Assembly (NCBI GenBank): GCA_023264995.1
Contig: JAHFUR010000003.1
Coordinates: 62,001-126,000 of the forward strand
Length of the DNA: 64,000 nucleotides
Origin: Acidimicrobiia bacterium
GTDB lineage: Bacteria > Actinomycetota > Acidimicrobiia > Acidimicrobiales > AC-14
Direction: 5' to 3'
How positions within the stretch are numbered: position 1 is the stretch's first letter; the number at the start of each line of letters is the position of its first letter. Under the pieces are notes generated by a model that worked only from the letters and a program-made list of their open reading frames with translations, did no database searches and was not told the origin of the DNA. Shown here in pieces: positions 1-64,000 of the stretch. The translations under genes were made by a program, and so were the position numbers.

Positions 1-140
1 CTGGCGGGAACCTCCTCCTCCACGGGACGGAGACTAGGCCCGAACCGATAGATCCGGTGATCGCCCGATTGTCGCCGGCGGCCCCCCGGGGGATGGTGGT
101 CGCAGCACCCAGCACCGCCGAACCCCTGGAGGGAACCAGC

Positions 141-512
141 ATGTCGAAGGTATCGAAGACCACCACCGACAAGGTCGTCGAATTCCCGATCGCGGAAGAC
201 CGCTCGAGCGACCTCGACGGGTACACGGTGAACTTCGTCACGATCAAGGAGGCGCACTCCATGGCCGGGATGCTGGCCAGCCTGCCCGGCGGCCACTGCG
301 CCTGCCCCCACTGGGGGTACGTGTTCTCGGGCCGCATGGTCGTCCACTACGAGGACCACGACGACGTCATCGAGGCCGGCGACGCCTACTACCTGGCGCC
401 CGGCCACGTGCCCGAGATCGACGCCGGCACCGAGTTCTTGATGTTCAGTCCCGCCGACGAGCTGAAGGCCACCGACGCCGCCATCATGGCGGCGCTGTCC
501 TCAGCCGGCTGA
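141..512 (+). CDS. Small cupin-fold protein
   Basis: A 123-residue protein with a cupin-like pattern: a Gly-Gly-His-Cys-Ala-Cys-Pro-His stretch, a beta-rich core with VFSGRM, and a YYLAPGHVPE segment typical of the second cupin motif. The standard HxH metal motif is not clean, so metal binding is uncertain. An in-frame start exists at 57, but ATG 141 has a GGAGG ribosome site about nine bases upstream and gives a normal N terminus, so it is preferred. No enzymatic role can be assigned; cytoplasmic because no signal peptide is seen. Confidence 0.7.
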   Translation: MSKVSKTTTDKVVEFPIAEDRSSDLDGYTVNFVTIKEAHSMAGMLASLPGGHCACPHWGYVFSGRMVVHYEDHDDVIEAGDAYYLAPGHVPEIDAGTEFLMFSPADELKATDAAIMAALSSAG

Positions 513-583
513 CCGGGCGGCGGGGCCGCGGCCACTCGCGTCCAACCCGTAACGCGAGGGCGGTCGGCGCGGACGAACGGGGC

Positions 584-1228
584 ATGGACAAGAACGTCAG
601 CACGCGTCGATTGGGTGGAGCGGGGGCGGTGGCCGCCATGGCCGTCGCCCTGATGGCCGGCTGCGGCTCCGGCCGGTCGGGCCCGCCGGCCGCCTCGCCT
701 CCCGCCGCCGCCGTCCGAAGCTTCGTCGGGACCGCCCAGGGCACGACGGCGTTCGTGTCCGTCGTGGTCGACGGCTCGCGGGCATTGGCCTACATCTGCG
801 ACGGCGTGCCCGGTGATCCGGCCGGGACGACGCCGACGGTCCAGGCCTGGTTCAACGGCGCCTCCGACGGCACCACCGTCGACGTGCAGCAGCCGGCCGG
901 ACGCCTCCAGTTGCAGCTCACCAGCACGGGCATGACGGGCACGGTGAGCCTGGCCGACGGCCGCCGGTTGGCAGTCAGCGGCCAGGCGGCCGCGGCCGAC
1001 GCCGGCCTCTACCGGGCTGAGTCCACCGGTGCGGGCGGCAAGGTGGTTGCCGGATGGATCCTCGCTGCCGACGGTCAGCAGCGGGGAGGTTTCGGCGTCG
1101 AGAACGGGGGCACGACCAAGCTCTCCGCGGTGCGGCCGCTCACCCTCTCGCAGCCGGTCTTCAGCGTGCAGGGCATCGCCACGGCCCGCATCGCCAAGGT
1201 CGGGATCACGCCGATCCCGATCCCGTGA
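584..1228 (+). CDS. Putative secreted lipoprotein, unknown function
   Basis: A 214-residue protein. Residues 1-27 form a lipoprotein signal: a short basic start (twin Arg in STRRLGG), a hydrophobic Ala-rich core and the lipobox LMAGC, with Cys27 as the predicted lipidated residue. The mature part starts with a Gly/Ser/Pro/Ala-rich linker and continues as a beta-rich domain of about 170 residues that I do not recognise. It is probably anchored on the outer face of the membrane. The neighbouring cupin gene is on the same strand about 70 bases upstream, but nothing ties the two functionally. Confidence 0.7.
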   Translation: MDKNVSTRRLGGAGAVAAMAVALMAGCGSGRSGPPAASPPAAAVRSFVGTAQGTTAFVSVVVDGSRALAYICDGVPGDPAGTTPTVQAWFNGASDGTTVDVQQPAGRLQLQLTSTGMTGTVSLADGRRLAVSGQAAAADAGLYRAESTGAGGKVVAGWILAADGQQRGGFGVENGGTTKLSAVRPLTLSQPVFSVQGIATARIAKVGITPIPIP

Positions 1229-1231
1229 CGA

Positions 1232-3259
1232 TCAGACCAGCAGCGGGTCGGCGATGACCTCGACCAGCGCCGGCCCGGGGTGGGCCAGCGCGTTGCCGAT
1301 GGCGCCGGCCAGTTGGTCGGCGGTTGACACGCGGTAGCCGGCCGCGCCGCAGAGCTGTGCGAAGGCGGCGAAGTCGGGGTTGTGGAGCCCGGTCTGCCAC
1401 ACGCTCCACTCCCCCGCCCGCTGCTCCTTGCTGATCTTGCCCAGTTCGCCGTTGTTGAGCAGCACGTGGGTGATGTTCATGCCGTACTTCACGGCGGTCG
1501 TGATCTCCATGGCGTACTGGCCGAAACCCCCGTCGCCGGAGATGCTCACGACGGGCCGGGCCGGCGCGTCGCTGCCCCGCCGGCGGTCGCCGACCGCCGC
1601 CCACGCTCCCATCGCCGCGGGGAAGGCGAAGCCGATGGAACCGAGGTAGCCGGACATCAGCACGTCCTGGCGGCCCGACACCTCGAAGTACCGGCCGAAC
1701 GAGTACGCGTTGTTCCCCACGTCGACGCAGAGCACCGCGTCCTCGGGCACCAATGTGCTCATGGCGTCGAACACCGCCGCCGAGTTCACGCCGCGGCCGA
1801 AGTCGTCCTGCCGCCGCCGGCGCTTCTCCTCCCGCCAGATGGCCCAACGCTCGGCGACTTCAGGGCGCTGGTCCACGCACGCCGGCCGCCCTGGGAGCGC
1901 CTCGGCCATCATCGCCGCGGCGACTCCGACGTCGCCCAGAACCGGTACTTCCACTGCGTGGAAACGGCCAAGCGCCATCGGGTCGAAGTCCACCTGCACG
2001 ATCGGCTTGTAGGCGGCGATGCCCGTGTGGTTGGAGAACGAGGCCCCAAAGGCGACGACGAGGTCGCACTCGTTCATGAACCAGGAGGCGATCGGCGTCC
2101 CACTGCGGCCGAGCACGCCGCAGCCCAGGGGGTGGTGATCGGAGATCTGGCCCTTGGCCTTGAACGTGGTGGCCACAGGGACCCCGAGGTGCTCGGCGAG
2201 GGCGACCACCGGCCCCATGTGGTGGCGAGCGCCGTTGCCGACGATGAACAGCGGCCGGCGGGCCGAGCTGACCCGGGCCACGGCCGCCGCCAGCGCGCCG
2301 GCCGGGGGCGCGATCGACCGGTCGGGTACCCGGCCGGTAGGCCCTCCCGCCTTGGCGTCGCCGGCCGGGCGGTTCTGCACCTCGTCAGGGAACACCAGGT
2401 GGGTGACGTCGCGCTCGAGCAGCGCCGTCTTGCAGGCCAGGTTGACCAGCTCGGCATGGTCGGACTCGCCGAGCACGCAATGGCTGGTGCGGGCCACAGC
2501 CGCGAAGGCCGCGTTCAGGTCGACGTCCTGGAAGGCGCCACGGCCGATGACCTTGGACGGCACCTGCCCCGAGAGCGCCAGCACGGGGGCCCGGTCGACC
2601 TTGGCGTCGTAGAGGCCGGTGAGGAGGTTGGTGGACCCGGGACCGGCGATGCCAAAGCACGCGGCCAGCCCGCCGGTGAGCTTGCCGTACGCGCTCGCGG
2701 CGAACGACGCCGCCCCCTCGTGGCGGATGCCCACGAAGCGCAGGTCGCCCCGCTCCTCGGCCGCCCGGAACGCGTCGGCCAGGCCCAGGTTCGAGTGCCC
2801 GACCATGCCGAAGACGTGGGAGACGCCCCAGTTGACCATCGTCTCGACCATCACATCGGAGACCGTCCGGGGCCGCTCCTCGTCCGGCGGCAGGGCCACG
2901 TACACGCCGTCGGCCCGCACCTCGGTCGGGTAGCTGGCCGGCGCGTCGCTGAACCCCGGCGGCGGGGTGCCGTTGCACGGCGAGTAGTCGTAGCCATGCC
3001 AGGGACAGCGGAGCCACCCCTTCTCGATGGACCCCTCGCCGAGCGGCCCGCCCTGGTGGGGGCAGCGGTTGTCCAGCGCGCCGTACCCGCCGCGGAAGTG
3101 GGTGAGAGCCAGCGAGCGCCGGCCGATGGAGACCGTCTTCACCCGGCCCTCGGGTAGTTCGTCCGGCGCAAGGGCCCGGTGCCATTCGTACCCGTCGGGC
3201 GGGAGCGCCGGCGACTCGAGCGACGGTTGGGGCAGGGCCCGGATGGGTGTGCCGGCCAC
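1232..3259 (-). CDS. Rieske-ThDP fusion enzyme (acetolactate synthase/pyruvate oxidase-like)
   Basis: A 675-residue protein with two parts. Residues about 20-125 are a Rieske [2Fe-2S] domain with Cys66-x-His68 and Cys85-x2-His88. Residues about 130-675 are a three-domain thiamine-diphosphate enzyme of the acetolactate synthase/pyruvate oxidase class: an N-terminal pyrimidine domain with the RHEGAASFAA activating-Glu region, a central domain, and a C-terminal GDG...NN cofactor motif (about 575-603). Start GTG 3259 is preceded by AGGAAGG and lies just after the stop of the flavoprotein gene; longer in-frame readings overlap that gene. The fusion suggests electrons from decarboxylated 2-oxoacids are passed to the cluster (inference). 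The upstream flavodoxin-fold reductase could be its redox partner. The substrate is unknown. Confidence 0.8.
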   Translation of the reverse strand: MAGTPIRALPQPSLESPALPPDGYEWHRALAPDELPEGRVKTVSIGRRSLALTHFRGGYGALDNRCPHQGGPLGEGSIEKGWLRCPWHGYDYSPCNGTPPPGFSDAPASYPTEVRADGVYVALPPDEERPRTVSDVMVETMVNWGVSHVFGMVGHSNLGLADAFRAAEERGDLRFVGIRHEGAASFAASAYGKLTGGLAACFGIAGPGSTNLLTGLYDAKVDRAPVLALSGQVPSKVIGRGAFQDVDLNAAFAAVARTSHCVLGESDHAELVNLACKTALLERDVTHLVFPDEVQNRPAGDAKAGGPTGRVPDRSIAPPAGALAAAVARVSSARRPLFIVGNGARHHMGPVVALAEHLGVPVATTFKAKGQISDHHPLGCGVLGRSGTPIASWFMNECDLVVAFGASFSNHTGIAAYKPIVQVDFDPMALGRFHAVEVPVLGDVGVAAAMMAEALPGRPACVDQRPEVAERWAIWREEKRRRRQDDFGRGVNSAAVFDAMSTLVPEDAVLCVDVGNNAYSFGRYFEVSGRQDVLMSGYLGSIGFAFPAAMGAWAAVGDRRRGSDAPARPVVSISGDGGFGQYAMEITTAVKYGMNITHVLLNNGELGKISKEQRAGEWSVWQTGLHNPDFAAFAQLCGAAGYRVSTADQLAGAIGNALAHPGPALVEVIADPLLV

Positions 3260-3288
3260 GGCGGACCGCCTTCCTGGTCCGACCGCGG

Positions 3289-4038
3289 TCAGCGGTGCTC
3301 GGGGTTGTCGAAGTCGAAGCGGCAGCCGGCGTCCCAGGCGGAGCGCTGGTTGCCGTGGGCCGGGATACCGCCGGCGTCCTTGAGCATCCGGGCCAGGTGC
3401 AGGAGGTTCCACGTCATGAAAGTGGTGTTGCGGTTCGTGAAGTCGTTGTCGGGCCCGCCCGAGCCCGGGTCCAGGTAGGACGGCCCGGGGCCAGCCTCGC
3501 CGATCCAGCCGGCGTCGGCCTGGGGCGGGATGACGTAGCCGAGGTGCTGGAGGGAGTAGAGGATGTTCATGGCGCAGTGCTTGACGCCGTCCTCGTTGCC
3601 GGTAATGAGGCAGCCGCCGATCCGGCCGTAGTAAGCGTACTGCCCGGCCTCGTTGAGCAGGTGGGAGTTGCCGTACAGCCGCTCGATGACCTGGGTGCAC
3701 ACCGACGTCTTCTCGCCGAGCCAGATGGCCGACGTCAGGACGAGGATGTCGGCCGCCTTCACCTGCTCGAAGATCTCAGGCCAGTCGTCACGCTCCCAGC
3801 CGTGCTCCTTCATGTCAGGCCACACCCCGGTGGCGATGTCACGGTCGATCGCCCGGATGACCTCGACGGTGACGCCCTGGCGGCGCATGATCTCGATAGA
3901 CCGGTCGGCCAGGCCCTGGGTGTGCGACGGCTCGGGTGACCGTTTCAGCGTGCAGTTGATGAACAGCGCCCGCAGGTCGCTGAAGTCCCAGCGGCTCTGC
4001 TGGCACAGTTCCTCCTGCATAGGAGAAAGCGCGGTCAT
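3289..4038 (-). CDS. Flavodoxin-fold NAD(P)H-dependent FMN reductase-like protein
   Basis: A 249-residue protein with the flavodoxin-like fold of NADPH-dependent FMN reductases: a beta-strand followed by a phosphate loop (NCTLKRSPEPSHTQ, residues about 29-42), a central ILVLTSAIWLGE strand-turn that would contact the flavin ring, and a C-terminal helix. ATG 4038 is preceded by GGAGGGGA. It lies 29 bases upstream of the Rieske/ThDP fusion gene on the same strand and is very likely co-transcribed with it, which makes it a candidate electron donor or acceptor for that enzyme (inference). Exact substrate unknown. Confidence 0.78.
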   Translation of the reverse strand: MTALSPMQEELCQQSRWDFSDLRALFINCTLKRSPEPSHTQGLADRSIEIMRRQGVTVEVIRAIDRDIATGVWPDMKEHGWERDDWPEIFEQVKAADILVLTSAIWLGEKTSVCTQVIERLYGNSHLLNEAGQYAYYGRIGGCLITGNEDGVKHCAMNILYSLQHLGYVIPPQADAGWIGEAGPGPSYLDPGSGGPDNDFTNRNTTFMTWNLLHLARMLKDAGGIPAHGNQRSAWDAGCRFDFDNPEHR

Positions 4039-4250
4039 GGGCTCCCCTCCAAGGGTCGGTCACTCGTCGCGGGCACGGTTCGGCCACCTCTACGGTCTCT
4101 CGCCACTTGCCGGCGTTACAGGCAACCGGCCGGGCCGGACCGCCTCGCCGCCGTCCGCCGGCGGCTCGGATCCGTAACGGGGACGAGGTGCCAACGAGAC
4201 CTTACGACGACCGGGAGCCCGCCTCGTGAAGGGGTCGTCGTGCTAGGACA

Positions 4251-4895
4251 ATGGTGTTCATGGAGGAGCCCGGACGAGATCTGGCGATCGTGGAACGGCT
4301 GCGCGCCGGCGACGAGGCCGCGTTCGAGGAGCTCGTCCGCCGTCACCACCGGGCCATGGTCCATTTCGCCGAGTCGTTCGTGCCGTCGCGCGCCATCGCC
4401 GAGGAGGTGGCCCAGGACGCCTGGTTGGGCGTCATCAAGGGGATCGACCGCTTCGAAGGACGCTCGTCGCTCGGTACGTGGATCTTCCGCATCGTGGCCA
4501 ATATCGCCCGGACACGTGGCGAACGGGAACGTCGGACGGTGCCCTCCATGACGCTCGCCGACGAGCTCGCCGCCGGCTCGCCCGCCGTCCCGGCGAGCCG
4601 CTTCACCGGCCACCCCGGCCGTGGCGTGTGGTCCGAGCCGCCGGCCCCCTGGAGCGAGCTGCCCGACGAGCGCCTGCTGTCCCAGGCCACCTTCGACCGG
4701 GTGGCCGACATCGCCGCCGGCCTGTCGGAGAACCAGCGCCGGGTCTTCGTGCTCCGCGACATCGAAGGCATGACCTCGGCCGAGGTGTGCAGCCTGCTCG
4801 AACTGAGCGAGGTCAACCAACGGGTCCTGTTGCACCGGGCCCGCAGCCGGGTCCGGGCCGGCCTCGAAGACGACCTTAGGAGCGTGGCGCCGTGA
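4251..4895 (+). CDS. ECF-type RNA polymerase sigma factor
   Basis: A 214-residue sigma-70 family protein with only regions 2 and 4. Region 2 spans about residues 15-90 (FEELVRRHHR, AEEVAQDAWLGV, the core- and -10-binding helices) and region 4 about 155-205 (LSENQRRVFVLRDIEGMT then a helix-turn-helix). A 65-residue variable linker joins them. Two starts are possible, ATG 4251 and ATG 4260; the first is used. The next gene starts inside its stop codon (GTGA overlap) and encodes a zinc-finger anti-sigma factor, the normal arrangement for an ECF sigma controlled by its partner. The target regulon is unknown. Confidence 0.9.
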   Translation: MVFMEEPGRDLAIVERLRAGDEAAFEELVRRHHRAMVHFAESFVPSRAIAEEVAQDAWLGVIKGIDRFEGRSSLGTWIFRIVANIARTRGERERRTVPSMTLADELAAGSPAVPASRFTGHPGRGVWSEPPAPWSELPDERLLSQATFDRVADIAAGLSENQRRVFVLRDIEGMTSAEVCSLLELSEVNQRVLLHRARSRVRAGLEDDLRSVAP

Positions 4896-5164
4896 CGGCG
4901 ATGCGGTGGTGGCGCCGGCCGGAGATCGTCTGCCAGCAGTGGGTCGAGATGGTCACGGACTACCTGGAGGGCGCCCTCCCGCCGAAGCTACAGCAGGCCG
5001 CCGACCGCCACCTGGCCGATTGCCCCCACTGCCGCGAGTACCTGGCCCAGGTGCGGCGCACCATCGCCACGGCGGCCAACCTGCGCGACGAGGACGTGCC
5101 CGACGACGTCGTCGACGCCCTGATGCGGGCCTTCGCCGACTTCCGGGGAGCCGGCGAGGCATAA
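4892..5164 (+). CDS. Zinc-finger anti-sigma factor
   Basis: A 90-residue soluble protein with a ZAS-type zinc site: Cys14 plus His40-x3-Cys44-x2-Cys47. It has no transmembrane segment, so it is a cytoplasmic ZAS anti-sigma factor of the RsrA/ChrR-N class rather than a membrane one. It starts at GTG 4892, overlapping the sigma gene stop, so translation is probably coupled. By family precedent it binds the ECF sigma and releases it under a redox or metal signal; the signal here is not visible. Confidence 0.85.
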   Translation: MTAMRWWRRPEIVCQQWVEMVTDYLEGALPPKLQQAADRHLADCPHCREYLAQVRRTIATAANLRDEDVPDDVVDALMRAFADFRGAGEA

Positions 5165-5187
5165 GGCCGGCGACAGCGCCGGCCTTA
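5162..5187. terminator. Bidirectional hairpin terminator
   Basis: A perfect 11-bp inverted repeat (TAAGGCCGGCG / CGCCGGCCTTA) with a four-base ACAG loop sits between the convergent anti-sigma and MOSC genes. The A and T at the stem base can serve either direction. Confidence 0.7.
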
Positions 5188-5196
5188 CAACGCTCC

Positions 5197-5955
5197 TCAG
5201 GCCTCGCGCACGAGGCCGGCGAGGACGGCGCCGGCGTCGGCCGGGTCGACGCCGGCCAGGACGAGCCGGCGGAGGGTGGCATCCCGAAGACGATCGTGGC
5301 CGGCGTCGGGAGCGGGCCGTCGGAGCTCCTCGACGGCGTTGCCAAGGGCCCAACTGACCCAGGTCTCGGCCAGTTCCGGAGCGGTCAACAGATCGGGGAT
5401 GAGCGAGTCCTCCCCCTCGGCCGCCCGGGCCACGGCCGCCACGGTCAGCCCGTGCCCGGACTTGTGCACGACCCGGACGTCGTCGCCCCGACCCACGTCC
5501 CCCTCGACAACGATGCGCAGGTAGGCACCGGGCCGGCCGGCGTGGGCGAAGCGCCGGGGGAACTTCGGGTCGCCCATCCGGATGCCGAGCTTGCCGCAGG
5601 GTGTCCGGGGCTGGCTGACCTCGAAGGTGGCCGTGCCGATCTCCCACCGCTCGCCAACCACGGCGTCGCTCACCGCCATGTCGGCGATCGTGAGGTTCTC
5701 CCCGAACGTCCCCGGGTCGAGCCGCCGGCCCAGCTCGCCCTCCCACCACGTGTAGTCCTCGGCGCCATAGGCGTAGACCGCCTTGTCGGGCCCACCGTGC
5801 ACCATGCGGTCGGCCTGATCGTCGCCGGCGAGGTTGACGCCGCGAGCCGCCACCCGGCCATCGACCGGGGCCTTCCAGATGGCCGTCTCCACGGTCCGGC
5901 GCGCCACTGCCACCGAGCGCGCCGCCCCCACGTTGACCGCGGCGACGGTTGCCAT
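5197..5955 (-). CDS. MOSC domain protein (YiiM-like)
   Basis: A 252-residue MOSC domain protein. Residues about 25-160 hold the family signature: DRMVHGGPDKAVYAY, then FGENLT, and a conserved Cys120 in the context PRTPCGKLG, the residue expected to handle a sulfur or molybdenum cofactor. The C-terminal 90 residues resemble the YiiM-type extension. ATG 5955 overlaps the stop of the upstream DUF1059 gene (TGATG), so the two are translationally coupled. YiiM-type proteins act on N-hydroxylated substrates using Moco; whether that holds here is inferred from family only. Confidence 0.85.
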   Translation of the reverse strand: MATVAAVNVGAARSVAVARRTVETAIWKAPVDGRVAARGVNLAGDDQADRMVHGGPDKAVYAYGAEDYTWWEGELGRRLDPGTFGENLTIADMAVSDAVVGERWEIGTATFEVSQPRTPCGKLGIRMGDPKFPRRFAHAGRPGAYLRIVVEGDVGRGDDVRVVHKSGHGLTVAAVARAAEGEDSLIPDLLTAPELAETWVSWALGNAVEELRRPAPDAGHDRLRDATLRRLVLAGVDPADAGAVLAGLVREA

Positions 5956-6131
5956 CAGGACTGCTTGATGCCCTTGCGGAGGAAGTTGGCGAGCGTGTCG
6001 GTGGTCTCCTGCACGCCGTGCTTCTTGCGGGCGTGCTCGGCGACCTTGGTCATGAGTGCCTCCTCGGTCGGGGCGCTGCCCTTCCAACGGCATTGGTGGT
6101 CGTTGTCGCGGCAGGCGAACTGGTAAGCCAT
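5955..6131 (-). CDS. DUF1059 small protein
   Basis: A 58-residue protein starting MAYQFACRDN, with Cys7, Cys14 in DHQCRWKG, and His34/His39 in the EHARKKHGV helix. These match the DUF1059 family of small Cys/His proteins, whose function is unknown. The ribosome site TTGGAGG is well placed before ATG 6131. Its stop overlaps the MOSC start, making a two-gene operon. The Cys/His pattern suggests metal binding (inference). Confidence 0.8.
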   Translation of the reverse strand: MAYQFACRDNDHQCRWKGSAPTEEALMTKVAEHARKKHGVQETTDTLANFLRKGIKQS

Positions 6132-6175
6132 CGGGCCTCCAAGGGTGTAGACGGATAACGCTTAGACACGATTCT

Positions 6176-6230
6176 TACCATTAGTTCTAGGGAACCGTCA
6201 ACACGCTTGGATGGACCTACTACCATTAGT
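6176..6230. promoter_or_regulatory. Direct repeat TACCATTAGT in a divergent promoter region
   Basis: The ten-base sequence TACCATTAGT occurs twice, at 6176-6185 and 6221-6230, 45 bases start to start, in the AT-richer gap between the divergent DUF1059/MOSC and CGNR genes. It could be an operator for the CGNR protein or parts of promoters. Confidence 0.45.
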
Positions 6231-6271
6231 GTATGTCCGCGGTTGGCGAGCTCACCGGTGGGGGTGCGCCG

Positions 6272-6832
6272 ATGCTCGGCGAGCGCCTCCCCGTCGAGCT
6301 GGCCAATACGCGGTACGCGGTGCGAGGGGATCCACGGGACGGCCTGCTGACCACCGAGCATCTCGGCGCCTGGCTCCGGGACGCCCGCGACCGCTTCCGC
6401 ACGCCCTTGGCCGACGACGACCTGCTCGGCGTGAGCGAGGCCGAGCTGGACGTCGCCCGTCAGCTCCGAGATGCCGTCCACGAGCTGCTCACCGCCGTGG
6501 TGGCCGGCACCGATCCACCCCAGCGGGCGATTGGCACGGTGAACCGCGTGGCCCGCTCGGTGCCCCGCTGGCCCCAGCTGCGGTGGGGCGAGCTACCGAC
6601 GATCGAGAGCGGGACCCGGGGGCGTCCGGTGGCGGCTGCCCTGGCCGAGATCGCTGACAGCGCCGTCGACCTGTTCGCCAGCCCGCACCGCGACCTGGTC
6701 CGGGCCTGCCATGCCCCGGGTTGCGTCCTGTTCTTCCTCAAGGACCACCCGCGGCGCACGTGGTGCTCCGAGGGCTGCGGGAACCGCGCTCGGGTGGCCC
6801 GCTTTCACGCCCGGCGGCTTGCCGAAGGGTGA
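6272..6832 (+). CDS. CGNR zinc-finger protein (ABATE domain), putative regulator
   Basis: A 186-residue protein of the ABATE/CGNR family, common in actinomycetes. The N terminus has the family pattern ending in ANTRYAVRGD; the C terminus (about 148-182) has the zinc finger CHAPGC, then CSEGCGNRARVARFH, containing the CGNR motif that gives the name. Family members are thought to be stress-related regulators. An upstream ATG (6233) abuts a repeated TACCATTAGT element, so ATG 6272, where the family normally starts, is chosen. Divergent from the MOSC operon. Confidence 0.8.
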   Translation: MLGERLPVELANTRYAVRGDPRDGLLTTEHLGAWLRDARDRFRTPLADDDLLGVSEAELDVARQLRDAVHELLTAVVAGTDPPQRAIGTVNRVARSVPRWPQLRWGELPTIESGTRGRPVAAALAEIADSAVDLFASPHRDLVRACHAPGCVLFFLKDHPRRTWCSEGCGNRARVARFHARRLAEG

Positions 6833-6861
6833 GCGGGCCGTCAGTCGCGTCCGAGCGTCAC

Positions 6862-7242
6862 CTACGCCGGCGCCGGCGGCAGCAAGGACTCGTGCATGCG
6901 GACGATCCGCCACGGCCCGCCGTCCTGGCGCCGGAGCACGAACGTGACCGCAGCCGAGTACGCAACCTCGTGGTCATGGCGATCGGTCCCCCAGAAGCGG
7001 TAGCGCCCGGCCACGACCGCCAGCCCGGCATCGGTCACCGCTTCGTCGACCGACACCTCGTCGATCCGGACCGACCGCCACCTTCGGGCCGCGATCTGGA
7101 ACCGACGGCCGAGCTGGTCGAGCTCGCCGTCACGGCCGGAGACGTACGTGGCGCCCGGCTCGAAGAGGTCGGTCACGGCTGTGGCATCGAGCTGCAGCCA
7201 GGCGGCCACCCAACGGTGGACGATCTCGGCCGGCTCGGTCAC
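6862..7242 (-). CDS. NTF2-like (SnoaL-type) protein
   Basis: A 126-residue protein with the cone-shaped NTF2-like pattern: an N-terminal helix pair (EIVHRWVAAWLQLDATAVTDLFEPGATY) followed by beta strands ending WRIVRMHES. No catalytic residues can be assigned. It begins inside the stop codon of the acyl-CoA synthetase gene (ATGA overlap), so it is the last gene of the Liv/acyl-CoA synthetase operon and may act on, or bind, the same metabolite. Confidence 0.72.
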   Translation of the reverse strand: MTEPAEIVHRWVAAWLQLDATAVTDLFEPGATYVSGRDGELDQLGRRFQIAARRWRSVRIDEVSVDEAVTDAGLAVVAGRYRFWGTDRHDHEVAYSAAVTFVLRRQDGGPWRIVRMHESLLPPAPA

Positions 7243-8741
7243 CTTCGGCGCTCCGCTCCGGGGAGGAGGTGCTTCTGCACCTTTCCCGTACCGGGGCTGC
7301 GGGGGAGGTCGCTGAGGAGATGCACGAGCGTGGGGACGGCCACCGGCGGGAGATGGTCGCGTAAGTGGGCGCCGATGCCCGCCGGATCGCCGCCAGGACA
7401 GACGACCGCCAGCACCACCTGCTGCTCGCCCGGCTCGCCGCCGGCGTCGGGGACCCCGTAGACAGCGGCGTCAAGGACGCCCTCATAGGCGAGCGCCGCC
7501 TCCTCCACCAGCACGGGGGCGATGAACTCGCCGAGATGGCGGATGACGTCGTCCTTCCGGCCCCGAAAGGCGTAGTGCCCATCGCCGATGTCGGCGACGA
7601 TATCGCCGGTGTGGAACCAACCGTCGCCCGGCAGACGCGAGGCGGTGGCCTCCTCGTCGTCCAGGTAGCCGTGCATCACGAAGCTCTGGTCGTGCGGGCG
7701 CACGAGCAGCTCGCCGTCGCCGGCCGTGCGGACGTCGTAGCCGCAGACCGCCTGCCCGCACGACGCCTCCTCCACCCGCGACCCGACCCAGGGGGCCATC
7801 AGGGGGATCCCCACCTCGGTGGAGCCGTACCCCTCGGACAGGTGGAGCCCGAACCTGTGCTCGAACGCTCGCGCCCTGGCGGGCGGGCTCGGAGCGCCCG
7901 ACGCCACCCGCACGGGGTTCCGGGCGTCGTCCGGGTGGGCCGAGCGGGCATTGAGGGTGGCGATGAGGCCGCCGGCGTAGGCGAAGGTGGTGAGGTCGAG
8001 GGCGCGGCAGGTGTCCCAGAACCGTTCGATGGACGGCGGCCAGGACAACGCCACTCGAGCACCGGCCACCAGCGCGCCGAGGAGGTTGCCGTAGATCCCG
8101 TCGACATGGAACAGGGGGGCGAACGCGTGGACCCCGTCGTCGGGGCCGAGGCGGCGCATGGCCGCCGTGCACTCGGCGTAGTGGACGGCGTGGCCGTGGG
8201 GTAGCAGCACCCCCTTGGGCGCCCCGGTTGTGCCCGACGTGGGCAGGACGGCGGCGATGTCGTCGGGCGACGGCGGGTTGCGGTGCCAGGGCGCCCGCCC
8301 AGGGGCCGTCGGGAGCGCGTCGAGCGGGACCGCCTCGATCCCCGGCCCCAACCAGCCCGTCCAGCGGCCCGGCGTGATCACCTTCGTCCCGGTCAGCATC
8401 GAGGCGATGACCCTGTCCAGGGCCGGGCCCCGGTACTGGTTGGGGATGAGCACGGGCACCCCGCCCGCCTTCATCACGGCAACAACCGCAACCGCGCCCC
8501 GATTGGTCGTCGGGACGAGGACGCCGACGTGGTCACCGGGGGCGATCCGGCCGGCCAGTCCCGCCGCGACCTGGTCGGTGAGGAGGTCGAAGCCGGCGAA
8601 GCTCAATGCCGGCTCGCCCCGGAGGGGGAGCAGGAACGGCCGGTCGCCGAACTCCGCCGCGGCGCGGGCCACCACGGCTGGAACGGTCCGCTCGGAACGC
8701 GACGTCACCCGAGTGATCCCCGGCACGATCACGGCCACCAC
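7239..8741 (-). CDS. AMP-dependent acyl-CoA synthetase/ligase
   Basis: A 500-residue member of the ANL adenylating superfamily. The phosphate loop TSGTTGAPKG is at about 168-177, the EGYGSTE motif near 310, the DGWFHTGD hinge region near 375, and the C-terminal GTGKVQKH carries the conserved catalytic Lys. It begins at GTG 8741 directly after the stop of the LivF-like gene, so it belongs to the transporter operon. Together they suggest import and CoA activation of a carboxylic acid, for example an aromatic or dicarboxylic acid, rather than amino acid uptake. The substrate cannot be told from the sequence. Confidence 0.88.
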   Translation of the reverse strand: MVAVIVPGITRVTSRSERTVPAVVARAAAEFGDRPFLLPLRGEPALSFAGFDLLTDQVAAGLAGRIAPGDHVGVLVPTTNRGAVAVVAVMKAGGVPVLIPNQYRGPALDRVIASMLTGTKVITPGRWTGWLGPGIEAVPLDALPTAPGRAPWHRNPPSPDDIAAVLPTSGTTGAPKGVLLPHGHAVHYAECTAAMRRLGPDDGVHAFAPLFHVDGIYGNLLGALVAGARVALSWPPSIERFWDTCRALDLTTFAYAGGLIATLNARSAHPDDARNPVRVASGAPSPPARARAFEHRFGLHLSEGYGSTEVGIPLMAPWVGSRVEEASCGQAVCGYDVRTAGDGELLVRPHDQSFVMHGYLDDEEATASRLPGDGWFHTGDIVADIGDGHYAFRGRKDDVIRHLGEFIAPVLVEEAALAYEGVLDAAVYGVPDAGGEPGEQQVVLAVVCPGGDPAGIGAHLRDHLPPVAVPTLVHLLSDLPRSPGTGKVQKHLLPGAERRR

Positions 8742-9401
8742 TCAGGCCCGCTCCATGTCGCGCGCCCGCCCGTCCTCCACCACCACGGTGCGGGTGGTAA
8801 CCGACGCCAGCGCCTCCCGGTCGTGGTCGACCACCACAACCGCCATGCCCAACCCTGCCAGCTCCCGGAGGTGGGCAAGGACCGCTTCGGTGGACTCCCG
8901 GTCGAGCCCCATCAGGGGCTCGTCGACGAGCAACACGTGCGGCTGGGCCATCAGGGCCCGGCCGAGCACGACAAGGCTCTGCTCGCCTCCGGACAGGGCG
9001 CCGGCTTCGACATCGCGCCGGGCGGCGATCCTCGGGTAGCGATCGAGGAAGTCCGCCACCCGTGATTCGGCGCCCGCCTTGCGCCGGCACACGAACCCAC
9101 CCAGCTCGAGGTTGCGGCGGACGCTGAGATGGGGGAACACCCGGCGTCCCTGCGGCACCAGGCATACGCCATGCCTCACCATGGACTGCGGCGAGGAGCC
9201 CTCGACCCGCCGGCCGTCGAGGCGGACGGCGCCGCGATGGGGCACGATCAGGCCGGCCACGGCCGACAGGAGCGTCGACTTGCCCGCCCCGTTGCCACCG
9301 ACCACCCCGACGATCTCGCCGGCGCCGGCGGCAAAATCGAGCCCACGCAGGACCATGTGCTGCGCGCGCCGGACGTGCAGGCTTTCCACCGAGAGCCTCA
9401 T
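8742..9401 (-). CDS. livF: ABC importer ATP-binding protein, LivF type
   Basis: A 219-residue ABC ATPase with Walker A GGNGAGKST (about 34-42), signature LSGGEQ (about 136-141), Walker B VLLVDEP (about 156-162) and the H-loop Asp-His pair. The lengths of the insertions and the VPQGRRVFPHLSV segment match LivF rather than LivG. ATG 9401 overlaps the LivG-like stop. It energises the HAAT-family importer encoded by the rest of the operon, at the inner membrane face. Confidence 0.88.
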   Translation of the reverse strand: MRLSVESLHVRRAQHMVLRGLDFAAGAGEIVGVVGGNGAGKSTLLSAVAGLIVPHRGAVRLDGRRVEGSSPQSMVRHGVCLVPQGRRVFPHLSVRRNLELGGFVCRRKAGAESRVADFLDRYPRIAARRDVEAGALSGGEQSLVVLGRALMAQPHVLLVDEPLMGLDRESTEAVLAHLRELAGLGMAVVVVDHDREALASVTTRTVVVEDGRARDMERA

Positions 9402-10084
9402 GCCGTCGACGCTTTCGCCGTCGACGAACCGGCCCTTCCCAGCTCGAGTACCGACGTCGCCACCGCCTCGACCGCATCCTGATCGTGCTCGACCAGCACG
9501 ACGGCCGTCCCCGCCTCGACGAGCGCGGCGATACCGGCGAGAAGTCGCGGCCGGTCCTCGGCGGCCACGCCGGCCAGGGGTTCGTCGAGCAGGGCGACGG
9601 ACGGCCGGCCGACGAGGACGCGGGCCAGCTCGATGCGCTTGCGCTGGCCGTAGGAGACCTTGGACGCGAGGCGCCGGGACGGAAGGTCGATGCCGACGGC
9701 GTGGCGGGCCCAGGCGACGGATTCGGCTTGGAGGGCCCGGCGGGAGAGGGGGATGCTGGCGACCGACGGCAGCGCACCAGTGAGACCGAGGGCGATGTTG
9801 TCGTCGACACCGAGGTCGCCCACCAGCCGTGGTTCCTGGAAGCTGCGCCGGACACCGAGCCGGGCGAAGCCGGCTGGCGCCCACTCCGGCTGGGAGCCGT
9901 CGATCGCCACGGTCCCACCGTCCGGTTTGCGCAGGCCCGAGAGCACGTCCAGGAGCGTGGACTTGCCCGACCCGTTCCCGCCGACGACGGCCAGACAGGT
10001 GCCGGCGGCCACGTCGAGGTCCACCCGGTCGAGGGCCACCACGCCACCGAAACGACATTCGAGGCCCCGAGCCGTGAGCCTCAC
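9398..10084 (-). CDS. livG: ABC importer ATP-binding protein, LivG type
   Basis: A 228-residue ABC ATPase with Walker A GGNGSGKST (about 34-42), Walker B VALLDEP and a switch His in VEHD. The segment RRSFQEPRLV is typical of LivG. The signature region reads VSYGQRKRIE, which is the LivG-type variant of LSGGQ. It starts at GTG 10084, inside the LivM stop (GTGA overlap), and ends overlapping the LivF start. The tight overlaps indicate a single translationally coupled operon. Confidence 0.88.
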   Translation of the reverse strand: MRLTARGLECRFGGVVALDRVDLDVAAGTCLAVVGGNGSGKSTLLDVLSGLRKPDGGTVAIDGSQPEWAPAGFARLGVRRSFQEPRLVGDLGVDDNIALGLTGALPSVASIPLSRRALQAESVAWARHAVGIDLPSRRLASKVSYGQRKRIELARVLVGRPSVALLDEPLAGVAAEDRPRLLAGIAALVEAGTAVVLVEHDQDAVEAVATSVLELGRAGSSTAKASTA

Positions 10085-10974
10085 GCGGCCAGCAACCGAC
10101 GGATGCGCACACGGGCGAGCTCGCCGGCGGCTCGAAGGGACCCAGCGCGGGCGAGGACGACGGCGATCATCGCCGCACCGGTGACCCCCAGCCGTACCCC
10201 GGGGCGGCTCTGGAGCTGGTCGTCGACCACCAGGACGACAGCCGCGCCGAGCACCGCTCCACCGATGCGGCCGAGGCCGCCCAGGACCACCATGATCACG
10301 ATCTGGAAGCTCGGCACGATCCCGAAAGACACTGACGAGACGAAGCCGCTGAAGCCGGCCGAGAAGCCGCCGGCCAGCCCGGCCAGTGTCCCGCCCAGCC
10401 CGAAGGCGAGCAGCTTGAGCGCACCCGGGCGCACGCCCATCGTCGTCGCCGCCACCTCGTCGGCGCGCACCGCCAGCATGGCCCGCCCGGCCGCCGAACC
10501 CCGCAGCCAGCGGGCCAAGAGGTAGGCGAGGGCCACCAGCGCCAGCGCCGGCCGGTAGAGATCGCTCGGAGCAACCAGGTCGCGGCCGACGGCACGTAGC
10601 GGGGCGACGCCGGCAAGGCCTCCGGACCCGCCCGTGAACGACGCATTGGCCTCGATCACCCGCAGCACCTCGCCCAGGGCGAAGGTGACCAGCGCCACCT
10701 GCTCGGCCCGCACCCGCAGCGCCGGCAGCCCGAGGAGCACGCCGGCCACGCCACCGGCCGCCGTGGCCACGGCCAGCGCCGGCCACGGCCCCAGGCCGTG
10801 GCGCACGGTGAGGATGGCGACGGCGTACGCGCCGACGCCGAACAGGGCCGCCTGGGCGAAGCAGGGCTGGCCGCAGAAACCCCACGTGATCTGGAGGCCG
10901 ATTGCCACCGTGGCGAAGATGGCGATGTTGACACCGAGACGCAGCGTCGACCCGCTCGGCCCGAAGAGCGGCAC
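10081..10974 (-). CDS. livM: ABC importer permease, LivM type
   Basis: A permease of about 297 residues with eight or more predicted membrane spans and the family segments WGFCGQPCFAQAALFGVGAYA near the N terminus and the ATP-binding-protein contact loop around AVRADEVAATTMGV. The start is uncertain: GTG 10974 is the first standard start, yet the 25 codons upstream to the substrate-binding gene stop are open and encode a further hydrophobic stretch (LPVLVLAAAWA), so a non-standard start nearer 11050 is possible. It pairs with the LivH-type permease two genes upstream. Confidence 0.85.
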   Translation of the reverse strand: MPLFGPSGSTLRLGVNIAIFATVAIGLQITWGFCGQPCFAQAALFGVGAYAVAILTVRHGLGPWPALAVATAAGGVAGVLLGLPALRVRAEQVALVTFALGEVLRVIEANASFTGGSGGLAGVAPLRAVGRDLVAPSDLYRPALALVALAYLLARWLRGSAAGRAMLAVRADEVAATTMGVRPGALKLLAFGLGGTLAGLAGGFSAGFSGFVSSVSFGIVPSFQIVIMVVLGGLGRIGGAVLGAAVVLVVDDQLQSRPGVRLGVTGAAMIAVVLARAGSLRAAGELARVRIRRLLAA

Positions 10975-11051
10975 CGCCCACGCCGCGGCCAGAACGAGGA
11001 CGGGCAGGCGACGGAGTGCCGCCTCGGGCAGCCGGGGCAGCCAGGCCAGGG

Positions 11052-12263
11052 TCAGCGGCTGAGGGGCAGCGATTTCACGTCCTTGCCGTCGAAGGAGAAC
11101 CCGCTCTGGAACACGAACTTCCCGTCCTTGACTTTGAAGACCCAGATAGGCCGGCCCAACGGGTTCCCGCTGGCATCGAAGGAGAGGGCGCCCACCCCGG
11201 TGTCGGCGATGGCGACCTTGCCGATGGCGTCGCCCAGGGCGGCCCGGTCCGCCGGCCCGGTGGCCAACGCCGCCGCCACCACCTTGATGGACTCGTAGCC
11301 ATGGGCGGCCGGCGGCGGCACGTCGGCACTGCCGAACCGGGTCTTGTAGGCCGAGGTGAAGGCCGCGTTCGCCGGGCTGGCCGACGCTGCGTCGTAATCC
11401 ACGACACCGATGAGCCCCTCACGGGCCGGACCGCCACGCTCGAGCAGCGACGGGTCGAACGCCCCGCCGCCGGCGTCGACGATGCGAGGGGTCCATTCCA
11501 ACTTCTTCACCGCGGTGAGCGCGGCGATCACGTCGCCGGCGTAACCCACCGTCACGAGGGTGTCGGCGCCGCTGTTCTTGGCCGCCAGCACCTGGGTCTG
11601 CACGTCGGCGTCGCCCGAGCCCATGGTCGCGACATTCGAGACGGTGAGCCCCTTTGCCTGGGCCGCCTGTTGCGCCAGCTTGGAGATCGAGTCGCCGAAC
11701 TCGCCGGTGATCTGGAGGATGGCGACCTTCTTGGCCCCGGCGTCCTTGGCCGCCTGGATACCGGCTGCTGCATAGGCGCCGTGGGGGCTGGCCAGGATGA
11801 ACGTGCGCTGCGAGTCACGGGTGATCGCCGGGGAGGATGCGTAGGAGGAGATGAGCGGGACACCGGCGCGGTTCAGGATCGGCTTCGCCGCCAGTGCCCC
11901 GTCGCTCCCGGCCAGGCCGGTGAAGGCCCAGATCGACTTGTCGTCGACGACCTTCTGCGCGGCGTCGGCGTCCTGCTTCGGGTCGAGCTGGTCGTCGAAG
12001 GGCACGATCTCGATCTTGGAACCCTTGTACGGCCCGCTGGCGATCCCGCCCGCCCGGTTGAGCTCGTCAACTGCGATCTGGGCGCCATCGAGGATCGGCT
12101 TGCCGTAGATCGCGTAGGCCCCGGCCAGCGGGCCAGCCACCGCCACCTTGAAGGTGCGGGCTCCGGTGGAGCCGCCGGCGGAATCGGGCTTGGAATCCGA
12201 CCCGCACGCGCTCGCCACCATCAGGGCGACGACGGACAAGCCGAGGCCAAATTTGCGCAACAC
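11052..12263 (-). CDS. ABC importer substrate-binding lipoprotein (Leu/Ile/Val-binding type)
   Basis: A 403-residue periplasmic-binding-protein type I lipoprotein. GTG 12263 follows GGAGGGAGAGA; residues 1-20 are a signal ending in the lipobox VASAC, with Cys20 lipidated. The mature part shows the family pattern VAGPLAGAYAIYGKPILDGAQIA at the N lobe and the SSYASSPAITRD binding-site region. It captures ligand outside the membrane for the LivHMGF importer. With an acyl-CoA synthetase in the operon the ligand may be an organic acid (inference). Confidence 0.88.
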   Translation of the reverse strand: MLRKFGLGLSVVALMVASACGSDSKPDSAGGSTGARTFKVAVAGPLAGAYAIYGKPILDGAQIAVDELNRAGGIASGPYKGSKIEIVPFDDQLDPKQDADAAQKVVDDKSIWAFTGLAGSDGALAAKPILNRAGVPLISSYASSPAITRDSQRTFILASPHGAYAAAGIQAAKDAGAKKVAILQITGEFGDSISKLAQQAAQAKGLTVSNVATMGSGDADVQTQVLAAKNSGADTLVTVGYAGDVIAALTAVKKLEWTPRIVDAGGGAFDPSLLERGGPAREGLIGVVDYDAASASPANAAFTSAYKTRFGSADVPPPAAHGYESIKVVAAALATGPADRAALGDAIGKVAIADTGVGALSFDASGNPLGRPIWVFKVKDGKFVFQSGFSFDGKDVKSLPLSR

Positions 12264-12337
12264 TCTCTCTCCCTCCAAGGGCGGCCCCTCCGACCGCCCG
12301 GATTGCAGACCCACCATAGATCAACGCCGGTTGAAAT

Positions 12338-13210
12338 CTAGTCCGACCGAACTGCGGCGGATCGGCGGTCCGGCCAGGCCACCAGGACGCACGCGAGGAC
12401 CGTGAACGACACCGCCTCGCGGTACCCGCTGGGGAGCCCGTAGGACAGGAAGGTGGTGGCCAGGCCCAGGCCCAGCCCGCCCGCCACGGCGCCCACCAAC
12501 GACGCCCGCGCCCCGATGACGGCGGCGCTGAACGCGATCACGGTCGCCGACCAGCCCAAGGAGAGCTTCAGGGTCTCGAAGGTCGCGGCGTACAGGATCC
12601 CTCCGGCGCCGGCGATGACGCCGGCGATCGCGTAGACCGAGGCGACGGCCAACGCGACGGGGAGACCGACCAGCCGGGCGGCGGTGAGATCCTCGGCGAC
12701 GGCGGTCACGATCAGGCCCGGCCGGGTGCGGACAAGGAACCGCTGCCCTGCGAGCGCAACGGCCACGGCCGCGGCGATGGCCAGCGGCGCCGCCACCGGC
12801 AGGCCGGCGCCGGCCAGGCGGAGCTCGCCACCGGGGAGCAGGTCGGGGAAGGCCCGGTCCGCGGCGCCGAAGCGCCACTGGGTGAGGTTGCGCAGGACCA
12901 GCGCGGCACCGAGCGAGGTCACGAGTGGGGCGAGGGCATCGCCGGTGAAGCGCAGCGGCCGGAAGGCTGTCTGGTCGACCACCGCGCCGGCGACGGCGCC
13001 GACGGCCATGCCGGCAAGGACGGCGAGCGCCGGGCTGGCGGTGGCCTCCCAGACGCCGAGGCAGGCGAAGGTGGCAACCATGAGAACGTCGCCGTGGGCC
13101 AGGTTCATGAGGCCGAGGACGTCGTAGACGGCGGCGTAGCCGAGGGCGAACACGGCGTACACCGCACCCGTTCCCAGGCCGAGAACCGCCAGGGTGGCGA
13201 TCGTCGACAT
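12338..13210 (-). CDS. livH: ABC importer permease, LivH type
   Basis: A 290-residue permease with about eight membrane spans. The N-terminal segment YDVLGLMNLAHGDVLM is the LivH hallmark, and TAVAEDLTAARLVGL is the cytoplasmic coupling loop. ATG 13210 has GGAGAG upstream. It is the first gene of a seven-gene minus-strand operon (LivH, binding protein, LivM, LivG, LivF, acyl-CoA synthetase, NTF2-like). Confidence 0.88.
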   Translation of the reverse strand: MSTIATLAVLGLGTGAVYAVFALGYAAVYDVLGLMNLAHGDVLMVATFACLGVWEATASPALAVLAGMAVGAVAGAVVDQTAFRPLRFTGDALAPLVTSLGAALVLRNLTQWRFGAADRAFPDLLPGGELRLAGAGLPVAAPLAIAAAVAVALAGQRFLVRTRPGLIVTAVAEDLTAARLVGLPVALAVASVYAIAGVIAGAGGILYAATFETLKLSLGWSATVIAFSAAVIGARASLVGAVAGGLGLGLATTFLSYGLPSGYREAVSFTVLACVLVAWPDRRSAAVRSD

Positions 13211-13438
13211 CAGGGTGCTCGGCTCTCCTTCCGCCTCATGGACTGCCGACGACCGTACTGCGGTGGGAAATCACCGCGCGGCGCCGAGCCACCTGGGCGT
13301 GCAGTTACCGTCGAGCCGTATGCGACCATCGCCTCGACCGACCTGCGCAGCACCCAGACCGTGGCGGCGATGGGCGACGGGCGAGGGTGGTGAGCTGGGC
13401 TGGTGGTGCGAGGTCGGCCGCCACGGGTTGCGCCGGCG

Positions 13439-14242
13439 GTGACGCAGGAGGGCCACCAGGCCTCGGTCGCCTCGGCCTACTCCGCGACCGCGGGCGCGTG
13501 GCAACGCGGGCCGGGCCGGATCTACGACCGGATGGCGGCCGTCGTCGTCGAGCGGTCGCCCGTGACCGTCACGGGCGGGTCGGCGCTTGACGTCGGGGCC
13601 GGCACCGGTGCCGCCAGTCGCGCGCTGTTGCGGGCGGGAGCCGCCCAGGTGGTGGCCGTCGACGCCGCCGCCGGCATGCTCGCCCACGACGCCGCTCGTC
13701 GGCCGCCTGCGGCCGTGGCCGACGCCCTGGCGCTCCCCTTCGCCGACGCCTCGTTCGACGTGACGGTGGCCGCCTTCTCGCTGAACCACCTGCCCGACCC
13801 GGGGGCCGGCTTGGCCGAGGCGGCGCGCGTCACCCGCAGTGGCGGGGCCGTGCTCGCGTCCGCGTATGCGGCCGACGACTTCCATCCGGTAAAGGGGGCG
13901 GTGGAGTCAGCCCTGGCGGCCGCGGGTTGGTCGCCCGCCGCGTGGTACGACAAGGTGCGGACGGCGGCGGTCCCGAAGCTGGCGACGCTGGAGGCCGGGC
14001 GGCGCGCCGCCTCCCTCGCCGGCCTCGACGCCGACGTCGTCGCCATCCGGGTGCCCTTCCCGGACCTCGACGCCGGCGGCCTGGTGGCGTGGCGCATGGG
14101 CATGGCCCAGCACGCTCCGTTCGTGGCGTCGCTGGGGGTCGGGGAGCGGGCGGCGGTGGCGGCCGACGCTCTCGCCCGCCTGGGCGGCGAGTGGCCGACG
14201 CTCGAGCGGTCGATCATCCTCGTTCGCGCCCAGGTGCACTGA
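13439..14242 (+). CDS. SAM-dependent class I methyltransferase
   Basis: A 267-residue methyltransferase of the UbiE/Methyltransf_11 type. The SAM-binding motif I reads ALDVGAGTGAAS (about residues 50-61), followed by an acidic ribose-binding VAVDAA and the motif FDVTVAAFSLNHLPDP. GTG 13439 is chosen because family homology begins a few residues later; a start at 13403 would add an unconserved basic stretch. The methyl acceptor is unknown. The 228-base gap to the divergent livH gene probably holds both promoters. Confidence 0.8.
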   Translation: MTQEGHQASVASAYSATAGAWQRGPGRIYDRMAAVVVERSPVTVTGGSALDVGAGTGAASRALLRAGAAQVVAVDAAAGMLAHDAARRPPAAVADALALPFADASFDVTVAAFSLNHLPDPGAGLAEAARVTRSGGAVLASAYAADDFHPVKGAVESALAAAGWSPAAWYDKVRTAAVPKLATLEAGRRAASLAGLDADVVAIRVPFPDLDAGGLVAWRMGMAQHAPFVASLGVGERAAVAADALARLGGEWPTLERSIILVRAQVH

Positions 14243-14257
14243 CCCCCAGCCGGCGGC

Positions 14258-14461
14258 CTACGCCCGCGCTGCGTCGGGGGCCCGGAGGTGGATCAGTGCC
14301 CGGTCGAAGCCGACGAGCACCCGCCCGAGCTCGTCGGCTTGCTCGGGGGACTGGGCGGCCATGGCCGCCTCGGCCATACGGGCGCCGGCCACCAGCGCGG
14401 CCAGCTCCTCCACCTTCAGCGTGGCCCGGACGAGCCCAGGCCGGTCCCAGTCCAGCTTCAT
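14258..14461 (-). CDS. Small acidic helical protein downstream of the AhpD-like gene
   Basis: A 67-residue protein predicted to be almost all helix and rich in Ala and Glu. I do not recognise the family. ATG 14461 is one base after the AhpD-like gene stop, so the pair is co-transcribed and probably translationally coupled. That placement is the main reason to regard it as real. Confidence 0.55.
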   Translation of the reverse strand: MKLDWDRPGLVRATLKVEELAALVAGARMAEAAMAAQSPEQADELGRVLVGFDRALIHLRAPDAARA

Positions 14462-14462
14462 C

Positions 14463-14849
14463 TCAGGCTGCCGTGGCCTTGACGTGGTCGACCACCCGGT
14501 TGACCTGCGCCTTGAACTCGGCGAAGTCGACCTGCATCCCGTTGATGTAGAGGCTCCACCCGGAGACGATCTTCGTGTAGTGCATGGCCTCCTCGATCTC
14601 TTCGTCGGTCGCGCCGAACAGCTTGGCGGCCTCGGTGTGGAAGAGGGCGCAGTAGTGGCATCGGGTGGCGGCAGACACCGCGAGGCCGATCAGCTCCTTG
14701 TACTTGTTCGGGATGAGGGTCGCGCCGAACTGGACCCGCTTGATGAGGTCCCACTCCGAATCGATGTACTCGTCGGGGATCAGGTCGACGAACCCGATGA
14801 CCTCGCCGAACATCTCCTTCATCTCACGGTGCACGTCAGTGCGCGCCAT
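14463..14849 (-). CDS. Carboxymuconolactone decarboxylase/AhpD-family protein
   Basis: A 128-residue AhpD-like protein. The active-site motif is Cys64-x2-Cys67-x3-His71 in the context ATRCHYCALFHTEAA, typical of the alkylhydroperoxidase subgroup, followed by FGATDEEIEEA. ATG 14849 has AAGGAGGG upstream. Members of this group reduce peroxides through the CxxC pair or serve as partners in organic-compound breakdown; the redox Cys pair here favours an antioxidant role. Confidence 0.85.
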   Translation of the reverse strand: MARTDVHREMKEMFGEVIGFVDLIPDEYIDSEWDLIKRVQFGATLIPNKYKELIGLAVSAATRCHYCALFHTEAAKLFGATDEEIEEAMHYTKIVSGWSLYINGMQVDFAEFKAQVNRVVDHVKATAA

Positions 14850-14995
14850 GCCATTCCCTCCTTGTCGTCGGGCCCAAGGTCGAACCCCTGACCGCAACCT
14901 AGGAACGACGGCCTGCAGGACACCTGCACCCGTCGGCCACCCCGTCCCACCTCGACTGCAAGCCGGCTGCAGGGCCGGCGTCAGACGATCACGCC

Positions 14996-15421
14996 ATGCC
15001 CACAATCGACCTCCTCGGGACCACTGGCGTCGTCCAGACCGTCGACCGGTTCCTGGGGGCCGTATCCGCCGGGGCCGGCGTCCCGGCCGACCTGTTCAGC
15101 CCTGACGTCGTCCTCGACGCCACGGTTCCCGGCTGGCGGTTCACCGACCGTGGGGCCGATGCCGTCGCCCGCCGCTACAGCGAGTGGTTCGCCGACGAGG
15201 CCGCGTTCGAGGAACTGGAACGCCTTCCCGTCGACGGCGGGGAGGTCGTGACCTACCTCCTGTCGTGGGCCGAACGGGGTGTGCCCCACGCCGCCCATCA
15301 CTGCCACGTACTGCGGTTCGCGGCCGACGGTCGGATCGCGACGGACCGGTTCTTCTGTGGCGGTCGATGGGATGCCGGCCTCCTTGCCGAGATGGCCGCC
15401 GCGAGCGACGCGGGCTCGTAA
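14996..15421 (+). CDS. NTF2-like/SnoaL-type protein
   Basis: A 141-residue protein with an NTF2-like pattern: helices with FLGAVSAG and the strand motif FSPDVVLDATVPGWRF, then a beta sheet with HHCHVLRFAADGRI. Function unknown; homologous folds are isomerases, hydratases or binding proteins. It is divergent from the AhpD pair and convergent with the large SARP-type regulator. Confidence 0.7.
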   Translation: MPTIDLLGTTGVVQTVDRFLGAVSAGAGVPADLFSPDVVLDATVPGWRFTDRGADAVARRYSEWFADEAAFEELERLPVDGGEVVTYLLSWAERGVPHAAHHCHVLRFAADGRIATDRFFCGGRWDAGLLAEMAAASDAGS

Positions 15422-15427
15422 GCGCGG

Positions 15428-18400
15428 TCAGGCCCCGAGTACCCGATCGACCAACCGGCGCGCCTGCTCGCCGCCGGCGCCGGCGCCGGCCACGACCGTC
15501 GCCGCCCAGCGCTCCGCCTCCAGGCGCCACTGGTCCGACCGACGCTCGGCCGCGAGGGCGAACGCCAGCGGCCAGCCGTCCAGCACCGCGCACCGCCCGA
15601 GCCCGGCGATGACCGCGGACAGCCGTTCGTCCGGGACCGACCGGTCGGCAAGGCCGCCGATGGCGCCCGCCAGGAGCGCGTAGCGCCCCGCACCCCGCCG
15701 GGCGGCGTCGTCGGCGACTTCCCCCGCCAGGGCCGCGGCCGCCGCCGGGTCACCGCCGGCCAGGGCCAGCCTCGCCCGCAGCAGGCCGAGACGGTGCCGC
15801 TGGTGCCACGCCATGGTGCCGCCCCACGCATCGAGCGGAGCGAGCCGCCTGGCCAGCGCCTCCGCTCCGGCGGCATCGCCGCGCAGGAGGCAGCCGTCGG
15901 CAAGGTCGAGCAGCGCGACGTAGTAGGCCTCGGCCATCGCTTCGGCGGACGGGCCACCGACGCCCCCCGTCGCCTCGAACGCCCGCCAGTTGGCCTCATC
16001 GGCTTCCTCGGCCCGACCCGACCAGCGCAGGATCCAGGCCCGGGCGTTGGCCGCGGGCCCGGACAGGCGCGTCCCGATGGAGCCCGTCCGCTCGACGGCA
16101 CCATCGAGGTCGTCCGACACGGCGAGGGCGTCGGACACGCGTCCGAGCTGCCCGAGGGCGAGGATGCGGTTGAACCGAAGGTGGAAAGGCGCCCACGGGT
16201 GGGCCAGGGAATCCGGGTCGACCATGGGCCGGGCCAGGGCCTCGAGCGCGTCGAGCGGCCTGCCTTGGTGGATGCGGGCCTGGGCCAGCCACACGTCGGC
16301 GATGCCCCGCACCGCCGGCGGGCCACACGTCACCGCCGAAAGGCGCTCGACCGCACCGGCCAGGTCGCCCAGGCCATGGCGGACGCGCCCGGCGAGCGCC
16401 AGCGCGCTGACCCGCACCGGCTCGTCGGCCGCCCGCGCCGCGGCCTCGTCGGCGTAGGCACACGCTTCGTCGTAGCGGCGCCGGTAGTAGGCGACCCATC
16501 CCGCCACCTCGAGGGCGGCAGCCCCTCCGCCCAGGGCGATGGCCCGCTCCGCGTCCGCCGCCGCCGCCTCGTAGGAGACGCGGCTCATCCGGAGCCGCGC
16601 CCGGGCGATCAGAGCTTCCGCCGTGGGCACCAGGTCGAGGGCCGCCCCCAGATGCGCTTCTGCCGCATCCACGTCGAAGCGGGCCGACGCGGCCAGTGCG
16701 GCGGCCACGAACGAGGCGGACGCCAGGGACCTGTCGCCTCCCGCCCGGGCGTGGAGGGCCACGGCGAGCGAGTCCGGGCTGGACCGGCCGGCCAGCGCTC
16801 GGGCCGTGACCTGATGGAGGAGGGCGCGCCGGGCCGCGCCGGTGGCCGCTTCGAGCGCCTCGCGGAACAGTTGATGGCGGAACACGAAGCCGTTCCCCGC
16901 CTCGACGAGGAGGCCGGCCCGAGCGGCGGCCTCGAGGTGGGCGAGCACGTCGCCGACGGGGGTGCGCGCCACCTGGGCGAGCAGCTCGAGGTCGCACTCG
17001 GGGCCGAGGACGGCGGCCACGCGCAGCGTGGCGGCCACGTCCTTACCGAGGGCGTCGACCCGAGAGGCCACTGCGTCGGGCAACGTCGCCGGCATCTCCT
17101 CGCCCCCGCCGTTCGCCAGCGCAGCGAGCAGGAGCGGGTGCCCACCGCTGCGCTCGTACAGCGCCCCCGCCCGGTCGGCGCCGACGAGCTCGGCCACGGC
17201 GTCGCGGGCGAGCGGGCCCAGCATGATGCGACGGGTCGCTTCGAGGTCCTTCGCCCCGCCCGGCCGGGCCGTGACGACCAGGAGAGCGCCCTGGCAGCGC
17301 CGGCGGGCGAAGGCGAGCCACGCCAACGTGCCGCCACCGGCCACGTGAAGATCCTCGACCACGAGCACGACCGGGTGGCCATTCCCGGCGCGCGAGACCA
17401 CGGCCGCCAGCGCGGCGAAGACCCGGTTGCGGGCCGCCTGTGCATCGGCAACCACCGTCGCCGGCGCGCCCGTGATCGGTCCCAGCAGCGGCGCCAGGGT
17501 CGACGCGTCGTCGCCGACGAGAGCGGTGGCCCGCTCCGTGCCGATGTCACGGAGGTGGTCCGCGAGCGCGTCGGCCACCGGTTGCAGCGGCAGGTCCCGA
17601 CCGAGCTCATCGCACCGACCGTGCAGCACGACGGCTTCTTGGGCGATTGACTCCGTCCAGGAGCGGACCAGGGTGGTCTTGCCCATCCCGGCCTCGCCCT
17701 CCACGACGACCAGGCCCAACCCGCCTCCGGCCACGGCGGCGAGGGCGGCGTCGAGCTCGGCCAGCTCGGACGCCCGCCCGACCAGTCCCGGCGGCACCTG
17801 CCGGCGGGACTGGGGACCGGGAGCGCCGTCGCCGTCGGCGGCGGCGAGGGCCTCGGCATACAGCGCCTCGGTGTCAGCGGTCGGCGGTACGCCGAGATCA
17901 TCCGCCAGGCGCTTCCTCACCCGGGCGTAGGTGGCAAGCGCCGATGCGGGGCGGCCGGCGGCGAGGTGCGAGCGGATCAGGGCCCGGAGCACGACCTCGT
18001 CGTAGGGATCGCTGGCCAGGGCCTGCTCGGCGAGCGCCGTGGCCGCCCCGTGGTCACCGGCCGCGACCGCGGCGTCGACCGCCAGCCGCTCGACGCGCGA
18101 CACCACTGCGCCGATCGTGACCCGCGCCGCCTCGATCCACTCCCCGTCCTCGTCGGGCAGCAACGGGCCCCGAGCCAGCGCGAGCGCTGCGCCTGCTGCC
18201 GCTCGCGCCGCCCCAACCCGGTCCTCGTCCAGGGCCTTCGACGCCGTCGCCGCCAGGTCGGAGACCTCGTCGACGTCCAGCCAGTCGGCGACGAGGACGT
18301 ACCCCGCGTCGGTTCGGACGATCCGCTCGGCCCCGAGGACGCCGCGGAGCCGTGACACCAGCACGCCGACCTGCTCGGCGGGGTGCGACGGCTGCGTCTC

Positions 18401-18550
18401 CCCCCACAGCACCTCGGCGATCCTGTCCACGGATACGGGCTTGCCCCGGGCCACGGCCAACACCTTGAGCAGGGCTCGTCCTTTGCGGCTGCCGAGGTCG
18501 AGCTCGCGCACGCCCTCGATCTCGAACCCCCCGAGAAGGCGCACGCGCAT
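15428..18550 (-). CDS. SARP/BTAD transcriptional regulator with AAA ATPase and TPR-like tail
   Basis: A protein of about 1040 residues. Residues 1-95 form an OmpR-like winged helix (LLKVLAVARGKPVSVDRIAEVLWG), about 95-235 the bacterial transcriptional activator domain, about 255-560 an ATPase module with Walker A GEAGMGKTT (about 285-293) and the LVVEDLH Walker B-like strand, and the rest is a helical repeat region of TPR type. ATG 18550 is chosen; GTG 18568 is an alternative. Such proteins activate stress or secondary-metabolism genes after ligand and ATP binding. The target is unknown. Confidence 0.85.
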   Translation of the reverse strand: MRVRLLGGFEIEGVRELDLGSRKGRALLKVLAVARGKPVSVDRIAEVLWGETQPSHPAEQVGVLVSRLRGVLGAERIVRTDAGYVLVADWLDVDEVSDLAATASKALDEDRVGAARAAAGAALALARGPLLPDEDGEWIEAARVTIGAVVSRVERLAVDAAVAAGDHGAATALAEQALASDPYDEVVLRALIRSHLAAGRPASALATYARVRKRLADDLGVPPTADTEALYAEALAAADGDGAPGPQSRRQVPPGLVGRASELAELDAALAAVAGGGLGLVVVEGEAGMGKTTLVRSWTESIAQEAVVLHGRCDELGRDLPLQPVADALADHLRDIGTERATALVGDDASTLAPLLGPITGAPATVVADAQAARNRVFAALAAVVSRAGNGHPVVLVVEDLHVAGGGTLAWLAFARRRCQGALLVVTARPGGAKDLEATRRIMLGPLARDAVAELVGADRAGALYERSGGHPLLLAALANGGGEEMPATLPDAVASRVDALGKDVAATLRVAAVLGPECDLELLAQVARTPVGDVLAHLEAAARAGLLVEAGNGFVFRHQLFREALEAATGAARRALLHQVTARALAGRSSPDSLAVALHARAGGDRSLASASFVAAALAASARFDVDAAEAHLGAALDLVPTAEALIARARLRMSRVSYEAAAADAERAIALGGGAAALEVAGWVAYYRRRYDEACAYADEAAARAADEPVRVSALALAGRVRHGLGDLAGAVERLSAVTCGPPAVRGIADVWLAQARIHQGRPLDALEALARPMVDPDSLAHPWAPFHLRFNRILALGQLGRVSDALAVSDDLDGAVERTGSIGTRLSGPAANARAWILRWSGRAEEADEANWRAFEATGGVGGPSAEAMAEAYYVALLDLADGCLLRGDAAGAEALARRLAPLDAWGGTMAWHQRHRLGLLRARLALAGGDPAAAAALAGEVADDAARRGAGRYALLAGAIGGLADRSVPDERLSAVIAGLGRCAVLDGWPLAFALAAERRSDQWRLEAERWAATVVAGAGAGGEQARRLVDRVLGA

Positions 18551-18603
18551 CTGCCCATTCTCTGTCACATCACCGGGGGGGCCTTCAGACCCACTTGCCA
18601 GCA

Positions 18604-19371
18604 CTACCTGCTCCGCAACCAGTCGACCGCGACCGACCACCCGGGCGAGCGGGGCTCGATGAGGTCCATGTGGCCCACGTCGTGCCGCATCGCGAGGTCG
18701 ACGGTCTCACCAGCCACCCGCGCGGCCTCGACGTAACGCTCGCTCATGTCCGCTGGCACGTGGCGGTCGCGCACGCCGTGAACCAGGAGCTGGGGGACAC
18801 CCAACGGGAGCCGCTCGATCGGCGACGCCAGGCGGTACCGTTCCGCCACCTCCTCCGAACGACCACCGAGCAACCGGGCCACGGCCCCGCCACCGATGCC
18901 GCGCCGGTCAGCGTCGACCAGGTCGACCACGCCGGCGAGGGCAACCGCGGAGGTAACGGTCACCGCCGGCTCCGAGCCCGGCACCCCGGCGGGCAGGCCG
19001 GGACGGGCCGCCGCCCACAGTGCCAGCTGGCCACCGGCCGAATGGCCGACGGCTGTCACCCGGGTGAGGTCGAGACCGGGTACGGCCGCGAGGGCGTCAA
19101 TGCCGGCGGCGACATCGTCGAAGGTCGCCGGCCACCCGCCTCCCCCGCCGATCCCCCGGTAGTCGAGGTTCCACGCGGCCACCCCCTTCGTGACCAGATC
19201 AGCGGCCAGCTTCGACATGAGCCCGCGGCCGTACATGGCATGCCAGAACCCGCCATGGAGGAGCACCACCACCGGGTGAGGCCCGAGCCCGGCCGGCAAC
19301 GACAGCTCGCCGACCTGTGTGCGCCTCACCCCGTAGCGGCGGACCACACGACGACGACGGAGCCCCGGCAC
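18604..19371 (-). CDS. Alpha/beta hydrolase (esterase/formamidase-like)
   Basis: A 255-residue alpha/beta hydrolase. The oxyanion-hole motif HGGFW (about 39-43), nucleophile motif GHSAG, Asp near LVHGVRDRHVP and His in RHDVGHMDLI form a complete catalytic set. The HGGFW variant is seen in hormone-sensitive-lipase-like carboxylesterases and kynurenine formamidases. The substrate cannot be determined. It lies just upstream of the SARP-type regulator, which may share its promoter region. Confidence 0.78.
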   Translation of the reverse strand: MPGLRRRRVVRRYGVRRTQVGELSLPAGLGPHPVVVLLHGGFWHAMYGRGLMSKLAADLVTKGVAAWNLDYRGIGGGGGWPATFDDVAAGIDALAAVPGLDLTRVTAVGHSAGGQLALWAAARPGLPAGVPGSEPAVTVTSAVALAGVVDLVDADRRGIGGGAVARLLGGRSEEVAERYRLASPIERLPLGVPQLLVHGVRDRHVPADMSERYVEAARVAGETVDLAMRHDVGHMDLIEPRSPGWSVAVDWLRSR

Positions 19372-19521
19372 CCGACCGGCTTACCAGCATCGCCCCACCG
19401 AGGAGCACCGACTCCGTTCCCACCAGGTCGCCGGGAGTGCCTTCCGGGAGCAGCAGCCGGGACACACCGGTCGCCGGCGAAATCCTCGGCGGTGAGGCGC
19501 CGCCCCGGGCAGACTGGCGCC

Positions 19522-21390
19522 GTGGTTGGCGGCGAGGCGGACGCGGGCGGGGGCTCCGAGCCGGCCACCCTCGGCGAGCTTCTTGCCGTGGCCGTGACGA
19601 CCGACCCCCTGCTCACGTGGTCCGTCATCGCCCTGACCGTCGTCACCGCGCTGTTGCCGACCGCGTTCGTCCTGGCCACGGGGGCGGTGATCGGCGCCCT
19701 CCGACCGGCGGTCGCCGCCCACCGCTGGACGCCGCCCGGCGGCCACCTTCCGTGGGCCGTCACCGCGACCGCCGGCCTGTTCCTGCTCATGCAGGTGCTG
19801 TCGCCCTTTCGCGAGACCCTCGCCGACACCCTCATGGGGCGCATCGACGAAGCGACGGCCCGACGCCTCATGCGCCTCGTCAGCGCGCCCTGCCGGATCG
19901 GGCATCTGGAGGACCCGGTCATCGCCGACCGCCTGGCCCAGGCCCAGGGCGCCATCACCGGGTCGACACCGGGTGGCGCCGCCTACCAGCTCACGCTCGT
20001 CTGGAGCCGGCGTCTGGCCGGCGCGGCGTCACTTGTCGTGGTGGCGTCGTTCCACTGGTGGCTCACGCCCGTACTGCTTGCCACCCAGGTCCTCATGCTG
20101 CGCTGGCGGAACCGGAACTGGGACGTGCTGACCCGCGTCATCATGGGCCAGTCCGACGCGCTGCGGCGCTCCGCCTACCTTTGGAGGCTCGCCACCGGGC
20201 CCGAGGCGGCCAAGGAGAGCCGGGTCTTCGGGCTCGACGGGTGGCTGGTCGACGGTTACCGGGCGACCTTCCTGGAGAGCATGGCGCCCGTCTGGCTCCG
20301 CCGGCGTCGCGTCGGCCTGCTCGCCGTTGCCGTCGGCCTCATGGGCGCGGCCGTCACCTTTTGGGCCCTGGCGCTGATCGTGGGGGCGGGCATCCATGGC
20401 GCCATCGGCCTCGGCGCGGTCGTCGTTTACGTCCAGGCCACCGTCTCGGTGTCCGGGCTGGGCTCGTTCAACGAGAACAACACCTACGCCCGTGAGGGCC
20501 TGGCCGCCTTGGGAGTGCTCCGGGACCTGGAGCGTGACCTGCCCGATCCGGCCGCGGCCGGCCCGGTCGCCGACCGGCCCGGGCCATCGCTCGACCGCAT
20601 GCCCCGCTCGTCGATCCGGTTCGAGGGCTTGCGGTTCCGGTACCCGGGGCGGTCCGAGGACCTGTTCGAGGGCCTCGACCTGGACATCGAGGTAGGCCGG
20701 TCGATCGCCATCGTCGGCGAGAACGGCGCCGGCAAGACCACGCTGGTCAAGCTGCTCGCGGGCCTGTACCAGCCGACGGGTGGCCGCATCACGGTGGACG
20801 GCGTCGACCTCTGCGACCTCGACCAGGCCGCGTGGCAGCGGCGGGTGGCGGCGATCTTCCAGGACTTCGTCCGGTACAAGTTCACCGCCTACGACAACGT
20901 GGCCGTCGGCGCCCTCCACCTGGCGTCCGACCGGGCCGCCGTCGAGGACGCCGGGCGCCGCGCCGGGGCGGCGGCGCTGGTCGAGGGCTTGGCGCAGGGG
21001 TGGGAGACCCCGCTCAGCCGCCAGCTCACCGGCGGCGCCGACCTCTCGGGCGGCGAGTGGCAACGCCTGGCGCTGGCCCGGGCGCTGCTGGCCGTGGCTG
21101 GGGGCGCCACCGTGCTGGTGCTGGACGAGCCGACAGCGAGCCTCGACGTGCGGGCCGAGGCCGAGATCTACGACCGCTTCCTGGACCTGACCCGGGGCGT
21201 GACCACGGTCCTCATCTCCCACCGCTTCTCCACCGTCCGCCGGGCCGACCGCATCGTGGTGGTCGACGGTGGTCGGGTGGTCGAGGACGGCACCCACGAC
21301 AGCCTGGTCGCCGCCGGCGGCCACTACGCCCGTCTCTACGCCCTCCAGGCCAGCCGCTTCCTGGCCGACGAGGCGGTGGGCGATGGGTGA
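19522..21390 (+). CDS. ABC exporter half-transporter, first subunit
   Basis: A 622-residue protein with an N-terminal membrane domain (about 20-330) and a C-terminal nucleotide-binding domain (about 365-600). Walker A GENGAGKTT is at about 399-407, signature LSGGEWQ near 508, Walker B LVLDEPTASLD near 532, and the H-loop in SHRFSTVR. GTG 19522 gives the normal exporter N terminus. The next gene starts before this one stops (8-base overlap) and encodes a related half-transporter, so the pair probably forms a heterodimer. The transported compound is not evident. Confidence 0.85.
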   Translation: MVGGEADAGGGSEPATLGELLAVAVTTDPLLTWSVIALTVVTALLPTAFVLATGAVIGALRPAVAAHRWTPPGGHLPWAVTATAGLFLLMQVLSPFRETLADTLMGRIDEATARRLMRLVSAPCRIGHLEDPVIADRLAQAQGAITGSTPGGAAYQLTLVWSRRLAGAASLVVVASFHWWLTPVLLATQVLMLRWRNRNWDVLTRVIMGQSDALRRSAYLWRLATGPEAAKESRVFGLDGWLVDGYRATFLESMAPVWLRRRRVGLLAVAVGLMGAAVTFWALALIVGAGIHGAIGLGAVVVYVQATVSVSGLGSFNENNTYAREGLAALGVLRDLERDLPDPAAAGPVADRPGPSLDRMPRSSIRFEGLRFRYPGRSEDLFEGLDLDIEVGRSIAIVGENGAGKTTLVKLLAGLYQPTGGRITVDGVDLCDLDQAAWQRRVAAIFQDFVRYKFTAYDNVAVGALHLASDRAAVEDAGRRAGAAALVEGLAQGWETPLSRQLTGGADLSGGEWQRLALARALLAVAGGATVLVLDEPTASLDVRAEAEIYDRFLDLTRGVTTVLISHRFSTVRRADRIVVVDGGRVVEDGTHDSLVAAGGHYARLYALQASRFLADEAVGDG

Positions 21391-23176
21391 GCTCGCCCGC
21401 AACCTGGCGACCATGTTCGGGCTGTCGTGGGCGGCCGACCGGTGGCGGTCGCTCGCGGCCCTGCTCACGTGCGCCGTGCTGCCGGTGTCGATGTCCCTTC
21501 GGGCCGTCGGGATGGCCATGATCGCCGACGGCGTAGTTACCGGGCGCCAGAGTCGGGCAATGGCCGGCGTGGCCCTCATCGCCGCGCTGACGGGCCTCAG
21601 CCACGTCGTCGAGTGGGCCAACACCGCGACCCGGATGCGCCTGCGCGAGCACACCGTCCTCCACCTCGACCAGCGGGTCATGGAACTGGTGGCGGGGCTG
21701 CCCGGCCTCGAGCACCACGAACGAGCCGACTACCAGGACCGCATGGAGCTCCTGCGCCGCCAGCGTGGGTCGCTGGTCAACCCGTTCATGCCGATCGCCT
21801 GGACCCTGGCCAACCTGGTCCAGCTCGTAACCACCGTGGCCATCCTCGGGCGACTGCACCCGGCGCTGCTGGCCCTGCCCCTCGCGGGGATCCCCTCGGT
21901 GCTGGCGACGACCCGGACCGAGCGGCGATGGAAACGCCTGTGGACGCAGCAGGCCGAGGACCAACGCGTGCTCGCCCACCTCTTCGAACTGGGTACACAG
22001 CCAGGGGCGGCCAAGGAGGTCCGGCTCTTCGGGCTGGCGCCCGAGCTCGACCGCCGCCGGCTCCTCACATACCAGGGGCTCGAGCGCCGCCGGGTGGCCA
22101 CCAGCCTCTGGGCCGCCTGGGTCAGTGCCGGCGGTTGGGCCTGCTTCGCCCTCGGCTACGTCGCAGGGGTGACGCTCGTGGTCGACCGGGCCGTGCATGG
22201 CAGCCTGTCCGTGGGCGATATCGTGCTCGTGCTGACCCTCGGCGGACAGGTCAACGCCCAGGTGGCCAACCTGGTGCAGAACACGGTGTGGTTCAACCGC
22301 ACCACCGAGGCAATCACCCACTACCGCTGGTTGGTGGCCCACGCCACCACTTCGCACGCCGAGCTGGCCACCCACCGACCGGGGCCGGCCCCCTCGCGGA
22401 TCGACAACGGCATCACCTTCAGCGGGGTCGGGTTCACCTACCCCGGCACCGGTTCGGCCGTGCTCGCCGACGTCGACCTCGTGCTGCCGGCGGGAGCGAT
22501 CGTCGCCGTGGTCGGCGAGAACGGGGCCGGCAAGACGACGTTGGTCAAGCTGCTCCTGCGCTTCTACGACCCGACCGAGGGCGCGGTCGACGTCGATGGG
22601 GTCGACCTACGCGCCATCGACGTCGGCGCCTGGAGGGCACGCACGTCGGCGGGCTTCCAGGACTTCGCCCGGCTCCAGTTCACGGCCCGACGATCGGTCG
22701 GCGTCGGCGCCCTGGCCCACCTCGACGAGGAGACGATCGTGCTGCGGGCGATGGCCCGCGGCGGTGGCGGCGACCTGGTGGCGAGCCTTCCCGAGGGGCT
22801 CGCCACCCAGCTCGGCCGGGAGTTCGGCACTGGCGTCGACCTGTCCACCGGGCAGTGGCAGAAGGTGGCGCTGGGCCGGGCCATGATGCGCGACGATCCG
22901 CTCCTGCTGGTCCTCGACGAGCCCACCGCCAGCCTCGATGCCACCACCGAGCACGCCCTCTTCGAAGGTTTTGCCAGCCAGGCCCAGCGGGCCGCGGCCG
23001 GGGCCGGCGCCGTCACCGTGCTGGTGAGCCACCGCTTCTCCACCGTCCGGATGGCCGACCTGATCTTGGTGGTCGCCGAAGGCACGGTGACGGAGTCGGG
23101 GACCCACGAGGAGCTCGTCCGGCTCGGCGGGCGCTACGCCGAGCTCTACCAGCTGCAGGCACGCGGCTACGCGTAG
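21383..23176 (+). CDS. ABC exporter half-transporter, second subunit
   Basis: A 597-residue exporter half-molecule. The membrane domain spans about residues 20-315; the nucleotide-binding domain has Walker A GENGAGKTT at about 378-386, the signature variant LSTGQWQ, Walker B LVLDEPTASLD and switch SHRFSTVR. The signature Gly-to-Thr change relative to LSGGQ makes one composite ATP site different from the other, as is common in heterodimeric exporters. ATG 21383 lies within the end of the upstream partner gene. Confidence 0.85.
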   Translation: MGELARNLATMFGLSWAADRWRSLAALLTCAVLPVSMSLRAVGMAMIADGVVTGRQSRAMAGVALIAALTGLSHVVEWANTATRMRLREHTVLHLDQRVMELVAGLPGLEHHERADYQDRMELLRRQRGSLVNPFMPIAWTLANLVQLVTTVAILGRLHPALLALPLAGIPSVLATTRTERRWKRLWTQQAEDQRVLAHLFELGTQPGAAKEVRLFGLAPELDRRRLLTYQGLERRRVATSLWAAWVSAGGWACFALGYVAGVTLVVDRAVHGSLSVGDIVLVLTLGGQVNAQVANLVQNTVWFNRTTEAITHYRWLVAHATTSHAELATHRPGPAPSRIDNGITFSGVGFTYPGTGSAVLADVDLVLPAGAIVAVVGENGAGKTTLVKLLLRFYDPTEGAVDVDGVDLRAIDVGAWRARTSAGFQDFARLQFTARRSVGVGALAHLDEETIVLRAMARGGGGDLVASLPEGLATQLGREFGTGVDLSTGQWQKVALGRAMMRDDPLLLVLDEPTASLDATTEHALFEGFASQAQRAAAGAGAVTVLVSHRFSTVRMADLILVVAEGTVTESGTHEELVRLGGRYAELYQLQARGYA

Positions 23177-23263
23177 GTCGGGGAGGTGCGCTGACGCCCG
23201 GGACGAACCGGGGAGACAACTTCTTGAGGAAGACAATGCTGCTGAAGCCGACGGGATCCATCG

Positions 23264-23335
23264 CCCATCGACTTCACCGACCTCCTGGCCGAGCACGGCA
23301 TGGTGCAATCGCTGTCCCGGCCCCGCCAGTGCTGG
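23264..23335 (+). pseudogene. Remnant of an IS3-type transposase (OrfB fragment)
   Basis: Reading the plus strand from 23264 gives PIDFTDLLAEHGMVQSLSRP then RQCW. This matches the conserved stretch of IS3-family transposases that precedes DNAVAESF, but that Asp-Asn motif and everything after it are missing. No terminal repeats were found. It is a decayed fragment in the gap between two convergent operons. Confidence 0.55.
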
Positions 23336-23450
23336 CTGCCCAGTTCGATTTCCGCGGGGCCGTCCCGTTACGGAGGTCCCGGAGCGGACCAGATTCTCGT
23401 CGTGCCTCAAGTCGCGCGGTCATGTTCGGACACCTGCCCGCGCCTGCGGC

Positions 23451-24605
23451 CTACTGGACAGGCTTCTCGACAAGCCCCCGCTCGATCAGTTCCACTTTGC
23501 GGTCCCGACTGAGGAGCAGTGTGTTCAGCGGGGCGGCGACAGCGATCACCGTGACCACGACCAGGACGGGGTTACGCAGGCCAATGGCAAGCCGCCGGGC
23601 CAGGGGTACCTTCGGCGCTACGGCTGCTGCCGCCTCAGGCGAGCGCCGGGCCTCGATGCGCTTGACGAGCCGCTCGATCGCCGGGACGAGTGCGCACGTG
23701 ACAAGGAGAGACGACAAGATCGCGACCTTGATGCCGAACTCCGTGGTCTGCGGGAGGATCAGCGCGGCGCACACGACCGCGGTGAGGGAGGCGTAGATCA
23801 GGCGGCCCAGCTTGGACTTCGGCGCCGTCTGGGGGTCGGTGATCATGAAGAAGGTGAAGATCAGCAGCTCGGGCGAGAGGGCGATGGTCAGCCAGTAGAA
23901 GCTGCCGCCCACGGGGCCCCTGTGCCAGCCGGCCCAGTAAGTGCGCCCGAACAGGGCGAACAGGCCGATGAGTGGCAGAAAGGTAGCCAGGAACATGGTG
24001 GCGAGCTGGATCATCTTCACCTGGCGCAGCACCCAGAATGCACCCCCGAAGATCACCGCGAAGGCCACCAGGATGGGGACGCCCAGGGGGGCCCACCAGA
24101 GGTGCTCGGAGAACACGTGACTGGGCCCGAACAGGAGCAGGGCCCACGCCAGCCCGATGTTCGAGGGGTTGAAGATGTGGCGGTTGTTGTGGCGGATGAA
24201 GTATTTCGGGAGCAACGAGATCACCGCTACGAAGGCGAAGATGGGCAGGCCCCGTCCGCTCCACCGGTCGGCGTGCTGCTGGCCGGCGACCCGGAAGATG
24301 AACGCCACACTGATCCCGGTCTGGAGCGCACTGGCCGGCCATACGAGCACGTGCTCGCGCCTGTAGGTCACCCCAACTTCGATCGCCGCGCACAGGAGCA
24401 CGGTCACCGCGATCTGAGGGATGGATACCTGGAAGCTGAGAACGGTCAGCCCCAGGAGGGTGATCGTCCAGATCGTCGCGGACAGTTTGAGGCGGGGGTC
24501 GGTCCTCTTCGGCAGGACGACGGGGATGTGGCGACCGCGGACGACGATCTCCGGCCTGGGCTTCGGCCCAGCGGCCGGCGCGGCGAGCGGAGGAGCGGTC
24601 GTCAT
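23451..24605 (-). CDS. NqrB/RnfD-like membrane electron-transfer protein
   Basis: A 384-residue membrane protein with about ten predicted spans. The segments NRHIFNPSNIGLAWALLLFG and FFMITDPQTAPKSKLGRLIY match the conserved regions of the NqrB/RnfD family, whose members carry flavin and form part of ion-pumping redox complexes. No other Nqr or Rnf subunit is in the window. ATG 24605 overlaps the stop of the DM13 gene, so the two are coupled. A small two-protein membrane redox unit is the likely meaning (inference). Confidence 0.75.
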   Translation of the reverse strand: MTTAPPLAAPAAGPKPRPEIVVRGRHIPVVLPKRTDPRLKLSATIWTITLLGLTVLSFQVSIPQIAVTVLLCAAIEVGVTYRREHVLVWPASALQTGISVAFIFRVAGQQHADRWSGRGLPIFAFVAVISLLPKYFIRHNNRHIFNPSNIGLAWALLLFGPSHVFSEHLWWAPLGVPILVAFAVIFGGAFWVLRQVKMIQLATMFLATFLPLIGLFALFGRTYWAGWHRGPVGGSFYWLTIALSPELLIFTFFMITDPQTAPKSKLGRLIYASLTAVVCAALILPQTTEFGIKVAILSSLLVTCALVPAIERLVKRIEARRSPEAAAAVAPKVPLARRLAIGLRNPVLVVVTVIAVAAPLNTLLLSRDRKVELIERGLVEKPVQ

Positions 24606-25528
24606 CGGACAGGCCTGAGCGACGCGGCTGCGTAGGCGCTCTTGGCCGGGCCGCGCCAGACGACGACCGACTTGTACAGGGTCGGGTCGCCGCCTGCGGG
24701 GATCGTGAAGTTGAGCGAGCCGGCAGTCACGTCCATCACCACGATGAACTCTGACTTCGCGCTGAGGTAGTCCCGGGAGCTCCGTGGCGCCTCAAGCGTG
24801 CTGAAGCGCAGTTGGAGGTCGGCATTGGGGCTGACGAAGAAGTCATCGAGACGAAGGGAGTAGCGGCCGTTCGCCTGCTCGTAGACCGTCACCCGGCCCG
24901 TCGCGCTCTTGTCGATGTTGTAGAACGAGCCTGAGGCAATGGCCTTCGATCCCGCGGCGGTCATCGCTGGCAGCAGCGGCTCGACAAGGGGCGTGTCAAG
25001 CTGCTGGGCGACGGTGAGCTTCCAGGGCCCGTCCGCCGTGACCTGGAGGCTGATCGAACCGGAGCGGCTGCCGTACCCCGTGACCTCGCCGGAGCACAGG
25101 CTGTCAACGACAGGGCGGGCCTGGGACGACGAGTGCACGACGATCGGCCCGGACTGGCAGGTCCCCTTTACGCGCCATTGGACAGCGCCTTCAGCGATCG
25201 TGAACGCCGGCACCGTCATCGTGCCAACGCCCTGCAGGGTCTTCACCTCCTGCCACCACGGGTAGGATCGAAGCGATGTCCGTGCGGCGGCGACCCCGCT
25301 GGCTGGGGCGTCGCCGGCAACCCGCCCCAGGGCCGGCGGCGTGGCCGCGGGTGTCGCCGGCTCGAAGAAGTGGTCGCGCACGCCGGCGACGTTTGTGCCG
25401 ACGACGGCGGTGAAGGTGACCGCGAGGACGGCGAGCCAGCCGAGCACGCGCCGAACGGGTCGCGTGCCGGTCGAGGCGCTACCGCCTGAGGCCGCCTTCG
25501 CTACGAGCGCCTCCACGGGTGCGGTCAC
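24602..25528 (-). CDS. Membrane-anchored DM13-domain protein
   Basis: A 308-residue protein with one N-terminal membrane span (about 29-50), a Ser/Ala/Pro-rich linker, a middle domain of unknown type and a C-terminal DM13 domain (about 200-303): GSFYNIDKSATGRVTVYEQ, LRLDDFFVSPNADLQLRFS and a final SVVVWRGPAKSAYAAASL. DM13 is proposed to bind cofactors and take part in electron transfer; here the conserved Cys near the end is replaced by Arg (WRG). It would face outward next to the NqrB/RnfD-like protein encoded directly downstream. Confidence 0.72.
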   Translation of the reverse strand: MTAPVEALVAKAASGGSASTGTRPVRRVLGWLAVLAVTFTAVVGTNVAGVRDHFFEPATPAATPPALGRVAGDAPASGVAAARTSLRSYPWWQEVKTLQGVGTMTVPAFTIAEGAVQWRVKGTCQSGPIVVHSSSQARPVVDSLCSGEVTGYGSRSGSISLQVTADGPWKLTVAQQLDTPLVEPLLPAMTAAGSKAIASGSFYNIDKSATGRVTVYEQANGRYSLRLDDFFVSPNADLQLRFSTLEAPRSSRDYLSAKSEFIVVMDVTAGSLNFTIPAGGDPTLYKSVVVWRGPAKSAYAAASLRPVR

Positions 25529-25689
25529 GCTGGCCGGCCCAGCCGTCCGACACTGTCCATCACCCCCAACGGTACCGTCCCATCGTTAGTCGGGCGTATC
25601 GGGATCGCTTGCGCCCAATTACAGGACGCTTACGCAGGATGTGCGATGGTCCAGTCGCGTCTGGACCGCGCACAGGAGGCAAGCGCGCT

Positions 25690-27348
25690 GTGGGGGAACC
25701 GAGCTCAGCACGGGAACAACGACGCAAAGCCCTCGGCGTGACCTACGAACACCCGCTGGCCTTCTGGGTCGGTGTCGCCGCCGTGACTGTCGGAACGCTC
25801 ATGCAGCTGCCCATGTACTTCGAGGCCAAGGACATGGGCTATCGCCTGGTCGGCATGGCCTTCGACGCGACCATGACCGTGGGGATGACCCTCATCTTCA
25901 TCGGGGTCGGACTGACTGCGTACGGCCTCTTTCCGCGGTTCGCCGCCGTGTCCACCGGGGCCGTCTCCCGCATCAAGGTGCAGGCGCTCGACGACGCCAG
26001 GATCACCCGGACCCACATCGGCCTGATCCTCGTCATGGCCGCGGCGATCACGATCGACGTGATGAAACCGACGACGCTGGCTTTCGTGGCACCCGGTGCC
26101 GCCGCCGAGTACGGGCTTCGCTCGGCGCTGCACCCCCGCGCCTCGGGACTGCCCATCGCCCTCTACCCCTTGGCGGGCATCTCCGGGACGGTGGTCGGGT
26201 CCTTCCTTTGGGGCTGGCTCGGTGATCGGATCGGCCGGCGAGCGTCGATCCTGGTCGCCGCCGTCACGTTCATCGCCACGTCGACATGCGGCGCGATGCC
26301 GAGCTACCCGATCAACCTCGTCATGTGCTTCGCCATGGGGCTGGGCGTCGGCGGGATGCTGCCGATCATCTTCTCGCTGGTATCCGAGACCATCCCAGCT
26401 CGTCACAGGGGGTGGGTCATCGTCCTCATCGGCGGAGACGTCGCCGGCGCCTACATCATCATGAGCTGGCTGGCATCGACGATCGGCGCGCCCGATCGCT
26501 ACGGGTGGCGGATCCTCTGGCTGGTGGGCATCCCCATAAGCGTCATTCTCGTGCTCCTCAACCGGTGGATCCCGGAGTCACCGCGGTTCCTGCTGCAGCA
26601 CGGCCGCGACGGGGAGGCCCGGGCCATCATGAGGCGCTACGGCGCCGAGATCGTCGAGGACGACGAGGCAGAAGACGTCGCCACGCCCGAGCATGGCCAC
26701 TACCTGCAGCTGTTCCGATCCCCCTTCACTGGCCTCACCGCGGTCCTCGTGATGCTCGCTGTGGGCATCGGGATGGTGCAATACGGGTTCCAGCAGTGGA
26801 TCCCCTCGAACCTGCAGAAGCTGGGCTACACCGAAGTCAACGCCAGCAAGATCCTGCGGGACTCCGCCCTGATCGGGTTCCCGTTGAACTTCCCGATCGC
26901 CTTCCTCTATGGCTTCTGGAGCAGCCGGAAGACCATCATCCTCATGGCAAGCCTCACCTCGGCGGCGTTGATCGGCTTCGCCGTCGCCGGGTCGAACGTG
27001 GCCGACAACCACACTCTCCTCTACGTCCTGCTCGTCGTGCCCATCTGGGGCATCAGCTCGCTGATCGCCGTCACCGCGGCCTACGCCTCTGAGATTTACC
27101 CCACGCACATCCGCGCCCGAGGCACAGGCTTGGCTGCTGCGGGGACCAAGCTCGGCGGCGTCCTGGTCCTTGCTGCTGTCGCTGCGGCGGTGGCCGCACC
27201 GTCCATCTCGGTCACGGCCCTGCTTGGGGCCGCGCCCATCCTCGTCGCCATCCTCCTACTCGTCGTCTTCGGCGTAGAGACCCGTAAGAAGGGGCTGGAG
27301 GCCATCACGGCCGAGGAACTAGCCCGGCGAACGGTGCCGGTCGGCTGA
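25690..27348 (+). CDS. MFS transporter with two extra N-terminal membrane spans
   Basis: A 552-residue major-facilitator protein. Two spans precede the usual twelve (residues about 20-75). The signature loop GDRIGRRASIL follows the second core span, and RWIPESPRFLLQHGRDGEA is the sugar/organic-acid transporter signature between the two halves. GTG 25690 is preceded by AGGAGG. It belongs to the broad metabolite:H+ symporter group; the substrate is unknown. Divergent from the DM13 gene across 161 bases that must hold both promoters. Confidence 0.85.
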   Translation: MGEPSSAREQRRKALGVTYEHPLAFWVGVAAVTVGTLMQLPMYFEAKDMGYRLVGMAFDATMTVGMTLIFIGVGLTAYGLFPRFAAVSTGAVSRIKVQALDDARITRTHIGLILVMAAAITIDVMKPTTLAFVAPGAAAEYGLRSALHPRASGLPIALYPLAGISGTVVGSFLWGWLGDRIGRRASILVAAVTFIATSTCGAMPSYPINLVMCFAMGLGVGGMLPIIFSLVSETIPARHRGWVIVLIGGDVAGAYIIMSWLASTIGAPDRYGWRILWLVGIPISVILVLLNRWIPESPRFLLQHGRDGEARAIMRRYGAEIVEDDEAEDVATPEHGHYLQLFRSPFTGLTAVLVMLAVGIGMVQYGFQQWIPSNLQKLGYTEVNASKILRDSALIGFPLNFPIAFLYGFWSSRKTIILMASLTSAALIGFAVAGSNVADNHTLLYVLLVVPIWGISSLIAVTAAYASEIYPTHIRARGTGLAAAGTKLGGVLVLAAVAAAVAAPSISVTALLGAAPILVAILLLVVFGVETRKKGLEAITAEELARRTVPVG

Positions 27349-27594
27349 GCTGCGGAACCACGCCGGGCCCGCCGCTCGATGACACCTCCCGGTGGTGGAA
27401 GCAACGGGCGCTGCGCAATGAGAAGCCCCGCGAAACGCGCAGCTCGAGCTCGGCTGGGTAGGGGTCGATGAGCTGGTCGCGGCGAACGTGTCCGTCTACG
27501 GGGAGAATCTGTGGCCGTCGACAGTGGGGCACGAAACCGACTTTGGAATGTCGGTCGGAGGCTGGGGGCAGGCTCCGACCTGGGCTTTCGCGAG
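27349..27594. other. Intergenic stretch, nothing recognised
   Basis: Between the MFS gene stop and the tRNA fragment I see no convincing gene, promoter or terminator. Confidence 0.4.
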
Positions 27595-27636
27595 AGCGGG
27601 CGACGAGAATCGAACTCGCGTTCTCAGCTTGGGAAG
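27595..27636 (-). repeat. 3' half of tRNA-Gly(CCC): candidate att site
   Basis: On the minus strand this reads as the anticodon loop TTCCCAA (anticodon CCC, 27631-27633), the 3' anticodon stem GCTGA, a T arm GCGAG-TTCGATT-CTCGT and the 3' acceptor strand CGCCCGC plus discriminator T. The expected 5' half is absent: the sequence before the loop cannot form the D arm or a full anticodon stem. A bare tRNA 3' half is what site-specific integration of a phage or island leaves at its far end. The element would extend to the right of this point. Confidence 0.7.
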
Positions 27637-27984
27637 TCGACCTGGGCCAACGCCATGACCTGGGCAAACTGGCAAACACGCAGGTCAGGGCACATACGCT
27701 GCTCGGCGCTGGTCAACTCTGTTGCACCTTGTTCCGCCTTCGATGTGGCACGGATGTGGCACGAAACCCTGTCGCCGGCCCAGCCGATGTTATCGCCGGC
27801 AACGGGGTACGTCCCCAGCCCCAGCTCGCAGCCGCTCTTATCTCGTAGGGCGACACGGTGAGCCTCAACCAAGCAGGGCGATCGCCGCCCACCTCATCAG
27901 GCCGCCGAGCGCCGCCATGAAGAGGACGGCCGCTGCTGTCTTGAAGACGCCCCGCATGCCTCGAAGCGTACGGCCGGAAAGCGG

Positions 27985-28335
27985 TCAGCCTGAGCGCTGC
28001 ATGCGAGACCCGTACCGACGGTCCGGTTGGCCCTTGGCGGTGACGCGCTGAGGCGTCTCGGCGCCGCGTCGGGCGTACTGGTTCAGGTGCGACAACTCGC
28101 CCGGCTTGATGCGGCATCGTTCCAGGCAGGTGTCGAGGTCCTCCCGCCGGATCCGGACTGGGAAGCGCAGCGCCGGTAGCCGCCCGTCGCGGACCATCTG
28201 GTAGATCGTGTTGACGTGGAAGGTGAGGTAGCTGGCCGCCGCTTCCCCATCCATCCACTCTTCGCTGTCCGCCACCGGTCGTGCAGCGTAGTGAACCTGC
28301 CGGCCGCCGACTAGGGCAAGGCGAGCCAGTTCCAT
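27985..28335 (-). CDS. Excisionase-like helix-turn-helix protein
   Basis: A 116-residue protein with a MerR/excisionase-type winged helix at about residues 27-75: EAAASYLTFHVNTIYQMVRD, then GRLPALRF and RIRREDLDTCLE. Such small proteins are usual next to integrases in phages and integrative elements and set the direction of recombination. No integrase gene is visible nearby. It lies 350 bases from the tRNA-Gly fragment, supporting the reading of this area as the end of an integrated element, now probably degraded. Confidence 0.7.
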   Translation of the reverse strand: MELARLALVGGRQVHYAARPVADSEEWMDGEAAASYLTFHVNTIYQMVRDGRLPALRFPVRIRREDLDTCLERCRIKPGELSHLNQYARRGAETPQRVTAKGQPDRRYGSRMQRSG

Positions 28336-28785
28336 GCGTTGGGCGATCCGTCCGCTGCGGGATCGCGTTAGTCGACGCTGAGGGGGAGGTCATCGACGCG
28401 AGGTGACGTGTGTCCCACCTTCCCGGCGTACGGGGTCACCCCGCTCGGCTCCGAGGCGCTGCGGTTATGGGCTACATCGATTGTGCGCCTGACAACGCCG
28501 ACCGACTCCAAGTGTGAAGCGCAGATCGGATGTCGATGGAAAGGCAGGAGGGCGTCCTGGGATTTGTACGACCCTGGGAAGCCTCAGGGTCGTCACCGAT
28601 AGACAGGGCACCGACCGATCGTCAGGCTGTCGACGGGAACGGGGCAATCAGAACGATGCCCCTGTGTTCACAGGAGCCGCGAAACGCTCCAAAACGCAGC
28701 GAGCCGAAAGCTATGAGCGTTCGCGCACCCGCAGCCCGATTCGAGACGGCGGCTGTCCGTGCTGAGTACAAACAGGGGGAGACGG
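28336..28785. other. 450-base gap, mostly unexplained
   Basis: This stretch lies between the divergent excisionase-like and Asp-box protein genes. It holds one strong hairpin (28569-28592) and a ribosome site GGGGGAGA just before 28786. No riboswitch family was recognised. Confidence 0.5.
28569..28592. promoter_or_regulatory. Ten-base-pair hairpin upstream of the Asp-box protein gene
   Basis: CGACCCTGGG and CTCAGGGTCG pair over ten positions (one G-T) around an AAGC loop. There is no T run, so it may be an operator or leader structure rather than a terminator. Confidence 0.4.
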
Positions 28786-31452
28786 ATGAAGAGCGGATTC
28801 TTGCGGACGGCAGCACTCGGCCTGGGCCTGAGCAGCCTGCTGGTCCTGGTGGGTGCACCGGCCCAGGGGGCAAGCGTGCCGGGGCGGGTGGTGGACAACA
28901 CGAAGACCGGCACCAGCCCCGACCCACTGCGAGGCCGGGACATCCCGGGCCTGGCCGTCGATCCGGCCGATCCCCGCCACATCGTCATGATCGACGTGGA
29001 CTACGTCGCCGGCCAGTGCGACTTCCACGTCACCTACGACTCGGGCAAGACGTGGGCCGACGGGCACCTCACCGCGCCCGCCGGCTTCGCCAACCCGCCC
29101 TGTGTCACCTTCGACTCCGGCGCCGCCCCCCACTTCAACCAGAGCGTCGTCTTCGGATCGGGCCAGAACGTCTACGCCACCTTCGCCTCCCACCGGGGCA
29201 TCAAGCAGCTACCCGAAGGCGGCAGGGTCGGCGGCGAGGGCGACTCGGTCATCGTCAACCACTCCGGCGACGGTGGCAAGACGTGGGACACCGGCGTGGT
29301 GGCCATTCAGGGCGGTGCGGTGACCTGGCCCTTCATCATCCGTCCCGGCGTGGCCGTGCAGCCCCGGGCCCAGGGGGACAAGCTCTACGTCGTCGGCTGG
29401 TACGTGGTGAACCCGCCGGGACAGGGCGCGGCAGGCGGCGCCGGCGACCGCCGTGCCGTCGTCTCCTCCTCCGACGACGGCGGCAAGACCTGGTCGGCTC
29501 CGGTCGAGGCTTCGGGCCCGGACGAGAAGGTGCGGGAGATCGCCATGCCGGTGGTCGGCCCCGACGGCGCCCTCTACATCGTCTGGCGCAACCGCGACGA
29601 CCCGTCGACGGCGCCGCGCCCGATCGAGGTCGCCAAGTCCACCGACGGCGGCGCCACCTTCACCCGCACCCCCATCGGCGATGTCGGGCCTGCCCCCGCC
29701 ACCGCACCGGCGCCCACCGGCTTCGCCGGCTACCCCAGAATTGCCGTCGACCCCAGAAGCGGGGCGCTGTACGTCGTGTACATCGGCTTCAACTTCGGCG
29801 ACCTGGACACGATCATCCAGCGCTCCACCGATGGAGGAGCCACCTGGTCGCCGCCGTTGCGGGTCAATGACGATCCCAAGGGCAACGGCATGCGCCAGCT
29901 CGCAGCGAGAGTGGCGGTGGCGCCGAACGGCCGGGTCGACGTGACCTGGCTGGACACCCGGGCCTCCTACCCGAGCGCCATCATCCCCAAGCCGGGTGGC
30001 CTCGGCGACGTCTACTACGCCTCTTCGAGCGACGGCGGGGTGACCTTCTCCGCCAACCGCCGGATCTCCGACCGGTCCGTCAACCTCGACGAGGGCCTGC
30101 TCCCCCGCATCGGCACCTACACCCTGATGGGGGAGTCGCCGATCGTGGCGCCGCTGGGCAACGACGCGGTGCTGTTCGCCTGGACCGACACCCGCTTTGG
30201 CAGCGTCGACACCGGCACCCAGGACGTCATGGTCGCCCACCTCGACCTGCGCGAGTCCGGACCTCCCGAGGTCACCGATCTTCCCAAGGCCAGCCCCGCG
30301 AACCTCTCCGTGGCCGTCTCGCAACTCGCCTACCCGGGCGGCTCGGAGCGCTTCGGCAACCCGTTCACCTCCAGGCTCGTCGTCGTCAACAAGAACGACG
30401 CGGCCGGGGCGATGGCCGGTGCGGTGCTGGCCAGGGCCAACAGCTCGCCCCTGCTCGTCACCGACGGCGCCTCGTTGACCAAGAACCAGAAGGACGAGAT
30501 CAAGCGGCTCAGCCCGACGGGGATGTTCGTGATCGGCGATACCAAGGCGATCCCCGACAATCTGGTCGAGGCCATCAAGGCGGCCGGGGTGATCACCAGT
30601 GTCTCCACCGGGCCGACGACCACGACGGTGGCGCCGCCCACCACGGTGGCCGGCGCTCCGACGACCACGACCACCCTCCCCACGCCCACCGCGGAGCGGG
30701 CCAACGTGGTCCGCCTCACGGGCGCCACCCCGGCCGACATCGGCAAGGCGGTGGCCGGCGCGCTGGACCTGCGCAGCGATCAGCAAAAAGGCGCGGCCGT
30801 GCCCGCTTTCGCCGGCGCGGTGGTCCTCAATCCGGCCAGCAAGGAGTCGGCCGCCGGACTGGGCTTCGCGGCCAGCCTGCGCCTGCCCCTGCTCTACGTT
30901 GACCGCGACGGCGTGCCAGCGGCGACGGCGGAGACGATCACCGCCATGGCCATCGGGACCACCTACGTGATCGGCGGGCCCCAGTCTGTGAGCGACGCTG
31001 TGATGGCGAAGCTACCCGGGGCCAAGCGCCTCGGCGGCACCGACGTCGCGTCCACGGTCGTGGCGGTGAACAACGAGGTCAAGGGGCGAGGCCTGCCCAT
31101 GAACGTCGCCTACCTGGCCGACGACTCCCGTCCGGTGGACGCAGCGGTGGCCGCCGCTGCTGTCTCTCGGACCGGTGGCATCGTGCTCCTCAGCCCGGGT
31201 GCCGGGACTGCGGCCGCTGACAAGCAGATCGACCAGCTCGGTCTCACCGGCGCGGTCGACAAGATCGTCCTTCTGCGGAGCACCACCTCCACCAGCCCCC
31301 CTTGGGCCCTCATCGTGGTCAGTGTCCTGCTCGCCGTCCTCGGGGTCCTGCTCCTGGGGCTGGCGGCACGGAGAAAGCCGGCCGACGCCACCGAGACAGC
31401 GGTAACGGCGCCCAAGACGTCGCCAGCCCGGGAGCCCGAACGGCGGCCGTAG
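28786..31452 (+). CDS. Secreted Asp-box (sialidase-like) protein with cell-wall-binding repeats
   Basis: An 888-residue exported, membrane-anchored protein. Residues 1-29 are a signal peptide ending APAQGA. About 30-500 form a beta-propeller with Asp-boxes such as SDDGGKTWS, STDGGATFT, STDGGATWS and SSDGGVTFS. About 505-840 resemble cell-wall-binding repeat 2 (segments ending MFVIGD, TYVIGG and KIVLLR), interrupted by a Thr/Pro-rich linker. A membrane span at about 841-863 and a basic tail close it. ATG 28786 has GGGGGAGA upstream. It may bind envelope glycans; the usual sialidase catalytic set was not identified, so enzyme activity is doubtful. Confidence 0.78.
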   Translation: MKSGFLRTAALGLGLSSLLVLVGAPAQGASVPGRVVDNTKTGTSPDPLRGRDIPGLAVDPADPRHIVMIDVDYVAGQCDFHVTYDSGKTWADGHLTAPAGFANPPCVTFDSGAAPHFNQSVVFGSGQNVYATFASHRGIKQLPEGGRVGGEGDSVIVNHSGDGGKTWDTGVVAIQGGAVTWPFIIRPGVAVQPRAQGDKLYVVGWYVVNPPGQGAAGGAGDRRAVVSSSDDGGKTWSAPVEASGPDEKVREIAMPVVGPDGALYIVWRNRDDPSTAPRPIEVAKSTDGGATFTRTPIGDVGPAPATAPAPTGFAGYPRIAVDPRSGALYVVYIGFNFGDLDTIIQRSTDGGATWSPPLRVNDDPKGNGMRQLAARVAVAPNGRVDVTWLDTRASYPSAIIPKPGGLGDVYYASSSDGGVTFSANRRISDRSVNLDEGLLPRIGTYTLMGESPIVAPLGNDAVLFAWTDTRFGSVDTGTQDVMVAHLDLRESGPPEVTDLPKASPANLSVAVSQLAYPGGSERFGNPFTSRLVVVNKNDAAGAMAGAVLARANSSPLLVTDGASLTKNQKDEIKRLSPTGMFVIGDTKAIPDNLVEAIKAAGVITSVSTGPTTTTVAPPTTVAGAPTTTTTLPTPTAERANVVRLTGATPADIGKAVAGALDLRSDQQKGAAVPAFAGAVVLNPASKESAAGLGFAASLRLPLLYVDRDGVPAATAETITAMAIGTTYVIGGPQSVSDAVMAKLPGAKRLGGTDVASTVVAVNNEVKGRGLPMNVAYLADDSRPVDAAVAAAAVSRTGGIVLLSPGAGTAAADKQIDQLGLTGAVDKIVLLRSTTSTSPPWALIVVSVLLAVLGVLLLGLAARRKPADATETAVTAPKTSPAREPERRP

Positions 31453-31798
31453 GGACTGCGGGGAAGGGATGGAAGGTGAGTGATTCGGTCAGCATGACCC
31501 GACGCCCCCGTGGAGTCCGACGGCACGATGCGCACGTGTCGCCGAATGACATATCGCCGAGCTGGAACACACTCTCAGTGTGTCATCACCGATCCGGGCG
31601 TCGCCGACCCGTCAAGGCGCCGACACTCAACGCGCCCGGACCCAGCATGTCCCGTTCCCTCCACCGGTCCCGCCCCCGTTGAGTGGCTCCCCAAGCCGGC
31701 GTACAGGGATATCCCGCGAGCCTGGGAAGGCCGCACGTTCTGGGGCACCCTCTGGCTCGACAGCGGAGGCAATGGAACGCCGATTCGGTTGCGCGCGA
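31453..31798. other. Intergenic stretch with a short hairpin
   Basis: Between the convergent Asp-box and OsmC-like genes. A seven-base-pair hairpin ACACACT-CTC-AGTGTGT lies at 31567-31583; it lacks a T run. No gene is supported. Confidence 0.45.
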
Positions 31799-32203
31799 TC
31801 AGTCGGCAGAACGGCGAACGACAGTCGTCCCAGATCGCAGTGCCTTCGGTATCTCCGCGACGTCGTCCACGGCTTGAACCAGATGGTCGATGTCGTTGGC
31901 GCTGGCCTGCGATGCGACGTCGACCTGGTACTCGATGCCGGTCGATGACCAGGTGTTTGGATCGAAACCGCCTGCTGCTCGAACCCGTACTCCATCGATG
32001 GGCAAATTGGACAGTCCGGCCTCGCGATAGACGTCGTTCAGCACGCACCCGGCGGCCGCCAGAAGGTAGAGGTGTGCGCCGGTGAACTCCGTTTCGACGA
32101 CCACGCCGCCATTGGTCCATCGGTGCGGCATGGTGACACCCACATAATTCTGCGGCCGGAGCGTCCCCGCCGAAACCGTCACCTCGTATGTTGAATCGGT
32201 CAC
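31799..32203 (-). CDS. OsmC-family protein
   Basis: A 134-residue protein with the OsmC fold pattern: an N-terminal strand region, then FTGAHLYLLAAAGCVLNDVYRE, where the Cys in AAAGC is the expected peroxidatic residue and the following helix carries the partner Glu. A second resolving Cys, normal in active OsmC/Ohr, is not seen, so hydroperoxide reductase activity is uncertain. GTG 32203 has GGAGGGAG about ten bases upstream and overlaps the stop of the preceding small gene. Confidence 0.7.
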   Translation of the reverse strand: MTDSTYEVTVSAGTLRPQNYVGVTMPHRWTNGGVVVETEFTGAHLYLLAAAGCVLNDVYREAGLSNLPIDGVRVRAAGGFDPNTWSSTGIEYQVDVASQASANDIDHLVQAVDDVAEIPKALRSGTTVVRRSAD

Positions 32204-32463
32204 GCCGCCAGTACTCCCTCCGACGGGTGCCCAGGTACGCTCGAAGGCACCGCGGACCTTCGCTCCACCGGGAACAGCTGGGCCGACACGTCCCGCATGG
32301 AGATGGCCCACCCGCCCGGTGCGGGTTCCACGCCTACGGTCGCGTGGTCCACCCCGTCCGGCATCCGTTCGAAGACGCCCTCACGCCACATGGCGAGCGC
32401 CGTGCCTTCGTCGCCGGTCGCACGACTGATCCAGTCCCACTCCGGCGACACGTGGTCGCGCAC
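32200..32463 (-). CDS. Small hypothetical protein coupled to the OsmC-like gene
   Basis: An 87-residue protein of no recognised family (start GTG 32463; ATG 32391 is an alternative). Its stop overlaps the OsmC-like start (GTGA), the main support for its reality. There is no good ribosome site. It lies in a possible operon: methyltransferase, this gene, OsmC-like. Confidence 0.4.
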   Translation of the reverse strand: MRDHVSPEWDWISRATGDEGTALAMWREGVFERMPDGVDHATVGVEPAPGGWAISMRDVSAQLFPVERRSAVPSSVPGHPSEGVLAA

Positions 32464-32574
32464 GTTCGCCAGCGGGAGGCCACTCCGGCGGTGGGCACGT
32501 TCGGCTCAGCGGGCCCAGAGGAGACCACGTTGACCATCGCGTGCAGCCGGGCGACTGGTGCGTCGCTCCCTCGC

Positions 32575-33657
32575 TCACGGGCGGGCCTCGAAGACGAGGT
32601 TGAACGGAGTGGCGGCGACGCGCCGGAATTGCGTGAAGCCTCCTGCGCCCACGACGTCTCGGAGCGTGGCCTCGCCCGCCTGTGCTCCCAGTCCGGCGTC
32701 GACCTCCTGCGAGCGCGAAACGGGCAGGCAGATGGTCGTCGACGCCGAGTAGAAGATGCGCCCGACGGGGTTGAGGTTGTTCTCCAGGCGATCCTCGGCG
32801 AAGGGCTCGACGATCATCCAGGTGCCTTCGGGGGCGAGCGTCTTGCGAACGTGGGCAGCTACGCCGGCCGGGTCGCCCATGTCGTGCAACGCGTCGAACA
32901 CGGTGACGAGGTCGTAGCGGCCGTCCGCGTAGTCCTTGGCCGTGGCGACGTCGAAGCGGCAGCGCTCGGCCACGCCTGCGTCGGCGGCGGCCTGCCGGGC
33001 CTTCACGATCGACCCCTCGTGGGAGTCGAAGCCCACGAAGCGCGACGCCGGGTAGGCGCGGGCCATGATGATCGTGGAAGCGCCGCAGCCGCAGCCGATG
33101 TCGGCCACGCTGGCCCCCCTGCGGAGCTTGGCCTCGACGCCGTCCAAGGCTGGGATCCAGTGCTGGGTCAGGTTTCCGATGTAGTTGGGGCGGAAGAACC
33201 GCAGCGTGCCCTCCACCAAATCGGGATGATGCTCGCCCCACGCGACGCCTCGCCCCCGCCGAAAGGCCTCGGCGATGACCGCCACGTCGGCGATCGTGGA
33301 GGCTGCCACCTGGAGCCCGCCCGGCGCGAACAGCGGGTTCTCCTCACTGGTGAGCGCGAACGCCTGCTCGGGGGTGAGCCGGAACCGTCCGGACGACGGG
33401 TCATAGTCGGCGTAGCCCGAGGCGGCTTGGGCGGCCAGCCATTCGCGGACGTAGCGGAGGTGTGTTCCCGTGCGTTCGGCGAGCTCCTCAGCGGTGAGCC
33501 AGTGGCAGTCGGCCATGGCCCGGTAGAGGCCTACGCGGTCGCCGATCAGGACGGTGGCGCAGTGCAGCACGGCGCCGAGGTCGGTAGCGAACCGACCGAC
33601 GAACTCTTCGAGACGCTGGGTGTCGAGCTCGAGGGGCGGGCTGCTGGTCTGCGTCAT
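32575..33657 (-). CDS. SAM-dependent methyltransferase with N-terminal winged helix
   Basis: A 360-residue protein. About residues 25-110 form a winged-helix dimerisation domain (HWLTAEELAERTGTHLRYVREWL), and about 165-350 a Rossmann methyltransferase with motif I VADIGCGCGASTI and the acidic FVGFDSHE strand end. The architecture is that of the O-methyltransferase-like proteins frequent in actinomycetes (Rv2258c type). The acceptor is unknown. ATG 33657 is preceded by an AAGGAAGGAT ribosome site. Confidence 0.82.
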   Translation of the reverse strand: MTQTSSPPLELDTQRLEEFVGRFATDLGAVLHCATVLIGDRVGLYRAMADCHWLTAEELAERTGTHLRYVREWLAAQAASGYADYDPSSGRFRLTPEQAFALTSEENPLFAPGGLQVAASTIADVAVIAEAFRRGRGVAWGEHHPDLVEGTLRFFRPNYIGNLTQHWIPALDGVEAKLRRGASVADIGCGCGASTIIMARAYPASRFVGFDSHEGSIVKARQAAADAGVAERCRFDVATAKDYADGRYDLVTVFDALHDMGDPAGVAAHVRKTLAPEGTWMIVEPFAEDRLENNLNPVGRIFYSASTTICLPVSRSQEVDAGLGAQAGEATLRDVVGAGGFTQFRRVAATPFNLVFEARP

Positions 33658-33740
33658 GACGGATCCTTCCTTCCTTTCGAGGAATGACCGGCGATGGCCG
33701 GTCGGACGAACAAAGCTCCAGGCCTGGGCACCGTCCGACG

Positions 33741-34307
33741 TCAGTCGATCTTGATGGCCGAAATGTCGATGTCGAGGTCGATGCGGTCACTGAGCACCAG
33801 ACCCCCGGCCTCGAGCGCCACATTCCAGGTGAGGCCCCAGTCGCTCCGCGTCAGCGAACCTGAGCCTTCGAAACCGACGCGGAGCTGGCCGTAGGGATCC
33901 ACGCAGCTGCCCTGGTAGGTGAGGTCGAGCTCGACGGGCCGGGTTACGGCCTTGATGGTGAGGTCGCCTGCGACACGGTAGCGGTGGTCTCCCAGGGCGG
34001 TCAGGCGCGTGCTCTCGAAGCTGATCGAGGGATAGCGCTCGACATCGAAGAAGTCACCCGAGCGCAGGTGGGCATCACGATCGCGGTTGTTCGTCCGGAT
34101 GCTCGCCGTGTCGATCGTGAGCGCGACCGAACACCTCGTGGGGTCCGACGCGTCGAGCTGCAACCGCCCTTCGACAGCTTCGAACCAGCCGTGGACCCTT
34201 GTCACCAGGGCATACCGCGCCGCGAAGCCGAGACGGGTGTGAGCGGGGTCCAGCTGGTATGAGCCGGTGAGGTGATCGAGCACCTCGGCCGGTGAGGTAA
34301 CAGTCAT
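33741..34307 (-). CDS. YceI-family protein
   Basis: A 188-residue YceI-like lipocalin-fold protein: the family opening YQLDPAHTRLGFAARY, the middle RDAHLRSGDFFDVERYPSISF and the LTIKAVTRPVELDL strand are all present. No signal peptide is seen, so it is a cytoplasmic member. YceI proteins bind polyisoprenoids or similar lipophilic molecules. ATG 34307 has AAGGGAGAA upstream. It lies upstream of the methyltransferase gene on the same strand. Confidence 0.88.
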   Translation of the reverse strand: MTVTSPAEVLDHLTGSYQLDPAHTRLGFAARYALVTRVHGWFEAVEGRLQLDASDPTRCSVALTIDTASIRTNNRDRDAHLRSGDFFDVERYPSISFESTRLTALGDHRYRVAGDLTIKAVTRPVELDLTYQGSCVDPYGQLRVGFEGSGSLTRSDWGLTWNVALEAGGLVLSDRIDLDIDISAIKID

Positions 34308-34486
34308 GTGATTCTCCCTTCCGGGGGGCAGGCCGTCTTCGTCACCGCCATAGTGCGACCCGCTGCGTGCGGCTCGGTTGCAGGCGACGTGCAGCCCGCC
34401 GTTGCCGTCGGTTCGCGACGCAGGAGCGTGTGTCACCGTCGCGCAGGCGACGAAGTCGCGGTCGCGGTGGCATTGCCGCCTAGCGG

Positions 34487-37471
34487 TCAGTGGGAGGCGA
34501 TGACTCCGTCTTCTGCGGCGAGTAAACGCCGCGCGACGGCCGAGGCGAACGAGACGGCCTCGTCGTCGCTGAGCTTCGCCCCCCGTGCCTTGGCGTCGTC
34601 GAACGCCTTTTCGCCGAGGCTGGAGACGAGGGTGCCGACGACGGCTTCCAGCCGATCAGCCTCGGGACCGTACGACGGCGGGGACGTCGTCGAGGCGGTG
34701 CAGGCCCCGTACAGCACCGCGGCCGGCTCATCGGCCCCCACGCGGGAGAGCAGTTCGACAAGGTTGCGCAGCGTGATCCACTGCTGGGGCCAACTCCCCC
34801 CCCGTCGCCAGTGCTGGATGACTTCGTCGAACAACCGCAGAGCGAGGTGGGGGTCGCCATGGCGGCCTCGGAGCGACGTGCTCGACACCCGGGCCAGGCC
34901 CTTCATGAACACGTTGTCAGCAGCCTCTGCGAACTCGAGGCTCTCCCCGATCGCCCCCAACGCCCGCACCGGATCCACCTCCAGCAGCGACTCGCCCTCG
35001 GCGTAGAGGATGTTGGCCATCATCGTGGGATTGTCGGCGCACGCGGCGACCTCACGGGCCTCCTTGGTCAAGGCCAACGCCGTTGCCAGGTCTCCACGTT
35101 GCCCTGCGCATACGGCTCGGCTGCACAGGCTCCATACCACGCCTTGGTCGTAGCCGAGGAGTCGCCACAGGCGCACCGCTTCGCCGAAGTGGTCGTACGC
35201 TTCCTCCAACCGCCCGCTCAACAAGCAAACGCCGGCGAGGGCTTCGGTTGGCAGCGCCCGTCGGGGGTCGTCCGTTCCGGCGCACGCCGCGAGACCCCGC
35301 TCGGCATATCGAGCAGCGAGAGTCATCTCCCCCCGGGTTGTCCGGAGAAGGGCGGCGGAACCGAGCACGAAAGGAAGGAGGGGATGGTCGTGGGCCGACG
35401 GGAGCTCGGCGGCGGCTTCCGCCCAACTCAGGATCTCGTCGTTCGTCTGCCAGCAGGCAAACCGGTGGAGTGCCGCCGAGAGACGAAGCGCGAGGTCAGG
35501 GTCACTTTGCTTCCGGCACCACGTGTGGGCCGCCCGCAGGTTGTCGAGCTCTGCGCGCAGCCGCCTCACCCACTCGCGCTCCTGCGGCCCGCGCAGGCCA
35601 ATCTCGGCCTCCTCCGCCAGGGCCAGGAAGTATCGGGCATGGGCGTCTGAGGTCGCCTCCCTCTCGCCTCGGGCGTCGAGGCGCTCGGCGCCGTAGAGGC
35701 GCAGGGTCTCGAGCATGGCGTAGCGGGCCAGGCCGGACGGCGAGGGCGGGACGACCATCGACTTGTCCGCCAGGCTGGCGACGAGAGGGGCGACCTGGGA
35801 GGCGGGGACGGCGCCGTCCGCGCACACGGCGGCGGCGGCCCCGAGCGTCCAGCCCCCGGCGAAGACCGAGAGCCGTTCGAACACCGCACACTCGGCCTCG
35901 TCGAGCAACCCATAGGACCAGTCGACCAGCGCCCGCAGCGTCCGATGCCGTTCGCCCTCGCCCCGGGGACCGGCGGTCAGGAGCGCGAAGCGATCACGCA
36001 AGCGCTGAGCCAGGTCGTGAGCAGTGAGGACACCCAGGCGGGCGGCGGCGATCTCGAGAGCGAGGGGCAGGCCGTCGAGTCCTCGGCAGATCTCGGCCAC
36101 TGCGTCGGTGTTGGCGTCGTTGAGGCGGAAGTCGGCACGAGCGGCGAGGGCTCGGTCCAGGAAGAGCGCCACCGCGGGCGACGCCTCGACCTCTCCCTCG
36201 TTTGCGGTCAGGGGCGGGACCGGCAGGGGAAGCACCGGCCAGACGTGCTCGCCCCCCACGCCCAGGCGCTCGCGGCTGGTGGCCACGACCGTGATCTGGG
36301 GGCAGCGGCGGGCAAGTGCCTCCACCAGGCCTGAGGCGGCGGGGAGCACGTGCTCGCAGTTGTCCACCACGAGCAGCATCCGGCGGGGCCGAAGGGCGTC
36401 CACCAGCGCGTCCGAGAGGTTGGGCCCGGGCGGCCGGGCCAAGCCGAGAGCGGCAGCGACGGCATGGGGCACCGCCTCCGGGGAGCTCAGCCGGGCCAGC
36501 TCGACGACCCAGGTCCCATCGGGGAACTGCGGTGCGACGGCCTCGGCCAGGCGCAGGGCGAGTCGACTCTTGCCTACCCCTCCTACCCCCACCAGGGTCA
36601 CCACCCGTGCTCGCTCGAGCAGGTCGACGAGCCCGGCCACGTCGTCCTCCCGGCCCACGAAGGTCGTGATGGCGGGCGCCAGGTTGCCCTCGGTCGGACC
36701 TGAAGGAGCGGGCGGCTCGGCGGGCGCCACGTGCGGCGCCTGGGTGAGGATGTCACTTTCAAGGTCGCGTAGAGCGGCTGAGGGCTCGAGGCCGAGCTCG
36801 TCGGCGAGACGCTGTCGGAAGCGCTGGTAGAGCCTGAGGGCGTCGACTTGGCGTCCGCACTGCGCGAGGGCCCGCATGAGCTGCGCGTGGGGCCGCTCAC
36901 TGAGCGGATGGGCGGCGACAACGCCCTCCAGCACGCTGACCGCGTCAGGGCTGCGCCCCAGTGCGAGCAGCGCTTCGACGCGATGTGCTACCGCCGTCTG
37001 TCGCAGCTCCTCGAGGCAAGCCGCCTCGCCTCGGGCGACGTCGTCGTCGGCGAACTCGGCAAACGCTGGGCCCCGCCACAGCGCCAAGGCGTCGTCAAGG
37101 AGCTCGAGCGCTCGGGCTGGGTCCACGTGCAAGGTCGATCGTGCCAGATCCACCATCTCGCGGAATCGCAGGGAGTCGAGCTGGTGAGGGCGCAGCTCGA
37201 TCGCATAACCAGGGGGCCGCGTGACGATGGGGGCGGGCGTGGCCGCGGTCGTGAGCCGGCGCCGGAGGCGGGCCACATAGGTCTGCAGAGCGTTGCGGTC
37301 AGAGGTGGGCGGGTCGTCGCCCCAGAGGACTTCGATCAGGCGGGAGGTCGACACGACGGCATTCGCGTCCACCAACAGCGCGGCAAGGACCTTTCGCTCG
37401 TTGCTACTGCCGATATCAACGAGGTCGTCGCCTCGCCGGACCTCGAGCGAGCCCAGTACACGAAACTGCAT
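34487..37471 (-). CDS. SARP/BTAD regulator with NB-ARC-like ATPase and TPR tail (AfsR-like)
   Basis: A protein of about 994 residues. Residues 1-95 form an OmpR-type winged helix (MQFRVLGSLEV start), about 95-245 the BTAD domain, about 270-600 an NB-ARC-like ATPase with Walker A GVGGVGKS (about 295-302), LLVVDNCEH Walker B and GLPLALEIAAARLG, then helical repeats. The start could be TTG 37483 (better ribosome-site spacing to GAGGAGG) or ATG 37471 (family-typical). AfsR-like proteins activate transcription after ATP-dependent oligomerisation. Regulon unknown. Confidence 0.85.
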   Translation of the reverse strand: MQFRVLGSLEVRRGDDLVDIGSSNERKVLAALLVDANAVVSTSRLIEVLWGDDPPTSDRNALQTYVARLRRRLTTAATPAPIVTRPPGYAIELRPHQLDSLRFREMVDLARSTLHVDPARALELLDDALALWRGPAFAEFADDDVARGEAACLEELRQTAVAHRVEALLALGRSPDAVSVLEGVVAAHPLSERPHAQLMRALAQCGRQVDALRLYQRFRQRLADELGLEPSAALRDLESDILTQAPHVAPAEPPAPSGPTEGNLAPAITTFVGREDDVAGLVDLLERARVVTLVGVGGVGKSRLALRLAEAVAPQFPDGTWVVELARLSSPEAVPHAVAAALGLARPPGPNLSDALVDALRPRRMLLVVDNCEHVLPAASGLVEALARRCPQITVVATSRERLGVGGEHVWPVLPLPVPPLTANEGEVEASPAVALFLDRALAARADFRLNDANTDAVAEICRGLDGLPLALEIAAARLGVLTAHDLAQRLRDRFALLTAGPRGEGERHRTLRALVDWSYGLLDEAECAVFERLSVFAGGWTLGAAAAVCADGAVPASQVAPLVASLADKSMVVPPSPSGLARYAMLETLRLYGAERLDARGEREATSDAHARYFLALAEEAEIGLRGPQEREWVRRLRAELDNLRAAHTWCRKQSDPDLALRLSAALHRFACWQTNDEILSWAEAAAELPSAHDHPLLPFVLGSAALLRTTRGEMTLAARYAERGLAACAGTDDPRRALPTEALAGVCLLSGRLEEAYDHFGEAVRLWRLLGYDQGVVWSLCSRAVCAGQRGDLATALALTKEAREVAACADNPTMMANILYAEGESLLEVDPVRALGAIGESLEFAEAADNVFMKGLARVSSTSLRGRHGDPHLALRLFDEVIQHWRRGGSWPQQWITLRNLVELLSRVGADEPAAVLYGACTASTTSPPSYGPEADRLEAVVGTLVSSLGEKAFDDAKARGAKLSDDEAVSFASAVARRLLAAEDGVIASH

Positions 37472-37485
37472 GCCTCCTCGCAAGC

Positions 37486-37770
37486 CTAGCTGCGCGCTCC
37501 TTGGACTGCCCCTGCCCGGCTCCGCTTCGCGGTCAAAGCGCGAGCCTCGTGGGACAGGAGTCCGGCCTGCCGGACCGGGTGCGCGACTCCCAGCTTTCGC
37601 CCAACCGACCGTAGACCCCGGACTGAAGCTCGGTCCGCCACCTCCTCGCAGAATCGACTCTTGCCGATGCCGGCCTCGCCCGAGACGAGCACCAATTCAC
37701 CCTTGCCCCGTGACGGGATTGTCCAGACTCGACTCAATTCGGTCAGCTCGCCCTGACGGCCGACAAACCG
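37486..37770 (-). pseudogene. Fragment of a P-loop ATPase (LuxR/adenylate-cyclase-associated type)
   Basis: The minus strand reads RFVGRQGELTELSRVW followed by LVLVSGEAGIGKSRFCEEVA, the start and Walker A region of the AAA module found in large LuxR or adenylate-cyclase regulators. A stop codon lies just before Arg-Phe-Val, and the reading frame ends about 60 residues after Walker A, so no functional ATPase can be made. The DNA further upstream (to about 37850) looks like decayed coding sequence in more than one frame. Confidence 0.6.
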
Positions 37771-38624
37771 CTACACATCCGACTGTGTGACGCCCACGAC
37801 GTCGCCCGCCTCTAGGTCGTGCCGGCGTCCAGGGGGAGGAGGAGGGAGCGACCCGCCTCCCCGCCGCTCAACGATGTTGCCACTCCGGGGCGCGGCACGC
37901 CCAATCCTGGATCAGAACGCTGGGCGTTCTACATCGGCGCCGCCACGACGATTCGCCGGCGACTCCATGCGGCTCTGCCGTGCGCAGCCCGGGGATACAT
38001 ACGGCACTTGTCCCCGCAGTGGCACCGAGCGCGCTCCGCGAGGCGATGAGCCCGCACCCGCTGACACCGAACCTGCGCATGTGTGCTGACATCGAGTTGC
38101 GCATGCCCGCTGTCAGTTCACCCGCGTCGTGACAGTTGGCCCTTGACAGACCGGCGAGTTGACCGACGCGCGATGTCATGACCCCGTCTGGCCATGGCCG
38201 CGACATTGCTGTCGCCCGCCGAACGCCTGGAGCACCCCTGCACCTTGGACAAGCCTCCCGATCGCGCCCGGTTCGCCCTGCCGTGGAAGGCAGAACACCT
38301 TCACTGCTGCGCCAGCTCGTCACCTGATGGCGTCTTGGGGGCGGGCCCAAAAACGAAGCTCCAACCGAACGGGCCCGGTGAGGATGATGTGATGAGGCGC
38401 CCCAGGGGGTATGGGCTGTCGCTCGCCGGCCCGAAGCCGAACTGGCGATCTGGCGAAGAGGTCCTCGGATTCAAATCGAAACTCCAAGGCGCCATCTCGA
38501 ACATGGAGACAACTCGGCGACCGTCAGGGATGCGGTGGCGCGCAGCAAGCCGGTAGGCACAGAATCCTGGTCCCACGGGCCCGCTCGTCCCACAACGGTC
38601 AACCCGTCAGGAAACTCGGCGCGG
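37771..38624. other. Non-coding or decayed region
   Basis: About 850 bases with lower coding character than the surroundings. No open frame matches a family I know. It may be remains of the regulator whose fragment lies at 37486-37770. Confidence 0.45.
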
Positions 38625-38801
38625 TCACAGAGAGCACTCGATACTCGATCCGAGGCGTTCGGCACGCCCGAGTGGATCGCGGACCCACGCTCTCTCTTGG
38701 AACGGCGGGCGGTGTCGGATGTGCTGGTTGTGGAAGCAGGACAACTCTGCGACCCACTCCCCGACCACGTCGGGATGGAAGGCGACGATGGATCGGATCA
38801 T
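38625..38801 (-). CDS. DUF3565 small protein
   Basis: A 58-residue protein with the DUF3565 pattern: MIRSIVAFHPD, then GEWVAELSCFHNQHIRHRPP, then RAWVRDPLGR. The family usually has Cys-Gly-His at the central position (here Cys-Phe-His) and a final CxxC; this copy ends in ECSL, so the last Cys is missing and metal binding may be lost. ATG 38801 has only a weak ribosome site. Function of the family is unknown. Confidence 0.7.
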   Translation of the reverse strand: MIRSIVAFHPDVVGEWVAELSCFHNQHIRHRPPFQERAWVRDPLGRAERLGSSIECSL

Positions 38802-38859
38802 CGGCTCACCAGATGTTTCGTACGCGACCGCCGCGGCGAGTGGATTCGGACGAACTGCG

Positions 38860-39309
38860 TCATGATCGTGTACCTGAGACGGCGGGTAGGTCATCCGAGA
38901 GCGCGGCCAGGCGGGGCCCGATCCGGGAAAGCTCCTCGAGATGGGCTTCGGCCAGAGCGTTCAGGCGGTGTTCGCCCTCATCGGTGAGCGTGACACGGAC
39001 GACGCGATGATCGGCCCCATCGGTCAGCCGCCTCACGAGTCCCGCTCGCGTGGCGCGGTTGACGAGCTCGACGGTGCTGTGGTGACGCAGCAGCAGGTGG
39101 GCTGCCAGGTCGCCCACGCTCGGCGGAGCTCCGTGACCTCGAACCGCCAGGAGCAGCTGGTGTTGGGCGGGCGTCACCCCCGCCCTCTGGGCCTGCTCCT
39201 CACTCCAGTGAAGGAACCGCCGAAGACCGTCCCGAAACTGGAGGAGGCGCTCGAAGTCCTTGTCGGACAACGACTGTGGTCTCACATGCGGGGGCTCATC
39301 TCGCTTCAC
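38860..39309 (-). CDS. MarR-family transcriptional regulator
   Basis: A 149-residue winged-helix protein: GVTPAQHQLLLAVRGHG, SVGDLAAHLLLRHHSTVELV for the recognition helix, and GLVRRLTDGADHRVVRVTLT for the wing. GTG 39309 lies only 17 bases from the start of the divergent CLC channel gene, so its binding there would control both genes. An ATCG-N5-CGAT inverted repeat overlaps the gap. The ligand is unknown. Confidence 0.82.
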   Translation of the reverse strand: MKRDEPPHVRPQSLSDKDFERLLQFRDGLRRFLHWSEEQAQRAGVTPAQHQLLLAVRGHGAPPSVGDLAAHLLLRHHSTVELVNRATRAGLVRRLTDGADHRVVRVTLTDEGEHRLNALAEAHLEELSRIGPRLAALSDDLPAVSGTRS

Positions 39310-39328
39310 GATACTATCGTAGAGCGAT
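39310..39328. promoter_or_regulatory. Very short divergent gap with ATCG-N5-CGAT inverted repeat
   Basis: The two starts (39309 minus, 39327 plus) are separated by 17 bases; ATCG (39316-39319) and CGAT (39325-39328) form a small inverted repeat that reaches into the CLC start codon. A MarR dimer could sit here. Confidence 0.35.
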
Positions 39329-41096
39329 GTACTCCACTCCCCGACGAACCGCCCTGCTCACCATCCTTGCCGCCGCAGTGGGGCTGGCCGGTGGGGGAAC
39401 GGCGTGGATCCTCCTGCACCTCATCGCTTTCATCACCAACGCCGCGGTTTTCGGCCGCCTCGGGTTCCACCCGCCGTCCTTTGCCGATCTCCATCCCAGC
39501 CCGAGAATCGTCGTCGTGGCCGTGCTCGGAGGGTTGCTCATCAGCCTTCTCGCCAAGTGGTCGCCCATCATCCGAGGCCACGGGATACCGGAGGCCATGG
39601 AGGCGGTGCTCACGAAGCAGAGCCGGATCGCACCTCGGACGGCACTGGCCAAGCCGCTTTCGGCCGCGATCGCCATCGGCACCTCGGCACCGTTCGGTGC
39701 GGAGGGGCCGATCATCGTGACCGGCGGGGCGATCGGGTCGTTGCTGGGCCAAGTCGTGCGGGTCTCACCCGCGGAGCGCAAGATTCTGCTGGCCTGTGGG
39801 GCGGCCGCCGGCATGTCGGCCACATTCGGGGCGCCACTCGCCGCTGTGATCCTGGCCATCGAGTTGCTCCTCTTCGAGTTCTCGGCCCGCGCCCTGGTCC
39901 CGCTGATCGTCGCATCGAGCATCGCCGGGGGCGTCCACAACGCACTCTTCGGGTCCGGTCCCCTGTTCTCGGTGCCGGTCCATGACTACGGCGGTCTCGG
40001 TGGGCTCCCATCGTTCGTGCTCCTCGGCCTGGCCTGCGGCCTTCTCGCCGTGGTCATCAGTCAAGGGCTCTTCGTGGTGGAGCGGCTCTACCGCCGTTTG
40101 CCCATCGGCGAGTTCTGGCATCCCATGATTGGCGCGGTGCTCTTCGCCTCGGTCGGTTTGATCGCGCCACGAGCCCTGGGCGTCGGCTACGACGCCATCG
40201 GTGACGTCCTGAACAGCCGACTCGCGCTCGGAACGATCGCGGTTCTGGGCCTGATCAAGCTCGTTTCATGGTGGCTCGCCCTGGGCTCGGGGACCTCGGG
40301 CGGCACGCTGGCGCCCATCCTCCTTATCAGCGCCGCGTTCGGAACGCTCTTCGGCACCGCCGTCAACCATCTCCTGCCGGGGGTCGACATTTCTCCCGGC
40401 GCGTTCGCCCTCGTGGCCATGGCCGCCACGTTCGGGGGGTCAACGCGAGCGACGTTCACGGCGATCGTGTTCGTGTTCGAGCTGACCCGTGACTACCAGG
40501 TCGTCATTCCGGTCATGCTCGCCACCGTGCTGGCCGACCTTGTCTTCAGTGCCCTCAGCGAACACAGCATCATGACCGAGAAGCTCAGCCACCGGGGTCT
40601 GCGAATCGGACGCCACTATGGAGTCGATCCCCTGACGACCTATCTCGTCAGTCAGGTCATGACATCAGCCGTGGCGACCATCTCGGCCACACTGACTGCG
40701 GGCGAGGCACGAGAGAAGTTCGTCAAGGGAGGCCACGGCGCCTACCCGATTCTGGACGGTGACGGCGTTATGGTCGGCATCCTGACTCGGGGCGACCTGC
40801 TGGACGCCGGCGTTGATGCGGGGGATTCCGTCCTCGAGCACGCGAGCCGCGACGTCGTCTCGGTCGGGCCCCGCGACAACGCGATGGCTGCGCTGGATGT
40901 CATGCTCGATGAAGGCGTCGAGCATGTTCCGGTGATCGCCGATGGCCGTCTCGTGGGCATTTGCACCCGAACGGATCTTCTCAAGGTCCGTCAAGAGCAG
41001 CGGACGTCCGAGGCACCTCAGGAACCCAGCCGCATCGCTCCAGGCCCTCCTCTTCGTCCCCGTCACCGTCGCGGGACTCGGGCGCCGATCAGATGA
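39327..41096 (+). CDS. CLC-type chloride channel/antiporter with CBS domains
   Basis: A 589-residue CLC protein. The ion-pathway motifs GTSAPFGAEGP, GSGTSGGTLAP and the GVDISPGAFALVAMAA region are present. The Glu in GAEGP is the gating glutamate. Two CBS domains (about 445-565) follow the membrane part and may bind nucleotides. ATG 39327 is used; no ribosome site precedes it, so it may be leaderless. The gene overlaps the convergent alternative oxidase gene by eight bases at its 3' end. Confidence 0.88.
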   Translation: MYSTPRRTALLTILAAAVGLAGGGTAWILLHLIAFITNAAVFGRLGFHPPSFADLHPSPRIVVVAVLGGLLISLLAKWSPIIRGHGIPEAMEAVLTKQSRIAPRTALAKPLSAAIAIGTSAPFGAEGPIIVTGGAIGSLLGQVVRVSPAERKILLACGAAAGMSATFGAPLAAVILAIELLLFEFSARALVPLIVASSIAGGVHNALFGSGPLFSVPVHDYGGLGGLPSFVLLGLACGLLAVVISQGLFVVERLYRRLPIGEFWHPMIGAVLFASVGLIAPRALGVGYDAIGDVLNSRLALGTIAVLGLIKLVSWWLALGSGTSGGTLAPILLISAAFGTLFGTAVNHLLPGVDISPGAFALVAMAATFGGSTRATFTAIVFVFELTRDYQVVIPVMLATVLADLVFSALSEHSIMTEKLSHRGLRIGRHYGVDPLTTYLVSQVMTSAVATISATLTAGEAREKFVKGGHGAYPILDGDGVMVGILTRGDLLDAGVDAGDSVLEHASRDVVSVGPRDNAMAALDVMLDEGVEHVPVIADGRLVGICTRTDLLKVRQEQRTSEAPQEPSRIAPGPPLRPRHRRGTRAPIR

Positions 41097-41697
41097 ACCG
41101 CGGCTCGTCCATGCGGTCCAGGCTCTCCTGCTTGTGGACCCGCTCGTCGTGGCCGATCTGGCGGAACAGGTCGGCCACCGACTCGTAGTGGCCGTACTCA
41201 TCGACAAAGAGACCGTCGTAGGGCCGGTTCTCCAGCTCGGGGGTTTCGTGGACGAACAGTGCGTACTCGTGCTCGGCGTGATCCTCGAAGTCGGCGTTCA
41301 GCCCGTAGCTCCACCGCGGGTTCAAGGCGTAGAGAAGCCATGAGAGCTGGTAGTAGGCGAAGGCCAGTGCCTGCGGAACAACGCGGTAGCGGAGGAAGCT
41401 CTCGCGTTTGCCCGACGCCTCCACCAACTCTTCGAGGATCAGCAGGTGCCACTGTTCGTTGTCCTGCTGTTCCCAGCTCTCGTGGACCCGCTCGAAGATG
41501 CGGCGAGCGAATGTCGGGCGCGAGTACCGATGAGTCACGGCGACGTAGGCGACGTTCTCCCACGCCTGGTAGGGCACGCGGGCGACCACCTCGAGCACCT
41601 TGAACTTCGAGAGGGTACGGGAACGTCTGTACAGGAGGTCCAAGAGCGTGAAGAGCACACGGGCGGCGGGACCATAGCGGCGCCTGGGCGATGCCAT
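41089..41697 (-). CDS. Alternative oxidase (plastid terminal oxidase-like) diiron quinol oxidase
   Basis: A 202-residue protein resembling the AOX/PTOX family. All six expected diiron ligands can be placed: Glu36 (LEVVARVP), Glu81 and His84 (NEQWHLLI), Glu139 (FEDHAEHEY), Glu185 and His188 (HDERVHKQ). The segments LSWLLYALNPRWSYG and ALFVHETPEL also match PTOX. It would oxidise quinol and reduce oxygen to water without proton pumping. A longer in-frame start (GTG 41799) would place a CRP-type palindrome in the coding region, so ATG 41697 is preferred. Confidence 0.8.
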   Translation of the reverse strand: MASPRRRYGPAARVLFTLLDLLYRRSRTLSKFKVLEVVARVPYQAWENVAYVAVTHRYSRPTFARRIFERVHESWEQQDNEQWHLLILEELVEASGKRESFLRYRVVPQALAFAYYQLSWLLYALNPRWSYGLNADFEDHAEHEYALFVHETPELENRPYDGLFVDEYGHYESVADLFRQIGHDERVHKQESLDRMDEPRFI

Positions 41698-41784
41698 GGT
41701 CACCGCCTGCTCCGCCTTGAGGTCGGGTGCGGTCAGCTTCGGGGGCGGTCCGGTCGGTGACGAGCGGGCCTCTTCTGCGCCATT

Positions 41785-41800
41785 TGTGAACCTGTTCACA
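41785..41800. promoter_or_regulatory. CRP/FNR-type palindrome TGTGA-N6-TCACA
   Basis: TGTGAACCTGTTCACA is a seven-base inverted repeat with a two-base spacer and fits the CRP consensus exactly. It lies 88 bases upstream of the preferred alternative oxidase start. Confidence 0.55.
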
Positions 41801-41808
41801 AGCCGAGC

Positions 41809-41997
41809 CTACTGCGGAGCGACGACACGCGATTCGGGTCGCACTGATGCTGAGAGCGTGCCTGTATCGCTCCTGAAATGACGGCGCTCGTGTTTCCACT
41901 TCCACTGCTTCGTACGCAGAATTGCGGTGCTCCTCCTCCTCATGAGCCTGTAGTCGGTCACCGGCTGTGGGTCCTCGAACGGCCTCCGGGCCATCAT
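41809..41997 (-). CDS. Small basic hypothetical protein
   Basis: A possible 62-residue, Arg-rich protein starting MMARRPFEDP. AGGAGA is well spaced before ATG 41997. No family is recognised. It lies between the hydrogenase protease-phosphatase gene and the alternative oxidase gene on the same strand, and could instead be chance. Confidence 0.3.
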   Translation of the reverse strand: MMARRPFEDPQPVTDYRLMRRRSTAILRTKQWKWKHERRHFRSDTGTLSASVRPESRVVAPQ

Positions 41998-42030
41998 CGG
42001 GTCGTCTCCTCGTGTCGCGGTGCGCAGGCG

Positions 42031-43497
42031 CTACGAGGAGCGCGGTGGGGTCCGCTTTGGACTAGGAGTAGCGAGAGCGGTGAGACGCGGCTTGTATGAC
42101 GGTGGCACGTGAGCGTTTCTCGAGGGCCCGTCCAGTCGCAGCCCCACGAGGCACATGTCGTCGTCCCGCCGAAGGCCGGTGGTGCAGGCGCTCAGGATGA
42201 AATCACAGAGGTCGTCCAACTGCTGGGGACCATCGGTGACGGCCATTCGGAGGCGCTCCAGCCCGACGGTCCGGGACGTTGCCCGACTTTCGACCAACCC
42301 GTCCGTGAACAGCATCAGAGTCGACCCCCGATCGAGGCGTAGGGTCGCCTCCGGACGGTCGACCCCGACCATTGCGCCGACGGCGTCCGAACGGGCGGTG
42401 TCGATGAAGCGGGCATGCGACGCCGCCCGGTCCAGCACCAATGGAGGACAGCCTCCGGCGTTGGAGAAGCGGATCTCGCCGGTGTCGGGATGCAGCGTCA
42501 AGTAGAGAACGCGAGCCAGTTGACCCAGCCCGGTCGTCTCCGCGAGCCGATCGAGGTGTTGCATCACGCGGACCGGGGAGTCGCCGTCGATGGCGGCGTA
42601 GGCCCGGGCCGCAGCCCGCAGGTCGCTCATGATCGGCGCCACTTCGACGCCACGGCCGGCGACGTTGCCGATCACGATTCCCAGACCGCCGCTCCCGAGG
42701 GGAACAGCGTCGACCCAGTCACCACCGCAGCCGACGAAAACGCCCCACGGGTGAACCCGGCCGGCGAGCGTCACCCCATGGGCGTCTGACCACCCCCTGT
42801 CCAGCAACGCGGGCGACCGGCCGACCTCATGGCGTGCCTGGGCATGGTCCCGGGCGTAGTCGATCAGCTCGGCCATGTCCTCGCTCGGTTCCGCTGAGCG
42901 TGGAGCGCCGGCGGTGGCGGGGGTATCGGAAACCTCGACCAGCGAGGCGTCCGCAGCTTCGAAGTGACGAGAGCCGCCGGCGCTTCCGGCGATACCGACG
43001 AGCTCCTCGCGAACCATGTCCAGGATCGGGTCGAAGCACTCGGCCAAGAGGTCGCTGAAGCCGATGCCGAACTCAGCCTCGGCGGGCTCGATCTCGATGA
43101 TGACGGTGTCGACCGGCAGGCCCCCCCAGTGACGGGCCATGGCCAGGGTGTGGTCGAGGTCAACCATGCCCATCGCGGACTCTTCAAGGCTGCGATGGAC
43201 GTCAGCGGGCGCGGGCGGCGTGAGGTCCACGCGGTAGCGGCGCAGCGTCGCCGGCGGATCGAACTCCCGGGGCACTGCCCCCAGGAGGACGACCTTGGCC
43301 GGTCGCAACTCCTGGAGGCGGTGCAGGACGAGCGGGGCGGAGCAGGAAAGGTCCTCGACTACCACCCCGTCGGGCCAGTCCAGATGCTGGAGGTAGTCGA
43401 TGACCTGTCGCCCGAAATCCAAGTCCCGCATGCCCGGTCGCCCGAAGCCGCCGACGAGGGCGCGGCAGGCGGTGGTCTTCCCGTCGGTGGCGGTCAT
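42031..43497 (-). CDS. Hydrogenase maturation protease-like domain fused to SpoIIE/PP2C-type phosphatase domain
   Basis: A 488-residue fusion. Residues about 10-168 resemble hydrogenase maturation endopeptidases (HybD/HycI, M52): LVGGFGRPGMRDLDFG, VVVEDLS, the His-bearing DLDHTLAMARHWGGLPVD and IIEIEPAEAEFGIGFSD. The usual acidic residue of the central DA motif appears as Gly (LLGAVP). Residues about 255-455 are a PP2C-like SpoIIE domain: GGDWVDAVPL (Asp260), GNVAGRG (277-283; the normal metal Asp is Asn), NAGGCPP, FTDGLVES (Asp399) and DDDMCLVGL. It starts four bases inside the end of hydrogenase copy 1, so it is coupled to it. Role proposed: large-subunit processing linked to Ser/Thr-phosphatase signalling. 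The altered residues leave both activities open. Confidence 0.75.
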   Translation of the reverse strand: MTATDGKTTACRALVGGFGRPGMRDLDFGRQVIDYLQHLDWPDGVVVEDLSCSAPLVLHRLQELRPAKVVLLGAVPREFDPPATLRRYRVDLTPPAPADVHRSLEESAMGMVDLDHTLAMARHWGGLPVDTVIIEIEPAEAEFGIGFSDLLAECFDPILDMVREELVGIAGSAGGSRHFEAADASLVEVSDTPATAGAPRSAEPSEDMAELIDYARDHAQARHEVGRSPALLDRGWSDAHGVTLAGRVHPWGVFVGCGGDWVDAVPLGSGGLGIVIGNVAGRGVEVAPIMSDLRAAARAYAAIDGDSPVRVMQHLDRLAETTGLGQLARVLYLTLHPDTGEIRFSNAGGCPPLVLDRAASHARFIDTARSDAVGAMVGVDRPEATLRLDRGSTLMLFTDGLVESRATSRTVGLERLRMAVTDGPQQLDDLCDFILSACTTGLRRDDDMCLVGLRLDGPSRNAHVPPSYKPRLTALATPSPKRTPPRSS

Positions 43498-45374
43498 TCC
43501 AGGGTGCAGCCGCAGGAGTTGATCTCCCGGGTGATGATGCCCTTGCCGGTGTCCATGTGGGTGGTGCAGGGCATGCAGGGGTCGAAGCTGCGGATGGCCC
43601 GCAGGACGTCGATGCCCTTGATCTGGTCGTCGGGGACCGACTCCAGGATGGGGGTGTCGACGATGGCCTGCTCGTAGGGGCCGAGGCCACCGAAGGGGTC
43701 GGTGGGGGAGGCGTTGAGCGTGGAGGGGGTGTTGATCTGGTAGTTCACGATCTTGCCCTTGTCGATGATCATGTGGTGGGTCAGGTAGCCGCGGCTCGCC
43801 TCCCAGAACCCGACTGCCACCCGCTCGTCACGGGGGATCTTGAACGGGGTGTGGACCCTGGTCTCGCCCTTGCGCCAGTACTCGAACGCCTTGAGCAGGC
43901 AGTTCATGCCGATGGTGGCGGTGAAGGCCATGGCGTAGGCCCGGCCCCGGTTGCGCTCGAGAGCGTTCAGCGTCCTTGGCAGCGGCCAGAACAGCTCGGT
44001 CTCGGGCAGCAGGTTGCGGGGCAGGACCAGACGCAACCCGTCGCCGGTGGGCTCACAGAAGGGGTTCTCGGCGTAGTCGCCCCGCAGGGCCGTGCCCCAC
44101 AGCTGGCCGTAGGCGCCGGTCTCGACGGTCTGGCGGTCCCAGCGGGGGGCGGTGGACCAGGTGTACTTCTCCTTGAAGTTCGTGCCGGCGGGCTTGGGCA
44201 GGGTGGTCTTGTTCCACGCGTGGTAGGGCGACAGCGGGTTGCCCAGGGCGTCGGTCTGGTAGCGCTGGGGGCCGGTCTTGGTCCAGTCGTCGTAGAAGGA
44301 GTGCTCGATGAACTCTTCCATGCCGATGTTGATGTCGGTCAGGTTGGTGGTAATCAGCTTGCCCTCGAGGATCACGGCGGGGGTGGCCCATCGAGCGTTG
44401 CCCCATTGGTTGATGTTGGAGTACGTGGCGTCGTAGACCTCGGAGTCGTCCCAGATGCCGGTCTGGATAAGGCTGGTGGGGCGGGCCCCTACCTGCTCAT
44501 ACGCCGGGTTGGCCTCCAGGAAGAAGTCGCACAGGTCGTCCCAGATCTTGCAGATGACCTTGCACCAGTCGATGATCTTGCCCAGCTGGGTGTAGTACTC
44601 GTTGAACGTCGAGGTGGTCACCGTCGTCGACATGCCACCGGGGACGATGGTGCTCGGGTGCGGGAACTTGCCGAACATCAACATGCACAGGATGCGCCCG
44701 ACCCGCGTCCACTCCAGCGCCTCCAGGTAGATCTTGCCGGTGAGGGGGTTGAGCGCGTCCATGAGATCCTTCATGGTCGTGTAGCCATGGAGATCCCCGT
44801 TCGCGGCCAGGGTCTTCTCGGCCCGGGTCACCAGCTCAGGGTTGGTCACGCTGACCAGGGCGGTGGAGTAGTCGGGGCCGGCCAGCAGTCCGAGGTGCAG
44901 GGGGCGGTCATAGAACATCTCACCCACCTCGCCCAGGTTGCGCACCTCCACGCCCAGTGGCGGGGGGCAGATGCCGAAGGCCTGCTCGATGCAGAGCGCC
45001 GACACCGACGCATGGACACCGCCACAGACCCCGCAGGCGCGCGACGAGATGTCGATGGCGTCGCGGGGGTCGCGGCCCTCGAGGATGACCTCATAGCCCC
45101 GGAAGAGCATGGCCCGAGCGTGGGCGTCGACGGCCCGGCGGTTCTCCAGGTCGAGCACGGTGTGCACGGCCAGGGCGCCGGCGACGCGGGTCATGGGGTC
45201 GATGTTCCAGTCCCGGAGGCGGGGCGGGGCGGCCAGCTGCGCCCCCGGGCCTCCCTCGCGGCGCACGAAGCCCTTGGGCTCGGCCACGGTCACCGAGTAG
45301 GGATCGGCGACACCCGACTTGAGCCGGGCCTTACCGGAGCTGTCGAACTCGACGGGCAGGTTCTTGAAGCACAC
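43494..45374 (-). CDS. hhyL: [NiFe]-hydrogenase large subunit, actinobacterial (group 1h/5) type, copy 1
   Basis: A 626-residue large subunit. The N-terminal nickel motif is Arg112-Ala-Cys114-Gly-Val-Cys117, then His121; the C-terminal motif is DPC600-x2-C603-TTH606, followed by a 20-residue tail ending SCGCTLE that a maturation protease would remove. Length and sequence fit the high-affinity, oxygen-tolerant H2-uptake enzymes of actinomycetes. GTG 45374 has AGAGGAG upstream; its counterpart in copy 2 starts at the same residue. No small-subunit gene is adjacent. It is divergent from an XRE/cupin regulator and overlaps the protease-phosphatase gene. Confidence 0.9.
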   Translation of the reverse strand: MCFKNLPVEFDSSGKARLKSGVADPYSVTVAEPKGFVRREGGPGAQLAAPPRLRDWNIDPMTRVAGALAVHTVLDLENRRAVDAHARAMLFRGYEVILEGRDPRDAIDISSRACGVCGGVHASVSALCIEQAFGICPPPLGVEVRNLGEVGEMFYDRPLHLGLLAGPDYSTALVSVTNPELVTRAEKTLAANGDLHGYTTMKDLMDALNPLTGKIYLEALEWTRVGRILCMLMFGKFPHPSTIVPGGMSTTVTTSTFNEYYTQLGKIIDWCKVICKIWDDLCDFFLEANPAYEQVGARPTSLIQTGIWDDSEVYDATYSNINQWGNARWATPAVILEGKLITTNLTDINIGMEEFIEHSFYDDWTKTGPQRYQTDALGNPLSPYHAWNKTTLPKPAGTNFKEKYTWSTAPRWDRQTVETGAYGQLWGTALRGDYAENPFCEPTGDGLRLVLPRNLLPETELFWPLPRTLNALERNRGRAYAMAFTATIGMNCLLKAFEYWRKGETRVHTPFKIPRDERVAVGFWEASRGYLTHHMIIDKGKIVNYQINTPSTLNASPTDPFGGLGPYEQAIVDTPILESVPDDQIKGIDVLRAIRSFDPCMPCTTHMDTGKGIITREINSCGCTLE

Positions 45375-45458
45375 GGGACGCTCCTCTGATGCGTGGAAGA
45401 GGTGAGACTCTCTGCCGCCCACCCTCGCAGACCGCTGCTGCATATGGCTAGAAGCATA

Positions 45459-45470
45459 AGCAGTGCTGCT
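45459..45470. promoter_or_regulatory. Inverted repeat AGCAG-TG-CTGCT in the hydrogenase copy 1/regulator gap
   Basis: This twelve-base imperfect palindrome lies in the 128-base region between the divergent hydrogenase and regulator genes, with further GCTGCT copies nearby. It is a candidate operator for the XRE-type regulator. Confidence 0.35.
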
Positions 45471-45502
45471 ATTGTGGGCAGCTCGCTCTGGGAGGAGACG
45501 AC

Positions 45503-46675
45503 ATGGGAGCCATGAATGACCGAGTGTCGAGCGGAGTGCCCGATGTCGACGCACTCCTCGGAGGCCTCCTCCTCGGGGACAACGTGGTCTGGGTTCTGGA
45601 GAACGCCGAGGTGGCGCGCCGCCTCGAGGACGCCATGCTGGGTGAAGCGGCAGCCCGAGGCGAGGGCTGCTTGTACGTGAGTGTCAGTGCCCAACAGGCT
45701 CAGCTACGGGCCCGCCTTGGTGCCGGCGTCACCGTTCTTGACGCCCGACCGCGAGGCCCCTACGGCGATGCTGCGATGCTGGAGACGACGATCATCGAGG
45801 CAGCCCGCAGTCACCCGCCGGGTTACGTCGTCGTTGATGGTCTGGCCCAGTTCGCCCGCCGATGGGGCGCGGCCAAGGCGATCGCCTTCTTCAGCCGCGT
45901 GTGCCCGAGACTGTTCGATCTCGGGGCGGTGGCCTACTGGCGAGCGCCCCGGAGCGCGCTCGGCCCGTCGTTCATCGACCAGGTCACGAGCGTGACCCAA
46001 TGCGTGCTCGAGATCAGCGACGGCCATTTACGGGTCGTGAAGGCCGAGGGCCGTCCCTCGTCGGTCCAGGCCCGGCTGCTGCGCTTGGAGGTGAGCGACG
46101 GGACGGTACGCCTCCATGACGAACGGGCTCTCGGTCGCCTCGGGCAGGGATTGGAGCGCGTCCGACGGGAACGCAACCTCAGCCAGACCGATCTGGCCAG
46201 CCTGGCCGGGGTCACCCAGAGTGCGATCTCCCAGGCCGAGGCGGGCCGACGAGGCCTTTCGCTGGACACCCTCCTGCTGCTTTCAGAGCGCCTGAACATT
46301 GGTATCGACGATCTCCTGGCCTCCGCACCCCCTGGGGGCCACGTGCTTGCTCGGAGGCCCAGGACCCTCGTCGATCCTCTGACCTCCCTCCTCGATGATC
46401 CTCAGGTGGGCTCGCGCGTCTACCTCGTCCGGCTGGGACCGGGAGAGGCCGGAGCGCCCGACTTCCTCCACAAAGGAGTGGAGCTCGTCCTTGTGGCCTC
46501 CGGACTTGTTCAGATCACGATCGGCACAGACACCCCAGTCATGCGGGCCGGCGATGCTGCACTGGCCACGACCGTGGCGGTGTCGGGATGGCGGAACCTG
46601 ATCAACACCCCCGCACTCCTCTTTTGGGTCCTGCGCGACGAACCTCAAGGACGTCCGCGAAGGGCCCGTCTGTAG
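45503..46675 (+). CDS. Regulator with degenerate KaiC/RecA-like domain, XRE HTH and cupin
   Basis: A 390-residue three-domain protein. About 1-190 follows the KaiC/RecA pattern (RVSSGVPDVDALLGG start, VVVDGLAQFARR Walker B-like strand), but the Walker A loop is gone: GLLLGDNVVWVLEN has no GKT. About 215-272 is an XRE-type HTH (RRERNLSQTDLASLAGVTQS, AISQAEAGRRGLSL). About 303-378 is a cupin sensor. ATG 45503 follows GGGAGGAGACG. Being divergent from hydrogenase copy 1, it is its likely regulator. The N-terminal domain probably senses or dimerises rather than hydrolyses ATP. Confidence 0.75.
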   Translation: MGAMNDRVSSGVPDVDALLGGLLLGDNVVWVLENAEVARRLEDAMLGEAAARGEGCLYVSVSAQQAQLRARLGAGVTVLDARPRGPYGDAAMLETTIIEAARSHPPGYVVVDGLAQFARRWGAAKAIAFFSRVCPRLFDLGAVAYWRAPRSALGPSFIDQVTSVTQCVLEISDGHLRVVKAEGRPSSVQARLLRLEVSDGTVRLHDERALGRLGQGLERVRRERNLSQTDLASLAGVTQSAISQAEAGRRGLSLDTLLLLSERLNIGIDDLLASAPPGGHVLARRPRTLVDPLTSLLDDPQVGSRVYLVRLGPGEAGAPDFLHKGVELVLVASGLVQITIGTDTPVMRAGDAALATTVAVSGWRNLINTPALLFWVLRDEPQGRPRRARL

Positions 46676-46699
46676 GGCAGCGCAGCCTTGGCTATGCGT

Positions 46700-47131
46700 T
46701 CAGCGCCGTGCTCCAGAAGGAGCCGGGACCAGGACCACCGGAACCTGCGCATGGTTGGCGACCTTGTGGGCCGTCCCGCCGAGCAGGTCGTACACGGCCC
46801 TGTGGCTCTTCGCTCCAATGACCAACAGATCGGCATCCCGAGCTGCTGCCAGCTTGCAAAGCTCCGTCGCGGGATCGCTGCGGCCGAGACGGGTGGTGAC
46901 CCGAAGTCCGGCGGCACGAAGCGGCTCGGTCCAGGCACCATCGAGCTTCGCTCGCAATTCCGTCAGCATCGGACCGCTGTCTACCTGAAGTGCGGCAAGG
47001 CCCCAGAGCTCGGAGCGAGGCACAATGAGCACAGCACTTACGCGGGCGTCGAGGGCTGGGCCGTATTCGGCGACCCATTCGGCCGCGCGTTTCGAGCCAG
47101 GCGAACCGTCGAGGCCAACCACGATCTTCAT
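46700..47131 (-). CDS. Universal stress protein (UspA family)
   Basis: A 143-residue single-domain USP: MKIVVGLDGSPGSKRAAEW at the N terminus and VIGAKSHRAVYDLLGGTAHK near the C terminus. The second Gly of the usual G-x2-G-x9-G(S/T) ATP motif is replaced, so nucleotide binding may be weak. ATG 47131 has GGAAGGGAT upstream. It follows the SufR-like gene on the same strand after about 195 bases. USP proteins help survive starvation and hypoxia, consistent with a hydrogenase neighbourhood. Confidence 0.82.
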   Translation of the reverse strand: MKIVVGLDGSPGSKRAAEWVAEYGPALDARVSAVLIVPRSELWGLAALQVDSGPMLTELRAKLDGAWTEPLRAAGLRVTTRLGRSDPATELCKLAAARDADLLVIGAKSHRAVYDLLGGTAHKVANHAQVPVVLVPAPSGARR

Positions 47132-47325
47132 CGCTCGCAATCCCTTCCATGGAGGCTGGCGCCCTCAGGCAGTCGCCATTCGGCACGACCATATCGGCGA
47201 CGCGGCACGAGGCCCTCGGCCTCATCGTGCACCAACAGGGCTGCCGGCGCAGCATTCGCCTGGCCGGTAGGTCTAAGCTTCAGAGCCGCGGCGACATTGC
47301 CGAGAGCCCCGGTGATCGTTCGCCA

Positions 47326-48102
47326 TCATTCCCCTGGCACCGCCTTCGTCGCGGCCCGCCGGGGAACATTCCTGAGCCGGACACAGCACCTCCCGGGAGC
47401 CGGGTCGAGGCACGCTTCTAGACCCGGATGCTCGAGTCCGGCGACCAGGCCAGTGATGAGCTCCAGGTTCATGCCGCACATCAGTTCTGTGTAGGCCTCG
47501 GCAAGGGCGTGGAACGGGCAGTTGGCGAGGTCCATGCCGGTGGCGCTAGGGCGAGGCTCGTAGCCCAGCTCCGCCAGGACCTCCCGGGCCGCGCTGGTCA
47601 GCGCCTTCCGGCTGGGACGCGGGCCGACCCGGGCTCGGGCGTCAGCACCGAGCGACTGACCCGTGTCCCGGGCGGCGGACACGATCGCCTCCCTCACAGG
47701 CACGCTGTCGCGCTCGGCATCGGTCACGGCCCGGGCCAGGAGCGCGCCGGCGACGTCGTAGCGACGCTCGGGCAGGCTTACCTCAAGCTCCCGCGATGCT
47801 CGGCGGTAGAGCTTCGCCGGTCGTCCCGCGCCGGGTCCGCTCCGACCCGGGGGGCGCCCGAAACCAGTCTCGAGCAGGCCGTCGTCGACCAGCTTGTCGA
47901 GATGAAACTTTGCGACGTGGTGGGCAACGTCGGCCCCATGGGCGGCCTCGTCCCGGGTAACAGCCGACTGCTGAGCGACGACGTAGCCGTACAGCGCACG
48001 GCGCACGGGCTCGCCCAGCGTCGCAATGGCGGACACCCGAGCCTCGAAGCCTTCGCGCTGCGTCGTGGGGTCCCCCGGCGCAGCCTCGAAAGAGGATGCC
48101 AC
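47326..48102 (-). CDS. SufR-like Fe-S-binding transcriptional regulator (first)
   Basis: A 258-residue protein. The N-terminal half has an ArsR/DeoR-like winged helix (VRRALYGYVVAQQSAVTRDE, HHVAKFHLDKLVDDGLLE). The C-terminal half carries Cys residues in NCPFHALAEAYTELMCGMNL and LDPAPGRCCVRL, matching the cluster-binding Cys pattern of SufR-type regulators. GTG 48102 is preceded by AAGGGA. It is divergent from DoxX, whose promoter lies in the shared gap. Likely senses iron-sulfur or oxygen status. Confidence 0.75.
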   Translation of the reverse strand: MASSFEAAPGDPTTQREGFEARVSAIATLGEPVRRALYGYVVAQQSAVTRDEAAHGADVAHHVAKFHLDKLVDDGLLETGFGRPPGRSGPGAGRPAKLYRRASRELEVSLPERRYDVAGALLARAVTDAERDSVPVREAIVSAARDTGQSLGADARARVGPRPSRKALTSAAREVLAELGYEPRPSATGMDLANCPFHALAEAYTELMCGMNLELITGLVAGLEHPGLEACLDPAPGRCCVRLRNVPRRAATKAVPGE

Positions 48103-48131
48103 GGCACCGTCCCTTCTATGAGAGGTTTTGA

Positions 48132-48160
48132 TTGACGAAATCCCTTCAAGCTTCTAACGT
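48132..48160 (+). promoter_or_regulatory. Sigma-70-type promoter for the DoxX operon
   Basis: TTGACG (48132-48137) and TAACGT (48155-48160) are separated by 17 bases, a good housekeeping-type promoter 38 bases upstream of the DoxX start. Confidence 0.55.
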
Positions 48161-48197
48161 AGAGATTAGTACCCGATAGAGACGGAGGCAAGACACG

Positions 48198-48647
48198 ATG
48201 GCAATCCTCACCCCTCACCAGATGACAAGCCCTGATCACGCGGGCACAACGACGGCCCGACTGGACAATCCTGCACACCAGGCCTTCTGGCTGCTGCGGA
48301 TCGGCTTGACCGTGGCCCCCATCCTCTTTGGGCTCGACAAGTTCGCTCACGTGCTCGTCGACTGGGACAAGTACCTGGCGCCCGAGTTCACCGACCTGTT
48401 CAACGCACAGGCCCACACCCTGATGTACTTCGTCGGGGCGATCGAGGTCGTCGCCGGGCTGGTCGTCCTGTTCCGTCCCCGCTTCGGCGGTTACCTGGTC
48501 GCCGCCTGGCTGACCGCCATCATCGTCAACCTCCTCATGATGGCCAATTACTACGACGTGGCCCTGCGTGACTTCGGCCTCGCGCTCGCTGCGCTGACCC
48601 TCGCCCGCCTGGCTACCGCGTTCCCCAACAACTTCCTCGGCCGGTGA
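48198..48647 (+). CDS. DoxX-like membrane protein
   Basis: A 149-residue protein with four predicted spans: FWLLRIGLTVAPILFGLDKF, TLMYFVGAIEVVAGLVVLF, YLVAAWLTAIIVNLLMM and a final amphipathic or membrane segment. The layout matches the DoxX/DoxD group. ATG 48198 follows GGAGGCAAG. It is the first gene of a long plus-strand run (FolE, GpgS, transaldolase and others). DoxX-like proteins are often linked to oxidative stress control, but the function here is unproven. Confidence 0.78.
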   Translation: MAILTPHQMTSPDHAGTTTARLDNPAHQAFWLLRIGLTVAPILFGLDKFAHVLVDWDKYLAPEFTDLFNAQAHTLMYFVGAIEVVAGLVVLFRPRFGGYLVAAWLTAIIVNLLMMANYYDVALRDFGLALAALTLARLATAFPNNFLGR

Positions 48648-49402
48648 CGATGCCTGGGGATGTCGAGATGGCCGCCGTCGCCGACGGCGGCCTGACCGGA
48701 CGTTCACCTTCCTCAGGCGGCGGTGCGCAGCGCGGCCCCTTCTCACTGGCCGGCGACCGCGGGCGCCGCGACATCAGCCTGCTTGCTGCGCAGAACGCAG
48801 TCTCTGATCTGCTGGCGGCGCTCGGCCAGGATGTGGCCGACCCTCAGCTCCGCGACACCCCACGGCGAGTGGCAGCTGCTATGGCGGAGATGCTCTCGCC
48901 CGTCGCCTTCAGCCTGACCACCTTTCCTAACGACGATCGCTACGACGAGCTCGTCGTCGTTAGGGACATCCCCGTGCACTCGTTGTGCGCGCATCACATG
49001 CTGCCGTTCAGGGGTCGGGCCCATCTCGGGTACCTCCCCGGCGAGCGCATCCTCGGGATCTCAAAGCTGGCCTGGATGGTCGAGCTGTTCGCCCGCGGTC
49101 TGCAGATTCAGGAGCGCCTTACGGTGCAGGTCGGTGACTGGCTCACCGAACATCTTCAGCCGAAGGGCGTGGGCGTCGTGATCGAAGCTGAGCATCTGTG
49201 CATGACCCTGCGGGGGGTCCAGGCCTACGGCACGCGGCACGCGGACAGTCACCTCGTCGCTGCGTGGCCTCGTGCGAGACGATGCTCGCACCCGGGCGGA
49301 GTTCCTGGCCCTCACCCGGAGGGAGGCATGAACAACGCCGTCAGCCGCGCTTCTCGCCACGGGCGATCCAGGCGGCCGACGACATCGTGGCTCGGATCGT
49401 GA
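48644..49402 (+). CDS. folE: GTP cyclohydrolase I with frameshifted C terminus
   Basis: GTP cyclohydrolase I converts GTP to dihydroneopterin triphosphate. The conserved core is intact: the zinc and active-site region SLCAHHMLPFRGRAHLGYLP, then ISKLAWMVELFARGLQIQE and GVVIEAEHLCMTLRGVQ. A seven-base tandem duplication (CACGCGG at 49231-49237 and 49238-49244) then shifts the frame. With one copy removed the sequence reads GTRTVTSSLRG...RTRAEFLALT and ends at 49331, the normal family tail; as written it runs to 49402 with an unrelated tail. The lost TVTS segment is conserved in the family, so activity is doubtful unless this is a sequencing error. GTG start overlaps the DoxX stop. Confidence 0.8.
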   Translation: MTMPGDVEMAAVADGGLTGRSPSSGGGAQRGPFSLAGDRGRRDISLLAAQNAVSDLLAALGQDVADPQLRDTPRRVAAAMAEMLSPVAFSLTTFPNDDRYDELVVVRDIPVHSLCAHHMLPFRGRAHLGYLPGERILGISKLAWMVELFARGLQIQERLTVQVGDWLTEHLQPKGVGVVIEAEHLCMTLRGVQAYGTRHADSHLVAAWPRARRCSHPGGVPGPHPEGGMNNAVSRASRHGRSRRPTTSWLGS

Positions 49403-49404
49403 GA

Positions 49405-50285
49405 ATGAAGGTCGACCAACGGGTCGCGATCATCATTCCTGCCCGCGATGAGGAGCGTACCGTCGGCCCGATCGTGGCGGAGATTGTCGAGCATCTGATG
49501 GAACGACAGCGGCTGGCCGACCAGCTGATCGTCGTGAGCGATGGCTCGATCGATGCCACTGCCGAGGTGGCACGGGATGCGGGAGCGCACGTCATCACCA
49601 CTGCGGCCCACGGCAAGGGCCAGGCGTTGCGCCGGGCCATCCAGTCCAGCGACGCGGACGTGCTCGTGTTCCTGGACGCCGACGTGGAGAACTTCACGCA
49701 CCGCTACGTCACGGCCCTGCTCGAGCCCCTGCTCAGCGACGAACGTCTCGTCATGGTCAAGGCGTCGTACAGGCGCTCACTCCACGGCCGCCCCGACGAG
49801 GGCGGCCGGGTCACCGAGTCCTGGCCCGCCCGCTCCTGGAACGATTCTGGCCTGAGCTGGCCCAGGTTTCCCAGCCGCTCGCCGGTGAGTGCGCTATTCG
49901 TCGGTCGGCGTTGGACGGCATCGCCCTGGCTGACGGCTATGCCATCGAGATGGGGCTGCTGATTGACGTCAGTGGAAAATACGGCCCTGCGGCTATCGCC
50001 CAGGCCGAGCTGGGCGAGCGCCTGCACCGGAATCGACCTCTTCATGACCTGAGCCGTCAGGCACGGAGCGTGCTTGCCGCGGCGCTCGACCGAGTCCATG
50101 CGTTGCCACCTGGCCCCGCTGCATCAGATCCGGAGAGGCGTCAGCCGGTCATCCCGCTGGGCTCCGCCCGCGGCAGCAGCGGCGGTTGCCCCGCCGAACG
50201 GCGTGACGGGGCAACTGATCGCCCGGGCACGCCTACCTCGGAGTCCCCGTCCCCCGCCCGACTCACCCCGGAGGTATCCCGATGA
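49405..50285 (+). pseudogene. gpgS: Glucosyl-3-phosphoglycerate synthase-like glycosyltransferase, frameshifted
   Basis: A family 2/81 glycosyltransferase split between two frames. The first part (49405 to about 49820) has AIIIPARDEERTVG, VVSDGSIDAT, GKGQALRRA and the DADVE metal motif. At 49819-49820 one base is missing; shifting the frame there gives LARPLLERFWPELAQVSQPL, then DGYAIEMGLLIDV and LHRNRPLHDLSRQA, the normal C-terminal half of GpgS. The family makes glucosylglycerate precursors. The start may lie further upstream. The shifted half ends at 50285, overlapping the transaldolase start. Confidence 0.72.
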
Positions 50286-51388
50286 CAAAGCTCCAGCGCC
50301 TACACGACGAGCAAGGCCAAAGCCCGTGGCTCGACAACATCAACCGCGGGTACCTGCGCGACGACGCCCTGGGCCGGCTGGTCGACAACGGGATCCATGG
50401 CGTGACGGCCAATCCGACCATCCTGGCCAGGGCTATCGGGGGGTCGGCCGACTACGACGAGCAGTTCTTGGCCCTCTCTGCCAGCGGCTACTCGGTCGTC
50501 GCCGCCTACTGGGAGCTGGTCATCGCCGACATCACTGACGCCCTGGCCGTGCTGCGGCCGCTGTTCGACGTCAGTGCGGGCGCCGACGGATTTGTATCAC
50601 TCGAGGTCGCACCGGAGCTCGCTCACGACAAAACGGCGACGATCATCGCTGCTCGGGATTTGCACGAGCGGATCGGCCAGCCCAACCTCCTGGTGAAGAT
50701 CCCGGCGACGCCCGAGGGCGTATCGGCCATCGAGGCGATGACCGCCGAGGGCCGCAGCATCAACGTCACGCTGCTCTTCTCCCTTACCCGCTACGCCGAG
50801 GTCATCGACGCGTATCTGTCGGGCCTGGAGACCTTCGTTGCCGGCGGCGGCGACCCTTCACGAGTACATAGTGTCGCGTCCTTCTTCATCAGCCGAGTGG
50901 ACACCGAGGTCGACCGACGCCTGGGAACTGCCGGCGGTGGGGAGGCGGAGGCCCTGCGAGGACACGCTGCGGTAGCCCAGGCCAAGCTGGCCTACCAGAT
51001 GTTCAGCGAGCGATTCTCCAGCGCGAAGTGGGATCGTCTGGCTCGCATGGGCGCCAATCGTCAGCGACCGCTCTGGGCCTCGACGTCGACCAAGAATCCC
51101 GCCTATCGGGACACGCTGTACGTCGACAGCCTCATCGGGCCCGGCACCATCAATACGCTGCCGGAGACCACCATCGCTGTGTTCGAGGACCACGGCACCC
51201 TGTCGCGCACCATCGACACCTACGTCGAGGAGGCTGGCGAGGTGATGCGCCGGCTTGGCGGTGTGGGCATAGACATGGACGATGTCGGCCTGACCCTCGA
51301 GCGCCAGGGCGTCGACGCCTTCGGAGAGTCATTCCGAGGAGTCCTCGCCGTCCTCGCCGCCAAACTCCCAGCTGCTGCGCTCCGATGA
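50282..51388 (+). CDS. tal: Transaldolase
   Basis: A 368-residue transaldolase of the pentose phosphate pathway (transfers a dihydroxyacetone unit between sugar phosphates). Family motifs: GVTANPTILARAI near the N terminus, SLEVAPELAHD, the Schiff-base Lys in LLVKIPATPEG, SINVTLLFSLTRY and LWASTSTKNPAY. ATG 50282 overlaps the end of the GpgS-like frame, with GGAGG upstream. Its place beside a glycosyltransferase suggests a sugar-metabolism operon. Confidence 0.9.
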   Translation: MTKLQRLHDEQGQSPWLDNINRGYLRDDALGRLVDNGIHGVTANPTILARAIGGSADYDEQFLALSASGYSVVAAYWELVIADITDALAVLRPLFDVSAGADGFVSLEVAPELAHDKTATIIAARDLHERIGQPNLLVKIPATPEGVSAIEAMTAEGRSINVTLLFSLTRYAEVIDAYLSGLETFVAGGGDPSRVHSVASFFISRVDTEVDRRLGTAGGGEAEALRGHAAVAQAKLAYQMFSERFSSAKWDRLARMGANRQRPLWASTSTKNPAYRDTLYVDSLIGPGTINTLPETTIAVFEDHGTLSRTIDTYVEEAGEVMRRLGGVGIDMDDVGLTLERQGVDAFGESFRGVLAVLAAKLPAAALR

Positions 51389-51870
51389 CCTCGGCCGGGT
51401 CGGCACGAGGCGACTCCAAGTCCGTTAATACCACGAGCATCGACTTCGGGCTCGGCCCACCGACGATCCCGCCCGAACCGTCAGCGGGAGCGAGCCACTC
51501 GACCGACGATCGTCCCCTGGACCACGAGGCCCTGCTCACGTTGGCGCGAAAGGTCGAGGCGGCCGCCCGCGACGACGACCACGAGCGGTTGACCGTCGCC
51601 GTCCAACGCCTGTCCGATGCGCTTGTAGATCACCTGTCCGCCGAACGACCGCAACTCGCACGCCTGCCCCCAGGCCCTGGCCATCTGCTCGAAGACGGCC
51701 AGGAGCGCATCCTGGAGCTGCTCGCCGACATCGCCCGCGTCGTGGCCCAGTCGCCTACGCCGGACCCGCGTTATGGCGTCAACCTCGTTCGGCAAGTGTC
51801 GGCAGAGCTGAGTCTCCAAGCGGAGCACGAGCGCCTCGCCGGCATCGCCGCCCAGAGGCTCTCCCAGTAG
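51385..51870 (+). CDS. Hypothetical protein, possibly hemerythrin-like
   Basis: A 161-residue protein. The first 45 residues look disordered; the rest is helical with DHEALLTLARKVEAA and LVDHLSAERPQL, an HxxxE arrangement reminiscent of hemerythrin HHE repeats, but the full set of iron ligands cannot be placed with certainty. ATG 51385 overlaps the transaldolase stop (ATGA), so it is translationally coupled. Confidence 0.5.
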   Translation: MTSAGSARGDSKSVNTTSIDFGLGPPTIPPEPSAGASHSTDDRPLDHEALLTLARKVEAAARDDDHERLTVAVQRLSDALVDHLSAERPQLARLPPGPGHLLEDGQERILELLADIARVVAQSPTPDPRYGVNLVRQVSAELSLQAEHERLAGIAAQRLSQ

Positions 51871-51911
51871 GGGCGCGCACACGCCTATCGGATCTCCATG
51901 AGGAGGAAAAG

Positions 51912-52478
51912 ATGCGCAGGCTTTCGTTCCGACCGTCATTCACAATGCGAGGCCGCAAGTTCAAAGGACTCCGCGGGTGGGCTGGCAAGCCCTCTCATCC
52001 ACCCCTAACCGACATCCCCGTCGGGGCCTACATCCTTGTGGCCGTCTTCGACGTGATCTCCTACACCGGCAGGAACCATGAGTGGGCTCGGGACTTCTAC
52101 CGGGCGGGCACGTTCAGCCTCGTCGGCGGTGTTGTGGTCTCCTTCTTTGCCCTGCTCACAGGCTTCTGGGACTGGCGCAAGTCGACCGAGAAGGGCACGC
52201 AAGCTCGGCGCACGGCAAGCGCCCATGGCTGGACGATGGCCACGGTCACCTTGGTGGTCCTCGTCGATGTTGGCCTGCGATGGTTCGCCGACGGCGACGC
52301 TTCCCATACGCCCGGACACATCGCGGTCCTCAGCCTGGTCGCCGCCCTCCTCACCGTCGTGGGCGGGACGATCGGCGGCTCCCTTGCATACGACTACGGG
52401 TTCAACGTCGAGACCGCCGGCGACAGCCCGGTGTGGCACCCCTCCGAGGAGGATGTGCTCCCCGGTGGCAAGAGCTGA
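51912..52478 (+). CDS. DUF2231 membrane protein
   Basis: A 188-residue protein with four predicted spans. The family opening GKPSHPPLTDIPVGAYI is present, with FWDWRKS after the second span and SLAYDYGFNV after the last. DUF2231 proteins are often found near redox enzymes and may hold heme or metals (inference from the family). ATG 51912 follows AGGAGGAAAAG. Last gene of the plus-strand run. Confidence 0.82.
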   Translation: MRRLSFRPSFTMRGRKFKGLRGWAGKPSHPPLTDIPVGAYILVAVFDVISYTGRNHEWARDFYRAGTFSLVGGVVVSFFALLTGFWDWRKSTEKGTQARRTASAHGWTMATVTLVVLVDVGLRWFADGDASHTPGHIAVLSLVAALLTVVGGTIGGSLAYDYGFNVETAGDSPVWHPSEEDVLPGGKS

Positions 52479-52491
52479 AAGGTTGGAACAA

Positions 52492-52515
52492 TTCCGACGC
52501 GCCGGGAGGTCGGAA
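52492..52515. terminator. Possible terminator hairpin between convergent genes
   Basis: TTCCGAC (52492-52498) and GTCGGAA (52509-52515) form a seven-base-pair stem with a ten-base loop between the convergent DUF2231 and SufR-like genes. Confidence 0.35.
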
Positions 52516-52571
52516 CGATCGCGAGCCGGGTGTCTGATGGCGCCTGGTCTCGCCTTCGGCCATACTCCGGA

Positions 52572-53327
52572 TCAGTTCGCCAGTGGGTCGGCGGCCCTTG
52601 TTGTCGCAGGCCTCATCTGTAACCGGCAACCGGCTCGTTGCGGGTTGTACGCGATGAGCTTCGATACTCGGAGATCGGAGCCCATGGCATCGAGGATGCC
52701 CTCGGCCAAGCCACGATGAATCTGGCAAACGACATCGGGATCGGCCGTGGCCGCGGCTTCGAACGGGCATCGCTCAAGGACCAGCTCCACCGACCTGGGG
52801 CGCTCCTCCCGTCGAGGTTCGAAGCCACGCCTGGCCATCTCGGCCTCGATGACATCGACAGGGTTCGCATCCGGGCGATACGCGGAGGTCAGCGCACGGC
52901 CGGCGTCGGCGCCGACATCGACTGCATCGCGTCCCGCGTTCACCTCGAGGAGGCGGAGGGCGAGGAACTCATACGGCCCTGCCGAACCCCAGACGTCCAT
53001 GACCGCGGGCGCCAGCCGGTACTGCAGCGGCGGTCGTCCGACGCCCGACTCGCTCGCCAGCTCCTCGATGAGCAGACCTGCGTCGCACAGCTTGGCCAGG
53101 TGCTGGCGAATCGCGGATGGGTTGAAGTAGGGAAACTGCTCCGCCAGCCTGGCGACCCGCACCGGCCCGGAAGCGTCCGCGACAAAGCGAAAGATGTCGA
53201 AGCGGGTCGGATCGCCCAGAGCCCGCGCCTGACGCTGCACGGCGCTCCTCATCTGGGGGCGACCGGGGACCACGTCCTTGGCCTCCCCGGCACGTCCCTG
53301 CTGAGAGGCTCCTCGGCCCTTGGTCAC
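52572..53327 (-). CDS. SufR-like Fe-S-binding transcriptional regulator (second)
   Basis: A 251-residue protein. The N-terminal winged helix includes ALGDPTRFDIFRFVADASG and FPYFNPSAIRQHLAKLCDAG; the C-terminal half carries three Cys in RCPFEAAATADPDVVCQIHR and RAGCRL, the SufR cluster pattern. GTG 53327 is chosen because GAGGAGGGGCA stands directly before it. It is divergent from hydrogenase copy 2, with a TGTAGT-N4-ACTACA palindrome in the gap, so it probably controls that gene according to Fe-S or oxygen status. Confidence 0.78.
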   Translation of the reverse strand: MTKGRGASQQGRAGEAKDVVPGRPQMRSAVQRQARALGDPTRFDIFRFVADASGPVRVARLAEQFPYFNPSAIRQHLAKLCDAGLLIEELASESGVGRPPLQYRLAPAVMDVWGSAGPYEFLALRLLEVNAGRDAVDVGADAGRALTSAYRPDANPVDVIEAEMARRGFEPRREERPRSVELVLERCPFEAAATADPDVVCQIHRGLAEGILDAMGSDLRVSKLIAYNPQRAGCRLQMRPATTRAADPLAN

Positions 53328-53407
53328 TGCCCCTCCTCGCCCGATCGGTGGTCGTGTCATCCAGGGTAGATCGGGCTGAACTACCTGTTGCGGACATGTA
53401 GAGTTGA

Positions 53408-53423
53408 TGTAGTATACACTACA
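53408..53423. promoter_or_regulatory. Palindrome TGTAGT-ATAC-ACTACA upstream of hydrogenase copy 2
   Basis: A six-base inverted repeat with a four-base spacer, AT-rich against its surroundings, 40 bases before the hydrogenase start and 81 bases from the divergent SufR-like gene. Best candidate operator for that regulator. Confidence 0.55.
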
Positions 53424-53462
53424 GAAACTCCGGCCATGAGTCGACGACGAGAGCGAGCTGCG

Positions 53463-55343
53463 ATGTGCTTCAAAAACCTGCCCATTGAGTTCGATGGAAG
53501 TGGCAAGGCGCGCCTGAAGGAGGGGTTCAAGGACCCCTACTCCGTCACCATCGGCGAGCCCAAGGGCTACGTCCGCCGCAAGGAGGGCCCCGGCGCCCAG
53601 CTGGCCGCCCCGCCCCGCCTGCGGGACTGGAACATCGACCCCATGACCCGGGTGGCCGGCGCCCTCGCCGTGCACACTGTGTTGGACCTGGAGAACCGCC
53701 GGGCCGTGGATGCCCACTCCCGGGCCATGCTCTTCCGGGGCTATGAGGTCATCCTCGAGGGCCGTGACCCCCGCGACGCCATCGACATCTCCAGCCGGGC
53801 CTGCGGGGTGTGCGGCGGCGTCCACGCGTCGTGCAGTTCACTGTGCATCGAGATGGCCTTCGGCGTTTGCCCCCCGCCCCTGGGCGTCGAGGTCCGCAAC
53901 CTGGGCGAGGTGGCCGAGATGTTCTACGACCGCCCCCTGCACCTCGGTCTCCTCGCCGGCCCCGACTACTCCACCGCCCTGGTGAGCGTCACCAACCCCG
54001 AGCTGGTGACCCGGGCCGAGAAGACCCTGTCGCCCCACGGCGACATCCACGGCTACACCACCATCAAAGACATCATGGACGCCCTCAACCCCCTGACCGG
54101 GAAGATCTACCTGGAGGCCCTGGAGTGGACCCGGGTGGGGCGCATCATGTGCATGCTCATGTTTGGCAAGTACCCGCACCCCTCCACCCTGGTGCCCGGC
54201 GGTGTCTCCACCACCATCACCACCTCCAGCTTCAACGAGTACTACGGCCAGCTGGGCAAGATCCTCGACTGGTGCAAGGTGATCTGTCGCATCTGGGACG
54301 ACCTGTGCGACTTCTTCCTGGAGGCCAACCCGGCGTACGAGCAGGTAGGGGCCCGCCCCACCAGCCTCATCCAGAGCGGCATCTGGGACAACTCAGAGTA
54401 CTACGACGCCACCTACGCCAACTGCGACGCGTGGGGAGACCGCCGGTGGTCGAGCCCGTCAGTTGTGATCGAGGGGAAGCTGGTGACGACCAAGCTGACC
54501 GACATCAGCATGGGCATGGAGGAGTTCATCGAGCACTCCTTCTACGACGACTGGACCAAGACCGGCCCCCAGCGCTACAAGACCGACCCCCTGGGCAACC
54601 CGCTGTCGCCCTACCACGCGTGGAACAAGACGACGCTGCCCAAGCCGACGGGGACCAACTTCAAGGAGCGCTACACCTGGGACACCGCCCCCCGCTGGGA
54701 CCGCCAGGTGGTCGAGACCGGCGCATACGGTCAGCTGTGGGGCACCGCCCTACGCGGCGACTACACCGACAACCCCTTCTGCGAGCCCACGGGCGACGGC
54801 CTTCGCTTGCTGGTGCCGCGCCACGCCCTGCCCGAAACGGAGCTGTTCTGGCCCCTGCCCCGCACCCTCAACGCCCTGGAGCGCAACCGGGCCCGGGCCT
54901 ACTCGATGGCCTTCACCGCCACCATCGGTATGAATTGCCTGCTCAAGGCCTTCGAGTACTGGCGCAAGGGAGAGACCAGGGTCCACACCCCCTTCAAGAT
55001 CCCCCGCGACGAGCGCATCTCCGTCGGTTTCTGGGAGGCGGGCCGGGGCTACCTGGTGCACAGCATGATCATCGACAAGGGCAAGATCGTGAACTACCAG
55101 ATCAACACCCCCTCCACCATCAACGCCTCCCCCACCGACCCCTTCGGTGGCCTCGGCCCCTACGAGCAGGCCATCGTGGACACCCCCATCCTGGAGTCGG
55201 TCCCCGACGACCAGATCAAGGGCATCGACGTCCTGCGGGCCATCCGCAGCTTCGACCCCTGCATGCCCTGCACCACCCACATGGACACCGGCAAGGGCAT
55301 CATCACCAGGGAGATCAACTCGTGCGGCTGCACCCTCGAGTAG
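53463..55343 (+). CDS. hhyL: [NiFe]-hydrogenase large subunit, actinobacterial (group 1h/5) type, copy 2
   Basis: A 626-residue large subunit, the same length as copy 1 and nearly identical to it, with the same RACGVCGGVH and DPCMPCTTH nickel motifs and the same 20-residue tail. Even third codon positions agree over long stretches: near the 3' end only about five bases differ in 200. Differences cluster in a few surface-like segments (for example around residues 318-345). ATG 53463 is used; ATG 53436 would add nine residues. It is in inverted orientation to copy 1, is followed after 40 bases by a sigma factor, and has no adjacent small subunit or protease. Confidence 0.9.
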   Translation: MCFKNLPIEFDGSGKARLKEGFKDPYSVTIGEPKGYVRRKEGPGAQLAAPPRLRDWNIDPMTRVAGALAVHTVLDLENRRAVDAHSRAMLFRGYEVILEGRDPRDAIDISSRACGVCGGVHASCSSLCIEMAFGVCPPPLGVEVRNLGEVAEMFYDRPLHLGLLAGPDYSTALVSVTNPELVTRAEKTLSPHGDIHGYTTIKDIMDALNPLTGKIYLEALEWTRVGRIMCMLMFGKYPHPSTLVPGGVSTTITTSSFNEYYGQLGKILDWCKVICRIWDDLCDFFLEANPAYEQVGARPTSLIQSGIWDNSEYYDATYANCDAWGDRRWSSPSVVIEGKLVTTKLTDISMGMEEFIEHSFYDDWTKTGPQRYKTDPLGNPLSPYHAWNKTTLPKPTGTNFKERYTWDTAPRWDRQVVETGAYGQLWGTALRGDYTDNPFCEPTGDGLRLLVPRHALPETELFWPLPRTLNALERNRARAYSMAFTATIGMNCLLKAFEYWRKGETRVHTPFKIPRDERISVGFWEAGRGYLVHSMIIDKGKIVNYQINTPSTINASPTDPFGGLGPYEQAIVDTPILESVPDDQIKGIDVLRAIRSFDPCMPCTTHMDTGKGIITREINSCGCTLE

Positions 55344-55383
55344 AAGCGTCTTCGCCCGGCACAGACGGTCAGCGGAGAATGCC

Positions 55384-56313
55384 GTGAGTGCCACAACGGT
55401 ATCCCGGACGACATCTACTGAGTCGGACACGCTGGGGATCTACCTGGTGGACATCGGGCGCCACCCGCGGCTCTCGGCCGCCGACGAACGCCGGCTTGGC
55501 GAGCTCATCGAACAGGGGCGCCAGGCCCGTCTTGAGCTGGACGGCGGGGACCTACTCACGGAGCTGCGGAGCGAAGAGCTCGCGCAGATAACAGTGGAGG
55601 CAGCGGAGGCGACCCGGACCTTCGTCACCTCCAACCTTCGGCTGGTCGTGTCCCTGGCCAGGCGCTACGAGTCCTCCGGCCAACCGCTCCTCGACCTCAT
55701 CCAGGAAGGGAACATAGGCCTGCTACGGGCCGTCGCCGGTTTCGACCATCGTCGCGGGTTCCGGTTTTCCACCTATGCCGCATGGCCCATTCGCCAGGCG
55801 ATCGCGCGGGGAATCGCCAATACGGGAAGGCTGATTCGACTTCCCGTCCGCTCCGGTGAGCTTGTCGCTCGCGTCCGGCTGACCCAGCGCGCAGTCGACG
55901 CTACAGGCGCCGAGCGCCCCACGATTGACGAGATGGCCCGACAGCTCGCTACGAGCCCCCATCGGTTGAGGGAGGTACTTGCCTGCGCGTCGGACCCCGT
56001 GTCCCTCTCTGAGCCGATCGGCGATGACGATACGGAGGTCGGCGACCTGATCGAGGACACCTCCGCCGTCTCCCCCTTGGAGCAGGCGGTGCTGTCGGAG
56101 GAACTTCAGGGGATGGCCAAGGCCCTGGCCATGCTGGAGGAGCCAGAGTCTCGCGTCTTGTGCCTGCGATTCGGTCTTGATGACGACGATCCTGCGACCA
56201 TCGCCGAGATTGCAAGGCGCCTGGAACTAAGCAGCGCGGCTACTCGGAGCATCCAGGTGCGGGCCATCTCCAAGCTTCGCCGGTCAATGAGAGAACTGGA
56301 GTATGCGCCATGA
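55384..56313 (+). CDS. Sigma-70 family (group 2-like) sigma factor, first
   Basis: A 309-residue sigma factor with regions 1.2 (LGIYLVDIGRHPRLSAADER), 2 (VTSNLRLVVSLARRY, LLDLIQEGNIGLLRAV, FRFSTYAAWPIRQAI), 3 and 4 (LEEPESRVLCLRFGL). It differs from primary sigma factors in AAWPIRQ in place of TWWIRQ, and its last helix-turn-helix is divergent, so an alternative promoter is expected. GTG 55384 lies 40 bases after hydrogenase copy 2, suggesting co-transcription. Its stop overlaps the next gene. Confidence 0.87.
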   Translation: MSATTVSRTTSTESDTLGIYLVDIGRHPRLSAADERRLGELIEQGRQARLELDGGDLLTELRSEELAQITVEAAEATRTFVTSNLRLVVSLARRYESSGQPLLDLIQEGNIGLLRAVAGFDHRRGFRFSTYAAWPIRQAIARGIANTGRLIRLPVRSGELVARVRLTQRAVDATGAERPTIDEMARQLATSPHRLREVLACASDPVSLSEPIGDDDTEVGDLIEDTSAVSPLEQAVLSEELQGMAKALAMLEEPESRVLCLRFGLDDDDPATIAEIARRLELSSAATRSIQVRAISKLRRSMRELEYAP

Positions 56314-56630
56314 CCCTTCTCCACCCTGTGGATTCCGCAGCGGCGACTCGGCCATTGGAGCGAGAGCAGGTGCCGCTCCCCCACTTGGAGATCACCCGCC
56401 CGGACGAGGCGTCGTCCCCGGCAGGCCTCGGCCTGCAGAGGCGGGCGATCCGATGCGGCTCCATCGGCTTCCTCCTGACCATGGTCGCCGTGACCGCGGC
56501 GGTCGCGGCCTACGGAGGCGGCGTGGCGTCGATCGGGGCGGGGGTGATGGTCGGGGGCTTCGATGGATTTCCGTTCGGTGCCATGCTCGGCATCATGACC
56601 TATTTCTTGCGTCATCCCGATATCCGCTGA
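56310..56630 (+). CDS. Small two-span membrane protein
   Basis: A 106-residue protein with a soluble N-terminal 45 residues and two predicted spans at about 52-72 and 77-98, rich in Gly and Ala. Family not recognised. ATG 56310 overlaps the sigma factor stop (ATGA), so the two are translationally coupled; it might hold the sigma factor at the membrane (inference). Confidence 0.65.
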   Translation: MTLLHPVDSAAATRPLEREQVPLPHLEITRPDEASSPAGLGLQRRAIRCGSIGFLLTMVAVTAAVAAYGGGVASIGAGVMVGGFDGFPFGAMLGIMTYFLRHPDIR

Positions 56631-56698
56631 GAGCGACGCCCCTCGTCGGCTCGAACAAGATCATCCCGGTTGAGCTGGAACCAAAGCCTTCAAATCCC

Positions 56699-56710
56699 GG
56701 AACCGGTTCC
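56699..56710. promoter_or_regulatory. Perfect 12-base palindrome GGAACCGGTTCC
   Basis: A perfect palindrome 48 bases upstream of the second sigma factor start, in the only gap of this gene set. Candidate operator. Confidence 0.45.
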
Positions 56711-56757
56711 CCGACGGCTTTCACTCGGGCGAACATCGCGAGGAGTCGTCTTCGAAC

Positions 56758-57687
56758 ATGTCCACCAACCAAGGAAAAGGAGACCACGACCTCCTTTTCC
56801 TATACCTCACTGATATCCGTCGGTATCCTCTGCTTTGCAAGCAGGACGAGCAGCGGCTGGGGGCCCAAATCGAGCAAGGCACCCACGCTGCTGCGGACCT
56901 GCAGGACGGATCCCCCGCTTCCCGTGCTGAGCGTCAACGATTGGAAGCACTAGTTGAGGAGGGACAGCGGGCGAAGCGCCGGCTTGTGCAGGGCAATCTC
57001 CGGCTCGTCGTCTCAGTGGCCAAGCACTATCAAGTGTCCGGAGCGCCGCTTCTCGATCTGATCCAAGACGGCAATCTCGGACTGTTGCATGCGGTGGAGC
57101 GTTTCGACTACCGGAAGGGTTTCAAGTTCTCGACCTATGCCACCTGGTGGATTCGCCAGGCGATCGGGCGGGGCCTCAGTGAGAGCAGTCGTACCATCCG
57201 CCTGTCCTTGGACACGGCAACCCGGGTCCGTAAGGTTGCAAGTGCCGCAGAGCGCCTACACCCCATGCTCGGCCGACCGCCCACCGTCGCTGAGATCGCC
57301 GCCGACCAGGAGCTGCGCGTCGATCAGGTCGTGGAGGCCCTCCTCTTCGGCGACACACCGCTGTCGCTGTCCCAGGCACTGGAGGACGACGGAGTTGCGG
57401 TACTCGGCGACACCGTCGAAAACGGCTCAGCCGATCCCGCCGACCAGGCCGTCGTCACTCTGTTGGCCGACGAGATCATGACGCTGCTGGCTCCACTGCA
57501 TGACCGCGAGCGCCGAATTCTGTGGCTTCGCTTCGGCTTGGACCGAGGCGAGCCGAGGACGCTTGAAGACGTAGGAGAAGAGCTGCACCTAACCAGGGAA
57601 CGCATTCGCCAGATTGAATCCAGGGCACTGTCAAAGCTCCGGCATCCCTCGGTGCGCGGAGACGCCCGACGACTGCTTCTTGGATGA
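56758..57687 (+). CDS. Sigma-70 family (RpoD/SigA-like group 2) sigma factor, second
   Basis: A 309-residue sigma factor with the classical motifs LYLTDIRRYPLL (1.2), GNLRLVVSVAKHY, LLDLIQDGNLGLLHAVERFD, FKFSTYATWWIRQAI (2.4), and LTRERIRQIESRALSKLRHP (4.2). These last residues match primary-type -35 recognition, so it probably reads promoters close to the housekeeping consensus. ATG 56758 has AAGGAAAAGGAG inside the start region rather than before it. The same length as the first sigma suggests a tandem pair that has diverged. Confidence 0.9.
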   Translation: MSTNQGKGDHDLLFLYLTDIRRYPLLCKQDEQRLGAQIEQGTHAAADLQDGSPASRAERQRLEALVEEGQRAKRRLVQGNLRLVVSVAKHYQVSGAPLLDLIQDGNLGLLHAVERFDYRKGFKFSTYATWWIRQAIGRGLSESSRTIRLSLDTATRVRKVASAAERLHPMLGRPPTVAEIAADQELRVDQVVEALLFGDTPLSLSQALEDDGVAVLGDTVENGSADPADQAVVTLLADEIMTLLAPLHDRERRILWLRFGLDRGEPRTLEDVGEELHLTRERIRQIESRALSKLRHPSVRGDARRLLLG

Positions 57688-57743
57688 TTCGGGGAACCGA
57701 TCGCGACCTCGATCGAGTTCGTACGACGGCGAAGTCGCCTGGC

Positions 57744-57884
57744 TCAATGGGAACTGACGGTGCTCACCGCGGCCAGAGCTATGACCACGAGCTGGGTTGC
57801 GACGATCATGGCCAAGGCCTTCCATCGGGGATGTGAGGGTTGTTCGGGGTCCGGCGGCAATGCCGGGTGCGGCGCGTGGGTCAA
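57744..57884 (-). CDS. Tiny single-span membrane protein coupled to the globin gene
   Basis: A 46-residue protein (TTG start 57884) with a Pro/His-rich N terminus and one C-terminal span (ALAMIVATQLVVIALAAVS). Its start overlaps the globin stop (TTGA). No family is known. Support rests on the coupling and on the clear hydrophobic segment. Confidence 0.4.
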   Translation of the reverse strand: MTHAPHPALPPDPEQPSHPRWKALAMIVATQLVVIALAAVSTVSSH

Positions 57885-58324
57885 CCGGACCGGTCGCCAG
57901 GCAGCAGCGAGGTCACTCGGCCACCTGCGGCCTCGGACCCCGGCCAGTCGACGTCCAAGAGGCGGCGGGCCAGGATCGCGGCCATTCGCGCCGCATGGAG
58001 CTTCGCCCGTTCCGCGAGCGGACCGTGCCATCCGTCGTCGACCTCGGCCACCAACAGCTCGTACCAGCGATCGAAAAGCGCAGGACGGAAGGCGGAGACG
58101 GCATTGAGCTGTGCGTGGGGAACGAGGAGAGACCCGTCGTAGCCGGGCTGTCCAAGCAGGACGCGGCACCAGTAGTCGGTCAGCTTCGGGATGTGGACCG
58201 ACCAGTTCACGTGGGCGACGTCACTGAACACGGGCCCGAGCAGGTCGTCGAAGGCGACCTCTCGGTAGAAGGCGACGACGAGGCTGTGGACCTCGTCGCG
58301 ACTGTCGAGGTCGGGCTGTTGCAT
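57881..58324 (-). CDS. Group III truncated hemoglobin
   Basis: A 147-residue truncated globin: SLVVAFYREVAFDDLLGPVF for helices B-C, WSVHIPKLTDYWCRVLLG for the E region, and PHAQLNAVSAFRPALFDRW with the proximal His for helix F. The pattern matches group III (Ctb-like). It binds heme and probably oxygen or NO in the cytoplasm. GTG 58336 is an alternative start. Its presence near hydrogenase and an alternative oxidase fits oxygen management. Confidence 0.8.
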   Translation of the reverse strand: MQQPDLDSRDEVHSLVVAFYREVAFDDLLGPVFSDVAHVNWSVHIPKLTDYWCRVLLGQPGYDGSLLVPHAQLNAVSAFRPALFDRWYELLVAEVDDGWHGPLAERAKLHAARMAAILARRLLDVDWPGSEAAGGRVTSLLPGDRSG

Positions 58325-58336
58325 GAGCCGCGGCAC

Positions 58337-58690
58337 CGCGACCCGGCTCCGACGCCTGCCTCATTGAACAGTAAGGGGTATGACCGGAATACGCCGGAAA
58401 CCCGCCATCCAGAGCTTCGACTGAGGCCCAGCCAAGTTCAGCGAGACGGGGCAGTGCCCCATCGAGCCGAGACCGCGTTGGGTACGCACGGCTCCTTTCC
58501 TGGCACCTCGACCTGCGGGCCGCGGCCGATCCCAACCTTCGGTGACGGCGTCGGTCGCGGGTATGGCGGCGGCGTAGGTGACCGCCGATCTTCGTAGCCG
58601 CCGAGGACAGGGTTGCCACTCGTGTGCATCGGTGGCCTCGGCTCCCAGCCCTCGGGCCGTCCCCCAAGGAGCCACGCTACGCTCGCCCCG
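58337..58690. other. Intergenic stretch, nothing recognised
   Basis: About 350 bases between divergent genes. No RNA, repeat or clear promoter was recognised. Confidence 0.4.
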
Positions 58691-59056
58691 ATGGGCTCGG
58701 CCACGGCTCGGCGCTTCGCCCCAGTGGCAATAATGGTCCTGCTGGCTCCGGTCTGGTGCCATTCGGGGTTCGTCGCCAGGGTGGAGACACCGGGCGCCGT
58801 GTTTGTGCGCCTCGATCCGCCCAGTGCGGCACCGGTACCCGGTATCCGCCGCCTCTCAATCACGGGGTTTTGGTTGTACGGGGCGCGTCCGAACCACAGC
58901 AGCGGCGTGGTCGCCTTGGCCCTCGTCGCGTTCTTGTCGCTGCTCCGGCTGGCCTCCTGGTCCACCCGTGCATCGGTTCGGTCGGCGCCGTCCGCGCTCG
59001 GGCGCCGCCGCCACATCATCGCCCTCCGGGCTCCTCCCCTGCCCCGCTGCGGCTGA
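58691..59056 (+). CDS. Hypothetical two-span membrane protein
   Basis: A possible 121-residue protein with hydrophobic segments at about 9-26 and 72-91 and a basic tail. No family recognised and no ribosome site before ATG 58691, so it may not be a real gene. Confidence 0.35.
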   Translation: MGSATARRFAPVAIMVLLAPVWCHSGFVARVETPGAVFVRLDPPSAAPVPGIRRLSITGFWLYGARPNHSSGVVALALVAFLSLLRLASWSTRASVRSAPSALGRRRHIIALRAPPLPRCG

Positions 59057-59147
59057 GCAGTCAGAGCAACGGCAACGCCGCCCCGCGCTGGGTCTTTAGG
59101 CGTTGGCCGCCGCTTCGCCATATCCATCAGCAGGAGGGGAGCATTCC

Positions 59148-61112
59148 ATGTCCGCACGCCGATCGTTTCGAAGGCGCGTCCGCTACAAGTTCGACACTGT
59201 CCTAGCCCGGGGCACCATCGCGGTGATCCTGTGGCTGGGGCTCATCACGGGTGCAGTGGTGCTGGTCTCCGGCACCCTGCTCTCGGTGCTTGAGATCGCA
59301 GTCCACGGTCACCAGGTGGGCATCATCGAGGGCATCTGGCAGAACATGCTGCGCAGCTTCGAGCCCGCAGCAATGGAAGCCGACACCGGTTGGCCACTTC
59401 GGCTCCAGTCGCTGTTCGTAGTCCTGTTCGGCATCCTGGTCGGCAGCTCGCTGATCGGCCTGATCGCCAGCGGGATCGAGCGGCGGGTGGCCGAGCTGCG
59501 CAAGGGTCGTAGCGAAGTCCTCGAGGAAAACCATGTCCTCATCCTGGGTTGGTCGGAGAAGGTCTTCCCGGTGATCACCGAACTTGTGCTCGCCCATCGC
59601 GGCCGCAAGGACAGCGTCATCGTCGTCCTCGCCGATCACGACAAGATCGAGATGGAGGACGCCATCCGGGCCCGTGTACGCCACCTGGGCCGCACCCGCA
59701 TCGTGTGCCGGAGTGGTGACCCGTCGAATCCCGCCGACCTGGCCCTCGTGAGCCCGTATGAGACCCGGTCAGTGATCGTGCTCGGCAACAACCACATCGA
59801 CGGCGACGCCCAAGTGATCCGCTCGGTGCTGGCGCTCATGGACGACGACCGGTTCTCGACCCTGCGGGTTGTCGCCGACTGCGCCCTGCCGGAGAACGCA
59901 GACGCGCTCCGGGAGGCCTCGGACGGCCACGCCATCACGACCACATCCTCTGAGCTCATCGCCCGGGTCACCGCCCAGGCCTGCCGTCACACCGGCTTGG
60001 GCACCGTCTTCGAAGAGCTCCTCGACTTCGGCGATGTCGACATCTACTTCCACGACGACTCCCGTCTCGCCGGGCGGACCTTCGGTGACCTGGTGATGTC
60101 CTACGAACGGGGGGCGGCCATCGGCGTGCGGTACCCCGACGGGGTCGTCGACCTGAACCCGCCCGATGACCATGTTTTCGCCGAGGACGAGGTACTCGTG
60201 GTCGTCACCGACAATCTGGAGAGCCTCGACCTGCGGCCGGAGCCGGCCCGTCCCGAGTTGCCTCCTCCCAGCCTGGGGGCGAGCAGCGCGACGCGCAGCA
60301 GCATCCTCATGGTCGGGTGGAATGCGCTGGCGCCCAAGATCCTGGGCGAGCTCGACAAGTGGGTGGAGCCGGGATCGACCATCCGGATCCTGGTCGATGA
60401 GAGCCTGGTCAGTAAGGAGGAGGTCGCCGTACCCGGCCTGGAAAGACTGCAGCTGTCGGTGACGACGACGTACCACTCGGCGCCCCGCAAGGTCGCCGAG
60501 CTGTGCACCGCCGAGGCCTACGACCGGGTGGTGGTGCTCTGCTACCGCATCGGGCTCTCGGCCGAGGAGGCCGATGCCCGGGCCCTCATGACCCTGCTCC
60601 AGCTGCGCCAGTTCCGCCAGGACCACCCTGAGCTGGGCAACAGGATGAGCGTGCTGACCGAGGTGCTCGACATCCGCGATGTCAGGCTGGCCAGGGTGGC
60701 GGGGGCGGAGGACTTCATCGTGAGCGAGCGGATCACCGCGCTCATGCTGGCCCAGCTGGCCGAGGACCCCGACCGGGAGAAGGTATTCGCCGACCTGTTC
60801 GAGACCACCGGTTCGGAGGTGTGCATGCGGGCAATCTCCGACTACGGGGACCCCCAGCCGGGTCTGGCCTACGGTGCCTATGTGGCCGCGGCGCAGCGGG
60901 CCGGGCACCTGGCCATCGGCTACCGGTTGTCCGGCGCCCGTGGTAAGGACCTGGCCTCGGCGATCCACCTGGATCCGCCCAAGTCGAAGCCTGTCGACCT
61001 CGGCCCCGAGGACCGCCTGGTCATCGTGGTGAGCCGTGACACCGATCCCACCTTGGGTCCCAACGCCACGGACAGCGCCCGTCGTCAGTACGAAGGGACC
61101 CCGGCCGGTTAA
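59148..61112 (+). CDS. CASTOR/POLLUX-type ion channel protein with RCK domains
   Basis: A 654-residue protein. An N-terminal span (about 22-45), a pore-region-like segment, and a second span (LFVVLFGILVGSSLIGLIAS) precede two RCK/TrkA-N-like Rossmann domains: NHVLILGWSEKVFPVITELV and SILMVGWNALAPKILGEL. The ILGWSEK signature is that of the CASTOR/POLLUX family, channels for K+ or Ca2+ in plants with many bacterial homologues. ATG 59148 is preceded by GGAGGGGAGC. The C-terminal end overlaps the convergent nhaA by four bases. Confidence 0.83.
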   Translation: MSARRSFRRRVRYKFDTVLARGTIAVILWLGLITGAVVLVSGTLLSVLEIAVHGHQVGIIEGIWQNMLRSFEPAAMEADTGWPLRLQSLFVVLFGILVGSSLIGLIASGIERRVAELRKGRSEVLEENHVLILGWSEKVFPVITELVLAHRGRKDSVIVVLADHDKIEMEDAIRARVRHLGRTRIVCRSGDPSNPADLALVSPYETRSVIVLGNNHIDGDAQVIRSVLALMDDDRFSTLRVVADCALPENADALREASDGHAITTTSSELIARVTAQACRHTGLGTVFEELLDFGDVDIYFHDDSRLAGRTFGDLVMSYERGAAIGVRYPDGVVDLNPPDDHVFAEDEVLVVVTDNLESLDLRPEPARPELPPPSLGASSATRSSILMVGWNALAPKILGELDKWVEPGSTIRILVDESLVSKEEVAVPGLERLQLSVTTTYHSAPRKVAELCTAEAYDRVVVLCYRIGLSAEEADARALMTLLQLRQFRQDHPELGNRMSVLTEVLDIRDVRLARVAGAEDFIVSERITALMLAQLAEDPDREKVFADLFETTGSEVCMRAISDYGDPQPGLAYGAYVAAAQRAGHLAIGYRLSGARGKDLASAIHLDPPKSKPVDLGPEDRLVIVVSRDTDPTLGPNATDSARRQYEGTPAG

Positions 61113-62431
61113 ATATTCGCATGCACGCTCGGGGCCCGGCAGGCCCGCCGAAGTGCCGTTCCGCCGATAACGGCGGCCACGGCCGAGGCCGCGAGCACGC
61201 CGAGCTTGGCGGCGTCCTGCAGTGGTCCCGGCTCGAAGGCCAGCTCGGCGATGAACAGCGACACGGTGAAGCCGATCCCCGCCACGGTGGCGATGGCGAT
61301 CATCATCGGCCAGGTGGCCCCCTCGGGGAGGCGCGCAACACCGAGGCGCGCCGCCAGCCAGGCCGCTCCGGTGATCCCCAGCGTCTTGCCGACGACCAGG
61401 CCCAGCATCACCCCGCCCGTCACCGCGGTGGTGCCAGGGGCGGCGAAGGAGTCGCCCTTGATGACCACCCCGGCGTTGGCCAGGGCGAACAGGGGCACGA
61501 TCAAGAAGCTCGACCATGGGTGCAGCAGGTGGGCGATGCGCTCGGCCGGCGACACCGAGTGCCGCGCCAGCTGGCTCATGGCCTCCAGTCCCTCAGCGGA
61601 CGGCTCGTCATCGAGGTCCATCGCCCATTTCCGTGCCACGGCCGCAGGCACTAGCCCCTGTGCCGGGGTGATCAGCCCGAGCACCACGCCGGCGATGGTG
61701 GCGTGCACGCCCGACGCGTAGGTGACCAGCCACAGCGCGGCGCCGAGCGCGACGTAAGGGACCACCCAGACCACGCCGGCCCGCTTTAGCAGCACGATGG
61801 CGACGACGAGTGCGCCGGCCGCGACCAGGAACTGCGGCTGAAGGCCCGAGGAGTAGAAGAGCCCGATCACCACGATGGCCCCGATGTCGTCGACGATGGC
61901 CAGGCTCAGGAGGAAGAGCTTGAGCGCCGCCGGCACCCCTCCGCCCAGGAGGGCGACCACGCCGATGGCGAAGGCGATATCGGTGGCCATCGGGATCCCC
62001 CATCCCCGCGACCCGGCGCTGCCGGCGGTGACCAGGAAGTAGACCAAGGCGGGCATCACCATGCCGCCGAGTGCGGCAAAGGCAGGCATGGCCGCTCTTC
62101 TCGGATCCCTGAGCTCGCCCTCGACCAGCTCGCGCTTGATCTCCAGCCCCACGACGAAGAAGAAGACGGCCATGAGGCCGTCGTTCACTAGACCGTGAAG
62201 GTCTGCCTCGAGGACATACCGGCCGAGGTTGACGGAGACCTCGGTGCCCCAGATCGGCTGGTACGCGGCAGCCCAGGGGGAGTTGGCCCAGACCAATGCC
62301 ACCAGAGCGGCGACCAGCAGCAGGACTCCCCCGGATGCCTCGGTGTCCATGAAGTTCCGGACCGACTTCGGCAGCCGGCGTCCCGGTAGGGCGTGGCCGA
62401 TTGGCTGGGGCCGGTCGGTCTCTGTCGCCAC
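61109..62431 (-). CDS. nhaA: Na+/H+ antiporter NhaA
   Basis: A 440-residue NhaA. Family signatures: DGLMAVFFFVVGLEIKRE, GIPMATDIAFAIGV and the ion-binding Asp pair in LSLAIVDDIGAIVVIGLFY, plus the unwound-helix region and GIGFTVSLFIAELAF. About twelve spans. It exchanges Na+ for H+ across the membrane for pH and salt control. ATG 62431 is used. Confidence 0.93.
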   Translation of the reverse strand: MATETDRPQPIGHALPGRRLPKSVRNFMDTEASGGVLLLVAALVALVWANSPWAAAYQPIWGTEVSVNLGRYVLEADLHGLVNDGLMAVFFFVVGLEIKRELVEGELRDPRRAAMPAFAALGGMVMPALVYFLVTAGSAGSRGWGIPMATDIAFAIGVVALLGGGVPAALKLFLLSLAIVDDIGAIVVIGLFYSSGLQPQFLVAAGALVVAIVLLKRAGVVWVVPYVALGAALWLVTYASGVHATIAGVVLGLITPAQGLVPAAVARKWAMDLDDEPSAEGLEAMSQLARHSVSPAERIAHLLHPWSSFLIVPLFALANAGVVIKGDSFAAPGTTAVTGGVMLGLVVGKTLGITGAAWLAARLGVARLPEGATWPMMIAIATVAGIGFTVSLFIAELAFEPGPLQDAAKLGVLAASAVAAVIGGTALRRACRAPSVHANI

Positions 62432-62568
62432 GGCGCGGTTTCCTCCTGGGGTGCGAACACTGTCAGTTCGCCGACCAGGCTTCCCGGCACTCCACCACCC
62501 AACTGTGGTCGTGCCAGTGTGTCACCTAGGTCGGGGCATCCGCGACCAGCGGACTCCACCACGTCCGG

Positions 62569-63006
62569 CTACGGGGTAGGCGGCGCCCCGGCCTCGGCCA
62601 GGCGTTGGCCGACCTCGACGGGAATGTCAACCCGCCAGCCGTCTCGCTTCAGCTGCTCGCGGGTCAGGCGAAGCTCGCCCCCGCTCTTGCCCTGGGCGTC
62701 GAACCGGAAGACCCACACGTCGCCCTGGTCGGAGACCTGCTCGACCACGCCCGTGGACCGCTTCGGGGCGAAGCCCGCCGGCGACCAGCCGCTTCCCGCG
62801 CCGTCGCTGACATCGACACTGAGGGTGTAGGCCGTCGGGTTCACGAAGGTGATCCGAGCGACGGTGGTCGGGCCCCCCGAGAGGCCGACAAGGTACGTCA
62901 CCCCCACCACGACGAGCAGCCCGGCGGCCAGCCCGGCCAGGCCCAGGGTGATACGCCGGCCGGCGCGGCCGGGGGCGTCGGGTCGAAGGATGGTCGGCGG
63001 GTTCAT
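62569..63006 (-). CDS. Hypothetical membrane-anchored protein
   Basis: A 145-residue protein with one N-terminal span (about 18-43) and an extracytoplasmic beta-rich domain. I do not recognise the domain. ATG 63006 overlaps the stop of the antiporter gene (ATGA), so it is coupled to it and may be an accessory subunit (inference). Confidence 0.6.
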   Translation of the reverse strand: MNPPTILRPDAPGRAGRRITLGLAGLAAGLLVVVGVTYLVGLSGGPTTVARITFVNPTAYTLSVDVSDGAGSGWSPAGFAPKRSTGVVEQVSDQGDVWVFRFDAQGKSGGELRLTREQLKRDGWRVDIPVEVGQRLAEAGAPPTP

Positions 63007-64000
63007 GAGGTGTCCTCTCGGTTGGTCACGGTAACGGGGAACAGGCGGGCGGGCAGGCGTTCGGCAAGGAGGTGCGACCGAGACGCGGCCAGTGGACCGG
63101 CGATGGCCAGCACCAGGACATAGCCGGCGGCGAAGGGCCCAAGCCGGCCGTCCAGGCCGGCGACGACGGCCAGGCTGGCCAGGATCAGGGAGAACTCGCC
63201 GCGGGCGAGGATGGTCAGTCCAATGTTGGCTGCGGCTGGCGGGCCCAATCGCTGGATGCGGGCCGCGACCACGCCGGCCGTCACACAGCCGGCGACGGTC
63301 ACGGCCCCCGCGGCCAGCACCGGGCCGATGACGGAGGTCAGTGCTGCGGGATCGACCGTCAGGCCGAAGGCGAAGAAGAACGTGGCGGCGAAGAGGTCTC
63401 GCAGCGGGAGGACCAGGCGCTCGACGCGTTCGGCCACAGCGGTGCCCGACATGAGCTGGCCGGCCAGGAAGGCGCCGATAGCCTCCGACACGCCGAGGTT
63501 GGCGGCGACGCCGGCGAGGAGGATGGCGGCGCCGACGAAACAGACGGTGAGCAGCTCGTCGTCACCGGTGCCCAGCAGACGTCCGACCACTCGTCGGCCC
63601 CAGCGGGCGGCGGCGGCCATGACCAGGAGGAAGGCCAGCGCCTTGGCCACAGAGGCGACCGCCTCGCCCGTGCCCTGGGCGTCGCCGAGAACAGGCTGGA
63701 GGAGGGACAGGTAGACGGCGAGGAACACGTCCTCGACCACGACGATGCCAAGCAGCATCCCCGTCTCGGGATTCGCCAGGCGGCGGAGCTCGACGAGCAG
63801 CTTGGTTACGATGGCCGAGGAGGAGATCCCGACGATGCCGGCGATGACCAGGGTCTCCCGTCCGCCCCATCCCAAGGCGGAACCCAGGGCCAGCCCGCCA
63901 CCCATGTTGATGGCCAGATAGATGCTGCCGGCGCCCAGCAGCCGCCGACCGCCGGTGAGGAGGTCGTCGAGGGAGAACTCCAGGCCCAGGTGGAACAGCA
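63003..64000 (-). CDS. CPA2-family cation:proton antiporter, partial (cut by window end)
   Basis: The C-terminal 332 residues or so of a monovalent cation:proton antiporter-2 (KefB/NapA type). The reading frame runs to the window edge and begins LLFHLGLEFSLDDLL, the span-three motif of the family; GISSSAIVTKLLVEL is the SSTA-like helix, and ATFFFAFGLTVDP is the later core segment. At least nine spans are visible. The first part of the gene lies outside the window. No TrkA-N domain is present at its C terminus, unlike KefB/C. Confidence 0.85.
   Translation of the reverse strand, partial: LFHLGLEFSLDDLLTGGRRLLGAGSIYLAINMGGGLALGSALGWGGRETLVIAGIVGISSSAIVTKLLVELRRLANPETGMLLGIVVVEDVFLAVYLSLLQPVLGDAQGTGEAVASVAKALAFLLVMAAAARWGRRVVGRLLGTGDDELLTVCFVGAAILLAGVAANLGVSEAIGAFLAGQLMSGTAVAERVERLVLPLRDLFAATFFFAFGLTVDPAALTSVIGPVLAAGAVTVAGCVTAGVVAARIQRLGPPAAANIGLTILARGEFSLILASLAVVAGLDGRLGPFAAGYVLVLAIAGPLAASRSHLLAERLPARLFPVTVTNREDTS

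Follow-up and report, generated by a model that had tools for sequence, protein, structure and literature searches.

A predicted Rex-repressed alternative oxidase of a third AOX/PTOX clade in an Acidimicrobiia bacterium

What enzyme is encoded by the open reading frame at positions 41089–41799 (minus strand, 236 residues), and which regulator reads the palindrome at its upstream end? The frame lies in the window, a 64,000-nucleotide stretch of the genome of an Acidimicrobiia bacterium referred to here as G000, and its product is probably an NADH-responsive menaquinol oxidase of a third clade of the alternative oxidase (AOX)/PTOX superfamily, with a gene predicted to be repressed by Rex.

The frame is, judged from its sequence, a genuine gene for an AOX/PTOX-superfamily diiron oxidase. 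It matches the Pfam AOX family (PF01786) at 1.6e-9, above the gathering cut-off, with only a weak match to the COQ7 family (0.013, below the cut-off), and an NCBIfam search of the protein gave no match at 0.001. As the first-pass annotation had proposed, all six diiron ligands can be placed: E70, E115, H118, E172, E219 and H222 (four Glu, two His) are invariant in 56/56 aligned sequences, comprising the window protein and 55 of 69 non-redundant relatives, as are Y179 and D218. A conserved histidine position of helix 2, which we take to be that of TAO H138 and PTOX H151, falls on Y85 in an ungapped alignment and on H90 in a MAFFT alignment, the latter with a five-residue insertion.

An AlphaFold (AF2) model built from the 56-sequence alignment has a mean pLDDT of 92.6. 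The top Foldseek matches of the model are chains of T. brucei AOX (5e-5, TMq of 0.68), on which VIA-align places 203 residues with a Z-score of 20.8 and an r.m.s.d. of 2.8, the runners-up being nigerythrin (Z-score of 12.4) and COQ7 (Z-score of 11.9). The two proteins share the fold and the same six ligand types at about 17% sequence identity; a sequence search of PDB chains with the window protein returned only a ribosomal protein, matched by chance, and a search of PDB chains for PTOX returned no match. Lack of an AOX-type fold had been named at the outset as fatal to the assignment; the model supports such a diiron quinol-oxidase fold, with T. brucei AOX well ahead of the next match. A second copy (AOX2), 82% identical to the window copy (AOX1), lies elsewhere in G000, on a different contig (C43:12523–13017), and about 4 kb from it on that contig is a COX1 gene (L121:406–2493, plus strand).

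Overlapping the start codon of AOX1 is a 16-base palindrome (41785–41800), the sole such site in the window at three or fewer mismatches on both its strands, against 0.12 expected. The first-pass annotation had correctly described it as exact, but had placed it 88 bases upstream of the start, whereas it overlaps the start codon GTG 41799. The 16-mer is the core of an 18-base unit, TTGTGAACAGGTTCACAA, at 41784–41801 on the minus strand (G000:C52:103784–103801), and this unit is a perfect match to TTGTGAANNNNTTCACAA, the consensus applied to Rex operators in S. avermitilis (PMC5355995); we therefore refer to it here as a predicted Rex operator (ROP).

Scanning the whole of G000 at two or fewer mismatches to this consensus yields six sites, compared with one for the reversed pattern used as a control. 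Two of these precede a WhiB gene (0 and 1 mismatch), and the others precede AOX1 (0), AOX2 (1), a NuoF-like gene (2) and an HAD-type gene (2), so that the AOX sites are two of the four best in the genome; the site before the HAD-type gene may be a chance occurrence. A further site, with three mismatches, is located 19 bases before rex, of which G000 has one gene (NCBIfam Rex equivalog, 336 bits against a cut-off of 226) with, as in Streptomyces, a glutamyl-tRNA reductase gene nearby. Among 17 rex loci, 11 have a ROP at three or fewer mismatches immediately upstream of the conserved Rex domain, from which, rather than from the exact rex start, the scan was measured, compared with 0.05 per control pass.

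The same targets recur in related genomes. At one or no mismatch, a ROP precedes the WhiB gene in eight of ten genomes of the family (G000, G001, G002 and G005–G009) and AOX in G000 (twice), G005 and G006, with other sites in G003 (two), G002 (C70) and G007 (C272); G004 alone of the ten has none at this threshold. The site at the NuoF-like gene recurs in G001 and G002. A Rex-like operator is common to the divergent CBS-domain and NuoF-like genes (L120:2303–4190) of G000, G001 and G002.

In S. avermitilis, Rex binding is reported from EMSA, ChIP and footprinting, wblE, rex and cydA1 are among the reported targets, and the footprint at cydA1 extends from −3 to +25 relative to the transcription start site (PMC5355995). 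The system described here resembles the Streptomyces Rex regulon (cydA1B1CD, rex–hem, wblE and nuo) in its motif, in the location of rex near hemA, in having wblE as a target and in an operator over the start region, where the geometry of the cydA1 footprint is the same as that of the AOX operator. It differs in the oxidase under the operator, which is AOX here and cytochrome bd in Streptomyces.

The palindrome had been read in the first-pass annotation as a CRP-type site, and a CRP/FNR-family regulator, by which AOX would answer to cAMP, O2 or NO instead of NADH, is unlikely to be what binds it. The AOX operator does contain the exact CRP core TGTGAN6TCACA, and a wblE target alone is not decisive, as whiB1, the wblE orthologue, is a target of CRP in M. 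tuberculosis and mycobacteria. However, of the five exact occurrences of this core in G000, four are at the WhiB gene (wblE), AOX1, AOX2 and the NuoF-like gene, all ROP targets, and the fifth is on contig C3, so that G000 shows no distinct CRP regulon built on this consensus. The outer TT/AA and inner A/T positions of the extended AOX motif also agree with the ROP, and the motif stands before rex itself. The longer motif, the other genes that it precedes and the presence of rex favour, at the level of sequence, a Rex operator over a CRP site, and from these computed features we infer binding by Rex.

The operator position depends on where translation starts. The ATG at 41697 preferred earlier is an unlikely start, with conserved residues and an ordered helix upstream of it. 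Residues 16–34 (TGPPPKL...LKAEQ), counted from GTG 41799, are largely kept between the two AOX copies, L27 and T34 are near-invariant among the 56 aligned sequences, and residues 24–36 form an ordered helix in the model. ATG 41697, which is residue 35 in this numbering, was rejected, as starting there cuts the helix and leaves most of it, together with the TGPPPKL...LKAEQ stretch, upstream. Two other in-frame starts are left, GTG 41799 and the GTG codon of residue 33, of which only the former keeps the conserved stretch; given the conservation and helical order of the residues upstream of ATG 41697, GTG 41799 is most likely the translation start.

Before GTG 41799 no Shine–Dalgarno-like sequence is evident by eye, and six bases before it is a candidate −10 box, TAGGCT (41806–41811, minus strand, coordinates read from the sequence). 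A TAnnnT motif ends 6–7 bases before the GTG in four of five operator-bearing AOX genes (by eye; locus L013 is without the box) and at the same distance before 4 of 2,291 GTGs in the window, although the motif was picked after the sequences had been seen and the genes are related, so that a nominal probability overstates the case. As the operator overlaps the GTG and the TAnnnT box lies six bases before it, the AOX message may be leaderless, starting at or near GTG 41799, and the site may be a repressing one.

To what extent the operator is conserved was assessed in 94 AOX loci, over at most 300 bases preceding the conserved core (nine bases only for L020). At two or fewer mismatches, seven rows have a ROP; these correspond to five distinct genes, as the contigs of L015 and L016, by their equal lengths, seem to be those of L012 and L013. 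Every one of these sites is at the start codon, with the GTG in the left arm of the operator in all five genes, and the operator of L013 has two mismatches. An Omnitrophota locus (L031) has a Rex-like site with three mismatches about 53 bases upstream of that core, and the best sites of the remaining scanned rows have four to eight. Codon 5 is ACA in all five operator-bearing genes, and beyond codon 6 only 2 of 32 Thr codons are ACA; this constancy at a codon that is rare further on suggests selection on the DNA and not on the protein.

The tree groups the five genes together; the fork as it is drawn has support of 93/92, and the group reaches 99/99 with labelled rows only. Two AOX genes of the same family (the second copy of G006 and that of G007) are without a ROP and lie outside this group, and the operator as a trait of the entire AOX clade was rejected, being confined to one subclade. 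G005 has a perfect ROP at AOX yet no rex match, in a genome that is 85% complete.

Alternative oxidases had been described in the first-pass annotation as uncommon in high-GC actinomycete-like bacteria, and this is borne out across the phylum, with a match in 4 of 396 evenly drawn genomes; among near relatives they are commoner (12/99). By pattern scanning of species genomes, 125 relatives were confirmed, the best 80 of which are labelled in their records as Actinomycetota (43), Omnitrophota (15), Elusimicrobiota (10), Myxococcota (5), Nitrospirota (3), Rokubacteria (2), Bacteriovoracaceae (1) and Deltaproteobacteria (1), as counted by eye; most of the records are metagenome bins, and individual labels may be incorrect.

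In a tree of 42 rows, made without plant sequences, 33 family rows hand-picked from the 94 loci form their own clade (99/99), six PTOX rows form another (89/85), and the family clade is also apart from three proteobacterial AOX rows; owing to long branches, its position between PTOX and AOX is uncertain. The protein thus sits in a separate third clade, and the PTOX affiliation given to it earlier does not hold in the strict sense. The closest annotated sequences outside the clade are cyanobacterial and cyanophage PTOX (26–37% identity), and cyanobacterial or cyanophage PTOX/AOX genes were also the sole tblastn matches in phage and plasmid collections. Common to AOX and all aligned PTOX rows are the LE, ARVPY, NExxH and ExxHAxxxY motifs, with DExxH shared with the cyanobacterial ones; unlike PTOX, AOX here carries additional residues within helix 2 and following NExxH, and it is without the insert that precedes the last ligand helix in the cyanobacterial rows. 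From proteobacterial and mitochondrial AOX the protein differs in clade, as regards the proteobacterial sequences, and probably in the host quinone, which by analogy would be menaquinone and not ubiquinone.

A 2025 survey reports AOX in Pseudomonadota only and PTOX in Cyanobacteriota only (PMC7618691). With a third clade that spans seven other phyla by record label, counts and inferred origins of O2-reducing enzymes may be incomplete. In the titles and abstract openings of the literature searched there is no report of a third AOX clade in Actinomycetota, nor of work joining AOX with a Rex regulator, the term matches there concerning plants and fungi.

An alternative reading is that the third-clade protein is an AOX-fold diiron hydroxylase or O2-scavenging protein with COQ7-like activity and not a respiratory oxidase. 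Consistent with this are the sub-threshold COQ7 match and the presence of homologues in lineages such as Omnitrophota and Elusimicrobiota, but the fold and length are closer to AOX than to COQ7 (Z-scores of 20.8 and 11.9), Y179 and the DExxH motif are retained, and no neighbour is common to many of 80 loci, in which nothing beyond AOX and its overlapping frames, judged as such, was widespread and one cluster covered 14 loci. The gene seems to stand alone, as AOX and PTOX genes do, and we think a hydroxylase or scavenger improbable, giving it slightly less credence than a CRP-type regulator; a quinol oxidase is the reading retained below.

Known substrates of the AOX/PTOX superfamily are ubiquinol and plastoquinol, and oxidation of menaquinol would widen this range. 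As Acidimicrobiia are reported to hold menaquinones (MK9-H6/H8, mostly made by the Men pathway; PMC13386864), menaquinol is, by analogy, the likely electron donor of AOX. No match to cydA (PF01654) was found in G000, which is 97.95% complete, nor in any of the ten family genomes; in the wider set it was matched in 26 of 99. Three COX1 genes are present in G000, one of them on the AOX2 contig. Two broader relationships were considered and not borne out: AOX and cydA as mutual replacements across the order, as two of the 12 AOX genomes (G015 and G079) also carry cydA, compared with 26 of 99 overall, and Rex control of cydA in the order, with no ROP at three or fewer mismatches in 30 cydA loci.

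The physiological role that we infer is that of an overflow valve triggered by NADH. Rex, the sensor of the NADH/NAD+ ratio, would sit on the 18-base operator over the starts of transcription and translation, the leaderless mRNA beginning at or next to GTG 41799, and would thereby repress the gene. A rise in NADH/NAD+ under O2 limitation or on blockage of the cytochrome chain would release Rex, and the AOX then made would oxidize menaquinol and reduce O2 to water with no conservation of energy, easing the reducing pressure on the quinone pool. In G000, with its lack of a cydA match, AOX would take over the part played by cytochrome bd in the Streptomyces Rex regulon. Predicted Rex control would tie a non-pumping oxidase directly, and testably, to NADH/NAD+. 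More tentatively, and at somewhat short of even confidence, the third clade as a whole may consist of menaquinol:O2 alternative oxidases of menaquinone-containing bacteria, placed in one Acidimicrobiales family under Rex, by an operator over a leaderless start, in the role of the Streptomyces cytochrome bd.

The first-pass annotation had coupled AOX to the NiFe hydrogenase large subunit gene nearby (43494–45554, minus strand; PF00374, 1.1e-62; judged to be outside the AOX unit) as a bypass from H2-derived quinol to O2, which we rejected as very improbable: the two genes share a strand and are separated by about 1.7 kb that hold a single SpoIIE phosphatase gene, but there is no hydrogenase match beside AOX at the other loci searched (tblastn), no ROP at two or fewer mismatches at the hydrogenase and no small subunit among the neighbouring frames tested, and in G000 a small subunit was found only on contig C16, beside its own large subunit. 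The hydrogenase gene in the window overlaps the downstream SpoIIE-type phosphatase gene by four bases, and its product shares about 41% identity with the C16 large subunit. Elsewhere in the window, at 55147–57687, two sigma-70-type sigma factor genes lie side by side.

Follow-up and report, generated by a model that had tools for sequence, protein, structure and literature searches.

An M52-like domain fused to a SpoIIE-type PP2C domain and encoded with an orphan group 1h [NiFe]-hydrogenase large subunit in Acidimicrobiia

The stretch of DNA analysed here (the window, 64,000 nucleotides of an Acidimicrobiia contig) encodes a protein that joins an M52-like domain, homologous to hydrogenase maturation peptidases, to a SpoIIE-type PP2C domain. 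Its gene overlaps that of an orphan group 1h [NiFe]-hydrogenase large subunit, HhyL2, and the pair is divergent from a gene for an XRE/cupin regulator (Table 1). The window protein has substitutions at metal-ligand positions in both halves, the module is conserved in other genomes, both domains are under purifying selection, and the fusion most likely has a single origin. This architecture and the anatomy of the module are well supported. We propose, with about an even chance of being right, that the protein is a double pseudoenzyme adaptor linked to hydrogenase maturation, in which a non-catalytic HhyL-binding domain is coupled to an interaction domain of PP2C fold.

Table 1. Features of the fusion gene and its surroundings in the window.
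Feature	Position	Strand	Remarks
Fusion protein (488 aa), M52-like and SpoIIE/PP2C domains joined by a low-complexity linker	42031..43497	-	HMM matches and full-length homologues
N-domain, M52-like, residues 14-166	43000..43458	-	Leu26/Gly73/Gly110 at HybD Glu16/Asp62/His93 positions
C-domain, SpoIIE-type PP2C, residues 269-455	42133..42693	-	Asn278 at metal-binding Asp (SpoIIE D628)
hhyL2, orphan group 1h [NiFe]-hydrogenase large subunit, 626 aa, GTG start	43494..45374	-	no adjoining hhyS
Divergent promoter region between hhyL2 and regulator, 128 bp	45375..45502	.	
Operator-like motif TAAGCAGTGCT (TWAGC-N3-GCT)	45457..45467	+	single copy in window
Divergent transcriptional regulator: ~200-aa N-terminal region without recognised fold, XRE HTH, cupin	45503..46675	+	

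Architecture and metal sites of the fusion protein

The reading frame is unbroken along its whole length. The TIGR00072 model (hydrogenase maturation protease) matches residues 14-166 (hmmscan, E 8e-13, 48.6 bits, above the curated cut-off of 47.45 bits), and PF07228 (SpoIIE) matches residues 269-455 (E 3e-32); the Pfam model HycI matches the N-domain more weakly, under its own cut-off. A sequence search of the PDB returned 5TTX, a hydrogenase maturation peptidase, and 3KE6, the RsbU domain of Rv1364c. In an AF2 model, pLDDT is ∼90 for the N-domain and ∼80 for much of the PP2C domain, while the linker is disordered. Foldseek aligned the N-domain of this model with 5TTX, 1CFZ (HybD) and HycI, and the C-domain with RsbU (the best match), RssB and SpoIIE. 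The N-domain is thus homologous to M52 peptidases by HMM, sequence and fold, and the C-domain shares homology and fold with SpoIIE/RsbU phosphatases. An assembly join of two genes is ruled out by full-length homologues from independent assemblies, and two separately translated genes by coding GC3 in both halves and the absence of a stop or frameshift between the domains. The fusion postulated in the original prediction, including the M52 affinity of its N-terminal half, is therefore real. No published description of it was found in the literature searched, which left most subscription journals outside its reach, and the architecture is new to these sources, as that prediction had supposed.

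Fold and whole-length sequence similarity are shared with the M52 endopeptidases (HybD, HycI, HupD; 1CFZ, 5TTX), but the metal ligands are not. HybD binds metal through Glu16, Asp62 and His93 (PMC2670836). In an alignment of 101 sequences plus HybD, covering the first two positions, the Glu16 position is Leu in 49/50 stand-alone homologues of the N-domain and in all six fusions, and the Asp62 position is Gly in 46 of the 50 stand-alones and again in all six fusions; canonical M52 proteins carry Asp at both (45/45). Since the MAFFT column for His93 is unreliable, this third position was assigned from the 5TTX alignment, which places it at Gly110, invariant in alignments of the N-domain family, and from ungapped spacing, which places it at the conserved Pro128. 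The family therefore carries Leu/Gly/Gly where M52 enzymes carry Glu/Asp/His. The glycine in the protease DA motif, which had been singled out as a changed catalytic position, is present (G73) but characterizes the family rather than the fusion. Judged by these replacements, the N-domain family is best read as a pseudo-peptidase. It has its own invariant residues, D25, D27, D113, D115 and H116, which could form a different metal site; H116 is missing from more distant homologues.

The genomic context of the stand-alone relatives fits the same distinction. As far as the contigs reach, canonical group 1h loci read hhyS, hhyL, the stand-alone N-domain homologue, hhyE (NifU-like; it takes its name from the protein of M. 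smegmatis, PMC6883350) and a canonical M52 gene. Nearly all surveyed group 1h operons encode both a stand-alone homologue and a distinct canonical M52 protease, and, unlike either, the fusion N-domain is joined to a PP2C domain. In loci L082-L125, and in most of the remaining group 1h loci, the M52-like protein encoded immediately 3' of hhyL lacks the M52 metal-ligand residues; such proteins can pass the TIGR00072 threshold, and annotations may commonly name them as the maturation protease. A diverged lone copy (L126:6001-6465) lies in a 12-kb locus with no group 1h hydrogenase gene. In the window's own genome, contig C5 carries the end of a canonical operon, with a stand-alone homologue (237-719) and a canonical M52 gene (2159-2614), and contig C45 encodes another M52 protein.

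The C-domain shares fold and the GGDWxD, TDG and DDD motifs with SpoIIE/RsbU phosphatases (Rv1364c RsbU domain, 3KE6; SpoIIE, 5UCG), whose metal site involves D628, D746 and D795 of SpoIIE (PMC5468089). The window protein departs from them in having Asn for the metal-binding Asp of GDVxGHG (N278, GNVAGRG), the second change originally noted, so that its metal site is incomplete although its GGD, TDG and DDD motifs remain. The D628 position is likewise Asn in L051 and is Lys in L050; in L081 and L175 it is the D746 position that is changed, to Ala. A metal-binding Asp is therefore lost, at one of two positions, in 5/6 fusions, against 0/33 SpoIIE domains of the same class that are not part of such a fusion, where every metal-site Asp is kept. 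These losses probably represent no more than two or three independent events, so the 5/6 count does not amount to six independent data points. Unlike the family-wide change in the N-domain, the Asp loss is specific to the fusions. The exception is L052 (genome G400), the sole fusion with every PP2C metal residue, and catalysis may therefore be used in some lineages. The suspicion that one or both halves are sensors fits this loss of catalytic residues.

Occurrence, origin and selection

Six intact fusions were found in five Acidimicrobiales-type MAGs of soil-type bacteria, together with one truncated copy; an alignment query recovered the fusion copies from genome contigs, whereas a single-protein query matched none. 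This recurrence in independent assemblies answers the earlier concern about an assembly artefact. Within the window's genus, G396 holds two full-length copies; G400 (L052) represents a different genus of the same family, and JAHWJH010000055, evidently identical to the G955 record, a genome from outside that family but within the order. A further full-length copy lies on a 4.7-kb contig of G560, a bin assigned to another class, where misbinning and transfer are indistinguishable. In a sample of 397 genomes of the order, 32 encode an N-domain homologue (E <= 1e-20), and among these four hold intact fusions and one a truncated copy. The truncated gene, in G395 of the same genus (L053:2300-2800), ends after ∼90 residues and is followed by unrelated sequence. 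Because of this truncation and a 16-aa deletion in the L051 fusion, the gene is dispensable in places.

The N-domains of the fusions form one clade (support 100/99), separate from the stand-alone proteins of their hosts, so that the fusion most likely arose once. Between close fusions, dN/dS is ∼0.2 for the N-domain, 0.28-0.40 for the PP2C domain and 0.26-1.2 for the linker; between genera it is higher and less reliable (0.55-0.65), but still below 1. The low values between close fusions suggest that a non-catalytic function has been kept.

The orphan hydrogenase gene and the divergent regulator

The start codon of the fusion gene and the stop codon of hhyL2 share the sequence ATGA, confirming the predicted overlap with a hydrogenase gene as one of 4 bp. 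The same arrangement occurs at four loci (window, L050, L051 and L053). HhyL2 belongs to group 1h by homology to HhyL, both CxxC motifs and a C-terminal extension, HMDTGKGIITREINSCGCTLE, retained after DPCMPCTTH. It is about 64-91% identical to other full-length HhyL proteins of the class and retains almost every residue invariant in canonical HhyL. No hhyS lies beside it in the window, L050, L052, L053 or L175. Wherever flanking sequence is present, each intact fusion lies downstream of an hhyL copy and no hhyS, hhyE or M52 gene accompanies the module; where the contig extends far enough, the hhyL copy and the regulator gene, the same one each time, are divergently oriented. The module resembles the regulatory [NiFe] hydrogenases (HupUV/HoxBC) in idea, as a hydrogenase-derived sensor beside a signalling domain. 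Unlike those systems, whose large subunit lacks the extension and is accompanied by a small subunit, it has a large subunit alone with the extension kept, and no histidine kinase.

In a tree of HhyL sequences, in which the HhyL1 sequences are partial since contigs break within hhyL1, the HhyL2 proteins are not one clade: that of G400 pairs with G400 HhyL1 (100/100), and those of the window's genus group with G396 HhyL1 (100/99). As the fusion has a single origin, yet HhyL2 tracks the HhyL1 of its host, the tree is most simply explained by gene conversion between the two hhyL genes, the alternative being repeated replacement. Gene conversion is also a likely cause of the contig breaks in hhyL1.

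The motif TWAGC-N3-GCT was chosen from the hhyL2/regulator intergenic regions of the five modules examined (5/5), so that eleven other Acidimicrobiia (L145-L155), in which it stands just 5' of the homologous regulator gene in every case, form an independent test. It thus precedes the XRE/cupin regulator in 16/16 loci and is absent before canonical hhyS in the host genomes; 480 kb of sequence from other loci contains it twice. Given its presence at the regulator genes and its absence before hhyS, the motif is most likely the regulator's own operator, and what the regulator controls here is most likely the module rather than the operon of the main hydrogenase. A role as general hydrogenase regulator was rejected, as none of its homologues in the eleven other genomes lies close to group 1h hydrogenase genes and the motif is missing ahead of canonical hhyS. 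A KaiC-like N-terminal region of the regulator, suspected by eye, found no support in Pfam or PDB profile searches. This dedicated regulator, the orphan status of hhyL2 and the recurrent PP2C Asp loss all lay outside the original prediction.

Just downstream of the fusion gene (41089-41799, minus strand), an alternative-oxidase family protein (PF01786) is encoded in this bacterium. It was left out of the module because the other fusion loci lack it. Elsewhere in the window, an 822-aa ORF (1232-3700, minus strand) has a complete thiamine-pyrophosphate enzyme C-terminal to a Rieske domain, an unusual pairing.

Candidate function and alternatives

In the adaptor reading, the N-domain would derive from the M52-like, non-proteolytic protein encoded alongside group 1h hydrogenases and their true M52 protease, and would most likely bind immature HhyL without cutting it, as its stand-alone relatives presumably do. 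With a metal ligand lost in most fusions, the C-domain, of RsbU/SpoIIE fold, would most likely bind a partner rather than dephosphorylate it; by analogy, that partner could be a STAS anti-sigma antagonist, although no STAS, anti-sigma or interaction-partner gene adjoining the fusion was seen at the locus. RssB, which matches in fold, offers a precedent: it too combines a regulatory domain with a PP2C-fold domain and serves as an adaptor for which phosphatase activity is not required (PMC5468089). Its input is a response-regulator receiver, and those of SpoIIE/RsbU phosphatases are PAS, GAF, receiver or transmembrane domains, whereas the fusion has an M52-like input. The fusion is translationally coupled to a spare copy of HhyL, and the pair has an XRE/cupin regulator of its own. 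The fusion would therefore signal how far HhyL has matured, or how great its load is, to a regulatory pathway, whether partner-switching or another; HhyL binding, the identity of the partner, the direction of signalling and a partner-switching output are all inferred.

A maturation protease fused to a phosphatase and cleaving the adjoining HhyL, as originally envisaged, would account for the TIGR00072 score above cut-off and the overlap with an hhyL gene that still encodes its C-terminal extension, but it is highly improbable: the family as a whole has replacements at all three M52 metal-ligand positions, and canonical M52 genes are encoded elsewhere in the same genome. An active phosphatase is easier to entertain, though still unlikely. 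Here the N-domain would sense HhyL and the C-domain would dephosphorylate an anti-sigma antagonist, in keeping with the best fold match to RsbU, the GGD, TDG and DDD motifs intact in the window protein and the complete metal site of L052; it conflicts with the loss of the D628 equivalent in the window, L050 and L051 and of the D746 equivalent in L081 and L175, when both residues are present in 33/33 ordinary SpoIIE domains.

Two further readings can be set beside these. The fusion could chaperone a second pool of HhyL as a reserve for main-operon HhyS, its PP2C domain only anchoring or stabilising it; HhyL2 keeps almost all canonical invariants and groups with the host HhyL1, and no other partner was found. 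We regard this as decidedly doubtful, as it leaves unexplained why an RsbU-type domain was recruited and kept under purifying selection. Nor do we favour decay of an accessory gene that lost its role after hhyL duplication, an improbable reading despite the truncation in G395, the L051 deletion, the Asp losses and the fast-evolving linker: close fusions give dN/dS values well under 1 for both domains, the module and its operator are preserved across several genera, and the coding pattern retains high GC3.

The adaptor reading admits a more specific and rather unlikely form, a maturation-checkpoint sensor. The orphan HhyL, kept similar to the functional copy by gene conversion, would serve as a probe for nickel loading or folding, read by the non-proteolytic M52 domain and relayed through the pseudo-phosphatase to sigma-factor partner-switching. 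If so, transcription for stress or persistence would be tied to the capacity for atmospheric hydrogen oxidation. More broadly, the fusion brings together two enzyme families between which no link is known, and it suggests that the maturation state of a hydrogenase can feed into regulation. The operons of the atmospheric H2-oxidising group 1h enzymes generally hold a conserved M52-like protein without the protease metal ligands, and which M52-type protein trims HhyL, and what the other does, is a testable question for all group 1h hydrogenases.
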